Part shown: piece after piece, positions 1-64,000 of the stretch | Numbering within the stretch: position 1 is the first letter of the stretch | Layout: each line of letters begins with the position of its first letter | From: an uncultured Lachnospiraceae bacterium | Lineage (GTDB): Bacteria > Bacillota > Clostridia > Lachnospirales > Lachnospiraceae | Reading direction: 5' to 3' | Assembly (NCBI GenBank): GCA_949949005.1 | Contig: CATLHM010000004.1 | Span: 62,001 to 126,000 of the forward strand | DNA: 64,000 bases | The notes under the pieces: model-generated | The model's input: only the letters and a program-made list of their open reading frames with translations | What the model was told of the DNA's origin: nothing | The model's database searches: none | Translations under genes and position numbers: made by a program

Positions 1-360
1 GATGCCCAGATATGTTTGAAAATGGAATAGCACATCGCATTCTATTTTGCAAAGAGTTTAAGAATATTTCAGGAAATAAAAATGTACACGCTTGATAAAA
101 TGTATATTTTTACTGTAATGGAGGTATAAAGGAGATAATTGATATGTTGATGGAACAGGCTACGGCTGTGAGAAGGGAGTGGAGCGCTGTCTGTGACAGT
201 GTTATTCATGAAAAACCTAAATTTATCAAGCGAACGAGAGACAAAATGTGGTTTTCCAATTTGGATACCATGTCTGAGATTTTGCGGGCGTATCAATTTT
301 CTGCAATAAAATATCGGGAAGATGATGGCTCAGTTACATTATCTCTTAATGAAATTGATC
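1..360 (+). repeat. Direct repeat copy 1 (promoter region plus 5' part of antitoxin-like gene); copy 2 at about 2431-2772
   Basis: Near-identical text in both places, e.g. atgttgatggaacaggctacggctgtgagaag...gaaattgatc; only a few substitutions in the coding part and a ~15 nt indel upstream. Confidence 0.92.
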
Positions 361-389
361 GGTTATTGTCAATCAGGCCATGCCCGTAA
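144..389 (+). pseudogene. Truncated copy of Phd/YefM-like antitoxin gene (3' end lost)
   Basis: First ~70 aa nearly identical to ORF 2548..2856; diverges after ...LSLNEID and stops soon after. Confidence 0.7.
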
Positions 390-418
390 ACCTCTTTGCG
401 GCCATGGCCTGATTTTTT
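371..418 (+). terminator. Intrinsic terminator
   Basis: aatcaggccatg / catggcctgatt 12-bp stem followed by TTTTTT. Confidence 0.7.
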
Positions 419-430
419 ACAAGGAAATTC

Positions 431-685
431 TTAATAAATAATTTTCCGTATAGAGTCTCCAGAGAGGCCGTATTCCTGCGCCAACGCATCCGGAGAGCTT
501 CCGGCTTGATATTTGGATCGTATTTCCTCATTCCTTTTCTTGTAAAAGGCCCTGGCGCCGGAGGATTCTCCCCAGGGCTTTTTTTCACGGACATTCGGAA
601 CGTAGAGAGTTTCCCCGGAGACGTATTGCTGCAGCTCCCTTAACAGATGGTCCGGCAGGATATCCTGTGCATTTTTATATTTCAT
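431..685 (-). CDS. Small HTH-type protein, CD3324-like family
   Basis: 84 aa, MKYKNAQDILPDHLLRELQQYVSGETLYVP...ALAQEYGLSGDSIRKIIY. Confidence 0.7.
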   Translation of the reverse strand: MKYKNAQDILPDHLLRELQQYVSGETLYVPNVREKKPWGESSGARAFYKKRNEEIRSKYQAGSSPDALAQEYGLSGDSIRKIIY

Positions 686-1084
686 TCAGGAATTCCTCTT
701 CACTTTGATACTCATGGATGATGCCGCCCCCCCCTTGGCGATCATATCTCGGATAAGCTTCTCCGCCTCTTTTGCCTTTTGGGCGATCAGGGAAAGGTTT
801 TCGCAGTCGAAATATTTCATCAGTTCCACCTTTTTGGCTCCAAAATCCTGGCATACGTCGTTCAATTCACTTTGCAGGTAGATCCCCCACATGTATACCT
901 TTACGGCGTCATTTTGCTGAACGTAATGGCGGATCCTCAGCCAGGTGTAGGACAGCTCGCCGTACCAGTCGGCCAGATCCTGATAATTATGCTCGGTGGG
1001 GATACTGCCGTTTTTCTCAGGCTCCTTTTCGGAAAGATAATCCTGCATAAGGCTGATCCACTGTGTTACAAAATCATAGCTCAT
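686..1084 (-). CDS. Hypothetical helical protein
   Basis: Start MSYDFVTQWISLMQDY at 1084 chosen; the ORF extends to 1381 but that N-terminal extension looks non-coding. Confidence 0.5.
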   Translation of the reverse strand: MSYDFVTQWISLMQDYLSEKEPEKNGSIPTEHNYQDLADWYGELSYTWLRIRHYVQQNDAVKVYMWGIYLQSELNDVCQDFGAKKVELMKYFDCENLSLIAQKAKEAEKLIRDMIAKGGAASSMSIKVKRNS

Positions 1085-1337
1085 ATCAATACCTATACCT
1101 TTCCGCGGCCTGCCGCTTCTGATTCCATGAACACACGCTAAAAGGTCTTTTATCAGAAGAGGCAGGCGCCGTACTTGATTGGATTGTGACGGATATCTTC
1201 GAAGATAGCCCTTTCGGGACATTATTATTGTAGATGCAAAAAGTAAAAAGGCAATGCAGTAAATGATTCTGTAACGTTCTTTCCGCAGGGCCCTTTGTGA
1301 GAGTGTGCCAAAGAGAAAATAAGCAGACAGCGGATTT

Positions 1338-2351
1338 TTACACACCCGCTGAGAAGACCTCATAAATCTGCGCCACGTCATAGTTGCCGGTTTGCTGCTG
1401 CGCTGCTATCATTTTTTCAATTTCGGAAAGATCTTCTTCCAATTCCTCAGCTATCACTTCCGGCGTTTTTCCCTTTTGGAGTTTTTTGCATACGGCATTT
1501 ATTATGTATTTGTGCTCACCCTCTAACGCCATATCCACGAACGCCTTGCATAAGTCATATTTTGCCTCTATGATTTCCATAGTATCATTCTCCTCTCTGA
1601 TTTTAACCTTCGCCACAACCTCAAGCAGCTCCCGGGTTTCACTGTCCATTTGGCTGTAGGATTGTTTGTTTTCTTCCATGATCTTTTTCAGTTGATCCTT
1701 GTCCTGCCCGTACCGAACCACCTCAAATAGCTGGCGCAGCCCGGTGTGATATTCCTCAAAGGTATCATGCTCATGGCAGTCGTAAAGATTCAGCCTGTAA
1801 TTGGTGACAAAATCCTTCAGTTCATCGTCAATTTCCAGCAGGTCATACAGGCATCTTGCGCCATCCCAGGGATGTTTTGTTCCGCAGTACACTACCAGGG
1901 TGATAATTGGAATGAACTTTTCATCCTTTCTCATTCCCGAATAAAATTCATCTGTTCCAATCTTAAAATCCTTTTCCTTTTCATGGGCTGCTTTCTTTCG
2001 CTTCCACTGTCTCTGGTAGCTGATGCTTTCCGTCAGCATATTTCTAAAAACCATATGGTAATCTACATAGGTCTGATTTTCTACAGCCAGGATGTGTATC
2101 AGCCTGCCGCGCCACATCCTCACCTTATCTGTGATTGTCTTGAAATTTTCCCGGGCGCCGAGTTCCTTTCCCAGATATACAAACTGCATATCTGCGGGTT
2201 CCAGTTCCTCGGGCTTTACTACCTGCCTGCCCTTAAAAAGAGCGCCGTTTATCTGGTCTGCAAATCTGCTGTTGTCGTCCAGATAATCAAAGTGATATTC
2301 ATCTGATTTTCCCATTTGGTTTCCTCCCTTTTTTGATAAGCCAATCTCCAA
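1338..2351 (-). CDS. Rpn family / PD-(D/E)XK recombination-promoting nuclease (transposase_31-like)
   Basis: 337 aa; ...FADQINGALFKGRQVVKPEEL..., ...IIPIITLVVYCGTKHPWDGARCLYDLL... typical of clostridial Rpn proteins. Confidence 0.75.
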   Translation of the reverse strand: MEIGLSKKGGNQMGKSDEYHFDYLDDNSRFADQINGALFKGRQVVKPEELEPADMQFVYLGKELGARENFKTITDKVRMWRGRLIHILAVENQTYVDYHMVFRNMLTESISYQRQWKRKKAAHEKEKDFKIGTDEFYSGMRKDEKFIPIITLVVYCGTKHPWDGARCLYDLLEIDDELKDFVTNYRLNLYDCHEHDTFEEYHTGLRQLFEVVRYGQDKDQLKKIMEENKQSYSQMDSETRELLEVVAKVKIREENDTMEIIEAKYDLCKAFVDMALEGEHKYIINAVCKKLQKGKTPEVIAEELEEDLSEIEKMIAAQQQTGNYDVAQIYEVFSAGV

Positions 2352-2430
2352 AGGCTATCAGCTTTCTTTTTCATATAAGGGATTCTTTGAGAAATAGATG
2401 ATTTGTCACAGATGTGATATCAGAATAGAA

Positions 2431-2772
2431 GATTCCCAGATATGTTTGAAATTAGAATAACACACTGCATTATATTTTGTAAAGTGCTTTAAGAATATTT
2501 CACGAATTAAAAGTGTACATTTTTACTATAATGGAGGTATAAAGGAGATGATTGATATGTTGATGGAACAGGCTACGGCTGTGAGAAGAGAGTGGAGCGC
2601 TGTCTGTGGCAGTGTTATTCATGAAAAACCTAAATTTATCAAGCGAACGAGAGACAAAATGTGGTTTTCCAATTTGGATACCATGTCTGAGATTTTGCAG
2701 GCGTATCAATTTTCTGCAATAAAATATCGGGAAGATGATGGCTCAGTTACACTATCTCTTAATGAAATTGAT
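2431..2772 (+). repeat. Direct repeat copy 2 of 1-360
   Basis: See copy 1. Confidence 0.92.
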
Positions 2773-2983
2773 CTGATCGAGAACGGTGCGGACGAAAGAA
2801 AGGCACGTAGGAAGCTTGGCGAGGCGATATTAGAATATTCGCTGGAAATATTATAATGAGTACGAAATGTATTCCCATAGTCCGAATCGAAGGAAACATA
2901 TTCCGTATATATTCAAGGCATTGATTATAGATGACCCTGAAAAGATAGGAGATATACTACAGTGCCAAGATGGAGAGAACTAA
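2548..2983 (+). pseudogene. Phd/YefM-like antitoxin, interrupted by a 1-nt frameshift
   Basis: ORF 2548..2856 ends ...AILEYSLEIL*; removing one A of GAAA at 2845-2848 continues ...EYSLEYYNEYEMYSHSPNRRKHIPYIFKALIIDDPEKIGDILQCQDGEN* to 2983, overlapping the toxin start. Confidence 0.75.
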
Positions 2984-3180
2984 AGGGATTTTGCGAGAAA
3001 GACGGGTGGGAGTTGTATAAAGATACGGATCACTATCTTTATCGAAAAACAGATGAAGGTGGAAAGATACGGATGACTAAGATTTCGAAAGGTTCTGGAG
3101 AGATTCATTCCAAAATGTGGAAAGAAATATTGAAAAAACAGCTACAGGTCACACAAGAGTATTTCAATAGCAAAATATAG
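2962..3180 (+). CDS. HicA-like toxin (type II TA)
   Basis: 72 aa, GTG start; WRELKGFCEKDGWELYKDTDHYLYRK...ISKGSGEIHSKMWKEILKKQLQVT. Confidence 0.75.
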   Translation: MPRWRELKGFCEKDGWELYKDTDHYLYRKTDEGGKIRMTKISKGSGEIHSKMWKEILKKQLQVTQEYFNSKI

Positions 3181-3189
3181 GAAGTTCAC

Positions 3190-3232
3190 AAACAGACCAT
3201 GTCTGCGGAAACGTTGCAGACATGGTCTGTTT
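3190..3232 (+). terminator. Perfect 17-bp stem-loop, terminator of the TA cassette
   Basis: aaacagaccatgtctgc ggaaacgtt gcagacatggtctgttt. Confidence 0.7.
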
Positions 3233-3360
3233 ATGAAAATTGTTGCTTTTGCAATCTTAGTACATTATAATGATAAAGAACCGAATTGGATCGCAGATGC
3301 GAAACTGCCTGCACGGATTTCGCATCGCGTTGCCGCAAAAACCGCGGCATGGAGGTTAAA

Positions 3361-3981
3361 ATGAATAATAGCTTAAGAAGCGTGAGGGAGGCAGTGGCAA
3401 TATTGGGTGAGCTTGGGATTGCCTCTATTTCGGAGAGGATGATCGTGGAGTTTGAGCGTTCCTGGAATAGTGTGCCCAAGGAGACCCGGGAGTCTTTGGA
3501 CGTGATCACTATGCTCCTGGCGGCAGTGGGGGTAGGGCATTTTGACGCCGAAACCTTTGAGTGGACGCCCACATCGGATATCGTGTACAGCTTTGATGTG
3601 GAGGTGTTTGATATTGACAGGATGTACACCCTGTTTTTGCAGGGAATACAGTCCATCAGCGGAGATGAATTTGAGATCACACAGATCCGGGAGGAAGCCG
3701 GAGGAGTGGAATACCCCTCGGGCAGAGAAACCCAGAGAGTGCAGTTTTTATGTGATGGAAAAGAGTGTACTTACCTGGCGCAGGTGAATTATGATTGGTT
3801 TGATGTGGGAATTTTGGATTATATGAACGAGGTGCTGGCCGATATGGGTAATCCCAAAAGGCTCTATTTTATGAGCGACGGTTATCAGGAGTGTATTATT
3901 TTTTACTGCACTCAGTTCTGGGCCAGGCGTTTTGAGAAAAAGACCGGATGCCGGCTCTACAGCAATACAAAAAAAGCGTAA
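3361..3981 (+). CDS. Hypothetical protein
   Basis: GGAGG then ATG at 3361; MNNSLRSVREAVAILGELGIASISERMIVEFERSW... Confidence 0.6.
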   Translation: MNNSLRSVREAVAILGELGIASISERMIVEFERSWNSVPKETRESLDVITMLLAAVGVGHFDAETFEWTPTSDIVYSFDVEVFDIDRMYTLFLQGIQSISGDEFEITQIREEAGGVEYPSGRETQRVQFLCDGKECTYLAQVNYDWFDVGILDYMNEVLADMGNPKRLYFMSDGYQECIIFYCTQFWARRFEKKTGCRLYSNTKKA

Positions 3982-4043
3982 AAACAGGAGGAAGGAAGAC
4001 CGGAGGGTCAATTCCCCGTTAAAAGAAAGGAGAAGGTTTTCAT

Positions 4044-4922
4044 ATGGCTATTTTTGAATTTAAAAATGATGGGATTGCAATTAAAGTAAACTCCGTAGGG
4101 GCGGAGCTGAAATCCTTAAGGAGGTTGGATAGGGGAACCGAATATATGTGGTGTGCAGACCCTGCTTTTTGGGAAAGAACCTCGCCCATCCTGTTTCCCT
4201 TTGTGGGTTCGGTAAACGGTAAGCGCTACCGCACGGGCGGGAAGGCTTATCCCATGAATCAGCATGGCTTTGCCAGGGATATGGAATTTTCTCTGCTTTC
4301 CCAGACACAGGACGAGCTCTGGTTTGAGCTTAGGGATAACGAAGAGACGAGAGAGAAATACCCCTTTGCATTCCGGCTGAGATTGGGCTACCGTCTGCTT
4401 TCGGATGGTGTGGAGGTAAAGTGGCAGGTGGAAAATCCTGGGGAGGAGGAGCTGCCTTTTTCCATAGGCGGACATCCGGCCTTTTATTGTCCTTTAGAGG
4501 ATGGGGAGCAAAAGACGGATTGCTTCCTTAAATTTGACAAGATAGAGCGGTTCGAGAGCACGAGAGTGGGCGACGGGCTTGTGATAGATGAGAAGGGAAC
4601 CTATGAGCTGGAGCAGGGGGGATATCTTGCGGTCACGGAGCATTTATTCGACTGCGATACCCTGGTGCTTGAGGATTACCAGACAAACGCCATCTCACTG
4701 TGCAGGGCGGATAAGAGCCCTTATGTGACTGTAATCATGGAAAAGGTACCGGTCTGGGGCGTGTGGACGCCATCGCCGGAGGCTCCCTTTATCTGTATTG
4801 AGCCCTGGTATGGCAGGTGTGACAGGACAGGCTTTGAGGGAGACTTAAAGGAGCGGGAGTGGGGCAATATTGTCCGTTCCGGAGAAACCTTTGAAGCTTC
4901 TTATAAGATTATAGTTTCATAG
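4044..4922 (+). CDS. Aldose 1-epimerase family protein (LacX-like)
   Basis: 292 aa; GIAIKVNSVGAELKSLRRLDRGTEYMWCADPAFWERTSPILFPFVG..., IGGHPAFYCPL. Confidence 0.85.
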   Translation: MAIFEFKNDGIAIKVNSVGAELKSLRRLDRGTEYMWCADPAFWERTSPILFPFVGSVNGKRYRTGGKAYPMNQHGFARDMEFSLLSQTQDELWFELRDNEETREKYPFAFRLRLGYRLLSDGVEVKWQVENPGEEELPFSIGGHPAFYCPLEDGEQKTDCFLKFDKIERFESTRVGDGLVIDEKGTYELEQGGYLAVTEHLFDCDTLVLEDYQTNAISLCRADKSPYVTVIMEKVPVWGVWTPSPEAPFICIEPWYGRCDRTGFEGDLKEREWGNIVRSGETFEASYKIIVS

Positions 4923-4946
4923 ATTGGGCTGAGACGAAATAGCGGC

Positions 4947-7643
4947 ATGGAGGAGAAAATGAGCAGGGAACTTGCAAAGACTTATGACCCCAAGGGGATT
5001 GAGGACAGAATTTACGAAAAATGGCTGGAAAAGAAATATTTTCATGCGGAGGCCGATCGCTCGAAGACGCCTTTTACCATTGTGATTCCCCCTCCCAATA
5101 TTACGGGACAGCTTCATATGGGACACGCGCTGGACAATACCATGCAGGATATCCTGATCCGCTTTAAGAGAATGCAGGGCTTTAACGCGCTCTGGCAGCC
5201 GGGGACGGATCACGCAAGTATTGCCACCGAGGTGAAGATCATTGAGAAGCTGAAGGAAGAAGGGATTAACAAAGAGGATCTGGGCCGGGAGGGCTTCCTT
5301 GAGAGGGCCTGGGAATGGAAAAAGGAATACGGGGGCCGTATCATCAGCCAGCTTAAGAAGCTGGGCTCTTCCTGTGACTGGGACAGGGAACGTTTCACCA
5401 TGGATGAGGGATGCAATAAGGCGGTGACGGAAGTTTTTTGCAAGATGCATGAAAAAGGCTGGATCTACAAGGGGAGCCGTATCATCAACTGGTGCCCGGT
5501 ATGTAATACCTCCATTTCCGACGCAGAGGTGGAATATACGGAGCAGGCAGGCCATTTCTGGCATATTAAATACCCGGTGATCGAGGAGGACGGGAGTGTG
5601 AGCACCACAAGGTTTGTGGAGTTCGCCACCACCAGGCCGGAGACCATGCTGGGGGATACGGCAGTTGCCGTAAACCCGGAGGATGAAAGATATCAGGATA
5701 TCATCGGCAAGAAGCTGATGCTTCCTATTATAAACAGGGTAATCCCCGTAGTGGCGGATTCCTATGTGGATATGGAGTTTGGAACCGGTGTGGTGAAGAT
5801 CACCCCCGCTCATGACCCCAACGACTTTGAGGTGGGAGGGCGTCACAACTTGCCGGAGGTGAATATCTTAAATGATGACGCCACCATCAACGAAAACGGC
5901 GGAAAGTTCTGCGGAATGGATCGCTATGAAGCCAGAGCAGCCATCGTAAAAGAGCTGGAGGAGATGGGGCTTCTGGTAAAGATTGAAGATTATTCCCACA
6001 ACGTGGGAACCCATGACAGGTGTAAAACCACTATTGAGCCCATGATCAAGCAGCAGTGGTTTGTGAAGATGGAGGAGCTCATAAAGCCGGCGGTGGAAGG
6101 GGTGAAAAACGGTGACGTCCGCTTGATTCCGCCCCGGATGGAAAAGACTTATTTTAACTGGACGGACAATATCAGGGACTGGTGTATTTCCCGCCAGCTC
6201 TGGTGGGGGCACCGGATTCCCGCCTACTATTGCGACAAGTGCGGGGAGATTGTGGTCAGCCCTTCGGCCCCTGGCGTATGCCCGGCCTGCGGCCACGATC
6301 ACCTGACTCAGGACGAGGACACCCTGGATACCTGGTTTTCCTCAGCCCTCTGGCCCTTCTCTACCCTGGGATGGCCGGAAAAAACCGAGGATCTTGCCTA
6401 TTTTTATCCCACAGACGTGCTGGTGACGGGGTATGATATTATCTTTTTCTGGGTGATCCGGATGATCTTTTCGGGTTATGAGCAGATGGGGGAGCGGCCC
6501 TTTAAAACCGTGCTTTTCCATGGACTGGTAAGGGATTCCCAGGGGCGTAAAATGAGTAAATCCCTGGGCAACGGGATTGACCCGTTGGAGATTATTGATA
6601 AATACGGTGCGGACGCTTTGCGCCTTACCCTGATCACGGGCAATGCCCCGGGAAATGACATGCGTTTCTATTATGAGCGGGTGGAGGCCAGCCGGAATTT
6701 TGCAAACAAGATCTGGAATGCTTCCCGCTTTATTATGATGAATATGGATAAGCTCTCCGGGGAGCTTACGGCAGAGGGGGCACAGAAGATGGACGATTGT
6801 GCCTTAGAGCCGGTGGATAAGTGGATTATCTCCAAACTGAATACGCTGGTCAAAGATGTGACGGACAATATGGAGAGCTTTGAGCTTGGGATTGCAGTGC
6901 AGAAGGTTTACGATTTTATCTGGGACGAATTCTGCGACTGGTATATTGAGATGGTGAAACCAAGACTCTATAATTCCGATAACGCGCAGAGCCGCGGGGC
7001 GGCCCTTTGGACTTTGCGGACAGTGCTGATTGATGCCCTGAAACTTTTGCACCCTTATATGCCGTTTATCACGGAGGAAATTTTCTGTACCCTGCAATCG
7101 GAGGAAGAGTCCATCATGATTTCTTCCTGGCCCGAATTTCAGGAGGCAAGGAGCTTTATAAAAGAAGAAAAGGAGATAGAGGTTCTCAAGGAAGCGGTAC
7201 GCGGCATCCGCAATGTGCGCACGGAAATGAACGTGGCTCCCTCCAGAAAGGTGAGGGTTTTTGTAGTCAGCGACAGGGAAGAAATTTTGTCGGCATTCCG
7301 TTTGGGGAAACTCTTTTTCCAGTCCCTGGCAGGGGCATCGGAGGTGTTGGTGCAGAGGGATAAGGAAGGAATTGCACCGGATGCGGTGTCGGTGGTGATT
7401 GCCAATGCGACCTTATATATTCCCTTTGAAGAGCTGGTGGATATTGCCCAGGAGATCGCCCGTCTTGAAAAGGAAGAAAAACGCCTTGAGGGAGAGCTTA
7501 AGCGGGTAAACGGCATGCTTGGCAATGAGCGGTTCCTTTCCAAAGCGCCCCAGGAAAAGATTGCACAGGAGAGGGAAAAGCGGGAGAAGTATACCCAGAT
7601 GATGGAGCAGGTGAAAGGGCGTCTTTTGCAGCTTAAAAGATAG
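4947..7643 (+). CDS. valS: Valyl-tRNA synthetase
   Basis: [18 protein letters not shown] (HIGH), [11 protein letters not shown] (KMSKS), [22 protein letters not shown]-terminal coiled coil. Confidence 0.97.
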
Positions 7644-7710
7644 GGCAGGAAGAAAGGGCACGGCTTTAATTTCGAATTGATGATTTCTTTGACAATAAGG
7701 GAGGGTAGGA

Positions 7711-9273
7711 ATGAGCAGCAATAGCGAATTTTTGACGGAAGACGAATTGCGGGAGTTCCGCAAGGAGATTGAAGGTCTTGGACAGAAAGCTACGGTCCCC
7801 CAGGCGGACGAGGACGAGATAACGGAGGGACAGATTTTAAGTGAGATCATTGACGAGACGAACTCAAAGCTTCTGACTTTGGAAGAGAACGGTTCCTATG
7901 TAAAGATTTCCAAGGATAATATGACAGCCTGGCTCTATCTGACGGACCCCGGTATTGAACGAGAGAATTATACCATGGATGAGCTGATGGATTTCCTCAG
8001 ACAAAATGAGGTGACCACAGGATATCATCATTCCAACCTGGCTGCGATGATCAAGAAACGCGTATATAAGAGAGAGATCGTTGTGGCCATGGGGCAGGAG
8101 GCTATAGAGGGAAATAACGGATATTATGAATACAAGTTTGACATGAACCAGCGCAAGGCGCCCAAGGTTCTGGACAATGGCAGGGTGGATTATACCAACA
8201 TGAGTTCCCTCCAGAATGTTCATGAGGGAGATGTGGTGGCAATCTATCATCATGCCAAGGAGGGGAAGGACGGGTATGATGTGAAGGGCCGGATCCAACA
8301 GGTAAAGGGAGTAAAGGAAATTCCGCCCCTTGCGGGAAAGGCCATCTGTCAGAGCGGAGAGAATCCGGACGTCTATATCGCCCTTCAGGACGGCAAGATC
8401 GGAATGAAGAACGGTAAGATTGATATTCAGGCTCTCCACGAGATCAACGGGGATGTTACTCTTATCACGGGGAAGGTGGAATTTTTCGGCGATGTGGTGA
8501 TCACCGGAGGCGTGGAATCCGGCGTGGTGATCCGGGCAGGCAGGAATATTGAGATTAAGGGAAATGTGGAGGCAGTCAGCCTTTTCGCCGGAGGCGATAT
8601 TATCTTAGGCAGGGGCATTCAGGGAGGACAGAGATCAAAGATTATTGCCAGAGGCAATATTTATGCGGACTTTCTCGAACACACGGTGGCTGTGGCCGGA
8701 GGCGATGTGCAGGCCAATACTATTTTGAATTCAAGAGTCTCGGCGGACGGCAAGATTACCCTTACAGGAAAGAAAGGGGCGGTCATCGGCGGTTATAACC
8801 ATGCCATGATGGGAATAACGGCTACAGAAATCGGCAATGTGGCAGAAATCCGGACAGTGGTTCACGTGGGCTGCGAGAAGGAGGTTTACCAGAAGGTGCA
8901 AAAGCTGAGGATTGCCGAGGCTTCCCAGGAGGAGGCTTTAAGCGAGGTGAAAGAGGATTTCCTGGAGCTGATACAGAGAAAGAAAAAGGCAGGGAAGCTT
9001 TCGGACGCCTTAGAGATCAAGCTGCAAACCCTGGAATCCAAATATAATGCGGGCAGAAGCGAGTTGGAAGCTACAAGAAAAGAGCTGAGAAAGCTGGAAG
9101 ATCTGATCGCCACAGGGCAGGGCTCCGAGATCCTTGTGAACGGTAATGTTTACCGGGGCACAGTGGTATGCCTGGCTCAGGCACAGATGCCGATTGAGAA
9201 GGACACCTGCTTTATGAAGTACTATCAGCAGAGAGGCATGATCGAGAGCAGCGTGATTGCCTACTCTTCATAG
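7711..9273 (+). CDS. FapA / DUF342 family protein
   Basis: 520 aa with repeated beta-helix (VVIRAGRNIEIKGNVEAVSLFAGGDIILGRGIQGG...) and C-terminal coiled coil. Confidence 0.85.
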   Translation: MSSNSEFLTEDELREFRKEIEGLGQKATVPQADEDEITEGQILSEIIDETNSKLLTLEENGSYVKISKDNMTAWLYLTDPGIERENYTMDELMDFLRQNEVTTGYHHSNLAAMIKKRVYKREIVVAMGQEAIEGNNGYYEYKFDMNQRKAPKVLDNGRVDYTNMSSLQNVHEGDVVAIYHHAKEGKDGYDVKGRIQQVKGVKEIPPLAGKAICQSGENPDVYIALQDGKIGMKNGKIDIQALHEINGDVTLITGKVEFFGDVVITGGVESGVVIRAGRNIEIKGNVEAVSLFAGGDIILGRGIQGGQRSKIIARGNIYADFLEHTVAVAGGDVQANTILNSRVSADGKITLTGKKGAVIGGYNHAMMGITATEIGNVAEIRTVVHVGCEKEVYQKVQKLRIAEASQEEALSEVKEDFLELIQRKKKAGKLSDALEIKLQTLESKYNAGRSELEATRKELRKLEDLIATGQGSEILVNGNVYRGTVVCLAQAQMPIEKDTCFMKYYQQRGMIESSVIAYSS

Positions 9274-9314
9274 GAAGAGTTTCTCTTCGTGAGGAGGGTT
9301 CTCTTTGTGGGAAG

Positions 9315-10682
9315 GTGTTTCTTCGTAAATGGTTTGTCGGAGGTATGAGGATGATGACCTGTCAGGAGGCGGAGGAGTATATACTTTCCATCCCCAAATT
9401 TGCGGGTAAGCATACCCTGGAAGATACCAGGAGACTGCTTGGGCGCATTGGCGGGGATGGGATCAGGGGAAAGATTATCCATATTGCAGGCACAAACGGA
9501 AAAGGCTCCGTTTGTGCTTATTTGCGTTCCATCTTGATGGAGGGCGGGTGCAGCGTGGGAATGTTTACTTCCCCCCATCTGGAAACCATGCGGGAGCGGA
9601 TTTGCCTGGGGAATGAGAAGATCTCTCAGGATGAGTTTTTAAAGGCTTTTCGGAAGGTCAGACAGGCAGTCAGGGAGGAGATGGAAGAGGGCTCTTTTTC
9701 AAAGGAAAAATCTCATCCCTCCTTTTTTGAGTTTTTATTCCTTATGGCTATGGCTTATTTCAGCGAGAAGCAGCCGGATTATCTGATTCTGGAGACAGGC
9801 TTGGGGGGAAGGCTGGATGCCACGAATTGTCTGATGCATAAGGATTTATGCGTGATCACGGAAATCGGTTATGACCATATGGAATATCTGGGAAATACCT
9901 TAGAGGAGATCGCTGCGGAAAAAGCCGGTATTATGATGCGGGAAGTGCCGGTGGTATTTGTCGATAAAAGGAGCGGGAGCACAAAGGTTTTGGCCGAATA
10001 TGCCAAAAAAGTAAAAAGCCCGGCGGTTATTATCGGAAAAAACAATATTTTCGATGTGAATATAAATCATAAAACCATTGATTTTTCGCTTTACACTGGT
10101 TATTATAAATATGTTAGCCTTTCGCTGGAGACCACTGCCCTTTATCAGCCGGAGAATGCTTCTCTGGCGGTGGCGGCTCTCGAACAGCTTAAGGATGGGA
10201 GGATTAACGAGAGCACGATAAGAAAGGGCCTGCGCTCTGCCAAATGGCCGGGCAGGATGGAGGAGATACGGCCGGGGGTGTATCTGGACGGCGCCCATAA
10301 TGAAGATGGGATTGAAATGTTGCTGGCAACAGTAAAGAGCCGCAAATGTCAGGGGAAGAGATTTCTGCTGTTTGGGGTGTTGGCGGACAAGCGTTATGAG
10401 AAAATGATAGGCCAGATCGCTGAGTCGGCGCTTTTTCAGAAGGTGGCCGTGACCGCAGTTGGTGAAAAAAGGAGCCTTTCCCTTGAAAAGGAGAGGGAAG
10501 TGTGGACGAGATATGGGGAGGAATCAGGCGGCGGTATTGCCCTTAGCTTTTACGAAGATGCGGCTCTGGCGTATCGGCATATCCTTGCGGAAAAGAAAAG
10601 CGGGGACGAGGTATACATTGCGGGATCGTTATATTTGATTGGACAGATGAAGTCCTTTTTGAGGAGAATACAGGATGATTGA
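9315..10682 (+). CDS. folC: Bifunctional folylpolyglutamate synthase/dihydrofolate synthase
   Basis: IIHIAGTNGKGSVCAYL..., ETGLGGRLDATN, DGAHNEDGIEML. Confidence 0.93.
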   Translation: MFLRKWFVGGMRMMTCQEAEEYILSIPKFAGKHTLEDTRRLLGRIGGDGIRGKIIHIAGTNGKGSVCAYLRSILMEGGCSVGMFTSPHLETMRERICLGNEKISQDEFLKAFRKVRQAVREEMEEGSFSKEKSHPSFFEFLFLMAMAYFSEKQPDYLILETGLGGRLDATNCLMHKDLCVITEIGYDHMEYLGNTLEEIAAEKAGIMMREVPVVFVDKRSGSTKVLAEYAKKVKSPAVIIGKNNIFDVNINHKTIDFSLYTGYYKYVSLSLETTALYQPENASLAVAALEQLKDGRINESTIRKGLRSAKWPGRMEEIRPGVYLDGAHNEDGIEMLLATVKSRKCQGKRFLLFGVLADKRYEKMIGQIAESALFQKVAVTAVGEKRSLSLEKEREVWTRYGEESGGGIALSFYEDAALAYRHILAEKKSGDEVYIAGSLYLIGQMKSFLRRIQDD

Positions 10683-10839
10683 TTTTGAAGAGGAGTTAAA
10701 GAAATTTCAGTTCAGCCTTGAGGTTGAGGACGCGGAGGAAGCCATCAATTCCCTGAGCAGGGAAGTGGACATGGCGGATCTTCTGCTTAAGATGATGGAA
10801 AAGACGGAGAAGGAAGAGAAAAAGGAAGAGGAAGAATAA
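10675..10839 (+). CDS. Small acidic protein overlapping the folC 3' end
   Basis: ATG at 10675 overlaps folC stop by 8 nt; MIDFEEELKKFQFSLEVEDAEEAINSLSREVDMADLLLKMMEKTEKEEKKEEEE; RBS-spaced next gene. Confidence 0.6.
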   Translation: MIDFEEELKKFQFSLEVEDAEEAINSLSREVDMADLLLKMMEKTEKEEKKEEEE

Positions 10840-10849
10840 GGAGGACGGC

Positions 10850-12298
10850 ATGGTTTGTTATAAGTGTGGATGCCGTTTGTCAGAGCATGATTTTTGTACG
10901 GCCTGCGGTGCGGATGTAGCCCTTTACAAAAGGATATTGTCTGCATCCAACCGTTTATATAATGACGGGCTTGAGAAGGCCTCGGTGCGGGATTTGTCCG
11001 GGGCGATCATCAGCTTGCGGCAGAGTTTAAAATACAATAAAAATAATATTGATGCCAGAAACCTTTTGGGGCTGGTTTATTTTGAGATGGGGGAGGCGGT
11101 TGCTGCCCTGAAGGAGTGGGTCATCAGCGCCAATATCCGCCCCAAGAAAAATATTGCCACGGATTATATTGAGATGATCCAGGCCAATCAGGCCAGGCTC
11201 AGCAGCATCAATGAAACCATCAAAAAATACAACCAGGCGCTGATGTACTGCCATCAGGACAGCGCAGATCTTGCGGTGATACAACTGAAAAAGGTGCTCT
11301 CCAACAGCCCTAAATATGTGCGCGCCCATCAGTTGCTTGCGCTTCTCTATATCAATTCGGAGGAGTGGGAGAAAGCCCAGAGGGAGCTGATCAAGTGTAG
11401 TCATGTAGATACGAACAACACCACCACCATGCGCTACCAGAAAGCGGTGGAGCGTATGCTGATGCCGGAGAGTACGGCAGCAGGGAACAAGAACAGTGTC
11501 AGCAAGAAAAAGGCCTCCGGCAATTCGGTGCGGTATCAGAGCGGCAATGAGATCATCATCCAGCCTGCCAATGTGAAGGAGCCGAAGGGAATCGGTTCCC
11601 TGCTGAATCTGGGAATCGGAGTGATTATCGGGGTGGCGATTGCCTGCTTTTTGATCCTTCCGGGGCAGATCCAAAGCGCAAGGGCTGATATAGACGAGCA
11701 GCTTCGCTCCGTCAGTGAAAAGTCGGATGCCAAGACGGCCACCATTGACGAGCTGGAGCAGAAAGTACAAAAGCTGCAGGACGAAAATATACAGCTTTCA
11801 GAAGAGATTTCCTCCTACCAGGTAAATGACGATACCCTGAGGGCGACGGACAACCTTATGATGGCAGTCAGCGCATATTTGGCTGATCCCGATGACCTGG
11901 ACGGGGTGGCCGCCCACTTAGAAGCTCTGGATGGGGAAAACCAGATGGAGGGGCAGGAGGATGATGACAGCCAGTACAAAACGGAATCCTATATGGCATT
12001 GTACAACGGCTTTGTGGAGACGGTAAGGCCCCGGCTGGTGGAGTACTATTACAATACCGGCTACGAAAATTACCGCGCCCGCAATTTTGAGGATGCCATT
12101 CCGGATCTTTCCAGAGTATGCCAGTATGATGAGACCCACGTGAACGCTCTGTTCTTTTTGGGGATCTGCTACTACAGAACCGAGGATTATGATAATGCAA
12201 AAGAAACCTTTGCAAAGGTGATCGACGACTTCCCGGGCACCAACAGTGCCAGCCAGTCGGCGACCTATCTGGCAGAGATCAACAATATGGAGCAGTAG
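10850..12298 (+). CDS. Zinc-ribbon, TPR-repeat membrane protein
   Basis: N-terminal CYKCGCRLSEHDFCTACGAD, TPR-like repeats, one TM segment (LGIGVIIGVAIACFLILPG), coiled coil, C-terminal TPRs. Confidence 0.8.
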   Translation: MVCYKCGCRLSEHDFCTACGADVALYKRILSASNRLYNDGLEKASVRDLSGAIISLRQSLKYNKNNIDARNLLGLVYFEMGEAVAALKEWVISANIRPKKNIATDYIEMIQANQARLSSINETIKKYNQALMYCHQDSADLAVIQLKKVLSNSPKYVRAHQLLALLYINSEEWEKAQRELIKCSHVDTNNTTTMRYQKAVERMLMPESTAAGNKNSVSKKKASGNSVRYQSGNEIIIQPANVKEPKGIGSLLNLGIGVIIGVAIACFLILPGQIQSARADIDEQLRSVSEKSDAKTATIDELEQKVQKLQDENIQLSEEISSYQVNDDTLRATDNLMMAVSAYLADPDDLDGVAAHLEALDGENQMEGQEDDDSQYKTESYMALYNGFVETVRPRLVEYYYNTGYENYRARNFEDAIPDLSRVCQYDETHVNALFFLGICYYRTEDYDNAKETFAKVIDDFPGTNSASQSATYLAEINNMEQ

Positions 12299-12471
12299 GG
12301 AGAAAATTTGTAACAGTTAAGAGAGTTTGCATTGCCGATGCAGTTATAGCTTTACGAAAGAGAACAGACGAGGAGTTTGTTCTTTTTTTCCTTGCACAAA
12401 TGTTTGCAGGAAGACGGATGTGGAATCATCAGGCATCGGAGATGCGTTTTGCGAATCATTAGGGGGATGCT

Positions 12472-12792
12472 GTGGAAAATAATTATTCGGAAAATTTTAA
12501 GGTCATTGACAATTACCTGATGGTCCGGATGCCGGAGGAGGTAGACCATCACAAATCGGGATATATCAGCAGGACGGCGGATGATTATATCATGAAGGAG
12601 GGTGTGGGAAACGTGGTTTTTGATTTTGAGGATACCCGTTTTATGGACAGCTCCGGGATCGGTATTATCATAGGGAGATATAAAAAGATATCCTATTTTG
12701 GGGGAAAGGTATTTGCTATCAATACGGATACGCGGATCAAGAGAACTCTGATGATATGTGGTCTGCATAAGGTGATCGAGATCATGGAATAA
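12472..12792 (+). CDS. spoIIAA: Anti-sigma F factor antagonist SpoIIAA
   Basis: STAS motif FMDSSGIGIIIGRYK; followed by spoIIAB and sigF; GTG start. Confidence 0.9.
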   Translation: MENNYSENFKVIDNYLMVRMPEEVDHHKSGYISRTADDYIMKEGVGNVVFDFEDTRFMDSSGIGIIIGRYKKISYFGGKVFAINTDTRIKRTLMICGLHKVIEIME

Positions 12793-12814
12793 ACGGCAAA
12801 AATACCAAAGGCGC

Positions 12815-12895
12815 GCAGGAAAGATAAGCTTGGAAGTAAGCTTCTAAGCCTTTATGGGAGCAGTATCGCGGGCGCAGCCTGCGGTATGTGGAGGT
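12815..12895 (+). repeat. Extragenic hairpin-repeat element between spoIIAA and spoIIAB
   Basis: gataagcttggaagtaagcttctaagcctttatgggagcagtatcgcgggcgcagcctgcggtatgtgg aligns by eye with the reverse complement of 43075-43150. Confidence 0.5.
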
Positions 12896-12902
12896 AAAAA
12901 GA

Positions 12903-13415
12903 ATGGAGTTAGGACAGAAAATCGAAAACGGGATGGAAGGTAGAACGGGCATAAGGAATGAGATGCAGATGAGCTTTGACGCCATATCGGAAAACGAGGC
13001 CTTTGCCAGGCTGGCGGTTTCAGCTTTTGTGATGCCTCTGAATCCTACCGTGGAGGAAATTTCGGATATTAAAACAGCGGTTTCGGAGGCAGTCACCAAC
13101 GCAATCATTCACGGGTATGATGAGGAATACCGGCAGGAAAATGACAGGGAAACCAAAAAGGTGCAACTACACTGCCGGATAGAGAAGGATATGCTTTACA
13201 TACAGGTAAAAGATACGGGAAAAGGGATTGAGGATATTGCAAAGGCTATGGAGCCTCTTTTTACCACAAGACCTGAGCTGGAAAGATCCGGGATGGGTTT
13301 TGCGTTTATGGAGGCATTTATGGATCGCCTGGAGGTGGTTTCCGAGCCGGGATGCGGTACGGTAGTCCTGATGGAGAAGAGACTGCGGATGGCGGAGGAA
13401 GCGGATGAGCTATGA
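12903..13415 (+). CDS. spoIIAB: Anti-sigma F factor SpoIIAB
   Basis: GHKL kinase motifs: KTAVSEAVTNAIIHGY, VKDTGKGIED, RSGMGFAFMEAFMD. Confidence 0.93.
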   Translation: MELGQKIENGMEGRTGIRNEMQMSFDAISENEAFARLAVSAFVMPLNPTVEEISDIKTAVSEAVTNAIIHGYDEEYRQENDRETKKVQLHCRIEKDMLYIQVKDTGKGIEDIAKAMEPLFTTRPELERSGMGFAFMEAFMDRLEVVSEPGCGTVVLMEKRLRMAEEADEL

Positions 13416-14137
13416 CGGAAAATACAGTACTGATCAAACGGGCACAGGAGGGAGAAAAGCAGGCGCGTGAAGTACTGATAGAACAGAATCTGGGGTTGGT
13501 ACACCATATTGTAAAGCGATTTCTGGGGCGGGGCTATGAGGCTGAGGATCTGTTCCAGATCGGCGTGATCGGACTAATCAAATCCATAGATAAATTTGAT
13601 ACCGGATATGATGTGAAATTTTCTACCTATGCAGTGCCTCTGATTACGGGAGAGATTAAGCGATTCATCCGGGACGACGGGATGGTGAAAGTATCAAGAA
13701 CCCTGAAGGAAAACAATGTTAAAGTGAAGTATGCAAGAGAAAGGCTGGAGGGCAGGCAAAATCATGAGCCGACCCTGGAAGAGGTGGCAAGGGAGGCAGC
13801 TTTGAGCGTCGAAGAAGTTGTGCTTGCCATGGAGGCCAATGTTCAGGTAGAATCAATCTATAAATCGGTCTACCAAAACGACGGAAATGAAATCTATATG
13901 GTGGATCAACTGGCGGATGAAAAGCAAAACGGCCAGGAGGCAGTCTTAAACCACATGGTTTTGAACCAGTTACTGGACGGCCTTCCGCAAAAAGAGCAGA
14001 AACTGATATGGCTTCGCTACTATCAGGACAAGACGCAGACAGAAGTGGCCAGGGTTTTGGGAATCAGCCAGGTTCAGGTCAGCAGGTTAGAGAAGAAGAT
14101 CCTGATGAATATGCGGCAAAAAATGATGGAAGTATGA
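13412..14137 (+). CDS. sigF: RNA polymerase sporulation sigma factor SigF
   Basis: QNLGLVHHIVKRFLGRGYEAEDLFQIGVIGLIKSIDKFD, QVSRLEKKILMNMR; overlaps spoIIAB stop. Confidence 0.93.
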   Translation: MTENTVLIKRAQEGEKQAREVLIEQNLGLVHHIVKRFLGRGYEAEDLFQIGVIGLIKSIDKFDTGYDVKFSTYAVPLITGEIKRFIRDDGMVKVSRTLKENNVKVKYARERLEGRQNHEPTLEEVAREAALSVEEVVLAMEANVQVESIYKSVYQNDGNEIYMVDQLADEKQNGQEAVLNHMVLNQLLDGLPQKEQKLIWLRYYQDKTQTEVARVLGISQVQVSRLEKKILMNMRQKMMEV

Positions 14138-14203
14138 AGAACAGAAGGAAGGATGAAAGCGACAGGCAGATTGGAAATGGCTGTTGCGGAATAAGGAATA
14201 CGG

Positions 14204-17200
14204 ATGAAGAATTGGAAAAAAGTAATTGCATGTATCTTAAGTCTTGCCCTACTTGGGGGAGGCAGTATGAGTACACAGGCCTCCCAGACCGATGGGCCAG
14301 AGGATGGAAAAGAACCATCGCAGGAAGAGGGGGAGGATACCCCGGAGAACGGACAGGATGAAGATTCAAAGGACGGTTCTTCGGAGAATACATCGCAAGA
14401 GCCCACAGAGGATTCCTATGATGAGGAGCTTATGGAATACATAAAGGAGGCCCAGAACGCCCTTGCCCAGGTAACGGGGGAGGAAACGCTTATGGCGCTT
14501 GTCTATCTCTGTGAGAGCTATTCTCTGAAAAAAGCGCCGGATCCGGAGAGTGAAAGCATAGCGAAAATTCCTTCCGGTTCCACTGTTTTTATCACCGGTG
14601 TGGATGTGGATGCGGAATTAAATCTCTGGTATCAGATCACCGGGGAGCAAAGCGGCAGTACCTATACCGGCTATATCCAGCGGGAATACCTGGCCTACTC
14701 CAATGAACTGTTTCTGGAATGGGAGGATACCTACTTTCCGAAGATGGCCATGTTTGCCGCAGGAAGCGGGGTTTATCCGGATGTGGAACAATTCCCCAGG
14801 TCCTATCAGGATAAATTGATGCGGTTAAAGCAGGCCCATCCCAACTGGATTTTTGTTAAGCAGAATACCGGCCTGGAATGGCAGAAGGTAGTTAAAGAGG
14901 AAAATTATCAAGACCGGAATCTCATACATAAGTCCATGGGGGAGCCTTACCGGGGAGATTATTATGGACAGGGCTGGTATTATGCCTCGGAAGCGGCAGT
15001 GAAGTATTATCTGGATCCCAGGAACTTTCTGGATGACACCAGAATCTTCCAGTTCGAGCAGCTTACTTATAACCCCTCCTATCATTCCAAGGCGGCGGTG
15101 CAGAATATTCTGAGCAAGACTTTCATGAAGGGCCAGTTGCCGAAATCGGATATGACTTATGCGGATGCTTTTTACAAGATCGGCGTTTCCCTAAAGGTCA
15201 GTCCTTTTCATTTGGCATGCCGTGTGTATCAGGAACAGGGGGAAGGAAAGTCTCCGCTGATTTCAGGGACATATGATGCGGTGCCGGAATACAGGGGGTA
15301 TTACAATTATTTCAATATCGGCGCTTCTGGCACCACTGATAAGCAGGTAATAGAGTCAGGACTGGCAAGAGCCCGCAAGGAAGGGTGGAATACGCCTTAT
15401 GCCTCGTTAAACGGCGGTGCAGGAATTCTGTCGGTCAATTATATCCTGAGAGGGCAGGACACTTTGTATCTCCAGAAGTTTGATGTGGATGCCAGCGACG
15501 GCACCCTCTTTACCCATCAGTATATGCAGAATATAATGGCGCCTTATTCGGAATCCTCCATGGTAAAGCAGGCCTATGTAAAGACGGGGGCATTGGACAA
15601 TCCCTTTGTGTTTAAGATCCCGGTTTACAATAATATGCCCCAGGCTCCCTGCCCGGTGCCCAGCCAGGCGGCACCAACCGCCACACCAACGGCCACGCCT
15701 ACAATGAAGCCAACGGCAACGCCGACCTTGACGCCAACGGCAACCCCTATGGCAACAGCCACAGCTTCGCCGGCATCGAAACCAACCGCAACCCCTATGG
15801 AAACAGCCACAGCTTCGCCAACATTGAAGCCAACGGCGACGCCAATGGAAGCAGCCACAGCTTCGCCAACATCGAAGCCAACGGAGACGCCAATGGAAGC
15901 GGCCACAGCTTCGCCAACATCGAAGCCGACAGCGACGCCAATGGAAACAGCCACAGCTTCGCCAGTATCGAAGCCAACGGAGACGCCAACCGTAACGGCC
16001 ACAGCTTCGCCAACATCGAAGCCAACGGAGACGCCAACCGCAACGGCCACAGCTTTGCCAACATCGAAGCCGACAGCGGTGCCTACAGCAACAGCCATAG
16101 CTTCGCCTATAGCGACACCCGCGGCCACGTCTACAGCGACGGCCACGGCAACGCCCACGGCCACTCCCACAGGGGCAGCCACCACCGGGCCGGCACAGGA
16201 ACCTACGGTGAGGCCAACAGCTACAGCCGCAGCTACATCCCTGCCGACGAAGAAACCCACGCCGGTTCCCACCGACACGTTCACGCCGAAGCCAGAGGTG
16301 TCTTCCACAGCCACTGCGGAACTGACGCCGAAGCCAGAGGTCACGGCTACTGTGGAACCGACGGCTAAGCCCATAGTCACACCAGCAGAGACTTCTGCGC
16401 CAACCGTGACAACCAGGCCCACAGAAAAACCTACGGCGATTCCCACGGCCACAGTGACGCCAATAACAAAACCTGCGGTTACACCAACGGTCACACTAAC
16501 ACCCACACCAACGGCCACACTCACAGTTACAGTGACAGCCGCGCCCACAACGAACCCAACAGCAACCCCGGCCGCCACTGCTGTGGCTAAGCCAACGGCA
16601 GAACCGACAAAGGAACCCGCTGCCCCGGCTGAGTCAGCGCCGCCGGCGGATGGGAAGTCTTCGCCTGCCGCCACCCCGGGCGAAAATGTTCCCGGCGTGG
16701 GTATTTCTGAAGGAAGGGAAAATGCTGGACAAGGATCGGCTTCGAATGTGACCCAAAACACCAATTCGGCAGGTGTTACGGTGACGGCAGCCACACCGAA
16801 GTCCTATACCGAATCGTCGGAAAAGAAGGCCCTTTCCATGGATATGAGCAAGACTGGCATGATTTATGCACAGACATTGCAGCAGATCAAAGACCAGGGA
16901 ATGGAGGTTGAGCTTAAGATCAGCGACCAGGCAAGCTGGTTTATTGACGGCAGTGCCATAGAGGGGGAAAGCCTGGGTGACATTAATCTGGGCGTAACCC
17001 TTGGGGAGAGTGGAATTCCGAAAGAGAGGCTGGCTATCTTAACGGAAAATGAGAAGTATGTGGAAATGTCCCTGGCCCATGAAGGAGAATTTGGCTTTAC
17101 AATTGTTCTTTCCATAAAGCTTGAGGAGGCCCAGCCGGGGCAGTATGCCAATCTTTTCTATTATAATGAAGAGGAAGGCGAGTTTGAGTTTATGTGCGCC

Positions 17201-17479
17201 ACCGAGGTGGGAAATGCGGGCAGTGCAGACTTTACATTTAGCCATGCCTCGGATTACGTGATCATTATCAGTGATGAAACGAAAGAGAGCCTGTTGCAGG
17301 AAAAAACAGAAGCATTGCAGGAGGTAAAGGCGAAAGAGGTAGAGGCTATGGCCCAGGCCAGGGAAGAGCTTCCGGCTAAGGAGCCCGGAAAGGCCGCCGC
17401 ATTTATTGCCCTGATCCTTCTTGGCAGTGTGGCAATCGGAATTGCCGTTTATCTGGTAATGAAAAGAAAGGATGAGTGA
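14204..17479 (+). CDS. Secreted/anchored cell-wall protein: SH3-like region, glucosaminidase-like domain, Thr/Pro/Ala-rich repeat stalk, C-terminal TM
   Basis: Signal peptide-like start; KLMRLKQAHPNWIFVKQNTGLEWQKVV...CRVYQEQGEGKSP; PTATPTATP stalk; C-terminal AAFIALILLGSVAIGIAVYLVMKRKDE. Confidence 0.8.
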   Translation: MKNWKKVIACILSLALLGGGSMSTQASQTDGPEDGKEPSQEEGEDTPENGQDEDSKDGSSENTSQEPTEDSYDEELMEYIKEAQNALAQVTGEETLMALVYLCESYSLKKAPDPESESIAKIPSGSTVFITGVDVDAELNLWYQITGEQSGSTYTGYIQREYLAYSNELFLEWEDTYFPKMAMFAAGSGVYPDVEQFPRSYQDKLMRLKQAHPNWIFVKQNTGLEWQKVVKEENYQDRNLIHKSMGEPYRGDYYGQGWYYASEAAVKYYLDPRNFLDDTRIFQFEQLTYNPSYHSKAAVQNILSKTFMKGQLPKSDMTYADAFYKIGVSLKVSPFHLACRVYQEQGEGKSPLISGTYDAVPEYRGYYNYFNIGASGTTDKQVIESGLARARKEGWNTPYASLNGGAGILSVNYILRGQDTLYLQKFDVDASDGTLFTHQYMQNIMAPYSESSMVKQAYVKTGALDNPFVFKIPVYNNMPQAPCPVPSQAAPTATPTATPTMKPTATPTLTPTATPMATATASPASKPTATPMETATASPTLKPTATPMEAATASPTSKPTETPMEAATASPTSKPTATPMETATASPVSKPTETPTVTATASPTSKPTETPTATATALPTSKPTAVPTATAIASPIATPAATSTATATATPTATPTGAATTGPAQEPTVRPTATAAATSLPTKKPTPVPTDTFTPKPEVSSTATAELTPKPEVTATVEPTAKPIVTPAETSAPTVTTRPTEKPTAIPTATVTPITKPAVTPTVTLTPTPTATLTVTVTAAPTTNPTATPAATAVAKPTAEPTKEPAAPAESAPPADGKSSPAATPGENVPGVGISEGRENAGQGSASNVTQNTNSAGVTVTAATPKSYTESSEKKALSMDMSKTGMIYAQTLQQIKDQGMEVELKISDQASWFIDGSAIEGESLGDINLGVTLGESGIPKERLAILTENEKYVEMSLAHEGEFGFTIVLSIKLEEAQPGQYANLFYYNEEEGEFEFMCATEVGNAGSADFTFSHASDYVIIISDETKESLLQEKTEALQEVKAKEVEAMAQAREELPAKEPGKAAAFIALILLGSVAIGIAVYLVMKRKDE
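15743..16090 (+). repeat. 48-nt coding tandem repeat (about 7 units plus degenerate ends), encoding TPMExATASPTSKPTx
   Basis: Repeated acgccaatggaagcagccacagcttcgccaacatcgaagccaacggag. Confidence 0.9.
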
Positions 17480-17505
17480 TACCGAAAAGAGGAAGGAGGA
17501 AGAGG

Positions 17506-17898
17506 ATGTCCGGGGAAAAGGTTTTACTGTTTCACTTCACGGAAGAATCCCAGTTGAAGGCCGTGCGGACGATATTGTTTCTCATGCAGATTCCGGAAAG
17601 GATTGTGCGGAAAGAGGAATATGCCAGGCCGATCAAGGAATTGTTGGAAGAGGCGGGAGAAAATCAGACTCTCAAGGCGAATCCTATGATGCGGGAGTTA
17701 GACGGACAGATGATAGTATTTGCGGGGATTTCGGGAGATAAGTTGGATAGCCTTCTCTCCCTCCTCCGCTCCAACCCGGCCTGTGGGAGTATCCCCTATA
17801 AGGCAGTGCTTACGGAAATGAACCAGAGTTGGAGTGCCTACGCATTGTTTGAGGAACTAAAAAGAGAACATGAGGCTATGAACAAACAGAGGAAATAA
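17506..17898 (+). CDS. DUF3783-like protein
   Basis: MSGEKVLLFHFTEESQLKAVRTILFLMQIPERIVRKEEYARPI... Confidence 0.65.
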   Translation: MSGEKVLLFHFTEESQLKAVRTILFLMQIPERIVRKEEYARPIKELLEEAGENQTLKANPMMRELDGQMIVFAGISGDKLDSLLSLLRSNPACGSIPYKAVLTEMNQSWSAYALFEELKREHEAMNKQRK

Positions 17899-17912
17899 TA
17901 AGGAGAAAAAAT

Positions 17913-19040
17913 TTGGAAGCGAAGTATTGTGTATATCTGCCTGATCCGTTTATCAACAGAAGCGGAAAGAGAATAGAGAACAGGGAAGAATGGGAGGAAC
18001 AGGTTGCCCTTTTTAGGGAGCTGACACAGAAATATATGTACGGCAAATGGCCGGGGGCTGCGCAAAGCCTGAAAGCGGAAATCACTATGTCCCAGCCCGA
18101 GTATGGGGGAAGGGCACACAGGGAAAGGATAAATCTGCTGATCAATGACAGATATCCCTTGGAAATGGAATGGATCTATCCGACGGAGGCAGAAGACTTT
18201 CCGGTCATTGTGAACAATGCTTCCTGCCGGAAGGAAAGCAGATCGCCGGTGGAGGAGAAAGTAGTAGTGGAGGCAGGATACGGGATAGCCACTTTTGAGC
18301 GTAAAATGATCATGCCGGATCACGTTATAAATTGGGAGGAAAAACAAAAATATCCTGAATTAGCCTGTGGTACGATCATGGCCTGGGGATGGTGTCAGTC
18401 GATTGTTGCGGACTATTTAAAGTCCCGGAAAGAAGTGGGAGAGCTGATCGCCACAGGACATTCCAGATGTGGAAAGGCAGCGCTTTGTGCAGGTATTTTT
18501 GATGACCGTTTCGCGGTAGTGGCCCCCATGGGTTCAGGGTGCGGCGGAGCGGGAAGTGCGCGATTTTTGGGGACGGCGGACGGAAAACGTCAGGACGAAG
18601 CCCACTGTGAGACCATCGGGGCTCTTGTAAAGAATTTTCCCCATTGGTTTTCGGAGGCCTATGGGGAATTTGGAACGAAGCAGGAGCCCTACCCTTTAGG
18701 GGACGAGGTGAATTATTTTCCTCTGGATGCCCATATATTACGGGCGGCATGTGCGCCGAGAGCAGTTTTTTGCTCAGAGGGCACAGACGACTTCTGGGCC
18801 AACGGCTTTGGAACTCAGCTTGCATACGAAGCGGCCCAGAAGGTATTTGATTTTCTGGAAGTGCCCCAGAAAAACGGCTTTCATGTCCGGCCGGGGGGAC
18901 ATGCCTTCAACGAACATGATTGGCTCTCGCTCATAGATTTCTGCGATCTGGTACTGGGGCGTGAGAGAAAAATGATGCATGATGATACAGGTACTAAATT
19001 TTTCGACATTAAATTGGCCGATTATGCTCCATGGGCATAA
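17913..19040 (+). CDS. CE15-like glucuronoyl/acetyl esterase (alpha/beta hydrolase)
   Basis: TTG start with GGAG upstream; GHSRCGKAALCAGIFDDRFAVVAPMGSGCGGAG, C-terminal GGHAFNEHDW. Confidence 0.75.
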   Translation: MEAKYCVYLPDPFINRSGKRIENREEWEEQVALFRELTQKYMYGKWPGAAQSLKAEITMSQPEYGGRAHRERINLLINDRYPLEMEWIYPTEAEDFPVIVNNASCRKESRSPVEEKVVVEAGYGIATFERKMIMPDHVINWEEKQKYPELACGTIMAWGWCQSIVADYLKSRKEVGELIATGHSRCGKAALCAGIFDDRFAVVAPMGSGCGGAGSARFLGTADGKRQDEAHCETIGALVKNFPHWFSEAYGEFGTKQEPYPLGDEVNYFPLDAHILRAACAPRAVFCSEGTDDFWANGFGTQLAYEAAQKVFDFLEVPQKNGFHVRPGGHAFNEHDWLSLIDFCDLVLGRERKMMHDDTGTKFFDIKLADYAPWA

Positions 19041-19064
19041 TCGGCCGAGTTGGTCGTTTGAAAG

Positions 19065-20135
19065 TCAGACCCCGGTGATGTCAAGGGCATGCATATAGGC
19101 GTCGGAGCCGTGGGCGCAGACAACGGAAAGCTTTCTGCCGCTGACCAAAACCTTACAGCCGCTGACACTCCTTACCGCGTCAAGCTTTATTTCCATCTGT
19201 CCCTGGGGGGTGTCGAGGTACAGCATATTTTCTGTGGATTTGCTTCCCACCGTTCCGGTTACGGTAGAGGTGGAAGAAGTATCAACATCTACAGACCAGG
19301 TGCTTTCCTTGTATCCGGTAATACTGGCAGCATGCATATAAGCATCGGAGCCATTGTAGACTGATACGGTCAATTTCCTGTCGGGGGTGAGAACCATGCC
19401 GCTTCTGGAGTCGGTATTACTGTCGATTACAATCTGCATTTCGCCGCCATCCGTAGAAAGGTAGAGGAGATCTTCTTTCGTCTTGTCCGATACCGTTCCG
19501 TTTACTGTCAAGGTGGAAGCAGTCACCGCAGAAGCAGGCGCAGGCGTCAGAGAAGATGTGGCCGACGAGCTTCCTGATGAGGATGTGGATATTCCGTCAG
19601 TAATGCTTACCGCATGCATATAAGCGTCGGATCCGCGGGTGCAGGTAATGCTGTAGGTCTTGTCCTCCACAAGAACGGTACATCCGCTCATATTGGTGGA
19701 TGCATCCAGCTTAATCTGCATTTCTCCCTGTGCCGTTTCAAAGTATAAAATATCGTCCTTGCTCTTATTGGTGATCTTTCCAGTGACGGTAGTGGTGGAA
19801 GAATCAAGAGTGACTGCTTTGGTCGGCGCTGCGCTGGTAATCTTCACAGCGTGAAGATATTCGTCATTGCCATAACATACGGAGACAAAGATTTTTTTGT
19901 CCGGGAGCAGCACTTTGCAGGCAGTGGTGTCAGTTCCGCTGTCCAGTTTAATTTCCATGTCGCCTTCTTTGGTGGAAAGCTTCAAAAGCTCCGAGGTGGT
20001 TCCGGACATGACCGTTCCCTCAACGGTGGCTATGACTTCTGCGGCCTGAGCTGGGAAAAGGCAGGCAGGAGAAAGAAGCATTCCAAATGTAAGGCAGAGA
20101 GCTGTGCATAATTTGACAAAAATTTTGCGTTTCAT
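19065..20135 (-). CDS. Secreted protein with four tandem ~80-aa repeats
   Basis: Signal peptide MKRKIFVKLCTALCLTFGMLLSPACLFPAQAA; four copies of TVxGTVxxK...LYLxTxxGxMxIKLD...GSDAYMHAxxIT. Confidence 0.8.
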   Translation of the reverse strand: MKRKIFVKLCTALCLTFGMLLSPACLFPAQAAEVIATVEGTVMSGTTSELLKLSTKEGDMEIKLDSGTDTTACKVLLPDKKIFVSVCYGNDEYLHAVKITSAAPTKAVTLDSSTTTVTGKITNKSKDDILYFETAQGEMQIKLDASTNMSGCTVLVEDKTYSITCTRGSDAYMHAVSITDGISTSSSGSSSATSSLTPAPASAVTASTLTVNGTVSDKTKEDLLYLSTDGGEMQIVIDSNTDSRSGMVLTPDRKLTVSVYNGSDAYMHAASITGYKESTWSVDVDTSSTSTVTGTVGSKSTENMLYLDTPQGQMEIKLDAVRSVSGCKVLVSGRKLSVVCAHGSDAYMHALDITGV

Positions 20136-20275
20136 ATGTAAAATCCTCCTCATGATAATAAATGACGTATGTGTCATACTTTGTTTGAAAAGCGTGACCT
20201 TTCTGGTCAATATATCATACAATATCCGTCGCAGAAAAACAAGACAGATTCCTATTTTTTGTGATGTTTAGGAGA

Positions 20276-20925
20276 AAATTAATATCTTAATCGGTAGTTT
20301 ATGGGAAGATTGGGGAGAAGTTTGCGATACCTATACCTTTGCCTACATGATCATGAAGCATATGGATGCCAGGGAGCTGGGGGAGGTGCTTACCTGCTGT
20401 ACGGCAAAGGAACAGTTCTTGCTGGGGGCACAGCTTGGAAAGCTCATACGGGCTATGAATATTCCATGCAGGCCCTTTAACCAGATCCAGGTGATCTCCG
20501 ATCCGGACAGGAGTAAAAGATGGAGACCTTACAGGGAAGTCTTCCGGAGGGAGCGGGCGGCATATCTAAAAAGCCGGGACTTGGGCGAGTTTGTGTTTAC
20601 CCATGGAGACCTCTGCACAGACAATGTGCTTGTAGGGAAAGAAGGGGAGCTCGTGGCGATAGATTTTGGCGACGCGGTGCTGGCACCGAGATGTTATGAG
20701 CCCTCTCTGCTTGCATTTGAATATCGGCGCTATCCGGCGTTTCTGCGCGGATGCTGGCAGGGAAAAGACCTAAAGCTGATGGCAGAGCAGGTCTTTGACG
20801 GAATCCTAATCCATGATTTTGGGGGAGACATTGTAAAGTCAGTTTTTCCTGACGCCATTCAGTATGGGAAGGTGGAAGAGCTCTATAGAGGGATTTTGAA
20901 GCTTCCTATCTTTTGTGGAGAGTAA
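20276..20925 (+). pseudogene. 5'-truncated aminoglycoside phosphotransferase/choline-kinase-like gene
   Basis: ORF 20347..20925 has HGDLCTDNVLVGKEGELVAIDFGDA; in-frame upstream INILIGSLWEDWGEVCDTYTFAYMIMKHM resembles a kinase hinge but has no N-lobe; a stop precedes it. Confidence 0.6.
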
Positions 20926-21040
20926 GCTTGTGTGCGATATGCCGATTAATATTTTGAAAGAAAACGGGTTTATGGACGGTGTGAATAAAAAATAATGAAG
21001 GAAATGAGAAGTAGATGGAATCGATTGGAAAAATATCTGA

Positions 21041-21067
21041 AAAAATCTGAAAATTTTTCAGATTTTT
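21041..21067. promoter_or_regulatory. 27-bp palindrome upstream of MCP gene
   Basis: aaaaatctgaaaa t ttttcagattttt. Confidence 0.6.
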
Positions 21068-21140
21068 GTTGAAATTTTTTTAATATTTTTGTAAACTAAA
21101 GATAACGGCTTATTGAAAACGCTGAAAGGAGCGGCAAATT

Positions 21141-22817
21141 ATGAAAAAAGCGATCAGTCAATCTGTGTTATCCTTCATTTTAAATGGGATTTCAATCTTG
21201 TCCCTGTTGGTTCTGGTAGTGGCCCTGTCCAAATACAAGGAGGTGAACTACCAATTAGATCAGGCCAATGAGGACCGGTTTAACCTGACCTATAACGCTA
21301 ACCGGTTTATGAACGGGTCGGCATATCTCACCAATGAGATCAGAGCCTTTGCGGCCACCGGGCTCACGGAACATTACGACAATTACCTGAATGAGGTCAA
21401 TAACCTGAAAAACCGTGATATAGGCGTAGCCACGATGCAGGAGATCGGCATTACGGAAGAAGAGCAGGCAATGATCAATGAGATGTCGGAGCTGTCCAAT
21501 ACCCTGGTACCTCTTGAGGAGGAAGCGATGCGAAATGTCCAGGAGGGGAAGCTGGATGAGGCCCTTAACTATGTATATGGGGTGGATTACAGCGCATCAA
21601 CTGCACAGATCAATGCTATCAAGGAAGAATTTCTTGACGCTTTGGATGCCAGAGCTTTGGCGCAGGTTCAATCCCTTATGCATGAGTCGGACAATATCAA
21701 GACAAGCATGACAATAATTCTGGTAATCGTGGTACTATTGCAGGTGATAAGCATGATTTTCATCAGGCGAGGCGTGCTCAGCCCTGTGTTTGTGGTGAGA
21801 AACCAGATGGGAGAGATTGCCCAGGGAAATCTTTCGGCGGACTTTGCACTGAAGTCGGACACCTCTGAAATCGGAATGCTGGTGGAATCCATTCACGAGA
21901 CTAAGCGGGTGCTGAAAAAATACATAAGCGATATTGATTCTAAATTGTCTCAGATGGCGGAAGGAAAAATGGATCTGACTATCGACGGACAGTATCGGGG
22001 AGAGTTCATTCCGATCCAAAATGCGATGAGGCAGATTTTGGATTCCCTGAATAAGGCACTGTCCCAGATCAATATGACTGCGGGACTGGTATCCGAAGAA
22101 GCGGAAAGGATGGCCTCCGATGCCCAGGTACTTTCCAACGGGGCGGTAGAGCAGGCGGCGGCGGTTCAGCAGTTGACAGCCAGCATTCAGGAGCTGTCAA
22201 GCCAGGTGGACAGCGCTTCCGCAGACGCCAGTAATGCCCGGGAGACTACGGAGAAAGCCGCTACTCAGCTTGAGGTATGCAGCAGCAAGATGGGAGCGCT
22301 TACAAAGGCAATGCTGGATATTTCCCAATCCTCCCGCCAGATTGAAGGGATCATTAAGACAATTGATGATATTTCCTTCCAGACCAATATTTTAGCCCTG
22401 AATGCGGCAGTGGAAGCCGCCCGTGCGGGTGAGGCCGGAAAGGGATTTGCGGTGGTTGCCGAGGAGGTCCGCAATCTTGCCAATAAGAGTGCGGAGGCGG
22501 CAAGGGATATTACAGACCTGATTGAGAATTCCATGGATCTGGTTCAGCAGGGAGAAGAACTGTCAAGCGAAACCACGCAGGCGCTTTTGGAAGGAGTGTC
22601 CGGGGCCCGTACTTCCACCGATCTGGTGGATCGGATTGCGGAGGCAGCCAAACAGCAGGCGCAGGCCCTTCATCAGGTTTCGCTGGGAATGAGACAGATT
22701 TCGGATGTGGTTCAGACCAATGCGGCAACGGCAGAAAAGTCCGCATCTTCTGCAGAAGAGCTCTACAGCCAGGCGGAAGAGTTGAAGGAATCTGTACAGA
22801 GGTTTAGGCTTCGCTGA
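21141..22817 (+). CDS. Methyl-accepting chemotaxis protein
   Basis: TM segments, HAMP, signalling hairpin [40 protein letters not shown]. Confidence 0.95.
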
Positions 22818-22903
22818 CAAGACTTGAAAGTTCCTCTTAAACTCCCTTAGGGGTGCGGTAATGGCAAAGCAATGATAGCAGAGGAATAGAGATAGGATTA
22901 ATG

Positions 22904-22962
22904 AAAGGGCGCTGATTTTGGTGGCAGGTAAGTGACATTACCCCAAATCAAGCGCCCTTTTT
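22904..22962 (+). terminator. Stem-loop terminator after MCP
   Basis: agggcgctgattttgg ... ccaaatcaagcgcccttttt. Confidence 0.65.
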
Positions 22963-23032
22963 GTGTGCAGATATTAAAAGCAGATTTTGTAAGATAGAAT
23001 TGCTAAGGCCCGGCTAAACAGGCTGTTGGCCA

Positions 23033-24703
23033 TTATCTTCCGCATACGATTACCTGGCAGGGAGCTAAGGTAATCTGCCCCTCTTTTATTAGAACATTGT
23101 CCTGGTTGCTCAGCAGAACTGTGGCGCCAGATAATGCCTCGGCCTTGACGGTAAGTTCCTTTTCGCCGAAGTTGGCAAATACGGCGGCGGACTTATGATC
23201 CAGCTTCCTCTCATAGGCCAGGAGGTTTTCGGTATCCTCCAGGAGAGGGCAGAAAGCGCCATAGGTAAAGACTTCCCTGTATTCAGAGGATTTGCGCAGA
23301 GCCAAAAGCTTTTTGTAATAAGAAAGAATGGAATCCCCGTCGGAGAGCTGTGCTTCCACATTGACCTTTGTATAATTTGGATTCACCTTAAGCCAAGGCT
23401 TTCCGGTGGAAAAGCCTGCACTCAGAGAGCTGTCCCACTGCATGGGGGTTCTGGCGTTATCCCGGCTGGTGTGATAGCAGGCGTTCAGGGCCTGCGCTTG
23501 TGAGAGGCCGGACTCTATGGCAGTCTGATATTCCCAGCGGGTGCCAATGTCATCATAATCGTCAATGGAATCCATGGGGCAGTTCCGCATACCGATTTCC
23601 TGTCCCTGATAGAGGAAAGGAATGCCCCGCAGCAGAGTGCTGATGGTGCCTAACATTTTTGCCCCGGAAGCATTCTGGGCATAGGCAGGCAGATAACGGT
23701 CAATGCATCTTGGAATATCGTGGTTTTCAAGAACATTTGCCATAAAGCCCACATCCTGGCATTTGAGCTGGGACTGGAATAGAACATGCTTTAATTTTTC
23801 CAATTTCTCGGCAGTGGAGCCGTAGGGGCCTTTTTTGCTTGCTAGTACGGAGTGGGCGCAAAAATCAAACATGGTGGAAAAGTGCCCATTATCTCCGATA
23901 AACTGGTCAAGCTCGTTTTCCTTCATGTTAAAAACCTCGGCAACCGTAAAGGCTTCGTAGCGGTCAAAGGTATTTTTCTTAAGATCCTCCAAAAGCTCCC
24001 CTACTCCTTCCACCTTTTCCACCATACGCCATACCCAGGTAAGGCCGTCAGGGCCGTCCGGCTCAAAGCTCTCAAAGTCCGGATCCTTTTTGATATTGAT
24101 GATGGCGTCTATGCGGAAACCGGAAACGCCCTTTTCCAGCCACCAGTTGATCATGTCATATAATTCCTTTAGCATTTTTGGGTTGTTCCAGTTCAGGTCA
24201 GGCTGCTCTTTGGCAAACATGTGAAGGTAGTAATAGTCGCATCCCTCCACCTTTTCCCAGGCGCTGCCGCCGAAGTAAGAGCGGTAATTGCTGGGAGGAT
24301 TGCCGTCCTTTCCTTTCCGGAAGTAAAAATAATCCCCGTATTCGCCTTCCGGATCCTTAAGCGCTTTCTGAAACCATTCATGCTGGTCGGAACAATGGTT
24401 GATCACCAGATCCATAAGGATGTGCATATCACGTTTTTTGGCTTCCGCAAGAAGGATATCAAAGTCCTCCATGGTGCCGAAGGCCTTGTCGATCTGATAA
24501 TAGTCGGAAATGTCATACCCTTCATCCACAAAAGGGGACTGGTAGATAGGGGAAAGCCAGATAATATCAATTCCCAGATCCTTTAAATAGTCCAGCTTTT
24601 GGGTAATGCCGTTTAAGTCTCCGATACCGTCCCCGTTCGTATCCCGAAAACTCTTCGGGTAAATTTGATAGGCTATTTTGTCGTGCCACCACTTTTTGTT
24701 CAT
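23033..24703 (-). CDS. Alpha-glucosidase / oligo-1,6-glucosidase (GH13)
   Basis: WWHDKIAYQIYPKSFRDTNGDGIGDLNGI, GFRIDAIINIKK, ENHDIPR. Confidence 0.93.
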   Translation of the reverse strand: MNKKWWHDKIAYQIYPKSFRDTNGDGIGDLNGITQKLDYLKDLGIDIIWLSPIYQSPFVDEGYDISDYYQIDKAFGTMEDFDILLAEAKKRDMHILMDLVINHCSDQHEWFQKALKDPEGEYGDYFYFRKGKDGNPPSNYRSYFGGSAWEKVEGCDYYYLHMFAKEQPDLNWNNPKMLKELYDMINWWLEKGVSGFRIDAIINIKKDPDFESFEPDGPDGLTWVWRMVEKVEGVGELLEDLKKNTFDRYEAFTVAEVFNMKENELDQFIGDNGHFSTMFDFCAHSVLASKKGPYGSTAEKLEKLKHVLFQSQLKCQDVGFMANVLENHDIPRCIDRYLPAYAQNASGAKMLGTISTLLRGIPFLYQGQEIGMRNCPMDSIDDYDDIGTRWEYQTAIESGLSQAQALNACYHTSRDNARTPMQWDSSLSAGFSTGKPWLKVNPNYTKVNVEAQLSDGDSILSYYKKLLALRKSSEYREVFTYGAFCPLLEDTENLLAYERKLDHKSAAVFANFGEKELTVKAEALSGATVLLSNQDNVLIKEGQITLAPCQVIVCGR

Positions 24704-24844
24704 GAGATTCCTCCGTTTTTGTCCGCCGCTATGTGTGTCAGGCACATGCCGGTTTGGTATAGAATAGTAACTGGTTTGTTTGGTGGTTACATTCTATTAT
24801 CTCATGACAAAGATTTCTTGCCTATAATTGACGAATTTCTTGCA

Positions 24845-25756
24845 CTATTTTGACTTGTTTGAGCGCCTGCGGTACTCGGAGGGAGTGACACCCTTTTCTC
24901 CTTTGAATCTTCGGATAAAATAACCTATATTTTCAAATCCCGTGTTCTCCGCAATAGTGATGATCTTGTCATCAGTTTCAGCCAGAGCCTCGGCCGCTTT
25001 TTCGATCCGGATTTCATTGATGTATTCGGTGGCGGTCTTTCCCATATTTTCCTTAAAATACCGGCAGAAGTACTGAGAATTTAGATTGACCAGTCCGGCC
25101 AATTCTTCCAGCCGGATAGGAGAGGCATAATTTTCTCCGATATAGCGCAGTACCTTTTTCAGGTTCCTGATCTGCTGTTCGTTTTCGTTGTTGATCTCCC
25201 GAACAGGAATGAGGCAGTTGTTCTGATACAGGATGGCCAGCAGGCTGTAGAGCAGGGCCTTGATTTGCAGGTAAAGGGAGTTCTTGGTAAGCTCTTCTTT
25301 ATCAGGACAACTGTTCATTTGCCGTACTTTCCGCTCTGTCTGCTCGTAGCAATCCCTGATCTGTGGAAAGATGGGGGAATCGCGCTCAAGAAGCAGGGGC
25401 ATTTTCAGCCGCCCGTCCATAAGAGGTCGGATGAGCTTGGCTTGGATGGCGTCATAGTGTTCAAAACTCAGGATGTTCAGGTGAAAGACGATGGCGCTTT
25501 CCTGGGCCCCGGCAGGCAATTCCAGGCAGTGAAGTTCGCCGGCATGGATGCATAGGATGGCAGGGCCTTCAACCAGAAATTCCCTGGTGTTTAGCCAGGT
25601 GCGGAAACTTCCTCTTTTTAGATAAATCAGTTCCATTTCCTCATGCCAGTGAGGAGAGACCTTCCAGGAAATATCCGCACTGTCCCATTCATAGAGGGCA
25701 AGCGGGAAGCGTACTGTGCCGTGGGTAGTATTTTCTTTCAGAGAATGTAAGTCCAT
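24845..25756 (-). CDS. AraC family transcriptional regulator
   Basis: N-terminal cupin-like, C-terminal LVNLNSQYFCRYFKENMGKTATEYINEIRIEKAAEAL...IGYFIRRFKGEKGVTPSEYRR. Confidence 0.9.
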   Translation of the reverse strand: MDLHSLKENTTHGTVRFPLALYEWDSADISWKVSPHWHEEMELIYLKRGSFRTWLNTREFLVEGPAILCIHAGELHCLELPAGAQESAIVFHLNILSFEHYDAIQAKLIRPLMDGRLKMPLLLERDSPIFPQIRDCYEQTERKVRQMNSCPDKEELTKNSLYLQIKALLYSLLAILYQNNCLIPVREINNENEQQIRNLKKVLRYIGENYASPIRLEELAGLVNLNSQYFCRYFKENMGKTATEYINEIRIEKAAEALAETDDKIITIAENTGFENIGYFIRRFKGEKGVTPSEYRRRSNKSK

Positions 25757-25915
25757 AAAAACTCCTGCTTCTTTGGTGGATGTTTGCCAGGCTGTTTGTT
25801 TGGCCTGCCGTATATTATGATAGTGAACGACAAATTATCCTGTCGCCTACTATAGTAACATGCGGCGGGCTTCCAGAAAATATTTTTTTATGCATCTATT
25901 CAGGTTAATATTGAG

Positions 25916-25944
25916 TTGACAATTACAGGGGAAGCATTTACACT
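25916..25944 (+). promoter_or_regulatory. Sigma-A-type promoter TTGACA-N17-TACACT
   Basis: Direct sequence match upstream of 26033 gene. Confidence 0.6.
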
Positions 25945-25946
25945 TT

Positions 25947-25965
25947 AATAGTAATTATTACTATT
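25947..25965. promoter_or_regulatory. Perfect 9-1-9 palindrome, PerR/Fur-box-like operator
   Basis: aatagtaat t attactatt, just downstream of the -10. Confidence 0.55.
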
Positions 25966-26032
25966 TTAGCTGAGTCAGACCTGCAAAAGCTTTACTGACA
26001 GGCCTGGCCGGAGTGAGGTGAAAGGGTATAAA

Positions 26033-26539
26033 ATGAACAAAAATGTATTTCACAAGCTTTCTTACGGGGTTTATGTGGTAAGCACCTGGGATAACGGGAG
26101 ACCTACCGGATGTACGGCAAACAGTGCCATGCAGATCACTTCTTCCCCTGCTACCATTGCGGTGAGCATCAATCACGACAACTACACCAACAAGTGTATC
26201 AAGGAGACGGGAAGATTTGCCATTTCCATTCTGGCAGAAGATACGCCTGCGTTGATTATCGGAACCTTTGGCTTCCGGTCGGGGAAAGATTCGGACAAGT
26301 TTTCAGAGGTAAAATACAGTGTGGAAGATAATATGCCGGTGGTGACAGATTCCTGTGGCTATATTGCCTGTGAGGTGATTGACAGTATGGAGACGGCAAC
26401 CCATACCGTATTTTTAGGAGAAGTAAAGGGTGCAGAGCTCTTTGGAGATCGGGAAGCCATGACCTATTCCTATTACCACAAAGTAATCAAGGGAAAAAGT
26501 CCTAAGAATGCACCGACTTATCTTCCTGAGGCAGAATAA
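26033..26539 (+). CDS. Flavin reductase family (FMN-binding) protein
   Basis: NVFHKLSYGVYVVSTWDNGRPTGCTANSAMQITSSPATIAVSINHDNYT. Confidence 0.88.
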   Translation: MNKNVFHKLSYGVYVVSTWDNGRPTGCTANSAMQITSSPATIAVSINHDNYTNKCIKETGRFAISILAEDTPALIIGTFGFRSGKDSDKFSEVKYSVEDNMPVVTDSCGYIACEVIDSMETATHTVFLGEVKGAELFGDREAMTYSYYHKVIKGKSPKNAPTYLPEAE

Positions 26540-26598
26540 CCTCAGACTTATGATTAAGAAAGAAGCAATATAATATTGAAGAAAGGATATACAAAGTG

Positions 26599-27507
26599 AT
26601 GGAAGAATCAATGAAGGATTACGAGGTGGAACTGGAGGCTTCCTTTCGGAAGATCAATGAGGGGGACGTGATCCAGGGAACGGTGATTGATGTCAACGAG
26701 AACGAGGTGACTCTGGATCTGAAATACTACACCCAGGGCATCATCAAGGCAGAGGATATGAGCAATGATCCCGGCTTCTCTGTTTTAAATGATGTGAAGA
26801 TCGGAGATGTAGTCGAAGCCTCGGTGGTTAAGATGGATGACGGACAGGGAAATATCCTTCTCTCCAAAAAAGAGGCAAATGAGGTGCTGGCCTGGGATGT
26901 GCTGGAGCGTTATCTGGAAGAAAAAACTGAATTGACCGTAAAAGTCAGTGAGATCGTGAAGGCAGGCGCGGTTGCCTGGGTGGAAGGAATCAGAGGATTT
27001 ATCCCCGCTTCCCAGTTAGACATTTCTTATGTGGAAGATCTGAGCGTTTTCCAGGGAAAAGAATTGACTGTTCGGGTCATAACTGTGGACAGAGAAAAAG
27101 AAAAGCTGGTACTGTCCGCAAAGGAAATCCTAAAGGAACAGGCCAAAGAGGCCCACGATCACAAGGTTGCCATGCTGGTGCCGGGGACGGTTCTGGAAGG
27201 TACTGTTGAAAGCCTGCAGCCCTACGGCGCGTTTGTGGATTTGAAGGACGGCTTAAGCGGTCTGGTGCATATATCCCAGATCAGCCAGAGAAGGATCAAA
27301 AAACCTTCCGAGGTATTGAAGGTGGGAGATACGGTGAAGGTGAAGGTGTTAAACACCAACGACGGAAAGATTTCACTGAGTATGAAGGCGGTTTCCGAGG
27401 AGCAGGAGGCAGAAGCGGTGGAAAAGGTAGATACCTCCAAATACAGCTCGAAGGAAAGTTTCGGCACAAGCCTTGGAGATTTGCTTGCCGGACTGAATAT
27501 TAAATAG
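26599..27507 (+). CDS. S1 RNA-binding domain protein (30S S1-like)
   Basis: Repeated S1 domains; GTVLEGTVESLQPYGAFVDLKDGLSGLVHISQIS. Confidence 0.9.
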   Translation: MEESMKDYEVELEASFRKINEGDVIQGTVIDVNENEVTLDLKYYTQGIIKAEDMSNDPGFSVLNDVKIGDVVEASVVKMDDGQGNILLSKKEANEVLAWDVLERYLEEKTELTVKVSEIVKAGAVAWVEGIRGFIPASQLDISYVEDLSVFQGKELTVRVITVDREKEKLVLSAKEILKEQAKEAHDHKVAMLVPGTVLEGTVESLQPYGAFVDLKDGLSGLVHISQISQRRIKKPSEVLKVGDTVKVKVLNTNDGKISLSMKAVSEEQEAEAVEKVDTSKYSSKESFGTSLGDLLAGLNIK

Positions 27508-27508
27508 G

Positions 27509-28198
27509 GTGGATCAATTTATGGTCAAATTCAAATATTGTCTTTTTGATTTAGACGGCACTTTGACCGATCCTAAGGAGGGCATTACCAGGTCAGTACA
27601 GTATGCCCTCCGTTCTTTTGGGATAGAAGAGCCTGACCTGAAAAAGCTGGAAGGATTCATCGGCCCGCCCTTAAAGGACAGCTTTCAGGAGTATTACGGC
27701 TTTGGGGAGGAACAGGCCGCAAAGGCCGTCTCGGCCTACAGGGAGCGATTTGCCCCCATTGGTATACTGGAAAACCGCATTTTCCCAGGGGTGCCCGCTA
27801 TGCTTTCAAACTTGAAGGACAGGGGAATTTCCCTTGCCGTTGCTTCCAGCAAACCCACCAATTTTGTACACCGGATTTTGTCACATTTTGAGATAGAGCA
27901 ATTTTTTACTGTGATTGTGGGAAGCGGGATGGATGGAAGCAGATCGGCGAAGGAGGAAGTGGTGGAAGAGGCTCTTAAGGAGCTTGGAGTGCTCACGCTT
28001 CCCAAGGAACAACGGCATAAAAGTTGCGCTATGGTGGGGGACAGAAAATTTGATATTCAGGGGGCCGAATCCAATGGAATTACAGGGGTAGGCGTGGCCT
28101 TTGGATTCGCGAAGCCGGGAGAACTGGAGGAGGCAGGCGCCGCGTTTATTGCGGGTACGGTGAAGGAGCTGGAAGCTTATCTTCTGGGAGAGCTTTGA
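27509..28198 (+). CDS. HAD family hydrolase (phosphoglycolate phosphatase-like)
   Basis: CLFDLDGTLTDPKEGITRSVQYAL, AVASSKPT, MVGDRKFDIQGAESNGI. Confidence 0.9.
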   Translation: MDQFMVKFKYCLFDLDGTLTDPKEGITRSVQYALRSFGIEEPDLKKLEGFIGPPLKDSFQEYYGFGEEQAAKAVSAYRERFAPIGILENRIFPGVPAMLSNLKDRGISLAVASSKPTNFVHRILSHFEIEQFFTVIVGSGMDGSRSAKEEVVEEALKELGVLTLPKEQRHKSCAMVGDRKFDIQGAESNGITGVGVAFGFAKPGELEEAGAAFIAGTVKELEAYLLGEL

Positions 28199-28204
28199 CG
28201 GAGA

Positions 28205-29191
28205 TTGCCGGTGGGCAGGGAGATTACAATGGGTAATTTTTTCAGGATGATCAATATAAGATGGAGCAGGGAGGAGATTGCCGGCTGGGGTTCCCTGCGC
28301 AAAACGGCATATCTGCTTTTGCCGCTTTTGTTTTATTTCCTGGTTCATGATGGGGCGGAAATCCTTTTATGGGCCGGACTTGACGGGATTATGACCTCCG
28401 GCAACAAGTCTTTGACCTCTTTTCTGACGGACAATGCCTATACGGTAAACGGCCTGATCAATGGATTTGCCATTTTAGCAGGCGTGGCGGCTATCTGGCG
28501 GGCCATCCGGGGGGAAATCAGAGGAAGAGGGGAAGAGGAGACCTGTTCCTTAAAACAAGGAAGTGTCGTATCCGGAAAGGAAGGAAGCGCTGTATCCGGG
28601 GATGAAGGGTACAAAGAGACAGAAACCGGGGTCAACCCTGCAAGGAGCGGCATGGAGTCGGTGGTGACCCGCTATATGGTTCTAGGGGCGCTGGCCTTTT
28701 TGACAGCGTTATCCCTTAACCTTCTCTTTTCGCTGCTAGGCCTGACTGGAAGCTCTCAGGGATATGCGCAGACGGCCAGGGCCCAATATGGGGTAAATTT
28801 TGTGGTAGGGCTTTTTTTGTATGGAATCCTGTCGCCTGCGGCGGAGGAAGCCGTATTCCGGGGACTGATTTATAACAGGATGAAACGGTGCTTTGGATAT
28901 GTCATTGCCCTGGTGGTCTCCTCCCTGTTTTTTGGCTGTTACCACGGAAATGTGGTACAGGCCCTTTACGGGACGGTTCTGGGGCTTTTGATCGCCTGGG
29001 CCTACGAAAAATACGGCAGCTTTGCAGCGCCTGTGCTTTTTCACGGCGTGGCGAATGTGAGTATTTATGCCATGACCTACTATAATAGTCTGGGGGCTAT
29101 GAGCAGGGAGGTAAGTATTGGCGTCATAGTGGTTTCTTTGCTGGGGGCGGGGGTGTGTCTGGGGTATATTAAACGCTGCCACAGGATTTGA
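28205..29191 (+). CDS. CPBP family intramembrane metalloprotease
   Basis: SPAAEEAVFRGLIYNRM, FGCYHGN, multiple TM segments. Confidence 0.88.
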   Translation: MPVGREITMGNFFRMINIRWSREEIAGWGSLRKTAYLLLPLLFYFLVHDGAEILLWAGLDGIMTSGNKSLTSFLTDNAYTVNGLINGFAILAGVAAIWRAIRGEIRGRGEEETCSLKQGSVVSGKEGSAVSGDEGYKETETGVNPARSGMESVVTRYMVLGALAFLTALSLNLLFSLLGLTGSSQGYAQTARAQYGVNFVVGLFLYGILSPAAEEAVFRGLIYNRMKRCFGYVIALVVSSLFFGCYHGNVVQALYGTVLGLLIAWAYEKYGSFAAPVLFHGVANVSIYAMTYYNSLGAMSREVSIGVIVVSLLGAGVCLGYIKRCHRI

Positions 29192-29341
29192 GTGTGGCAA
29201 CTTCGTTTCTTAGCTTTTCAAATTCGTCTGTAAGAGAAGGTGTCTGGATTTCTTAAGCGAGATGTTTGTAGATGTTCGGAATTGCCTGATGGAAGGGTTT
29301 ACATATTTCAAATGTGTAAAAATGTATAAGGTGGGGTATAA

Positions 29342-31699
29342 ATGAGTACTACAATTAAAATTGTCTCAGCAGTATTAAAGGCGGTGGTAGGAGATAAGGT
29401 TGGGAGTGGATTAGTTCAGGATTTGATTGGAATTTCAATAGATGAGGCATCTGAAAAAAGCATAAATGAGATTGCGGACTTTATTGATAAAGAAAAATTT
29501 AAGATTGGCCGGATTCTTTCTGAAGAAAATTTGAAGTCTATGGGGATTTCAGAAAATAAAATTGATTATGTGATAGTTGAGATAAAGGATTTATTTTTTA
29601 AGGTTAGCATCACGGATGAAGTGCTTGAACAATGCAGATATGATAGCATGAATTTGAGTGCCTTTTTGTGGAATAAATATAGAGAATATAGAAATGATTA
29701 TATAGAATGTGAAAGCGAGATTAAACAATGCTTATTTGTTATTGCGGAAACAATAATTAAGTTAGTGCGAGAGAGTGAAGAATTTGAAAAGGATGTTTTG
29801 GTACAGATCAGTAATTCTGTTGATGACACTAATGCAGAATTACAGAATATATCTGGTTATTTGAAAGAGAATTTCAGTAAGCTGGATGATAACAGCCAAA
29901 TGGTACTGAATATTCTACTGAAGATTTTAGAGCAGATCCAGAAAATGAGTGTGAAGGATAATAAATTAAAAAACAGGGATTGTGAGAAGGAAAAGTTCCA
30001 AAATAATAAAAAGCAACAATATATTGATATTTGGAATGGTAGATTATTCCTTCATGCGGATACGGATGAAAACCCGTTAACTTTAGCAGATGCATTTATT
30101 ATGCCTGATTATGAGATACATAAGGCTATTCAGAAAATGCGCTATTCATATTCTGGTACACTGGACGGAATTATTAAAGAATTTGCAGAATATGAGAGAA
30201 CATCTACAATGCTTATTACAGGCGCCCCAGGTATAGGAAAATCAACTATTACTTCGTGGATGGCAAATAAGTATAAGGACGATGATCGGTTTATTATATT
30301 ACGGTTTCGTGATTGGGATAGCGAAGAATTGGAACAGGGATTGCAAAAGGCTATCTGTAATGAGTTGGAATGTGAAAACAAAGACTTGAATGATAAGATC
30401 TTGATTTTGGATGGATTCGATGAGATGAAATCGTTAGATATTCGCAATAGATTGCTCCATGTGTTTTTTAACGATATAAAGGATAGAAAAAATTTTAAGT
30501 GCATTATAACGTCAAGGCCAGCTTATATAGATTCGTCACACTTTCAAAATGTTATTGAACTTAAGGAATTTAATATAAATAAAGTAGATGCTTTCTACAG
30601 AAGTATGAAAGGGAGAGGGTTGACTGGAAGAGAAAAAATGGAGTTAAACTTGGAGGTGCTGGGGATTCCGGTAATATTATATATGGCTATTATGTCAGGC
30701 ATAGATATTAATGAAAACCACACTAAACCGGAGTTATATAACAAAATTTTTGCAGAGGAAGGAGGTATATTTGATAAGTTTTATGATGGCAAAAATGAAT
30801 ATAGTGAAGGTTCACAGATTATGAGGGATTCTGATAATATAGAAAAGTATTTAAAATTTTTGTGTGAGATTGCATACAAAATGTTTGCAGATAATAAGCA
30901 GAATTTAAAAACGGAAGCTTGTAAAGTTCCGGAATTAGTGTTCCAAAAAGATACGGTAAGTATTTTAGAATTTCCGATTAAGCATTTATTTGAGAATACA
31001 GAAACAAATATTGAATTTATTCATAAATCTATATATGAGTATTTTGTTTCTGAATTCATTTATATACATATCATTAAGAGAATAGGGCAATGCGGGGATA
31101 GAAATTATTTAGCCGGAGAAATTGCTGGCTTGCTAAACTGCAATCATTTATCAGAAGAAATCTGTGAGTTTTTAAAGTACAAGGTTAGTCAAAAAGCAAA
31201 TGTAAATTCATTTAACGGTGTTTTTGATACATTTAATTTAATGATACGTGATGGCATGACGTATCATATGGCCGATCGTTGTAAAAATATAATAAAGTGC
31301 GAAATGAATGTATTCGCTAATATGCTCGAAATTATACATCTGTGGAATAATGGGAATTTTGTGTTCGATAGTAAAATTTTCGATTACTTGAAATATAATT
31401 ATGGATATGAACTTAATTTGTCCGGAATTGATTTGGCAGGCAAAAACTTATCAAAGTTACTGCTAACTAATGTGAATTTAAGCAATGCAAGGTTGGATTC
31501 TGCAAATTTGGGAGGTATGGATTTAAGAAGTACAAAGTTTATAGGAGCAAGCATAGGTAACATTAATTTGGATGAGGCGATTTTAGACGGGGCGATATTC
31601 TCGGAGAGTCAAGTTACGTATTTGGATAAGAAATATAATCTATCTGGTATTAAAGTATATTGTAGTACAAATAATAAGGTATTAAATTATGAGTATTAA
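29342..31699 (+). CDS. NACHT/STAND NTPase with helical N-terminus and C-terminal pentapeptide repeats
   Basis: Walker A LITGAPGIGKSTITSWMA, Walker B DKILILDGFDEM, TSRPAY sensor; C-terminus LNLSGIDLAGKNLSKLLLTNVNLSNARLDSANLGGMDLRSTKFIGASIGNINLDEAILDGAIF. Confidence 0.88.
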   Translation: MSTTIKIVSAVLKAVVGDKVGSGLVQDLIGISIDEASEKSINEIADFIDKEKFKIGRILSEENLKSMGISENKIDYVIVEIKDLFFKVSITDEVLEQCRYDSMNLSAFLWNKYREYRNDYIECESEIKQCLFVIAETIIKLVRESEEFEKDVLVQISNSVDDTNAELQNISGYLKENFSKLDDNSQMVLNILLKILEQIQKMSVKDNKLKNRDCEKEKFQNNKKQQYIDIWNGRLFLHADTDENPLTLADAFIMPDYEIHKAIQKMRYSYSGTLDGIIKEFAEYERTSTMLITGAPGIGKSTITSWMANKYKDDDRFIILRFRDWDSEELEQGLQKAICNELECENKDLNDKILILDGFDEMKSLDIRNRLLHVFFNDIKDRKNFKCIITSRPAYIDSSHFQNVIELKEFNINKVDAFYRSMKGRGLTGREKMELNLEVLGIPVILYMAIMSGIDINENHTKPELYNKIFAEEGGIFDKFYDGKNEYSEGSQIMRDSDNIEKYLKFLCEIAYKMFADNKQNLKTEACKVPELVFQKDTVSILEFPIKHLFENTETNIEFIHKSIYEYFVSEFIYIHIIKRIGQCGDRNYLAGEIAGLLNCNHLSEEICEFLKYKVSQKANVNSFNGVFDTFNLMIRDGMTYHMADRCKNIIKCEMNVFANMLEIIHLWNNGNFVFDSKIFDYLKYNYGYELNLSGIDLAGKNLSKLLLTNVNLSNARLDSANLGGMDLRSTKFIGASIGNINLDEAILDGAIFSESQVTYLDKKYNLSGIKVYCSTNNKVLNYEY

Positions 31700-31829
31700 A
31701 AATGATACAGCATTTGCACAGATTTGAAAGGACATTTTATAGGCAGAGAAAAAGCAGATATCAATCATAGTTTATAAATATTTCCTAATGGGAGATTGTA
31801 TTTCGCGGCTCCCCCGTTACCACAAAGAA

Positions 31830-31902
31830 TGGAGCATACGGGACTTGAACCCGTGACCTCCACACTGCCAGTGTGGCGCGCTCCCAACTGCGCTAATGCC
31901 CC
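31830..31902 (-). tRNA. tRNA-Ala(GGC)
   Basis: GGGGCAT...CCACACTGGCAGTGTGG...ATGCTCCA; anticodon GGC, G3:U70 pair, GTTCAAGTC T-loop. Confidence 0.96.
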
Positions 31903-32047
31903 ATAAGAAAAGTATAACACAAATTTCGTAAAAAACAACAAAAAAATAATTGACAGAAATTTAGCACCAAAAACAACAAAAAGACTCATAATAACAGAAT
32001 AGATATATAATTAACAAATAATCAGACAATTTACCAAATATTCGTTA

Positions 32048-32076
32048 TTTACAACCGGTGAAAACAGGTGTATATT
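32048..32076 (+). promoter_or_regulatory. Putative gltB promoter TTTACA-N17-TATATT
   Basis: Motif match just upstream of the leader hairpins. Confidence 0.45.
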
Positions 32077-32083
32077 ATAACAT

Positions 32084-32132
32084 ACAGGTCGCAAAGGAGC
32101 GTACAGGAGAGCCCCTTTGCGACCTGTTTTTT
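32084..32132 (+). terminator. Leader terminator/attenuator hairpin upstream of gltB
   Basis: acaggtcgcaaagg agcgtacaggagagcc cctttgcgacctgt followed by TTTTT. Confidence 0.75.
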
Positions 32133-32133
32133 C

Positions 32134-32165
32134 GTCCCATAAAATATCCGAAGCTTTTGTGGGAC
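32134..32165 (+). promoter_or_regulatory. Second leader hairpin before gltB RBS
   Basis: gtcccataaaa tatccgaagc ttttgtgggac (one G-U pair). Confidence 0.6.
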
Positions 32166-32200
32166 AAAAACAAACTCTTTTGAATAAGGAGGAAAAAGAC

Positions 32201-35200
32201 ATGTTTGATGTAAAAAATACTCATCCCAAGGCGCCCTTATACCGGCAGGAATTTGAGCATGATAACTGCGGGATCGGGGCCTGCGTGAATATGAAAGGGG
32301 TGAAGAGCCGGGAGACAGTGGTAAACGCCCTTAAGATTGTGGAAAATTTAGAGCATCGCGCCGGGAAGGACGCGGAGGGCAAAACCGGCGACGGGGTTGG
32401 AATCCTGACGCAGGTTCCCCATAAGTTTTTTAAGAAGGTGACGGCCCCTTTGGGGATTGCCATCGGAGGTGAGAGGGAGTACGGCGTCGGCATGTTCTTC
32501 TTTCCCCAGGAGGAGCTGCGCAAGAACCAGGCAAAAAAAATGTTTGAGATCATTGTGGAAAAGGAGGGGCTTACTTTCCTGGGGTGGCGGGAAGTGCCCA
32601 CCGAGCCTTCCGTGCTGGGGCATAAGGCTGTGGAGTGTATGCCTCATATCATGCAGGCCTTTATCAAAAAGCCGGCGGAGGTGGAGAAGGGGGTTGCCTT
32701 TGACCGGCTTCTGTATGTGGTGAGGCGGGTCTTTGAGCAGTCCTCGGACAATACCTATGTGGTGTCTTTATCCAGCCGGACCATCGTGTATAAGGGGATG
32801 TTTCTGGTAGGGCAGCTGCGCACCTTTTTTACGGATTTGCAGGATAAGGATTTCGAATCGGCCATTGCCATGGTGCATTCGCGTTTTTCCACCAACACCA
32901 ATCCAAGCTGGGAGCGGGCCCATCCCAACAGGTTTATCGTACATAACGGGGAGATCAACACCATCCGGGGCAATGCGGATAAGATGCTGGCTCGGGAGGA
33001 AAATATGGAGTCGGAGCATTTAAAGGGGCTTTTGCACAAGGTGCTTCCGGTGGTGAATACGGCGGGCTCCGATTCGGCCATGCTGGACAATACCCTGGAA
33101 TTTCTGGTGATGAGCGGTATGGATCTGCCGCTGGCGGTGATGATTACCATTCCCGAGCCCTGGGCCAACAACCAGACCATGTCTCAGCACAAAAGGGATT
33201 TTTATCAGTATTATGCGACCATGATGGAGCCCTGGGATGGCCCGGCCTCCATTCTGTTTTGCGACGGGGATGTGATGGGGGCCGTGCTTGACCGGAATGG
33301 CCTGCGGCCTTCCCGGTACATGATCACCGATGGCGATCAGCTTATTTTGTCCTCAGAGGTGGGGGTGCTGGACATTGACCCTGCCAGGATCCTGGTAAAG
33401 GAGCGGCTCCGCCCCGGCAAAATGCTGCTGGTGGATACGGTGAGAGGAAAAGTGATTGACGATGATGAGCTGAAGGAAACCTACGCCTCGAGGCAGCCCT
33501 ACGGGGAATGGCTGGATCGGAATCTGGTATATCTCCATGATCTGAAGATTCCCAATGAAAGGGTGCCGGAGTTTAGCCCCCAGGAGCGGCAGCGGATGCA
33601 GAAGGCTTTTGGCTATTCCTACGAGGAAGTCAAAAACAGCATCCTTCCCATGGCAAGAACGGGCGGGGAGGCCATTGCGGCCATGGGAGTGGATACCCCC
33701 CTTCCGGTGCTGAGCAAGACCCATCATCCTCTGTTTCATTATTTTAAGCAGCTTTTTGCCCAGGTGACCAATCCTCCCATCGACGCCATCCGGGAGGAGA
33801 TCGTGACCTCCACCACGGTTTATGTGGGAACGGACGGAAATATTTTGGAGGAGATTCCCAAGAACTGCAACATGCTCCGGGTGAATAACCCGATTTTGAC
33901 CAACACAGACCTGATGAAGATCAAGAGCATGAAAAAGGACGGCTTCAAGGTGGAGGTGATTCCCATTACCTATTACAAAAACACCAGACTGGAGAGGGCC
34001 ATTGACCGTCTCTTCGTGGAGGTGGATCGGGCATACCGGGACGGGGTGAATATTATGGTGCTTTCCGACCGGGGGGTGGACGAAAACCACGTGGCCATTC
34101 CTTCCCTGCTTGCCATTTCCGCCCTGAACCGGCATCTGGTGGTGACCAAGAAAAAAACCAGCGTGGCCCTGATCCTGGAGTCCGGGGAACCCAGGGAGGT
34201 TCACCACTTTGCCACCCTTTTGGGCTACGGGGCCTGCGCCATCAATCCCTATCTGGCCCAGGAATCCATCAAGGAGTTGATCGACTCCCATATGCTGGAT
34301 AAGGATTACTATGCGGCGGTGGAGGATTACAACAATGCCATTCTCCACGGTATTGTAAAGATTGCCTCCAAGATGGGGATCAGCACCATCCAGTCCTATG
34401 AGGGCTCCCAGATCTTTGAGGCTATTGGAATCGACAAGGAAGTGATCAACAAATATTTCCCTCATACGGTCTGCCGGGTTGGGGGTATTACATTGGAGGA
34501 CATTGAAAAGCAGGTGGACGATCTGCATTCCCAGGCCTTTGACCCCCTTGGGCTCGCCAATGACCTGACGCTGGATAGTCTGGGACACCACAAAATGCGC
34601 AGCGGGGCGGATGAGCATCTTTACAATCCGGCCACCATCCATCTGTTGCAGGAATCTACCAGAAGAGGGGATTACCAGCTTTTTAAAGAATATACCGCGC
34701 TGGTCAATGATGAAACTTCGGTAAAAAATCTCCGGGGGCTCATGGATTTCAATTTCCCTGAAAAGGGGGTTCCCATTGATGAGGTAGAAAGCGTGGATTC
34801 CATCGTGACCCGCTTCAAGACAGGAGCCATGTCTTACGGTTCCATCTCAAAGGAGGCCCATGAGACTATGGCAATCGCCATGAACCGTCTCCATGGCCGC
34901 TCCAACTCCGGGGAAGGGGGAGAGGAGCCGGAACGTCTTACGGTGGGGGCCGATGGGGTCAACAAATGCTCTGCCATCAAGCAGGTGGCCTCGGGACGGT
35001 TTGGGGTTACCAGCAGGTACTTAGTCAGCGCAGAGGAGATTCAGATCAAGATGGCTCAGGGAGCCAAGCCGGGAGAAGGGGGGCATCTGCCGGGAGGAAA
35101 AGTGTATCCCTGGATTGCCAAGACCAGACATTCCACGCCGGGGGTCAGCCTGATTTCCCCGCCGCCCCATCATGACATTTATTCCATAGAGGATTTGGCG

Positions 35201-36751
35201 GAGCTGATCTATGATCTGAAAAATGCCAACAAGCAGGCAAGGATCAGCGTGAAGCTGGTTTCCGAGGCGGGTGTGGGAACGGTAGCCGCCGGTGTGGCCA
35301 AGGCCGGGGCACAGGTGATTCTGGTTTCCGGTTATGACGGCGGTACGGGGGCGGCGCCCAGAAGTTCTATCCACAACGCAGGGCTTCCCTGGGAGCTGGG
35401 ACTGGCAGAAACCCATCAGACTCTGATTATGAACGGTCTTAGAAATAAAGTGAGGATCGAAACCGACGGAAAGCTTATGAGCGGCCGGGACGTGGCCATT
35501 GCGGCGATCCTAGGGGCGGAGGAGTTTGGCTTTGCAACGGCTCCCCTGGTAACCATGGGATGCGTCATGATGCGTGTCTGCAACCTGGATACCTGTCCGG
35601 TAGGCGTGGCTACCCAGAATCCGGAGTTGCGCAAAAATTTCCGGGGAAAGCCCGAATATGTGATGAACTTCATGCGCTTTATTGCCCAGGAGCTGCGGGA
35701 GTATATGGCAAGGCTGGGAGTGCGTAGCGTGGATGAGCTGGTGGGGCACACGGAGCTTCTCAGGGTCAGGGAGGACTTGACAGAACGCCAGAGCAAGGTG
35801 GACTTAAGCCAGATTCTCTCCAATCCCTATGCGGGAGGAAAAGAGAAAGTGACCTTTGATCCCAGGCAGGTTTATGACTTTAAGCTGGAAAACACAGCGG
35901 ACGAGAGGGTGTTGTTAAAGCAGCTCAACAAGTCCATTGACGCAGGAAGCAAACGCAGCCTCGAGGTGGACGTGAAAAATACGGACAGAGCTTTCGGCAC
36001 CATCCTTGGTTCGGAGATTACCAGAAGGCTTGGGGACGATTTGGAGGAAGATACCTACCGGGTGCTCTGCAGCGGGGCGGGAGGCCAGAGCTTCGGCGCT
36101 TTTATTCCCAGGGGACTTACCCTGGAGCTGGTAGGGGACAGCAACGATTACTTTGGAAAAGGGCTTTCCGGCGGAAAGCTGGTGGTTTATCCTCCCAAGG
36201 GAAGCCGTTTTAAGGCGGAGGAAAACATTATAATAGGAAACGTTGCGCTCTATGGGGCCACCAGCGGAAAGGCTTTTATAGGCGGCGTGGCGGGAGAGAG
36301 GTTCTGCGTGAGAAATTCCGGCGCTATTGCGGTGGTGGAGGGTGTAGGCGACCACGGCTGCGAGTACATGACGGGAGGCCGTGTGGTGGTGCTTGGCCCC
36401 ACAGGTAAGAATTTTGCGGCAGGCATGAGCGGCGGCATCGCCTATGTGCTGGATGAGGATAACGATCTGTATATCCGCCTGAATAAGGAGATGGTTTCCT
36501 CCTATGAAGTGACCTCCAAGTACGACGTAATCGAGCTGAAGGAAATGATCAAGGAGCATGTGGCTCTGACCAATTCCGCGAAAGGGAAGCTGATACTGGA
36601 TCATTTCAAGGAATATCTTCCTAAATTTAAGAAGATCATTCCCTATGATTATGAAAAGATTCTTACCAGCATCGTACAGATGGAAGAAAAGGGACTCAGT
36701 GCGCAGCAGGCGCAGATCGAGGCTTTTTATGCCATGAAGGCGGCGAAGTAA
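32201..36751 (+). CDS. gltB: Glutamate synthase large subunit
   Basis: N-terminal Ntn amidotransferase FEHDNCGIGACVNMKG, KPGEGGHLPGGKVYPWIAKTRHSTPGVSLISPPPHHDIYSIEDL, C-terminal GXGXG beta-helix. Confidence 0.97.
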   Translation: MFDVKNTHPKAPLYRQEFEHDNCGIGACVNMKGVKSRETVVNALKIVENLEHRAGKDAEGKTGDGVGILTQVPHKFFKKVTAPLGIAIGGEREYGVGMFFFPQEELRKNQAKKMFEIIVEKEGLTFLGWREVPTEPSVLGHKAVECMPHIMQAFIKKPAEVEKGVAFDRLLYVVRRVFEQSSDNTYVVSLSSRTIVYKGMFLVGQLRTFFTDLQDKDFESAIAMVHSRFSTNTNPSWERAHPNRFIVHNGEINTIRGNADKMLAREENMESEHLKGLLHKVLPVVNTAGSDSAMLDNTLEFLVMSGMDLPLAVMITIPEPWANNQTMSQHKRDFYQYYATMMEPWDGPASILFCDGDVMGAVLDRNGLRPSRYMITDGDQLILSSEVGVLDIDPARILVKERLRPGKMLLVDTVRGKVIDDDELKETYASRQPYGEWLDRNLVYLHDLKIPNERVPEFSPQERQRMQKAFGYSYEEVKNSILPMARTGGEAIAAMGVDTPLPVLSKTHHPLFHYFKQLFAQVTNPPIDAIREEIVTSTTVYVGTDGNILEEIPKNCNMLRVNNPILTNTDLMKIKSMKKDGFKVEVIPITYYKNTRLERAIDRLFVEVDRAYRDGVNIMVLSDRGVDENHVAIPSLLAISALNRHLVVTKKKTSVALILESGEPREVHHFATLLGYGACAINPYLAQESIKELIDSHMLDKDYYAAVEDYNNAILHGIVKIASKMGISTIQSYEGSQIFEAIGIDKEVINKYFPHTVCRVGGITLEDIEKQVDDLHSQAFDPLGLANDLTLDSLGHHKMRSGADEHLYNPATIHLLQESTRRGDYQLFKEYTALVNDETSVKNLRGLMDFNFPEKGVPIDEVESVDSIVTRFKTGAMSYGSISKEAHETMAIAMNRLHGRSNSGEGGEEPERLTVGADGVNKCSAIKQVASGRFGVTSRYLVSAEEIQIKMAQGAKPGEGGHLPGGKVYPWIAKTRHSTPGVSLISPPPHHDIYSIEDLAELIYDLKNANKQARISVKLVSEAGVGTVAAGVAKAGAQVILVSGYDGGTGAAPRSSIHNAGLPWELGLAETHQTLIMNGLRNKVRIETDGKLMSGRDVAIAAILGAEEFGFATAPLVTMGCVMMRVCNLDTCPVGVATQNPELRKNFRGKPEYVMNFMRFIAQELREYMARLGVRSVDELVGHTELLRVREDLTERQSKVDLSQILSNPYAGGKEKVTFDPRQVYDFKLENTADERVLLKQLNKSIDAGSKRSLEVDVKNTDRAFGTILGSEITRRLGDDLEEDTYRVLCSGAGGQSFGAFIPRGLTLELVGDSNDYFGKGLSGGKLVVYPPKGSRFKAEENIIIGNVALYGATSGKAFIGGVAGERFCVRNSGAIAVVEGVGDHGCEYMTGGRVVVLGPTGKNFAAGMSGGIAYVLDEDNDLYIRLNKEMVSSYEVTSKYDVIELKEMIKEHVALTNSAKGKLILDHFKEYLPKFKKIIPYDYEKILTSIVQMEEKGLSAQQAQIEAFYAMKAAK

Positions 36752-36831
36752 AAACCGTTACTGTGAGCGGACTTAAGGTCGTTCAAAGTAATCAATAATC
36801 TTCGGAATCGGAAAGGAGCAAGGGTGTAACA

Positions 36832-38316
36832 ATGGGTAAACCAACCGGATTTATGGATTATAAAAGAGAGGTATCAAAGGACAGAAGCCCCAGGGAAAGG
36901 ATCAGGGATTTTCAGGAATTTCACGAGCATCTTCCCAGGGAGCGGCAGCAGCTCCAGGGAGCCAGGTGTATGGAGTGCGGCGTCCCTTTCTGCCAGTCGG
37001 GAATGACCATCTGCGGCATGACCAGCGGCTGTCCGCTGCACAATCTGGTGCCAGAGTGGAATGATCTGGTCTATATCGGAAACTGGGAGCAGGCCTACAA
37101 CCGCCTGGTGAAGACCAACAGCTTCCCGGAATTTACTTCCCGGGTATGTCCGGCCCTGTGTGAGGCGGCCTGCACCTGCGGCCTCATCGGGGAACCGGTG
37201 GCAACCAGAGAGAATGAGTATGCCATCATCGAAAATGCTTACGAAAAAGGATATGCCGACCCGAGACCGCCCAAGGTTAGGACGGGAAAGACTGTGGCCG
37301 TGGTGGGGAGCGGCCCCTCGGGCCTTGCGGTGGCAGACCAGCTCAACAAGCGGGGGCACAGCGTTACGGTCTTTGAGCGCTCCGACCGTGTGGGAGGACT
37401 TCTCATGTACGGCATTCCCAACATGAAGCTGGAAAAGCAGGTTGTGGAGCGGAAGATCAAGGTGATGGAGGCGGAGGGCGTTACCTTCGTCACAGGTACG
37501 GATGTGGGAAAGGATCTGAAAGCGGAAAAGCTGCTGAAGGATTTTGACCGGGTGGTGCTTGCCTGCGGCGCCTCCAATCCAAGGGACATAAACGCCCCGG
37601 GGCGGGATGCCAAGGGAATTTACTTTGCGGTGGATTTCCTGAAAGCGAACACAAAGAGCCTTTTGGACTCAAATTTCCAGGACGGAAAGTTTGTAAGCAC
37701 CAAGGGTAAAAACGTGGTGATCATCGGCGGCGGCGATACCGGAAACGACTGTGTGGGCACCAGTATCCGCCACGGCTGTAAGTCCGTGACCCAGATCGAG
37801 ATGATGCCCAAAGCGCCGGATCAGCGCGCGGAAAACAACCGCTGGCCGGAGTGGCCGAAAATCTGCAAGACCGATTACGGCCAGGAGGAGGCCATCGCTC
37901 TCTTCGGACACGACCCGCGTATCTATGAGGCCACCGTGAAAGAGTTCGTGAAGGACAAAAACGGAAACTTGAAAGCGGTTAAGATCGTAAAGCTTTCCTG
38001 GGAGAAGGAGCCGGAGACAGGACGCATGAAGATGACCGAGATCCCAGGCTCCGAGCAGACCCTTCCCGCAGAGATCGTGCTGATCGCCGCAGGCTTTCTG
38101 GGGAGCCAGAAGTATGTGACGGACGCCTTTAAGGTGAACCTGGATAAGAGAACCAATGTGAGTACCGCACCGGGGCAGTATGAGACTTCGGTGAAAAATG
38201 TGTTTGCCGCCGGGGACATGCACCGGGGACAGTCTTTGGTGGTGTGGGCCATCCGGGAGGGAAGACAGGCCGCAAGGGCAGTGGATGAGAGTTTGATGGG
38301 GTATACGAATTTGTGA
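36832..38316 (+). CDS. gltD: Glutamate synthase small subunit
   Basis: RCMECGVPFCQSGMTICGMTSGCPLHNLVPEWNDLVY, VAVVGSGPSGLAVADQLNKRGHSVTVFER. Confidence 0.97.
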   Translation: MGKPTGFMDYKREVSKDRSPRERIRDFQEFHEHLPRERQQLQGARCMECGVPFCQSGMTICGMTSGCPLHNLVPEWNDLVYIGNWEQAYNRLVKTNSFPEFTSRVCPALCEAACTCGLIGEPVATRENEYAIIENAYEKGYADPRPPKVRTGKTVAVVGSGPSGLAVADQLNKRGHSVTVFERSDRVGGLLMYGIPNMKLEKQVVERKIKVMEAEGVTFVTGTDVGKDLKAEKLLKDFDRVVLACGASNPRDINAPGRDAKGIYFAVDFLKANTKSLLDSNFQDGKFVSTKGKNVVIIGGGDTGNDCVGTSIRHGCKSVTQIEMMPKAPDQRAENNRWPEWPKICKTDYGQEEAIALFGHDPRIYEATVKEFVKDKNGNLKAVKIVKLSWEKEPETGRMKMTEIPGSEQTLPAEIVLIAAGFLGSQKYVTDAFKVNLDKRTNVSTAPGQYETSVKNVFAAGDMHRGQSLVVWAIREGRQAARAVDESLMGYTNL

Positions 38317-38357
38317 TGATGTGAGGAAAGACAAATTCTATTATAAATTCTATTGAA

Positions 38358-38458
38358 AAAAATGCAGAATTCCGCAAAAGATTTCATTATACTATTGCTC
38401 TTTGAAAAGAAGTGTAATAGAATGTCTATTGAAGAAAAAAGCGGAATTCTGCATTTTT
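38358..38458. repeat. 18-bp perfect inverted repeat spaced by 65 nt, upstream of ATPase gene
   Basis: aaaaatgcagaattccgc (38358-38375) / gcggaattctgcattttt (38441-38458). Confidence 0.85.
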
Positions 38459-38479
38459 ATAAAATGGACGGGGAGAATT

Positions 38480-39733
38480 ATGGAAATACGCAGGGATATT
38501 TATCTCGATAAGTTAATATCAAAGAAACATAATGGACTGATCAAGGTGATAACAGGGATTCGAAGATGTGGAAAGTCGTATCTTCTGTTCAATTTTTTCC
38601 GTAAGCATCTGGCAGAGGAAGGAATTCCGGATGATCATATAGTTGAGATGGCATTTGATTTATATGAGAATGGGGAGTATAGGAATCCAAAGGTTTTTTA
38701 TCCATATTTGAGATCACAGATTAAAGATGAAAAAATGTATTATGTGTTACTTGACGAGGTGCAGCTTCTGGGCGATTTTGAAGCGGTCTTGAACAGCCTT
38801 TCAAGAATAAAAAATGTTGATGTTTATGTTACAGGAAGTAACGCTAAATTTCTTTCAAAAGATATTATTACTGAATTCCGGGGACGAGGTGACGAGGTGA
38901 ATATGCATCCGCTTACATTCGCGGAATATATGAGCATATATTCGGGAGAAAGAATGTCCGGATGGAGGGATTATGTTCTTTATGGAGGGATTCCTCTGGT
39001 ACAGGCTTTTACCACTTCTGAACAGAAAGTAGATTTTCTGAAAAGGTTATTGGATGAAACGTATATTTCTGATATCGTTGGGAGGAATAAGGTCAGAAAT
39101 AAATCGGAACTTGAAGAACTGCTTAATATCTTGTCCTCGGCAGTGGGTTCTCTGACGAACCCAAACAAGCTCTCCGCGACATTTAAAAGCGTAAAAAATA
39201 AAAAAATCAGTCAGAATACAATAAAGAAATATATTGACTACTTTGAGGACTCTTTTCTGATTGACAGTGCGCTCAGATATGATATTAAAGGGAAAAAATA
39301 CATTGATACCCCATCGAAGTACTATTTTACTGACCTGGGCCTTAGAAATGCACGGCTTAACTTCAGACAGGTTGAGGAGACCCATGCGATGGAAAATATC
39401 ATTTTTAACGAGTTAAAGGTTCGTGGATATAATATTGATGTTGGGGTAGTAGTCTCAAATGAAGTAGACAAAGATGGCAGGAAGATCAGAAAGCAGAGAG
39501 AAATAGATTTTGTATGCAATAAAGGATCAAAACGTTATTATATTCAATCAGCATTTGCAATACCGGACGAAGCGAAAAGAGAGCAGGAAATGAAATCATT
39601 GCTTATGACTCAGGATGCTTTCAAAAAAATTATCATAACCAAGGATGCTCTGGCGCCTCTTTATAATGATGACGGTATACTTGTAATGAGTGTATTTGAT
39701 TTCTTAATGGATAAGAATAGCCTTGAAATATAA
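38480..39733 (+). CDS. AAA ATPase, DUF4143 type
   Basis: VITGIRRCGKSYLLFNFF, YYVLLDEVQLLGDFEAVLNSL, TGSNAKFLSKDI, C-terminal nuclease-like domain REIDFVCNKGSKRYYIQSAF. Confidence 0.88.
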   Translation: MEIRRDIYLDKLISKKHNGLIKVITGIRRCGKSYLLFNFFRKHLAEEGIPDDHIVEMAFDLYENGEYRNPKVFYPYLRSQIKDEKMYYVLLDEVQLLGDFEAVLNSLSRIKNVDVYVTGSNAKFLSKDIITEFRGRGDEVNMHPLTFAEYMSIYSGERMSGWRDYVLYGGIPLVQAFTTSEQKVDFLKRLLDETYISDIVGRNKVRNKSELEELLNILSSAVGSLTNPNKLSATFKSVKNKKISQNTIKKYIDYFEDSFLIDSALRYDIKGKKYIDTPSKYYFTDLGLRNARLNFRQVEETHAMENIIFNELKVRGYNIDVGVVVSNEVDKDGRKIRKQREIDFVCNKGSKRYYIQSAFAIPDEAKREQEMKSLLMTQDAFKKIIITKDALAPLYNDDGILVMSVFDFLMDKNSLEI

Positions 39734-39864
39734 AGCTGAAAGCAATCATGTTTTCTGTTGACAGAATTTCCTATTAAGTAATAGACTGTAAGCAGACAAT
39801 CTTTATGTTAATTGTTATTCACCGTTTTGCGGTGTGAATGGATTGACATGAACAGGAGGCAGAA

Positions 39865-40629
39865 ATGAAAAGAAGCAGCGAATTTGGAAGAAAGCTTATG
39901 TTGAGGGCAGTCGGCATCGCCGTAGCCGGGATGATGTTTTGCGCCGGATCGGTGTCGGCATTTGCGGCGGAAAAATTTGACCCTGCATTTTATGCGGCAA
40001 CCTATGCCGATGTGGTAAACGCTCTGGGAACGGATGTGAATGCGTTGTACAACCATTATCTCATCTATGGGCAGAAGGAGGGCAGGCTCCCCTATGCCGG
40101 AGCGAAGGGCGGGGCGGAGGTTGACGGGATCGCTGACACGACGGTGACAGTAACGGCCCAGCAGACAACATCGGCGCAGACGACGGCGGAGGGCATTGTT
40201 CCCCTTGACCAGTTGGCAAACTATAAGAGTATTAAGAAAAAAATGACAAATGAGGAGTTCCAGGCAGCCTATGATGCAGCGCTGGCAATCGTGCAGCCCC
40301 TAGTAGGATTGAGTGCGGAGGATCAGCTTAAGGGAATCCAGAAAACATTAAGGGAAAGGTTCGATAACGGGATGGCATATTCCACATCCACAGATCACTA
40401 TAATGACCCTTACGGCTATCTGATCCTGGGAGCCGCATCCTGTGCCGGAAGCGCGAGAACCACGGGACTGTGTTTGAATATGCTGGGCTATTCCTATGAG
40501 CACGTGAACGAGAACCAGTGGGCCCATCAGTGGTGCCGGGTCAATCTCGACGGAACCTATTGGATCTGTGATCCTTATGGATTGTATGCAGGGCCGGAAC
40601 CTTCCGCGTATGGGCATCCGTATCTGTAA
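39865..40629 (+). CDS. Secreted transglutaminase-like cysteine peptidase-fold protein
   Basis: Signal peptide; AASCAGSARTTGLCLNMLGYSYEHVNENQWAHQWCRVNLDGTYWICDPYG (Cys-His-Asp order). Confidence 0.75.
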   Translation: MKRSSEFGRKLMLRAVGIAVAGMMFCAGSVSAFAAEKFDPAFYAATYADVVNALGTDVNALYNHYLIYGQKEGRLPYAGAKGGAEVDGIADTTVTVTAQQTTSAQTTAEGIVPLDQLANYKSIKKKMTNEEFQAAYDAALAIVQPLVGLSAEDQLKGIQKTLRERFDNGMAYSTSTDHYNDPYGYLILGAASCAGSARTTGLCLNMLGYSYEHVNENQWAHQWCRVNLDGTYWICDPYGLYAGPEPSAYGHPYL

Positions 40630-40755
40630 AGCGAGAATGCAGGCCAAAATGCCGGTGGCTTTTGCGGGGTGCGCCGAGAGCGAATTTGCCCGACTGCGGA
40701 AACGGAGGGACAGACGGAGCGGTCTGAAGCGGTAAAAGGAAAGGGGTAAGACAGG

Positions 40756-40995
40756 ATGAAACGAAACAATGGCTCTTCGCTGTTGTGGCTGCTGCTGATT
40801 CCAGGACAGCTTTTGGTCAGTATTTTCTTCGTGTGGATCGGTATCCGGCTGGATTTTATGATTTTTTCAGGTGGGGAAGGCGGCCATGGAATCCCTGTCT
40901 TTTCCGCAATTTTTTTTGTGATTGCGGCGGCCATGACAATAGGGGTATTGATTCTGGCAGTTGTGCTGACGATCCGGGGATTTCTCCGGAAGTAA
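40756..40995 (+). CDS. Small two-TM membrane protein
   Basis: 79 aa, two hydrophobic segments. Confidence 0.5.
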   Translation: MKRNNGSSLLWLLLIPGQLLVSIFFVWIGIRLDFMIFSGGEGGHGIPVFSAIFFVIAAAMTIGVLILAVVLTIRGFLRK

Positions 40996-41164
40996 TTTGA
41001 AACCGTAGAGGAAAGGGACGGGCGATTTTGTCCGTTCCCTTAGTTTAATAACATTGAGAAAATTCAAGCCTTTAAGAAAGAGAGGTGGTGGCAGGTATGC
41101 CTCAAAAGACAGCCTTTCATGAGAAGATTGCAGACGGGAACACACATCTCATGCCAATTTCGAA

Positions 41165-41422
41165 GTGATTGATAAAGTCACTGCAGTATGCAGGGCAAAT
41201 GGAGTCATGCGGCTGGATTTGTTTGGTTCTTTTGCCACGGGTACGGCCACGGCCACAAGCGATATTGATTTTGTGGTTTATGGATGCGGAGACATATTGC
41301 AGTTGGAGGAAGAACTGATGGAAATTGACACCCTTCGCAAAATTGACATTTTTGAATATGAAAGTATACACAACGATTTTTTGTTAGAGGATATAAGAAA
41401 ATATGGGAAACAAATCTATTAA
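41165..41422 (+). CDS. MNT-type minimal nucleotidyltransferase
   Basis: GTG start; LDLFGSFATGTATATSDIDFVVYG. Confidence 0.8.
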   Translation: MIDKVTAVCRANGVMRLDLFGSFATGTATATSDIDFVVYGCGDILQLEEELMEIDTLRKIDIFEYESIHNDFLLEDIRKYGKQIY

Positions 41423-41570
41423 CCGGTATCATACCTTTTGCAAAAGTCTTCAAAATCTGGGGAAAAGTCTGGATGCTGATGTAAAGGCTGACTTTGTGCT
41501 GGAAGGAACTGTCCTGAATTATAATCTTACGTTTGACATCGCTTGGAAGGTTATGAAGGATATACTGTAA
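41403..41570 (+). pseudogene. Short HEPN/HI0074-like nucleotidyltransferase substrate-binding protein, probably C-terminally truncated
   Basis: MGNKSINRYHTFCKSLQNLGKSLDADVKADFVLEGTVLNYNLTFDIAWKVMKDIL*; overlaps MNT gene by 20 nt. Confidence 0.55.
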
Positions 41571-41597
41571 AAAAGCTTGATGCGGAAAGGAAGAAGG

Positions 41598-42422
41598 ATG
41601 GAACACTACAAACTGCTTTTATTTGATCTGGACGGAACATTGCTCCGCAGCGACAAAACCATCTCACAGGCAACGCTGAAAGCCTTGCAGGAATGCAGGG
41701 AAAGGGGGAAGCTGATCGGCGTGTGTACCTCCAGAGGGGAGCAAAACACCTTATTTTTTATAAAGGAATTGCAGCCGGACATATTGATTACAAGCGGCGG
41801 GGCTTTGGCCAAATATAATGGCAGGTATGTCTATAGGGCGGAGTTTTCCACAGAGGAAACCAGGCGGATGATTGCCCTTGCCAGAGAAGTATGCGGCAGG
41901 GACTGCCAGATCACAATTGATACCATAGATTCTCATTATTGGAATTACAGAAGCGACCCTAAAGCCCAGGATCAAAGCTGGGGGGACAGCATTTATACGG
42001 ATTTTGAAGGGTTTAAAGAAAATTCCCTGAAAATGTGTGTGGAGATTTTTGAGGACAGCCAGGCAAGGCGGCTGCAGGAGTTGTTGGACGAATGCGACTG
42101 CGTGCGTTTTTCGGATGGGTACTGGTATAAGTTCACCAAAAAGACCGCAACAAAAGAGCGGGCGATCACAGAAGTATGTGCGGCATGCAAAATAAAGGAA
42201 AAAGAAATCATGGCTTTTGGCGATGATTATGTAGATATTGGAATGCTTCGGTTATGCGGAAAAGGCGTTGCCATGGGAAACGCTCTCAGGGAGGTCAAGG
42301 AAAACGCGGACTGTGTGATCGGAAGCAATGATGAGGACGGGATTGCAGAGTATCTGGCTGCGGTTATTCAAACCGATACAAAAACCCCGCAACATCGCAA
42401 ACATACCTTTTACACGGCATAG
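41598..42422 (+). CDS. Cof-type HAD-IIB family hydrolase
   Basis: LLLFDLDGTLLRSDKTIS, MAFGDDYVDIGMLRLCGKGVAMGNA. Confidence 0.92.
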   Translation: MEHYKLLLFDLDGTLLRSDKTISQATLKALQECRERGKLIGVCTSRGEQNTLFFIKELQPDILITSGGALAKYNGRYVYRAEFSTEETRRMIALAREVCGRDCQITIDTIDSHYWNYRSDPKAQDQSWGDSIYTDFEGFKENSLKMCVEIFEDSQARRLQELLDECDCVRFSDGYWYKFTKKTATKERAITEVCAACKIKEKEIMAFGDDYVDIGMLRLCGKGVAMGNALREVKENADCVIGSNDEDGIAEYLAAVIQTDTKTPQHRKHTFYTA

Positions 42423-43062
42423 GCCGGGGCGGTTCCTCTTCCGTTAATTTCCCTGCCATCAGCTCCTGTGTCCCCTGCAAAATGCCCGGAATAATATCTG
42501 CCTTTAAGGGAAAATCTCCATGGGAGGGCCACACAGAATCAAAGGTATCCGATAGGGCGATCATTTTTTTGAGGCTGCTCTGGTAGGCAGGCATATTGCG
42601 TCCTGCTCCAAACATATAAATGTCCCCATTCTGGATGGAATCCCCTGAAATGAGCATACGCTTTTCACGCTCCAAGAGCATAATACTCCCCGGAGTATGG
42701 CCGGGAGTCAGAATTACCTCAAATTTCCAGTGCCCCAGATCAAGAATCTCCCCTTCCCAAAGAGGGTGGACATGCTCCATCTGACAGCCATCTGGCAGCG
42801 CGTTTTTATAATGATCCATTTCCGCTGGATGCATATATACCGGATTAAAATCCTTGTTACCTCCCGTATGATCCCTATCCGTATGGGTGTTCACCAAAAA
42901 TACAGGTAAATTTGTCAGCTCTCTGACCATATCAAGAATCGGCAATGTGCCAAATCCGGTATCCACCAGCATTGCCCGTTTCTCTCCTTCAAATAAAAAT
43001 GAGCGGACGCCGTTTTCTTCAAAAATCCAAAAATGATTTGAAATATTTATAATGTTGTTCAT
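42364..43062 (-). CDS. MBL-fold metallo-hydrolase
   Basis: NTHTDRDHTGGN, TPGHTPGSIMLLE, WPSHGDFPL. Confidence 0.9.
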   Translation of the reverse strand: MNNIINISNHFWIFEENGVRSFLFEGEKRAMLVDTGFGTLPILDMVRELTNLPVFLVNTHTDRDHTGGNKDFNPVYMHPAEMDHYKNALPDGCQMEHVHPLWEGEILDLGHWKFEVILTPGHTPGSIMLLEREKRMLISGDSIQNGDIYMFGAGRNMPAYQSSLKKMIALSDTFDSVWPSHGDFPLKADIIPGILQGTQELMAGKLTEEEPPRPMPCKRYVCDVAGFLYRFE

Positions 43063-43069
43063 TTATATA

Positions 43070-43235
43070 TCCCCTGCATACCGCAAGCGTAGCTCGCGGT
43101 ACTGCCGCCAATAAGCAGTTTGAAAGTTTACTTTCGAACTTATCCTCCAGTAATTTCGTATACTCACAAGTCACAAGCCGGAATTTATCTCGCCGGCGTC
43201 TATGCCGAGAATGCCTGGCGACCTGCGTGCGCATC
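43070..43235 (-). repeat. Extragenic repeat-like element with hairpins
   Basis: Palindromic blocks taccgcaagcgtagctcgcggta and gtttgaaagtttactttcgaac; similar text at 12815-12895. Confidence 0.5.
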
Positions 43236-43351
43236 AGTACACTTCTATTATACCATGTAATGATAGGGAGCGAAACAGAAAAATGCTTGACCTTACTCCT
43301 GGGGCATAGTTTAGACTTAACCTGAAACGGTACTTTAGAAGGAAAACTGCT

Positions 43352-44347
43352 TTGTATTCAGACGAAGCCGGGAGGAGCATTTTGAAAATCATAAAGAAGC
43401 TGATTAAACTGCACAGACTCCTTTTTATGGCAGCAGCGCTGATCACCATTTTAACTGCTATTTTAAGCGTATGGTGGAACAAATTTCTTGCAGAAATGTT
43501 GAATTTTTTGGAGGAGGCAGTCTCTTTTGGCTCCGGCGGCATAAGGAGCAGCGCTTTGGAAATTTTGCCTGCCGGAATCTTCGTGATTCTTTTGCAGTTC
43601 TTAAGCGAGTATTTATCGTCCTGTATCTCCTCCTATACCTGTGAGATTTTTGCCCATGATATGCGGATGGGATATGCCAGGTATTACTTACAAAGCGATA
43701 TTCGAATGCTGCTTAAGCTGAATGTGGGGGAAGAGCAGTCGGCCATGCAAAATGAGATGAAGGAAATTTCTGATTATCTGCATGAAAATCTTTTTCCCAT
43801 AATGAAGCAATTCGCAACCTTCATGGTCACCGTAGTATTTTTGCTCTGTCAAAATTTGAAGCTGGCGGTGATTTCTATCGTTCCGGTAATTCCACTGATT
43901 TTTTATTGCGCTTTTTCCAGCAGGGTCATTAAGGATTATACCCGGTATTGCCAGGAGCGTAAGAAAAAAATGAACGGTGTGGCAGAGTTGATTTTGGATT
44001 TATTTCCAGTGATCCAGGTGTACGGGGCCTGTAAACTGGTGAAAAACATGATGGGAAAGGAACTGACGGAATGGGAGAGGGCAAACGTCAAAAAGGAAAG
44101 GGTTTGCGCCAGGCTGATGTCACTCTCGGGGGTACTTTCGTTCGTACCGCTTTTGCTGCTGCTTGGAGCGGGGGGATTTATGGCCATAAACAAGGAGATC
44201 ACTACAGGGACTTTTTATATCTTTATCAATCTGTCAGGAAATGTTTCCGGATTCCTGCAAAATATGCCGGGCATTTATGCCGCGTTCCGGCAGTTTGACG
44301 CATCCGCCCAAGGACTGGAGGGAAAGCTGGTGCTGAAACGTGTTTGA
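43352..44347 (+). CDS. ABC exporter transmembrane subunit (no NBD)
   Basis: Multiple TM segments; ABC-exporter TMD pattern; ends before NBD. Confidence 0.75.
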   Translation: MYSDEAGRSILKIIKKLIKLHRLLFMAAALITILTAILSVWWNKFLAEMLNFLEEAVSFGSGGIRSSALEILPAGIFVILLQFLSEYLSSCISSYTCEIFAHDMRMGYARYYLQSDIRMLLKLNVGEEQSAMQNEMKEISDYLHENLFPIMKQFATFMVTVVFLLCQNLKLAVISIVPVIPLIFYCAFSSRVIKDYTRYCQERKKKMNGVAELILDLFPVIQVYGACKLVKNMMGKELTEWERANVKKERVCARLMSLSGVLSFVPLLLLLGAGGFMAINKEITTGTFYIFINLSGNVSGFLQNMPGIYAAFRQFDASAQGLEGKLVLKRV

Positions 44348-44428
44348 AAATTCATTTCCACAAACTGTGACCCACATCTGGCAGAAAGCAATTTTCAAAC
44401 ATGCTCTGGAGGAGAGGGGAAAGGAACG

Positions 44429-45091
44429 GTGAAAGGAGAAGTTATGGGACGATATGCAGTGCGCCTAGACGATATTTCTTTTTCCTATGAAGACCATAGG
44501 GTGATCAGGAACCTGTCTCTTGGCGCAGAAGCAGGCGAACATATTGGAATCGTGGGGGAAAGCGGGTGCGGCAAAAGCACGGTATTGAAGATACTTGCCG
44601 GACTTTATGAACCTGATTGCGGAAAAATAATGATAGCAGGCGAGTGCTCGCCTGAAAAGATCAGGCGGCGGACCGCCCTCGTCATGCAGCGCAGCGGTCT
44701 TTTTCCACTGTCCATAAGGGATAATATTACCTGCGGTCATGATATTCCGGAAGAAAAAGTATGGGCTGCCTGTGAAAATGCAAGCCTTGTGAATTGGATT
44801 GAGAAGCTGCCAAAGGGGCTGGACACTTATGTGGGGGAGCGGGGCGGTCAGGTTTCCGGCGGACAGGCACAGAGAATTCAGATCGCCAGAGCGCTTTGTA
44901 AAGATGCGCCTGTTGTTTTGCTGGACGAACCCACTTCTGCTCTGGATCAGGATACGGGATACTCGGTTCTGGATGCCCTGAGTAGGCTGATGGTGGGCAG
45001 GACGGTAATTCATGTGACACACCATCGGGAGACACTGGATGAGAGTTATACCGTTTATCGAATGAAAGGGGGAAAACTGGTGCATGAGTGA
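44429..45091 (+). CDS. ABC transporter ATP-binding protein (free-standing exporter-type NBD)
   Basis: GIVGESGCGKSTVLKIL, VSGGQAQRIQIARAL, VVLLDEPTSALD. Confidence 0.92.
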   Translation: MKGEVMGRYAVRLDDISFSYEDHRVIRNLSLGAEAGEHIGIVGESGCGKSTVLKILAGLYEPDCGKIMIAGECSPEKIRRRTALVMQRSGLFPLSIRDNITCGHDIPEEKVWAACENASLVNWIEKLPKGLDTYVGERGGQVSGGQAQRIQIARALCKDAPVVLLDEPTSALDQDTGYSVLDALSRLMVGRTVIHVTHHRETLDESYTVYRMKGGKLVHE

Positions 45092-46037
45092 CTTGGGAAA
45101 GTTGCTAAAGAGGATGGGAATCCGTCGTAAATACCTGTTTTTACTGTTGCTCAGAGCGCCTTTCGACGCTTTTCGAACCTGGATGCTGGCAAATCTGCTG
45201 CGATCTGTCTGGGGCTGTGTGGAAAGGCAGGATAGCACTTCCCTGCTGAAAATATGTGTGGGGTATGGCTTGCTATGTGCAATGCTTTTTCTTTATAATG
45301 GAATTGTGTGGAGCAGTTATGCGGCATTTTCAGCCAAAGCAGAGGCATGGCTTCAAAAGGAACTGCTGGGAAAAATTTTGAGCCTGCCCCTGAAACGGAT
45401 AGAATCTCGATTGGGCGGAGAATGGATCACGAAATGGAACAGCGATATACACGGGGCTTTTCTCATGATGAACGGGGCGATGAATCTTCCCCACCTGGCA
45501 GTTTCCGTGGTCAATACGCTGTTGTCCTCCTTTTTGCTCTTTAGGAGCAGCCCGCTTTTGTTGGGGGCGACGTGGATGTTTATTTTTCCCCAGTTGCTGA
45601 TTAACGATAAGATCGTGCTTGAAGCTGTTCCCCAATTAAAGGAAAAATCCCAAAATGCTATGGCGGAAAGTACTTCTTCCATTAAGCCGTTGATTGCAGA
45701 GGCGGAGACAATCTTATTGTATGACGCCGGGGCGTTGATGATGAAAAACTGCGAGGAATACAGCAGAAGATTATTGGAGGTCAACATGAAAATGCATGTG
45801 AGGAAGGCTTTTGGCAATATGGGCATGAGCCTGTTGTGGATTGGAGGATACCTTACCCTTTTGCTGGCAGGATATGGATTGATCGAAAAGGGGACAATGG
45901 CCTTTTCGGACGTAGTCTACTGTTTTCAGGCCAGAGGAGGCGTCTTGGCGGGAACGCTGATGTTCGTTACCTGTTTCAATAATCTGAAAGTGAATTCCGT
46001 CTGCGTTAAGAGAATCAAGGATACATTGGAGGAATAG
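45084..46037 (+). CDS. ABC exporter transmembrane subunit (no NBD)
   Basis: Overlaps NBD gene by 8 nt; TMD-only exporter pattern. Confidence 0.75.
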   Translation: MSDLGKLLKRMGIRRKYLFLLLLRAPFDAFRTWMLANLLRSVWGCVERQDSTSLLKICVGYGLLCAMLFLYNGIVWSSYAAFSAKAEAWLQKELLGKILSLPLKRIESRLGGEWITKWNSDIHGAFLMMNGAMNLPHLAVSVVNTLLSSFLLFRSSPLLLGATWMFIFPQLLINDKIVLEAVPQLKEKSQNAMAESTSSIKPLIAEAETILLYDAGALMMKNCEEYSRRLLEVNMKMHVRKAFGNMGMSLLWIGGYLTLLLAGYGLIEKGTMAFSDVVYCFQARGGVLAGTLMFVTCFNNLKVNSVCVKRIKDTLEE

Positions 46038-46047
46038 GAGAGCAAGT

Positions 46048-46518
46048 GTGAAAAATGATCTTATGTTAATCGGTGAAATTGCGGATTTTTTCGGAATTTC
46101 CAGAAAGGCAATCCGCTTGTATGAAAAGAAAGGGATTATCAGGCCGGTAAAGGTAGACCCTGCCAATGGGTATCGCTACTATTCGGCAGAGCAGGTGCAG
46201 CAGCTAAACGCCCTGCTGGAATTAAAGACGCTGGGATTTTCCCTTGACGAGATCAAAACGATTATTGACGGAGGGGCTGGGAAAGGGGCTTTGCTTGAAA
46301 TGCTGGAAAGGAAACGCCGGGCTTGGCAGGAGGCCATGGAACTGGCAAAATACAAAGGCGAATGCCTGGGTAGTATTATCCAGAATTTTCAGAGCTCTCA
46401 GGCGGGATTGGAAATTGCGGAAATGACAGAGGAGGAACGGGCGTGGTTTTTGGTAAAAATGGTGTGTACGGAGGACGTCAGGGCTCAGAAAATTTTGAGC
46501 GAAGCGTTGTGGTTGTGA
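46048..46518 (+). CDS. MerR family transcriptional regulator
   Basis: IGEIADFFGISRKAIRLYEKKGIIRPVKVDPANGYRYYSAEQVQQLNALLELKTLGFSLDEIK. Confidence 0.93.
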   Translation: MKNDLMLIGEIADFFGISRKAIRLYEKKGIIRPVKVDPANGYRYYSAEQVQQLNALLELKTLGFSLDEIKTIIDGGAGKGALLEMLERKRRAWQEAMELAKYKGECLGSIIQNFQSSQAGLEIAEMTEEERAWFLVKMVCTEDVRAQKILSEALWL

Positions 46519-46576
46519 TATGGTGATAGTATAATGAAAGATATTTGTAGATTATTTGAAGCGATATGGGGGAAAG

Positions 46577-47227
46577 ATGGAACATAAAATTGTATTATAC
46601 CATGGAAGTCCTGATAAAAAAATTATTCCTACTTATGGTTTGGGTGAGGACAGGCATGATTATGGAAGAGGATTCTATTTGACGGAACATATTGAATTAG
46701 CCAAGGAGTGGGCGGTGTGTAATCCAAACAGCATAAGTGGATGGGTACACAAATATGAGCTTGACATATCCGGCTTGTCAATACTGGATTTTTCAGAAAA
46801 AAATATATTATCGTGGCTGGCAGAGCTTATGAAACACAGACAGGCAGACGATTCAAAACGTTACAGGCTTTTATCTGCTAAGTTCATAGAAAAATATGGC
46901 ATAAACACATCAGAATGGGATGTTATAAAAGGATGGAGGGCAAATGCATCCTATTTTTATATAGCAAAGGCTTTTGTGAGGGATGAAGTAGACGTAGAGA
47001 TTCTGGAAGAATTGCTTTGCCTTGGTGGTTTGGGAGTGCAATATTGTATTAAGTCGGAAAAGGCATACTCACAGCTAGAGGAAATTGCAGATGGATTGAC
47101 TTGCGTGGATTACCGCGAGTTTAATCAAAAGTACAATGAAAGGGATGTGGCTGCACGGATCAAGATGAAAGAACTAATCAATTCAGATAAAAATAAGATA
47201 GAAAATGTATTCAGCACATTAATTTAG
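46577..47227 (+). CDS. DUF3990 / ADP-ribosyltransferase-fold protein (putative toxin)
   Basis: LYHGSPDKKIIPTYGLGEDRHDYGRGFYLTEHIELAKEWAV. Confidence 0.75.
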   Translation: MEHKIVLYHGSPDKKIIPTYGLGEDRHDYGRGFYLTEHIELAKEWAVCNPNSISGWVHKYELDISGLSILDFSEKNILSWLAELMKHRQADDSKRYRLLSAKFIEKYGINTSEWDVIKGWRANASYFYIAKAFVRDEVDVEILEELLCLGGLGVQYCIKSEKAYSQLEEIADGLTCVDYREFNQKYNERDVAARIKMKELINSDKNKIENVFSTLI

Positions 47228-47243
47228 AAATTGGAGGCAAATC

Positions 47244-47669
47244 ATGTATGCATATGCAGAGTCTTATTTAAAGGAAGTAGTCGAAACGCAGGGAAAATTG
47301 TTTGAGGAAGTAGCAGAATATGAACCAGGGATAGATGTAAAATTTTTTATAAAAAAATATATGGAAAGTAAGACAAGAGAATATATTGATCATGGACAGG
47401 CGTATGTATGTACTCTTGATGCAAAAGCTTTATGGGATTATTTCTGTAAAACAGATCATTTTATGCCAAAGTGCGGTGATGCAATTGGAGGGTTTTCCGT
47501 AAACTGGATAGGACAGTTTTATGCGTATTTTCAATGGTCTTATAATATAAGCAGCAGGAAAGTGATCGAACGAATACCATTGGATTTTATTTATGCTGCA
47601 TACAACGGGCTGCATGATTTAGAATTGGATCTGGCAGTGAAGAAAGTAGGTGAGCAGGTTGTCAAATAA
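47244..47669 (+). CDS. Orphan protein in DUF3990-NADAR cassette
   Basis: 141 aa, 16 nt after the previous gene, overlaps the next by 20 nt. Confidence 0.7.
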   Translation: MYAYAESYLKEVVETQGKLFEEVAEYEPGIDVKFFIKKYMESKTREYIDHGQAYVCTLDAKALWDYFCKTDHFMPKCGDAIGGFSVNWIGQFYAYFQWSYNISSRKVIERIPLDFIYAAYNGLHDLELDLAVKKVGEQVVK

Positions 47670-48168
47670 AAAAATCATATGTTTCCATAATCCTGATGAA
47701 GAAAACGGATATTTAAGCAACTGGTATCCGTCAAAGTTTGAGATGGACCATATCACGTTTTCGTCCATGGAACAGTATATGATGTATCGTAAAGCACACT
47801 TGTTTCAGGATGAACTGATTGTATCTGAAATTCTGAAAACGGACAATGTGGGTAAAATAAAGGCGTTGGGGAGAGCTGTGTCCGGCTACAATGATCTGAT
47901 ATGGAGCGGCATGCGTCAGGTCATTGTCTATAATGGATTGGTTCAAAAATTCAGTCAGAATGAAGAGTTAAGGTCGCGATTGCTGACAACGGGGAACTCT
48001 GTTTTGGCAGAATGTGCAGTGATGGACAAAATTTGGGGAATTGGCCTTAGCATGTCGGATGAGAACAGATTTGATATGGGTAAATGGAGAGGACAGAATT
48101 TGTTGGGATTTGCGCTTATGGAGGTGAGAAAAATATGGTTACAGCAGGAGCACAGCTTTCCAGCCTGA
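47650..48168 (+). CDS. NADAR family protein (YbiA/DUF1768-like)
   Basis: CFHNPDEENGYLSNWYPSKFEMDHITFSSMEQYMMYRKAHLFQD...GRAVSGYNDLIWSGMRQVIVYNGLVQKFSQNEELRSRLLTTGN. Confidence 0.88.
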   Translation: MSRLSNKKIICFHNPDEENGYLSNWYPSKFEMDHITFSSMEQYMMYRKAHLFQDELIVSEILKTDNVGKIKALGRAVSGYNDLIWSGMRQVIVYNGLVQKFSQNEELRSRLLTTGNSVLAECAVMDKIWGIGLSMSDENRFDMGKWRGQNLLGFALMEVRKIWLQQEHSFPA

Positions 48169-48899
48169 AAGCCTATCTTCAGACTCCGGAGCAGATGGAA
48201 GAAACCTTTGAAAAGCTATGGGACATTGGCTACCGTATCGTCCAATTGCAGTGGATTAATCCGGAGATTTCTCCGGAGACGATAGCAGCCGCCCTGAAAC
48301 GCTCAGGACTGAAAAGCGTCTCCACACAGGACTACTATCAGGAGGTGGTCAGCCGCCTTGACTCTACGCTGCGGCTCCATGAGCTGTGCGGGAGCAAAAA
48401 TATCTGTGTCAGCGGGATTCCGGAGCAGTTTCTGACGGAGAAAGGCTGCTTGGCCTTTGCCGGGGAGCTCACGGATTTTGCGCTTCGGATGCAGGATATG
48501 GGAAAGGTGGTGTCTTTTCACCCCAGGGTGCAGGAATACCGCCGCTTCGGCGGCAGAAGCGGGGTGGAGATTCTTATGGAAAATACACCCCATGTTCTCC
48601 AACTGGGGCTTGATATTTATCATCTGGTCAAGGCGGGAGAGGATCCTGAGAAATGGCTGCACCGGTATCAGGGAAGGATTGAATTTGTTCATTTCAAGGA
48701 TTACCGTACGGATGAGGGCGGCGGGGAGCAGTTGGTTCCGGCGGGGCAGGGTGTGATTTGCTGGGATCCCATCGTCCGGGCTTGCAGAGAAACCGGGGTA
48801 AAGTGGATTTTTGCGGAACAGGAACGGTGGGAGAAGGACGCTTTCCAGTGTATGGCGGAGAGTCTGGCCTTTTTGCGGGAAATGGGGGTGGAGCCGTAA
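48135..48899 (+). CDS. Sugar phosphate isomerase/epimerase (TIM-barrel)
   Basis: VTAGAQLSSLKAYLQTPEQMEETFEKLWDIGYRIVQLQWIN...LGLDIYHLVKAGEDPEKWLHRYQGRIEFVHFKDY. Confidence 0.88.
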   Translation: MVTAGAQLSSLKAYLQTPEQMEETFEKLWDIGYRIVQLQWINPEISPETIAAALKRSGLKSVSTQDYYQEVVSRLDSTLRLHELCGSKNICVSGIPEQFLTEKGCLAFAGELTDFALRMQDMGKVVSFHPRVQEYRRFGGRSGVEILMENTPHVLQLGLDIYHLVKAGEDPEKWLHRYQGRIEFVHFKDYRTDEGGGEQLVPAGQGVICWDPIVRACRETGVKWIFAEQERWEKDAFQCMAESLAFLREMGVEP

Positions 48900-49049
48900 A
48901 TCTACTGTAAAATTTTCCGGGGCGGGGTGGAAAAGTAAGAGAAATTAAAAAGCACTCGGCGTGTTTCGTGGGGATAAGCATCTCTGAGGGAAGCTTTTTG
49001 CGCCTTGTGAAATCCTTATCTGCTTCACTACCTTTAGCGCCACAAGCGC

Positions 49050-49880
49050 TTACAGAATCCCTCGCAAGTCCAGCATGGATAAAGAGATAGCTAACGCTCC
49101 TATGGTAAAGCCTTCGCTTGGGTCGAAATCTCCATGACAGTCGCACCCTCCGGTGATCCTCATGTCGTTCCCTTTGCAGAAACGGACACAGGCATCTGTA
49201 ATATCTTTTGAATGTGACGGGTAAAAGCATTCAATTCCTTCTATTCCATATGCTTTCATTTCTTTTAGTACATTTGCGAATCCATCCGGATTCCGTTCAT
49301 ATAAATATCCCGGATGAGCCAGAACAGGAACGCCACCCGCCTGCTTAACCAATTTACAAAAGTCCTCCAAATTGCATTCTCCAAAGTCTGATAGATGGTT
49401 CGGTGTCGCGTACTTACTGTAAATGGTTGCATTGGCTTCTTCATAGGTTTTTGCGGCGCCCTTTGCTACTGCGTAATGTAAATATTTCCATCCGCCCCTG
49501 TCTTTCGGATAAATAAACTGGCGGTAGTCCTCCAGAGACATTTGCGGGTAATCCCTGCTCATATTATAAACAATGTACTCACATTCAATCGCTCTATATT
49601 GCCTGTTGATCAAATCGTTCATTTTTTCGTTGCTTTTGTCAAAGCTGTAGGCAAGCACATGTATGGTTTCCTCTTTCCATGTTGCTTCCAATTCGATGCC
49701 AAGGACATAATCCATCTTACTGTCCCGGCAAATTTCAGGCAGTACTTCATAAGCGCCTACTGTCGCATGATCGCAAATCGAAATCAGACCCACATCTCTC
49801 TTTTTTGCAAGAGCAACTATTTCTTCCGGGGAACGGGAACTGTCTGAATATGTTGAATGAATGTGTAAATCAGCTTTCAT
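49050..49880 (-). CDS. PHP domain phosphoesterase
   Basis: MKADLHIHSTYSDSSRSPEEIV, ISICDHATVGAYE, VLAHPGYL, GGCDCHGDFDP. Confidence 0.92.
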   Translation of the reverse strand: MKADLHIHSTYSDSSRSPEEIVALAKKRDVGLISICDHATVGAYEVLPEICRDSKMDYVLGIELEATWKEETIHVLAYSFDKSNEKMNDLINRQYRAIECEYIVYNMSRDYPQMSLEDYRQFIYPKDRGGWKYLHYAVAKGAAKTYEEANATIYSKYATPNHLSDFGECNLEDFCKLVKQAGGVPVLAHPGYLYERNPDGFANVLKEMKAYGIEGIECFYPSHSKDITDACVRFCKGNDMRITGGCDCHGDFDPSEGFTIGALAISLSMLDLRGIL

Positions 49881-50157
49881 GTTTATACCCCGCATACCTT
49901 TTTTCTATTCCCGGCAAAGTCTCTGTTGTCATCGTACCGGACAACCCCTGCCTTTTTGATGTTCACTGGCTTTATTATATATTTATTTTCTCAAGAGCGA
50001 AAGAGATTTTTTCATCGAATCGAAACTTGAACAGGGCAGCGGTGAAAATCTGAAAGAAAATGTTAACAAAACGGGCAAAAGAGTAAGCCTGCATTGGTAG
50101 ATTATTGCCTGCCTTTCCTTTATAATCTTAACCATCAAAGCAAAGGAGGGAAGGATT

Positions 50158-50616
50158 ATGAGTCTGGGAAACAACCTTTTTAATGCCCGCAAAAAGCGGG
50201 GACTGTCCCAGGAGGAGGTTGCCGAAAAGCTGGGGGTGAGCAGGCAGACCATCTCCAAATGGGAGCTTGACGAAACGCTGCCCGATATTTGTCAATCCAA
50301 AAAGCTTGCCAATCTCTATGGGCTGTCGTTGGACGAGCTCATCGAATTTGACATTGATGTGAAGGAAATTCAGGAAATCATTGACAGGACAAGCGATGCT
50401 GTCTCCGAAAAGATCGACTGGACGAAAGCGTGGAGCAAAAAGTACCCTGTTCTTGCCACTTACCGGGATGAGGTGGAAATACAAACCTATGCAAAGGAAT
50501 TGAACCGGCTGCTGGAGGATCTGGAAAAGAAGTATGGCTACGGCGAGTTGGATGCCTTTCTTGTCTTAAAGGACATTCTGGCCCTTGTCTGGAAAGGGAG
50601 GAAAGAGCAAGTGTAA
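50158..50616 (+). CDS. XRE-family HTH transcriptional regulator
   Basis: NLFNARKKRGLSQEEVAEKLGVSRQTISKWELDETLPDI. Confidence 0.92.
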   Translation: MSLGNNLFNARKKRGLSQEEVAEKLGVSRQTISKWELDETLPDICQSKKLANLYGLSLDELIEFDIDVKEIQEIIDRTSDAVSEKIDWTKAWSKKYPVLATYRDEVEIQTYAKELNRLLEDLEKKYGYGELDAFLVLKDILALVWKGRKEQV

Positions 50617-50647
50617 ATTTTGACTCCAATTCAGGAGTGGCGAAGCT

Positions 50648-51358
50648 TTATTTCCTCCCAATCCGATGAAGCTGCGGCTTTAGGGTAATATCTGAAATTA
50701 CAAGCCCGTCCCGCTGGCTTAAAACATACTCCACGGCCTTTGCCACTTCCTGGGGCGTCAGATAGGACTGTATATCATCGCCCTCTTTAAAGTTTGCGTT
50801 GCGATAGAGGTTTGTCTGGGTCATGTCCGGGGAAATGGTTACTACCTTTACGCCGTACTTGCGGGCCTCGTCAAAGAGGCTGTGGGAAAAGCTGGAAAGC
50901 CCGGCCTTGGTAGCGCCGTAGGCGCACCCGTGGGGATTGGAACTGCCTGCCGTGACGGAGGATATATTGATCACATAGCCTTTATTTTTCTTGAGCTCCC
51001 GGAGCAGCAGGCAGGTGAGAATCATGGGAACTTCGAGATTGGTTCTCACCATCTGCTGTATCTTTTTGGGGTTGAGTTCTTCGTGCAGGCCATAATAAGC
51101 CGTGCCGGCATTATTGACCAATACGGTCACATGGCGATCGGAGGAAATTTCCTTTATGGTTTCGCAGAGCTTTTCCGTATCCAGCAGGTCGCAGAGGATC
51201 GGATGGAAGCTTTCCGCTGTAAGTTCTTTATCTTTATCAAAATTTCTCCCGATCCCAAACACCTGATAGCCAAGACGGCAGAGTACTTTGCTGATCTCAA
51301 GCCCGATGCCGGAGGATGCTCCGGTGACGATTGCTGTGTCTTTTCTCATAATTGCCAT
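50648..51358 (-). CDS. SDR family oxidoreductase
   Basis: AIVTGASSGIGLEISK, NNAGTAYYG, YGATKAGLSSFS. Confidence 0.92.
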   Translation of the reverse strand: MAIMRKDTAIVTGASSGIGLEISKVLCRLGYQVFGIGRNFDKDKELTAESFHPILCDLLDTEKLCETIKEISSDRHVTVLVNNAGTAYYGLHEELNPKKIQQMVRTNLEVPMILTCLLLRELKKNKGYVINISSVTAGSSNPHGCAYGATKAGLSSFSHSLFDEARKYGVKVVTISPDMTQTNLYRNANFKEGDDIQSYLTPQEVAKAVEYVLSQRDGLVISDITLKPQLHRIGRK

Positions 51359-51386
51359 GCTCCTTCTTAAAAAATTTAGCTTTCCA

Positions 51387-52415
51387 TTATTGCCACAGGA
51401 ATATTTTCTCCTCAGGAACTTTCTTTTTAAGCAGCTCCACCAGAAACCCTTCCATCTGCTCTGTCAGCTCTTTGGAGTAGTGGTACACTCCGTTGTCATT
51501 CTGGTAGGGAAACTGAACCACCGCCGAGCCGGGCCGGGTTTTCCTCATTTTTTTCAGATAGTCCTGAGAGACGCGGAAAGTCCCTACGCTGACATCCGTG
51601 ATTCTATCCATATTGATCTCGGCGAATACCTGGCGCAGCATTTCACCGTATTGCTGCTTCCAATCTCTGCAATAAATCATGGGATCGAAGCAAAGCCGCA
51701 CAGAAAAGCCTCTTTGAAGGGCTTCTCTTGCGCTGGCAAGCCTGCGGGCCAGGGAAGGAGTCTTATGCTCACAGGCGTCAATGACAGCCTGGGGCGATAA
51801 GGTGATGGCATAAATGATTCCGGCAGCCGGAAGGTGCCTTTGCCAAAACAGACAGTCCGCGGATTTGGTGCGGATCTCGATCTTCAGCGTCTTTGCCGGA
51901 TCAGTCTGTGTCTGTGCGAACGCATTCCACTCCTTTACATATCCGGTGATCGGTTCCATTGCCAGAAGATCCGTGTCATAAGAGATACACAGATACACGG
52001 CGCGCTCTTCCAGAAGTTTTTTTACCTCACGAAAAATATCCTCCAGATTCACAAAGACCACCATATTCCCGGAGGGGTACATCCCCTTTAGATAGCAGTA
52101 TTCGCAGTCGTAAACACAGTTCATGACGCAGGAGGTATAATAAAAATTTTCATTTCCAAAGTCCTGGCAAACCGGCGCTCCGGGGTAGATGAGAGTTCCC
52201 TGTTTTGCGGCCAGAATCAGGTTTTGGGAGCATTGCTGTAAAATGAAATTCTGGCCTTTGCGGCAGAACACATCCTTATAGTGGTCGATCAAAATGACTG
52301 CTGCCCTTGGGAAGTTTTGCAGGATCCGTTTTGTTCTGGGGTGGTTCCGCACGGCTTTTTCCACATAAATATGAGAAAAAAATGGGTTATAGTAATCGTT
52401 TCTTAAGCTCTTCAA
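51387..52415 (-). CDS. Spore photoproduct lyase family radical SAM protein
   Basis: TSCVMNCVYDCEYCYLKGMYPSGNMVVFVN; TTG start at 52415 proposed because the longer ORF would overlap the upstream gene by ~200 nt. Confidence 0.8.
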   Translation of the reverse strand: MKSLRNDYYNPFFSHIYVEKAVRNHPRTKRILQNFPRAAVILIDHYKDVFCRKGQNFILQQCSQNLILAAKQGTLIYPGAPVCQDFGNENFYYTSCVMNCVYDCEYCYLKGMYPSGNMVVFVNLEDIFREVKKLLEERAVYLCISYDTDLLAMEPITGYVKEWNAFAQTQTDPAKTLKIEIRTKSADCLFWQRHLPAAGIIYAITLSPQAVIDACEHKTPSLARRLASAREALQRGFSVRLCFDPMIYCRDWKQQYGEMLRQVFAEINMDRITDVSVGTFRVSQDYLKKMRKTRPGSAVVQFPYQNDNGVYHYSKELTEQMEGFLVELLKKKVPEEKIFLWQ

Positions 52416-53289
52416 AACACTGTTTTCCTTCCCGTTTGTCTTTACAGGGAAGCTTTCCTTCCCGGTACATTTCTTCCACAACAGAACCATAATCCACACC
52501 GGAAAGGGCACAATACCGAAGGTGTTGACGCAAAGCCCCGGCCATTGTGCTGGAACAGTGAAGGGCAAGGCAGAGCTTTTCATAGGCTGCCTGTGCGGGG
52601 CGGCTCTGAAGGATATCGCTTTGCGATTCTTCCCGGAGAATGGCCTTCAGACCGGTGATGTATTGGGAGATGCTTTCCATATTTTGGCCGACCAGCTCCT
52701 GGATTTGCCGGGGAGTCACATCCTGGCAGTTTCCATTGTCAGATACTATTTTTAAAAAGCTCATCTGATGAGGGCCTAAGTAATAGGAGCCTGCCTGGTA
52801 GACTGCCGCCGCCTCCATATCGTAAAGATAAAAATCTGCTTCCTCCCCAAGATTGTTTTTTGCCGAAGGTATCTGTGTATATGGCCTGGGGCCGGTAACG
52901 ATCTGGGCCTCCACAAAGCTGTGACGGTAGAGAAGATCGGGATAGAAGGTTTTGCCCGTGGAGAGCTCGCTGATCTTGTTGCACAAAAAAAGCGTTCCCG
53001 TCTGGCAGGCTTTTTTCCTGTCTTGCACACTTTCCTTCCCGATCTGGCCGCACACGCCCACATTCAGAAGAAAATCCGCTGACTCTGAACTTCCTGCCTT
53101 GTATTCTGTGCAGATACTGCTTACCGCTGCAGCCGCCGGTAGGGAGCCGGTTCCGCTTATGATCAGGCACAGACTTCCCTCCCCATCCAGGAAGACTTGA
53201 AAATGGGTGTGGGAGAGATCCTTTTTTAATTGAAAGCGGGTAATGAAGGGGTGTGCTTCCGCATACATTGCCGTTACGATATAAATCAT
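52387..53289 (-). CDS. Nucleoside phosphorylase/MTA-SAH nucleosidase-like protein with C-terminal extension
   Basis: MIYIVTAMYAEAHPFITRFQLKKD, ISGTGSLPAAAAVSSI, LYDMEAAAVYQAGSYYLGPHQMSFLKIVSDN. Confidence 0.75.
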   Translation of the reverse strand: MIYIVTAMYAEAHPFITRFQLKKDLSHTHFQVFLDGEGSLCLIISGTGSLPAAAAVSSICTEYKAGSSESADFLLNVGVCGQIGKESVQDRKKACQTGTLFLCNKISELSTGKTFYPDLLYRHSFVEAQIVTGPRPYTQIPSAKNNLGEEADFYLYDMEAAAVYQAGSYYLGPHQMSFLKIVSDNGNCQDVTPRQIQELVGQNMESISQYITGLKAILREESQSDILQSRPAQAAYEKLCLALHCSSTMAGALRQHLRYCALSGVDYGSVVEEMYREGKLPCKDKREGKQCFEELKKRLL

Positions 53290-53305
53290 GTTACTCCTAT
53301 CTAAA

Positions 53306-54020
53306 TCAGATATTTTCGGGATCATATCCCTGCTCTTTGATCCAGGCACGCAGTCTGGCAAGTTCGGCAGTCAAAGCTTCTTTTTCAGCGGTTGCGGCTT
53401 CATACTTCGCATTTGTTTCATCTATCATATTTTGAATATCCTCCTGGGTTCGGTAGTAGTCCTCCCGCGCCTCGCATTCCATGCGGATTCGTTCCTCAGC
53501 GGTGAGTTGGTATACGGTTGAGGCTGCATCTTTCAGAGTTTCATTATTCTGTGCAAGCATGTTGAGTTCCTCCCAGGTGGTGGATTTAAAGAACCTGGCC
53601 CAGCAGTCAAGCTGACAGGAGCGGTCTTTTTCAGTTGCAAGGGGTATCTGGGTTAAGTCTAACACGGACAGCCGTAGTTTGTCACTATAGAGTGAGTGGT
53701 TCCTTACGTTTAATAACTGGTAGGTGGCATAAAACTCCGGATGTTCGGGAAACAGCGTAAAATTCAAAAGCCCAATCTGAATGACAGTGGGTACCCTTTT
53801 GTAATTCTGGCCGGACTGTAGGGTGTCAAAACTCCTACAGAGATAGCTCAGTGAGCGTTTGACCCAGTTATGTTGGTTGATGACCTGCAGTTCCAAATTG
53901 ATGATGGTGTCATCATTTAAGCTGAGTCTGATGTCCAGGATAAATGTTTTGTCGCAGAGAGAAGTACCAAGTTCTATGGGGTTGTAAATGAGAATCTGAT
54001 CAGAAATGAATAAAGTTACA
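53306..54020 (-). pseudogene. 5'-truncated Rpn family nuclease gene
   Basis: NPIELGTSLCDKTFILDIRLSLNDDTIINLELQVINQHNWVKRSLSYLCRSFDTLQSG...; sequence upstream of about 53990 in this frame does not look like Rpn. Confidence 0.65.
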
Positions 54021-54494
54021 TAGAATTGCACAACTCTTTTCCATTCATTTATATCATGGAAAACAAAAAAAGGCAAAGAAAACAGGCATACGAGAGTGTA
54101 GAAAAATCTATCCCAGCAGAAAAGAAAAAAGAGGTGATGGATACCATATTTTGTGGTAAAATGTTTTGTGAAGCAGATATAATACCATATCTTGTATTGT
54201 GCAACTTTCTGCAATCCCGGTTTTTCGGGTGAGACGAAGGAGGCTGGCGTAGAAGGAAAATGAATCATGAAAATTGACTGGACAAAAGGAAATCTTAGAG
54301 ATGGAGTTATTTTAAAGGCGAGTAAGGATGTATGTATCATAGCGTTTGACCGAAGCGGCGCAGAATTAGCATCTCTCAGCTTTTGGAAGCATCTGGACAG
54401 GAGCCCGTGTCTATTTCGATGATTGGTTATGGAAAAGCATTGCGTTTCTGATATCCTTATACTATAATCAGAGTAGAAATGGAGGATATTTAGC

Positions 54495-56069
54495 ATGGGA
54501 TTTTATGTAAATCCGGGGAATAAAAGCTTTTGGGAGTCAATCCGCTCCTCGATTTATGTGGATAAAACGGGGCTGATTGGGTGTATAAATCCATTTATCA
54601 ATACGAATGAAAAGTTTATTTGTATGAGCAGGCCAAGGCGGTTTGGCAAATCCATGGCTCTTGAGATGCTTGCGGCTTATTATAGCTGCGGCTGTGAGTC
54701 GGCAGATTTGTTCAAAGGACTTAAGATAGAAGAGGACGAATCTTTTTTTGAAAACCTGAACCGATATGATGTGATCTTTCTGAATATGCAGCAGTTTCTG
54801 ATCGAGGCGCCTTCCGGGAAAGTAACACAATATCTGGAGCAGGAGGTGCTAAGGGAGCTTAGAAAAGAATACGGAGAAATTCTGAGTGGGCGCGATAGGG
54901 GGCTTGCAGTTGCGCTACGGGAAATTTATGTAGAGACAGAGCGGGAGTTTATTTTCCTGATCGACGAGTGGGACTGCGTGATGCGTGAAAGGCAGAAGTC
55001 GGAGGAGCTGCAGAAGCAGTACCTGGATTTTTTGAGAAATCTGTTAAAGGATCAGCCTTATGTTGCCCTTGCCTACATGACAGGGATTCTCCCTGTAAAA
55101 AAATACGGACAGCATTCCGCCCTGAATATGTTTGCCGAATATTCCATGACAGACCAGAGCATTTTTGAGGAATACACCGGCTTTACGGAGGCGGAGGTAA
55201 AGCATTTATGTGAGCGGTTTACTATGGATTTCGCCGAAACCAAAAGCTGGTATGACGGTTATGAGCTGGCAAAGGGGCGGCCAATATACAATCCCAAGTC
55301 TGTGGTGGAGGCAATGCGCCGCCGGAAATTTTCAAATTATTGGACGTCTACGGAGACCTATGAGGCGCTTAAGGTTTATATGGACATGGATTTTGACGGA
55401 CTGCGTTCGGACATTGTGCATATGCTGGGCGGCGGCCGGATCCGAATCAATACCCGGAGCTTTCAGAACGATATGTGTAATTTCAACACAAAGGATGATG
55501 TGCTGACGCTGCTGGTGCATTTAGGATATCTTGGTTATGACTGCGAGGCTGAGGAAGCGTTCATTCCCAACAAAGAGATCATCAGGGAGTTTGAGAATGC
55601 CATGAGCGTTGGCGGCTGGACTGAGATCATGCGGGTGCTTAAGGCTTCCGAAAGGCTCCTTGAAGATACGCTCTCAGGAGACGGAGAAGAAGTGGCCAGG
55701 GGGCTTGACAGGGCCCATGGTGAGGCGGCTTCCATTCTGACCTACAATGATGAAAATTCCCTTGCATGCGCCATTGGCCTTGCCTACTACAGTGCAAGAA
55801 AGGATTACCGGATGGTGAGGGAGCTGCCTGCCGGGCGGGGCTTTGCGGATATCGTCTTTTTGCCTCTGCCGTTAAGGGGGAAGCCTGCGCTGGTGGTGGA
55901 GCTGAAATATGACAAGTCGGCGGGGGCAGCCATACAGCAGATTAAGGACAGGCATTATACCCAGGCTCTGGAGGGATATGCAGGCGAGATCCTGCTTGTA
56001 GGTATCAACTATGATAAGGAGAAAAGGGATAAACCCCATAGCTGTGTGATAGAAAAGTTGGTAAAATAA
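54495..56069 (+). CDS. AAA-ATPase-like / PD-(D/E)XK nuclease domain protein
   Basis: SIYVDKTGLIGCINPFINTNEKFICMSRPRRFGKSMALEML, FLIDEWDCVM, C-terminal GFADIVFLPLPLRGKPALVVELKY. Confidence 0.9.
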   Translation: MGFYVNPGNKSFWESIRSSIYVDKTGLIGCINPFINTNEKFICMSRPRRFGKSMALEMLAAYYSCGCESADLFKGLKIEEDESFFENLNRYDVIFLNMQQFLIEAPSGKVTQYLEQEVLRELRKEYGEILSGRDRGLAVALREIYVETEREFIFLIDEWDCVMRERQKSEELQKQYLDFLRNLLKDQPYVALAYMTGILPVKKYGQHSALNMFAEYSMTDQSIFEEYTGFTEAEVKHLCERFTMDFAETKSWYDGYELAKGRPIYNPKSVVEAMRRRKFSNYWTSTETYEALKVYMDMDFDGLRSDIVHMLGGGRIRINTRSFQNDMCNFNTKDDVLTLLVHLGYLGYDCEAEEAFIPNKEIIREFENAMSVGGWTEIMRVLKASERLLEDTLSGDGEEVARGLDRAHGEAASILTYNDENSLACAIGLAYYSARKDYRMVRELPAGRGFADIVFLPLPLRGKPALVVELKYDKSAGAAIQQIKDRHYTQALEGYAGEILLVGINYDKEKRDKPHSCVIEKLVK

Positions 56070-56081
56070 GATTTGAAAGAA

Positions 56082-56118
56082 TCAGGGACATGAGTGAAAA
56101 TCCATGCCCCTTTTTTGT
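56082..56118 (+). terminator. Terminator-like hairpin
   Basis: gggacatg agtgaaaatc catgcccc tttttt. Confidence 0.55.
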
Positions 56119-56133
56119 GCAGGCCCATGCACA

Positions 56134-56171
56134 AAGCGCTACAGCGCTTGGAAATATGCCGCTAAAGCGGC
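56134..56171. repeat. Two adjacent short palindromes (extragenic hairpins)
   Basis: aagcgct ac agcgctt and gccgct aa agcggc. Confidence 0.6.
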
Positions 56172-56232
56172 GCACGGGCCGCGCAGCGGACAGGGGGGGA
56201 GAAGAAACCTCTCCTATCCGGTCTCCGTGTTC

Positions 56233-58713
56233 TTATTCCACCGCATCAATCGACCGGACAATATTCAATCTGGCAATGGCACGCAAGGGCACAACGGTTG
56301 CCAGCAAGCAGGCAGCCACAGAGACAAGGGCGGCCTGGGCGAGAGAAAGCACAGGCGGGGCCACAAGGGTCAGGGCATCGGTTGTGGCGGCGTTTATAAA
56401 GACTGTGCAGACATAGCCCAACAGGCCTCCAGCCGCGGAGGCGATCAAACCATAATAAGCACCCTCCCACAGAAAGGTTTTGTAAAGGCTCTTTGTATCC
56501 ATGCCAATGGCACGCTGGATGCCGATTTCGGATATCCGGGTGTGGATGTTGCTGTAAACCGTGTTGATGATGTTTAAAATTCCTATCAGTCCGATCAGGA
56601 GGATCAGTCCCCAGCAAAGCATACGGATCTGACCAAAGCTTTCCACAAGCTGGGCGTCGGTCTGCCGGTAAGAGAGCCAGTGGCTGCCGGGATTTTGGTC
56701 GCACCACTCGCCCAGCCAGTCTTCAAACAGAGCGGAATCTGCGTCCTGACGCAGTATGGGATAAATTTCCGAATAGCGGTCTGTTCCCGTGAGCAGATCA
56801 TAGGTTTTTTCGCTTACGATGATCTGGACTCCGTTGAGATAGCCCTGATTATTGATGGAAACGGCTCCCTGGGTGATAGCGGCAACGCGCAGAGGATGGC
56901 CGTTTACCGACAGGGTATCGCCGGCCTGGAAGGTGGTGGCAGCTACCGTTTCTCCCTCATAGGTAAAGGGAATGGGATTTTTAACAATACAGGCACTGCC
57001 GGAGCGCAGGTCGCTTTTATCCTGCTCCGATAAATCCGGGGCAAAAGAGGTGAAACTATCCTCATCAATCCCGGCGATATGAAAGGCTTCCCAGGATTCC
57101 AGGGAAAAATCAAGTGTCAGGGGAAACCTTCCCTGTTCGTCAGGGGGATAGATTGACAGTTTCGTGGTGGATAAACGCTCCACCCATTCATTTTCCCGCA
57201 GCTCCTCCACGCTTTGGGGCTCCATTCCCGTGGTTTCATTGGTGACGGAATAATCGCCTGGATTTAATTCTTGGACATCCCTGCTGGTATCCAGAAGGGA
57301 GCTAAAGCTTTGCAGGGCCACAAATACGGTAATGCTCATGACCAGGGACAAAATGGTGATGAGGGTTCTTCCCCGCCCTCGTTTCAGGTTGAGCCTTGCA
57401 TAGTAAGCTTCAAAATTGCGGATAGGCTTTACTTTCCGGTTCCTGCGCTTTAAGGTCACTTTCTGTCCGGACATGGCAAGGGTTGGGGACACATGGGAGG
57501 CATAGCGGGCTGCCGGAAAGGCCGCCAGCATCGCAAATAACAGAGTGACGGCGGCACCTGCAAAATAGGGGAGGACATTGCCAGGTGTAGTCTGCCGGAT
57601 GGAGTCATTTAACTGCGCGGTGCTCTCTGCCAGAAATAAGTCCGGATTGAAGATTCCCGTGGCGGCTATCAGAATGCCCTTTGCGGACAGGGCGCCGAAG
57701 CACAGACCAATGGGAATACCGATCCCGCACAGAGTCAACAATTCCAAGGAAACCAGGCGGTAAATCTGTCCCCGCTCGCTCCCAATAGCGCGCAAGGCGC
57801 CGAATTCCCGGATGCGTTTGGTGACGGCGATTTTCAGAATATTGTAAATGACCAGACCTGCGGCAAGCAGGACAAGAAGCCCTATCAGGCCTGCGGCAAG
57901 AGTCATGAAGGAGAACCCGGTGTCTGTATCTGACGAGCCTGCTTTGTCATAGGAAATGCCCAGGGCATCCAGCAAAACCCAGTTATACTGGATATGGGCC
58001 TCTGGGATGCCAAGGCTCTGGGCAAGCTCATCCACAAGGGCCTGAAAACGGCCCTCATCCCTGACTTTAAAGTCGGCGGAATAGAGCAGATAGCTCTCCG
58101 GAAGCAAGGCAGAGGCGCTGCCCTGGCCCAAAACGGCCTCCAATGTGCCGGTGGCATAGCCCACGTAGTTGGCTTCTAAGATACCGCAGACCTTGAAATC
58201 GGCAGAGTACCCATAGGATGGCAGGCTTCCGTCCATAAGGGAGATTTCTGCCGAAAGCGTGACGGTATCGCCCACATGGATCTCGCGGCCAAAGTATGGC
58301 AGACTGTTTTCCGGCAGGGCGATTTCCATGGGAGCCTCTGGCAGCCGCCCCTCCTTTAGCCGGTTGATGAAGGGATAGGCCTCTAAGGCATCCGCCGCAT
58401 ATTCCCGGGTAAAGAGGGACAGAGAGCCGTCTGCCAGCGCCACAGAGCCTGCGGTGAGGATGACGCCCACATCATAGAGGCGGGGATCGTTCACGATCTT
58501 CTCTGCCTGCTCCCCAGTGAGCTGGTGAAAGGTTCCATAGCGGTTTCCGTTCAGGGAGGCCGCCTGCTCGATTCTCATTTCCTGCAAAATACCTAGGGAC
58601 GTGCTGATGGCGGTGGTCATAAGACTGGAAAGAATGACGGCGGCCAGGATAAGGGCTGCCGTGATTTTCTGTGCTTTTAGTTCTCTGAAGGCAAGGGATA
58701 AATAAGATTTCAT
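56233..58713 (-). CDS. ABC transporter permease (FtsX/MacB-like, two FtsX domains)
   Basis: 826 aa; SLAFRELKAQKITAALILAAVILSSLMTTAIST; ARLNLKRGRGRTLITILSLVMSITVFV; RISEIGIQRAIGMD. Confidence 0.9.
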   Translation of the reverse strand: MKSYLSLAFRELKAQKITAALILAAVILSSLMTTAISTSLGILQEMRIEQAASLNGNRYGTFHQLTGEQAEKIVNDPRLYDVGVILTAGSVALADGSLSLFTREYAADALEAYPFINRLKEGRLPEAPMEIALPENSLPYFGREIHVGDTVTLSAEISLMDGSLPSYGYSADFKVCGILEANYVGYATGTLEAVLGQGSASALLPESYLLYSADFKVRDEGRFQALVDELAQSLGIPEAHIQYNWVLLDALGISYDKAGSSDTDTGFSFMTLAAGLIGLLVLLAAGLVIYNILKIAVTKRIREFGALRAIGSERGQIYRLVSLELLTLCGIGIPIGLCFGALSAKGILIAATGIFNPDLFLAESTAQLNDSIRQTTPGNVLPYFAGAAVTLLFAMLAAFPAARYASHVSPTLAMSGQKVTLKRRNRKVKPIRNFEAYYARLNLKRGRGRTLITILSLVMSITVFVALQSFSSLLDTSRDVQELNPGDYSVTNETTGMEPQSVEELRENEWVERLSTTKLSIYPPDEQGRFPLTLDFSLESWEAFHIAGIDEDSFTSFAPDLSEQDKSDLRSGSACIVKNPIPFTYEGETVAATTFQAGDTLSVNGHPLRVAAITQGAVSINNQGYLNGVQIIVSEKTYDLLTGTDRYSEIYPILRQDADSALFEDWLGEWCDQNPGSHWLSYRQTDAQLVESFGQIRMLCWGLILLIGLIGILNIINTVYSNIHTRISEIGIQRAIGMDTKSLYKTFLWEGAYYGLIASAAGGLLGYVCTVFINAATTDALTLVAPPVLSLAQAALVSVAACLLATVVPLRAIARLNIVRSIDAVE

Positions 58714-59384
58714 GATGCATTCACCTCCGAAAGTTTTCCGTCAATGATGGTAAAGCGGTGTTCTGCCATCTGTGCGATCCGGGAATCGTGAGTGATGACC
58801 ACAAGGGTCTTATTCATCTGCTTTCGTATCTGGCAGAGCATCTTCATCACCTCGCCGCCGCTTTTGCTGTCAAGATTTCCTGTGGGTTCGTCCGCAAAAA
58901 TGATATCCGGCCTGGCGATTAAGGCCCGGGCGATTGCCACACGCTGCTGCTGGCCCCCTGATAATTCATAGGGTAAATGGGAAAGACGGTTTTCCAGTCC
59001 CAGAAGAGTGGCCAGCTTCTGCAGATAATCTTCCTCTACCTTTTGTTTGTCTAAAAGCAGTGGCATGATGATATTTTCCCGGGCAGTGAGAACGGGAAGC
59101 AGATGAAACTGCTGGAAGATAAAGCCGATTTTTTGCCGGCGGAAAGCGGACATCTCCTTATCGCTGCCCTTGTGGATATCCGTATTGCCATAAAGCACCA
59201 TGCCCGAGGTGGGATGATCCACCCCGCTGATGATATGCAAAAGCGTGCTTTTTCCGCTGCCGGAGGGCCCCATGATAGAGATAAAATCGCCCTCCTTTAT
59301 GGTCATAGAGGCGCTGTCTAAAGCTATCACCCGACTCTCTTTTGTACCGTAGATTTTTGAAATATTTTTTACCTGAATTTCCAT
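58710..59384 (-). CDS. ABC transporter ATP-binding protein (LolD/MacB type)
   Basis: [52 protein letters not shown]. Confidence 0.95.
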
Positions 59385-59453
59385 AAAAATGATCTCCTTA
59401 TCAACATTTGATAAGGAGAGTGTAAGGGATAAATCTCAAAAATTTCTCAAATA

Positions 59454-60629
59454 TCAAGTAATTTTTAATGTGACCAAAACCTGAGCCCCTGTCGGAGTGT
59501 CCGGGCCGGGCAAATCCGGGCCGAAAGCGGGTGCGGGATTAATCGTGACGGTACCCCCATGCCGCGTTGCAAGAAGCATACAGGTATATAAACCCATTCC
59601 AAAATGCTCTTCCTCCCCCTCTCCCTTTTGAAAGGGGCGGATCCCGTTTTTCATAACCATAACCGGAAACCCACAGCCATCGTCCCTTACGGACAGGACA
59701 AGCATTTCCTCCCGGACAGAGCAGGAGATACGAATGCGGCTCCTGGCAAAACGAAGGGCGTTTGACACAAGATTTTCCACGATCTGATACAAAAAAGAGG
59801 AATCAATCAGAAGGGAACGGGAACAGGGTTCTGCCGTAAAGAGCAGCTCTTTGCCGCTTTCTGATCCCATGAGGCGGATATTTTTGGCAAGCTCCCGGGT
59901 AAGGTCGTGATAATCTGTGGCCGCCAGGGCAGGCTGAATATCCTCCAGCTTCTGGACTCTGCTCATGGTCTCCACATAGCACTCGATGCGGCCGGAGTAG
60001 CTTTCCATCAGGCCTAGGTGCTCAGAGAGCTGTGAGGTGTCCATGCTGCCGCTTAAAAGCTCCTGGCGGGCCAGCTTGGCACAGCCCTTCAGAACAGTAA
60101 CAGGGTTGCGCAGATTATGGGAAAAGGCGGCGTTGAGCCGTTTGCGTTCCTCGGCCTGGCGCCATAGCCTGCGGTTATTTTCAAGCAGGGCTTTGCGCAT
60201 GGTTTCAAAGGCGATACAGAGCTGCCCCAATTCATCCCGGGATCTGGCCTCCACCACGAAGTCAAGATCCCCTTCTATGATCCGGGACGCCCCCCTGGAA
60301 AGCGTCTCCAAGGGTTCTTTCAGCTTCAGGCGGTAAAAGGCGGAGGCAGTGAAAAGCAGTGCAAAGGTAAAAATTCCCATGGGCAGAAGAATCTGCAAAA
60401 CAGAAACCAATTCAGCCAATTTTATCTGATCTGCGGTCGGCCCGGGCAGCTTTGTTACTACCACCGGATCGGAATGGACGTCCAGCATAATGCCTTGGGG
60501 TGCAATGGCAGAGCTCAGCTCCATGCATCCCCAGAAGGTAAGGGCGGACAGCAAAAGGGCTGCCGCATTGTTTAAGAAAGCGATGGTAAAGAGAGCTTTT
60601 TTCAGGCTCATTTTTTTCAGCCGTTCCAT
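59454..60629 (-). CDS. Sensor histidine kinase (HAMP-containing)
   Basis: AAFSHNLRNPVTVLKGCAKLA, LVSNALRFARSRIRISC, VRDDGCGFPV. Confidence 0.9.
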   Translation of the reverse strand: MERLKKMSLKKALFTIAFLNNAAALLLSALTFWGCMELSSAIAPQGIMLDVHSDPVVVTKLPGPTADQIKLAELVSVLQILLPMGIFTFALLFTASAFYRLKLKEPLETLSRGASRIIEGDLDFVVEARSRDELGQLCIAFETMRKALLENNRRLWRQAEERKRLNAAFSHNLRNPVTVLKGCAKLARQELLSGSMDTSQLSEHLGLMESYSGRIECYVETMSRVQKLEDIQPALAATDYHDLTRELAKNIRLMGSESGKELLFTAEPCSRSLLIDSSFLYQIVENLVSNALRFARSRIRISCSVREEMLVLSVRDDGCGFPVMVMKNGIRPFQKGEGEEEHFGMGLYTCMLLATRHGGTVTINPAPAFGPDLPGPDTPTGAQVLVTLKIT

Positions 60630-61291
60630 TTATAACCCACCCCCCAAACGGTTTTAATATAGCTGTGAGACGACAGGGCGGAAAACTTTGCCCGTATTTT
60701 TCGGATATGCTCCATGACGGTGTCGCTGCTTCCATCGCCCTCCAACCCCCAGACGGACTCATAAATCCGCTCCCGGTCAAAAACCTGTCCGGGATTTAGG
60801 GAGAGCAGCGCCACGATCTCAAACTCCTTTTTGGACAGAATGAGGGGCGTTTGATGGATGGAAATTTCTCGACTGGTATAGTCAATAACCATCTGATCAA
60901 AAAAGCGCAGCGTGGAGGACTCTTGCCGCCTGTTTTCCCGGCGCAAATGGGCGGCTACCCTTGCGCCCAGCTCATCCAGGTCAAAGGGCTTGACAATATA
61001 GTCGTCTGCCCCGGCGGAAAAGCCCTGGATTTTATCCTGCGTTTCCATGCGCGCCGTCAAAAAGAGGATGGGGCAGGCAACGTATTCCCGAATACGGGCA
61101 CATACGCTCAGTCCGTCCATGTCCGGCATATTGATATCGAGCAGAATAATATCAGGGGAGCAGGACATTTTCGAGAGAACCTCCTGGCCGCTGTAGGCCG
61201 TAATGACTTGATAACCTGACATTTCAAAGTAATTTTTCATAATGGCGACGATTCCCTTTTCATCGTCTGCCAACAATATTTTTTTGCACAT
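60617..61291 (-). CDS. OmpR-type response regulator
   Basis: ILLADDEKGIVAIMKNYFEMSGYQVITAYSGQEVL...PDIILLDINMPDMDG...GADDYIVKPFDLDELGARVAAHLRRE. Confidence 0.95.
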   Translation of the reverse strand: MCKKILLADDEKGIVAIMKNYFEMSGYQVITAYSGQEVLSKMSCSPDIILLDINMPDMDGLSVCARIREYVACPILFLTARMETQDKIQGFSAGADDYIVKPFDLDELGARVAAHLRRENRRQESSTLRFFDQMVIDYTSREISIHQTPLILSKKEFEIVALLSLNPGQVFDRERIYESVWGLEGDGSSDTVMEHIRKIRAKFSALSSHSYIKTVWGVGYKWNG

Positions 61292-61574
61292 GAAAAAACC
61301 TCCTGTAGTATTTATTTTAAACCATAAATCTCAATTATTTCTCAAATTTTTGATTCCGTTTTCTGGTTTCTAAAAGATAGTATTTCTGATCAATCTATGC
61401 TACAATCGGAAAATCACAGGGTATGGGGCGCTATTTGAATCTAACAACAGATAAAGAGGGCAAAAGGACATTTTGGGAAATTGTAGGATTCCTTCTTGCA
61501 TTCTAAAAAAAGGCAGAGTAAGATAGTAATACAGGGTTTCAACTGTGAAAAAATCAGACTCGAAAGGAGAAAAA

Positions 61575-62438
61575 ATGGCAGCAAAAGTATTTTTTTCCAA
61601 AGAAATTACACCTGAAAAGGTAGTGGAATTGTATCGCCTGACAGGGAAAGAGCTGGAAGGAAAAGTAGCCGTGAAGGTTCATTCCGGAGAAGAGGGGAAC
61701 CAGAATTTTTTAAGGCCTGAATTTTGGAAACCCATGGTGGAGTATGTGAAGGGAACCGTGGTAGAGTGTAATACCGCTTATGAGGGAAGCAGAGACACGA
61801 CAGAAAAACACCTGGAAACGCTGAAAAAGCATGGATGGAGCCAGACCTTTGATGTAGCGCTTTTGGATGCCCAGGGGCCGGATCTGGAGCTGCCGATTCC
61901 CCAGGGCGAGAAGATCAGGAAGAACTTCGTGGGAAAGGATATTGTCAACTATGATTCCATGCTGGTTCTTTCCCATTTCAAGGGACATCCCATGGGAGGG
62001 TACGGCGGAGCCATCAAACAGTTATCCATAGGAGTGGCGTCCGCAATGGGAAAGAAATATATCCACGGTGTAGGCGTTTTGGATGACTTCTGGAATTCAG
62101 ACCATGATTCCTTCCTGGAATCCATGGCGGAGGCGGCCTCCTCTGTGATTGACTTTTTTAAAGGAAATCTGGTCTACATCAATGTGATGAAGAACATGTC
62201 CGTAGACTGTGACTGCTGCGCGGTGGCAGAGGATCCCTGCATGGGGGACATCGGCATTCTTGCCAGCCTGGATCCGGTTGCAATCGACCAGGCGTGCCTT
62301 GACCTGGTGTATGCGTCAGACGATCCGGGAAGGGATCATTTGATTGAGAGAATCGAGTCCCGCAACGGCGTGCATACCATTGAGCGGGCGGCGGAGCTTG
62401 GCTATGGGGTGAGAGAGTACGAGCTGGTGGAGGTTTAA
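61575..62438 (+). CDS. DUF362 domain protein
   Basis: MAAKVFFSKEITPEKVVELYRLTGKELEGKVAVKVHSGEEGNQNFLRPEFW...DCDCCAVAEDPCMGDIGILASLDPVAIDQACLDLV. Confidence 0.88.
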   Translation: MAAKVFFSKEITPEKVVELYRLTGKELEGKVAVKVHSGEEGNQNFLRPEFWKPMVEYVKGTVVECNTAYEGSRDTTEKHLETLKKHGWSQTFDVALLDAQGPDLELPIPQGEKIRKNFVGKDIVNYDSMLVLSHFKGHPMGGYGGAIKQLSIGVASAMGKKYIHGVGVLDDFWNSDHDSFLESMAEAASSVIDFFKGNLVYINVMKNMSVDCDCCAVAEDPCMGDIGILASLDPVAIDQACLDLVYASDDPGRDHLIERIESRNGVHTIERAAELGYGVREYELVEV

Positions 62439-62539
62439 GAGGATAGAGTAATGCTTCTCATTCACTTTTTCCGTAAAAGAATGGATGTGCGGCGTTACCT
62501 ATCTCTTTAACGTAGAAAAATAACCGGACAAACACCGAA

Positions 62540-62570
62540 AAGGGACGCTTCACACAAAGAAGTGTCCCTT
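62540..62570. terminator. Stem-loop between DUF362 and TraX-like genes
   Basis: aagggacgcttc acacaaa gaagtgtccctt. Confidence 0.5.
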
Positions 62571-62631
62571 GCCGCATCTTGAGGGCTGGGGCCCAAAGTT
62601 TGCAGGTTTTGGAAAGGGAATGGAGATTGGT

Positions 62632-63399
62632 ATGTTTGACAAAGAGTGCAGAGGACTTTCCGGAAATCAATTGAAGATATTGGCAATTTTGTCCATGCTC
62701 ATAGACCATCTGGCGTGGACGATCTGGCCCGGATATGAGAATAAAGCCTGGTGGCTGATCGCCATTCACTTGTTTGGGCGACTGGCCGCGCCTGTCATGT
62801 GGTTTATGGTGGCGGAGGGATATCGGTATACAAGAAACCTGAAAAAGTATATGGCCAGGCTCTTTGTGCTATCCCTGTTTTCCCATTTTGCATACAATTT
62901 TTGCTTTGGAATTTCCTTTGTCCCCTTCCGTGATTCCTTTTTTAATCAGACCAGCGTGATCTGGGCGCTGTTTTGCGCCGTGGTGGCCTTGTATATTTAT
63001 GATGATGAAAAAAGAAGAGTTCCCTTAAAGAGCTGGCAAAAGTCATTGCTGCTGGCAGGCCTTTGCCTTCTGGCATTCCCTTCCGACTGGTCCTGTTTTC
63101 CGGTATTATGTACCCTGCATATTTACCAAAACAGGGGAAACCTGAAAAAGCAGGTGCTGGGTATGCTGGCCTATATTTCCATGTACGTCCTTGTGTGGTG
63201 CCTGTGCATTGATTTTGTTTACGGCCTGGTTCAGTTTGGAATTATTATTGTATGGCCTTTTATGCATTTTTACAATGGCACAAGGGGGAATTATAAGGGA
63301 ATGAAATGGTTTTTCTATGGCTTCTATGTAGGGCACCTGGTTTTGTGCGGGATACTGCGGCTTTTGCTGCACGGGAATGTGGTGACGATTGTGGGGTGA
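62632..63399 (+). CDS. TraX family membrane protein
   Basis: GLSGNQLKILAILSMLIDHLAWTIWPG...IHLFGRLAAPVMWFMVAEGYRYTRNLKKYMARLFVLSLFSHFAYNF. Confidence 0.88.
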   Translation: MFDKECRGLSGNQLKILAILSMLIDHLAWTIWPGYENKAWWLIAIHLFGRLAAPVMWFMVAEGYRYTRNLKKYMARLFVLSLFSHFAYNFCFGISFVPFRDSFFNQTSVIWALFCAVVALYIYDDEKRRVPLKSWQKSLLLAGLCLLAFPSDWSCFPVLCTLHIYQNRGNLKKQVLGMLAYISMYVLVWCLCIDFVYGLVQFGIIIVWPFMHFYNGTRGNYKGMKWFFYGFYVGHLVLCGILRLLLHGNVVTIVG

Positions 63400-63419
63400 G
63401 GGCACAGCAGAGGCAGAAC

Positions 63420-63450
63420 AGCCAGGAGGCCGGCCTGCGGCCTCCTGGCT
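63420..63450. promoter_or_regulatory. Perfect 13-bp GC-rich stem-loop without T-tract
   Basis: agccaggaggccg gcctg cggcctcctggct. Confidence 0.6.
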
Positions 63451-63490
63451 AATAATCGGTATAAGAATAAAAATTTTAGGAGGACAAACC

Positions 63491-63946
63491 ATGTTAGAGA
63501 TTGGAACAAAAGCGCCGGATTTTACATTGCCGGATCAGAACGCAGAGATGCATTCTCTGTCAGACTACCGAGGAAAAAAGGTCATTCTTTATTTTTATCC
63601 CAAGGACAATACACCGGGATGTACGAAGCAGGCCTGTAATTTCGCAGAACTGTATCCGCAGTTTCAGGAGAAGGGAGCGGTAGTGATCGGCATCAGCAAG
63701 GACTCTGTGGCGTCCCACAAAAAATTTGAGGAAAAATACGCCCTGCCCTTTACGCTTCTCTCTGACACGGAGCTTACGGCCATCCAGGACTATGATGTCT
63801 GGAAAGAAAAGAAAAATTACGGCAAGGTATCCATGGGGGTGGTGCGGACGACCTACCTGATCGACGAGGAGGGGAAGATTGCCAGGGCTTTCGATAAGGT
63901 CAAAGCGGCGGAGAATCCCGGGGAGATGCTGGAGGAGATTTCATGA
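63491..63946 (+). CDS. bcp: Thioredoxin-dependent thiol peroxidase (BCP/PrxQ-like)
   Basis: LEIGTKAPDFTLPDQNAEMHSLSDYRGKKVILYFYPKDNTPGCTKQACNF. Confidence 0.95.
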   Translation: MLEIGTKAPDFTLPDQNAEMHSLSDYRGKKVILYFYPKDNTPGCTKQACNFAELYPQFQEKGAVVIGISKDSVASHKKFEEKYALPFTLLSDTELTAIQDYDVWKEKKNYGKVSMGVVRTTYLIDEEGKIARAFDKVKAAENPGEMLEEIS

Positions 63947-64000
63947 GGATCATCCTTGCCCCTGCAAAAAAGATGAGGGAGGATGACGACACCCTTTCGG
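63943..64000 (+). CDS. yaaA: YaaA-like peroxide stress protein, truncated by window end
   Basis: MRIILAPAKKMREDDDTLS..; ATGA overlap with bcp stop. Confidence 0.7.
   Translation, partial: MRIILAPAKKMREDDDTLS

Follow-up and report, generated by a model that had tools for sequence, protein, structure and literature searches.

We have asked what is encoded by a solitary gene within a stretch of 64,000 nucleotides from an uncultured Lachnospiraceae bacterium (hereafter the window), and whether its product might protect the cell against phage. The gene runs from an ATG at position 29342 to position 31699 on the + strand, and encodes a protein of 785 amino acids. An earlier note on this DNA had taken the product to be an NLR-like STAND protein, and its tripartite layout bears this out. 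A Pfam scan of the 785-amino-acid protein gave scores above the curated cut-offs both for NACHT (PF05729; 31.3 bits compared with 26.7, residues 289-422) and for Pentapeptide (PF00805; 35.6 bits compared with 20.2, E = 6.4e-9), so that neither is a chance match. Both domains were matched in all nine of the homologues aligned.

The NACHT NTPase occupies residues 286-422 (30197..30607, +). It contains exact matches to the three motifs given in the earlier note, all on the + strand: Walker A, GAPGIGKST, at residues 294-302 (30221..30247); Walker B, LILDGFDEM, at residues 354-362 (30401..30427); and SRPAY at residues 391-395 (30512..30526). The motifs are intact, and in the alignment of nine homologues G294, P296, G297, G299 and K300 of Walker A, D357, G358, D360 and E361 of Walker B, and R392 of SRPAY are invariant. 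From its position, R392 may be a sensor-1-like residue. The NTPase core is followed, where a STAND protein would carry its winged-helix and helical region, by a middle region (residues 423-690; 30608..31411, +) that is predicted to be helical, at low confidence in the AF2 model, and which carries the conserved blocks GIPVILY and FIHKSIYEYF. There follow 13 in-frame tandem repeats of the type A(D/N)LXX (residues 691-755; 31412..31606, +), defined by the Pfam match, the repeat count and a predicted β-solenoid, and a non-repeat tail delimited in the AF2 model (residues 756-785; 31607..31696, +). The C-terminal pentapeptide solenoid that had been proposed is therefore present, but it is only ~65 amino acids in length; residues 640-690, which the earlier note had counted in, are predicted to be helical, and 756-785 lie beyond the repeats.

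The N-terminal domain, which we term type A (residues 1-215; 29342..29986, +), is predicted to be all helical. It matched no family in Pfam, NCBIfam or PADLOC, and sequences in the PDB only at noise E-values, in agreement with the ~200 helical amino acids with no recognized effector noted previously. For the protein as a whole, scans of Pfam and NCBIfam revealed no known effector family and no peptidase family such as a caspase-like domain. Nor was a SNaCT or NCH1 C-terminal domain reported from these libraries, which may not model both. PADLOC returned no specific model, with only weak matches to mad8 and the DpdH NTPase.

A full-length AF2 model calculated with four sequences had a mean pLDDT of 53; the solenoid was predicted at ~75-85, and most of the remainder poorly. 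The N-terminal domain modeled alone remained all helical, with a mean pLDDT of 48.6 and no fold that could be named. The structure prediction that the earlier note had proposed thus substantiated the solenoid but gave no fold for the N terminus. We also considered a membrane-pore N terminus of the HeLo/MLKL kind; this is not supported, since in neither hydrophobicity nor amphipathicity does the N-terminal helix clearly exceed the other helices of the domain. The best Foldseek matches in the PDB were to pentapeptide proteins and NOD2 (E = 1.5e-4), followed by Avs4 (8dgf) and NLRC4; TM-scores were low because the packing of the domains is not settled in this low-confidence model, and we treat the matches as supporting evidence only.

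The gene is foreign to its surroundings. Its GC content is 31.8%, compared with 47.8% for the window, in which no other gene-length stretch falls below 40.6%. A homologue (L011) similarly has a GC fraction of 0.29 within flanks of 0.52-0.54, i.e., the gene is AT-rich irrespective of its host. From blastn to L032/L033 and the GC profile, the AT-rich insert extends over 29173..31823. DNA of two sister species (G331 and G332) aligns by blastn as far as 29167-29172, near the end of a CPBP gene, and the alignment restarts at 31824-31828, at a tRNA-Ala(GGC) gene (31829..31903, -) whose 3′ end forms the right-hand boundary of the insert. The earlier description of an AT-rich single gene near a tRNA is thus accurate. 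Another homologue, in G022, likewise ends close to the 3′ end of a tRNA gene, in that case tRNA-Trp. No integrase gene lies between the genes flanking the insert, and a search for direct att repeats around it gave only 8-bp matches, at chance level; the tRNA edge suggests that integration may have been site-specific. A promoter and terminator scan gave no more sites than shuffled sequence.

What occupies this site in other species? In the sister species the same gap contains a DUF2500-like ORF and an NYN-domain ORF (G331) or a coiled-coil-like ORF (G332), and in G327 a sugar-ABC transporter with a two-component cluster. In five further genomes (G263, G316, G318, G325 and G329) CPBP and gltB nearly adjoin. 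The gap is a general insertion hotspot and is not specific to defense, because other species carry varied cargo there, or nothing. It is used in this way across the genus (window 29192-31828; L032, L033, L070), with the NACHT gene, the NYN nuclease-like ORF, the coiled-coil ORF or the sugar transporter operon as cargo where there is any. The tRNA-Ala is present at the gap in some species only.

The gene is rare. With the genome of the window itself included, 5 of the 38 genomes of the genus have a homologue, as do 6 of the 298 of the family. A sample of 397 further genomes of the phylum gave no strong match, in a search with a long model in which two candidates were scored per genome and distant members may be missed. 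There were zero relatives in the PLSDB plasmids or the INPHARED phage collection. Relatives in IMG/VR were recovered by profile only, a single-sequence scan giving none. Two homologues lie on phage contigs, one (L062/G826) with genes for terminase, portal, major head protein and an Mrr nuclease, and the other (L061/G825) with RecJ, primase, DnaB and Sak4 genes and a PemK toxin. A further homologue, L009, comes from a 1.4-Mb genome labeled uncultured Tenericutes; provided that this label is correct, the copy would point to transfer over a long range.

The other neighborhoods are mixed. G263 and G298 have in common a mobile-looking upstream segment with an HNH/AP2 protein and a replication-like gene, and AbiEi-type genes lie upstream of homologue L007. 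In G007 two STAND-pentapeptide genes adjoin (L018:8689-12333 and L018:12550-16653), both ending in DUF6273. The copy in Eubacterium plexicaudatum (L012:9932-12654) is split by transposase-like genes, and that of G298 is interrupted just past Walker A, where two contigs end, a break that an inserted repeat would produce; both would fit a dispensable gene that is repeatedly inactivated. Yet most copies, though found variously in housekeeping neighborhoods, mobile elements or phages, are lone genes, and dense defense islands are only partly evident. The copy in the window and those in L011, L015 and L016 are solitary, set among chromosomal housekeeping genes and without phage genes. Association with defense or mobile genes is seen in the phage contigs and in the AbiEi, STAND-pentapeptide and HNH/transposase neighbors. 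The earlier note would have dropped its proposal had the homologues been uniformly core genes outside defense islands; the gene is instead accessory and mobile.

Some smaller features of these loci may be recorded. HNH/AP2 homing-endonuclease-like genes lie shortly 5′ of several homologues (L010:1559-2470, L014:6170-7179 and L013:6693-7979), and by eye those of L010 and L014 are clearly related. The G263 contig has a second pentapeptide gene upstream that has lost its N terminus at the contig edge; by eye, its start resembles the C-terminal half of a STAND protein. The G007 pair looks like a receptor gene that was duplicated locally, each copy ending in a globular domain.

The size of the array varies among the homologues, from the 13 repeats of the window protein to several times as many in L007, and its variability is clearest in the comparison of L009 with L061. 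Their DNA is identical over the ~340 bp of 5′ flank that is all L061 has, and over the first 400 bp of the gene; thereafter the core is 63%-97% identical per 100 bp, and the arrays are unrelated in length and sequence (proteins of 773 amino acids to the contig end and 957 amino acids). The L009 array (L009:12086-12295) comprises 14 copies of a 15-bp repeat with 88% match, and that of L061 is a more degenerate 15-bp array with 67% match; in the array of the window no DNA tandem repeat is detectable. The pattern fits an array that may be renewed or exchanged by recombination or slippage while the N terminus is kept, as seen in one pair consisting of a metagenome-assembled genome and a viral contig, in either of which an assembly artifact is possible. 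The L009 contig ends inside its array, which may be a sign of length instability.

The homologues have N termini of several types, the NACHT core and the helical middle being the constant part. The type-A domain is portable, because it is also present on a protein of ~986 amino acids with TPRs and no NACHT match, found in G302 and G329. It might serve as an adaptor, an oligomerization module or an effector across these two receptor-like types.

Known bacterial NLR-like defense proteins sense via TPR, WD40, helical or small C-terminal domains. Among these, the bNACHT antiphage proteins are similarly single-gene systems with a central NACHT domain. bNACHT25 and 32 belong to clade 6, and bNACHT02 and 12 to clade 14 (PMC12169576, describing Kibby et al., 2023); the members of clade 14 also have no discernible effector. 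The window protein, compared with clades 6 and 14 by description rather than by placement in a tree, differs in having no detected SNaCT, NCH1 or nuclease, and in its pentapeptide C terminus and N terminus of no known family. It shares with Avs/AVAST (Avs1-5) a STAND NTPase switch and a C-terminal repeat region, and Avs4 (8dgf) is among its fold matches, but it has no PADLOC Avs match and no N-terminal nuclease, Sir2 or protease, is about half the size of an Avs protein, and has pentapeptides in place of the TPR-like sensor. The animal NLRs NOD2 and NLRC4 provide the best NTPase fold matches, and have the order of NACHT switch, helical region and C-terminal repeat solenoid that is predicted here; in contrast to these, the solenoid here is a pentapeptide β-helix rather than LRR, and no CARD was detected. 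The stand-alone pentapeptide proteins MfpA, Qnr, NP275 and alr1298 have the same repeat and predicted solenoid, whereas the array of the window is short and fused to an NTPase.

The combination is less unusual than the earlier note supposed. Cyanobacterial metacaspase-NACHT-pentapeptide-WD40 proteins have been published (PMC3501461), in which NACHT is likewise followed by pentapeptide repeats in one polypeptide; the window protein differs in lacking the caspase-like domain and WD40, in its N terminus and in its phylum. Pentapeptide repeats are also established as accessory parts of bacterial conflict systems (PMC7159879, PMC8195603). In the literature searched, which did not extend to the main bNACHT survey (Kibby et al., 2023), we found no phage-borne family of effector-less NACHT-pentapeptide proteins of this kind. 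The fusion itself is already known; what adds interest is that arrays seem to be exchanged and that the N-terminal domain is shared.

We consider that the gene probably encodes a single-gene NLR-like STAND NTPase that is accessory, horizontally moved cargo, most likely directed against phage or other mobile elements. By analogy with the established biology of bNACHT, Avs and NLR proteins, from which we infer ligand sensing, oligomerization and a defense outcome, the resting state would be an ADP-bound monomer. The helical middle and the pentapeptide solenoid would bind a molecule derived from or altered by the invader, and nucleotide exchange in the NACHT domain would drive oligomerization. 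This would cluster the N-terminal helical domains, which might recruit a partner carrying the same domain (as an adaptor) or act themselves, so that the infected cell stops growing or dies. Against a role in defense we count the lack of a specific PADLOC model, the predominance of lone genes, the location at a general hotspot, the lack of a recognizable effector at the N terminus and the mean pLDDT of 53 of the model behind the structural matches. The same mechanism could operate for the benefit of the carrier element, as a superinfection exclusion or stabilization gene that keeps rival phages out or punishes loss, rather than for the host chromosome. The copies on two phage contigs and the mobile-looking G263/G298 contig with its replication-like and HNH/AP2 genes would agree with this, but the four copies that stand alone in chromosomes show that the gene persists without such an element, and we think this reading quite unlikely. 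Least probable, in our judgment, is a NACHT protein that regulates some host stress or death pathway with no link to phage, and whose array docks onto a partner in the host, for example a topoisomerase. The array does resemble MfpA, Qnr and NP275, and pentapeptide proteins known to bind gyrase act through protein binding (PMC7897471); however, hypervariable arrays beside near-identical N termini are not what would be expected of a surface for a constant host partner, and the gene is rare and mobile.

Within the defense reading itself, the part played by the array is less certain. The earlier note had made the repeats the ligand sensor, and a variable array is consistent with this. DUF6273 follows the arrays of the G007 paralogues, where the repeats may be a scaffold, and the array of the window is short; because of these two features, we place direct ligand binding by the array at slightly less than an even chance. 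It is quite possible, though less likely than not, that the array serves as a rigid spacer or as a scaffold for oligomers, recognition being left to the helical middle (423-690) or to a terminal domain of the DUF6273 kind. Surveys of conflict systems place pentapeptide repeats among scaffolding repeats (PMC7159879), as would suit the 13 repeats here and the adjoining G007 genes; in most members, however, the array is both the last structured part and the most variable segment. Such a role is compatible with defense, and its probability overlaps that given to defense above.

A more specific proposal combines the variability of the array with the portability of the N terminus: an NLR-like receptor with a slippage-prone solenoid as its recognition surface, and an N-terminal helical domain that is a new signaling or adaptor domain common to the TPR protein. 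We offer this tentatively, as rather unlikely to hold in full. The 15-bp DNA repeats would let arrays lengthen, shrink or be exchanged, the N-terminal signaling part remaining constant, and this would give rapid receptor diversification without a diversity-generating retroelement. If true, a partly phage-borne group with β-solenoid tails and DNA repeats prone to change in copy number would provide a simple, testable route to receptor diversification, and would bring to light an unclassified N-terminal domain that two different receptor-like architectures have in common.

The TPR genes with the type-A domain are found at L057:7314-10271 (-) and L056:7894-10854 (+). In their products the domain is followed by an unannotated stretch of ~180 amino acids and then by kinesin-light-chain-like TPRs; the stretch begins IYLAAS, and by eye is a candidate TIR/DUF4062-like domain. 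Related genes lie downstream of the TPR protein in both G302 and G329. The one scanned, in L056, matched a MATCAP-like metallopeptidase, and its counterpart in L057 looks related, so the pair may be a candidate two-gene system.
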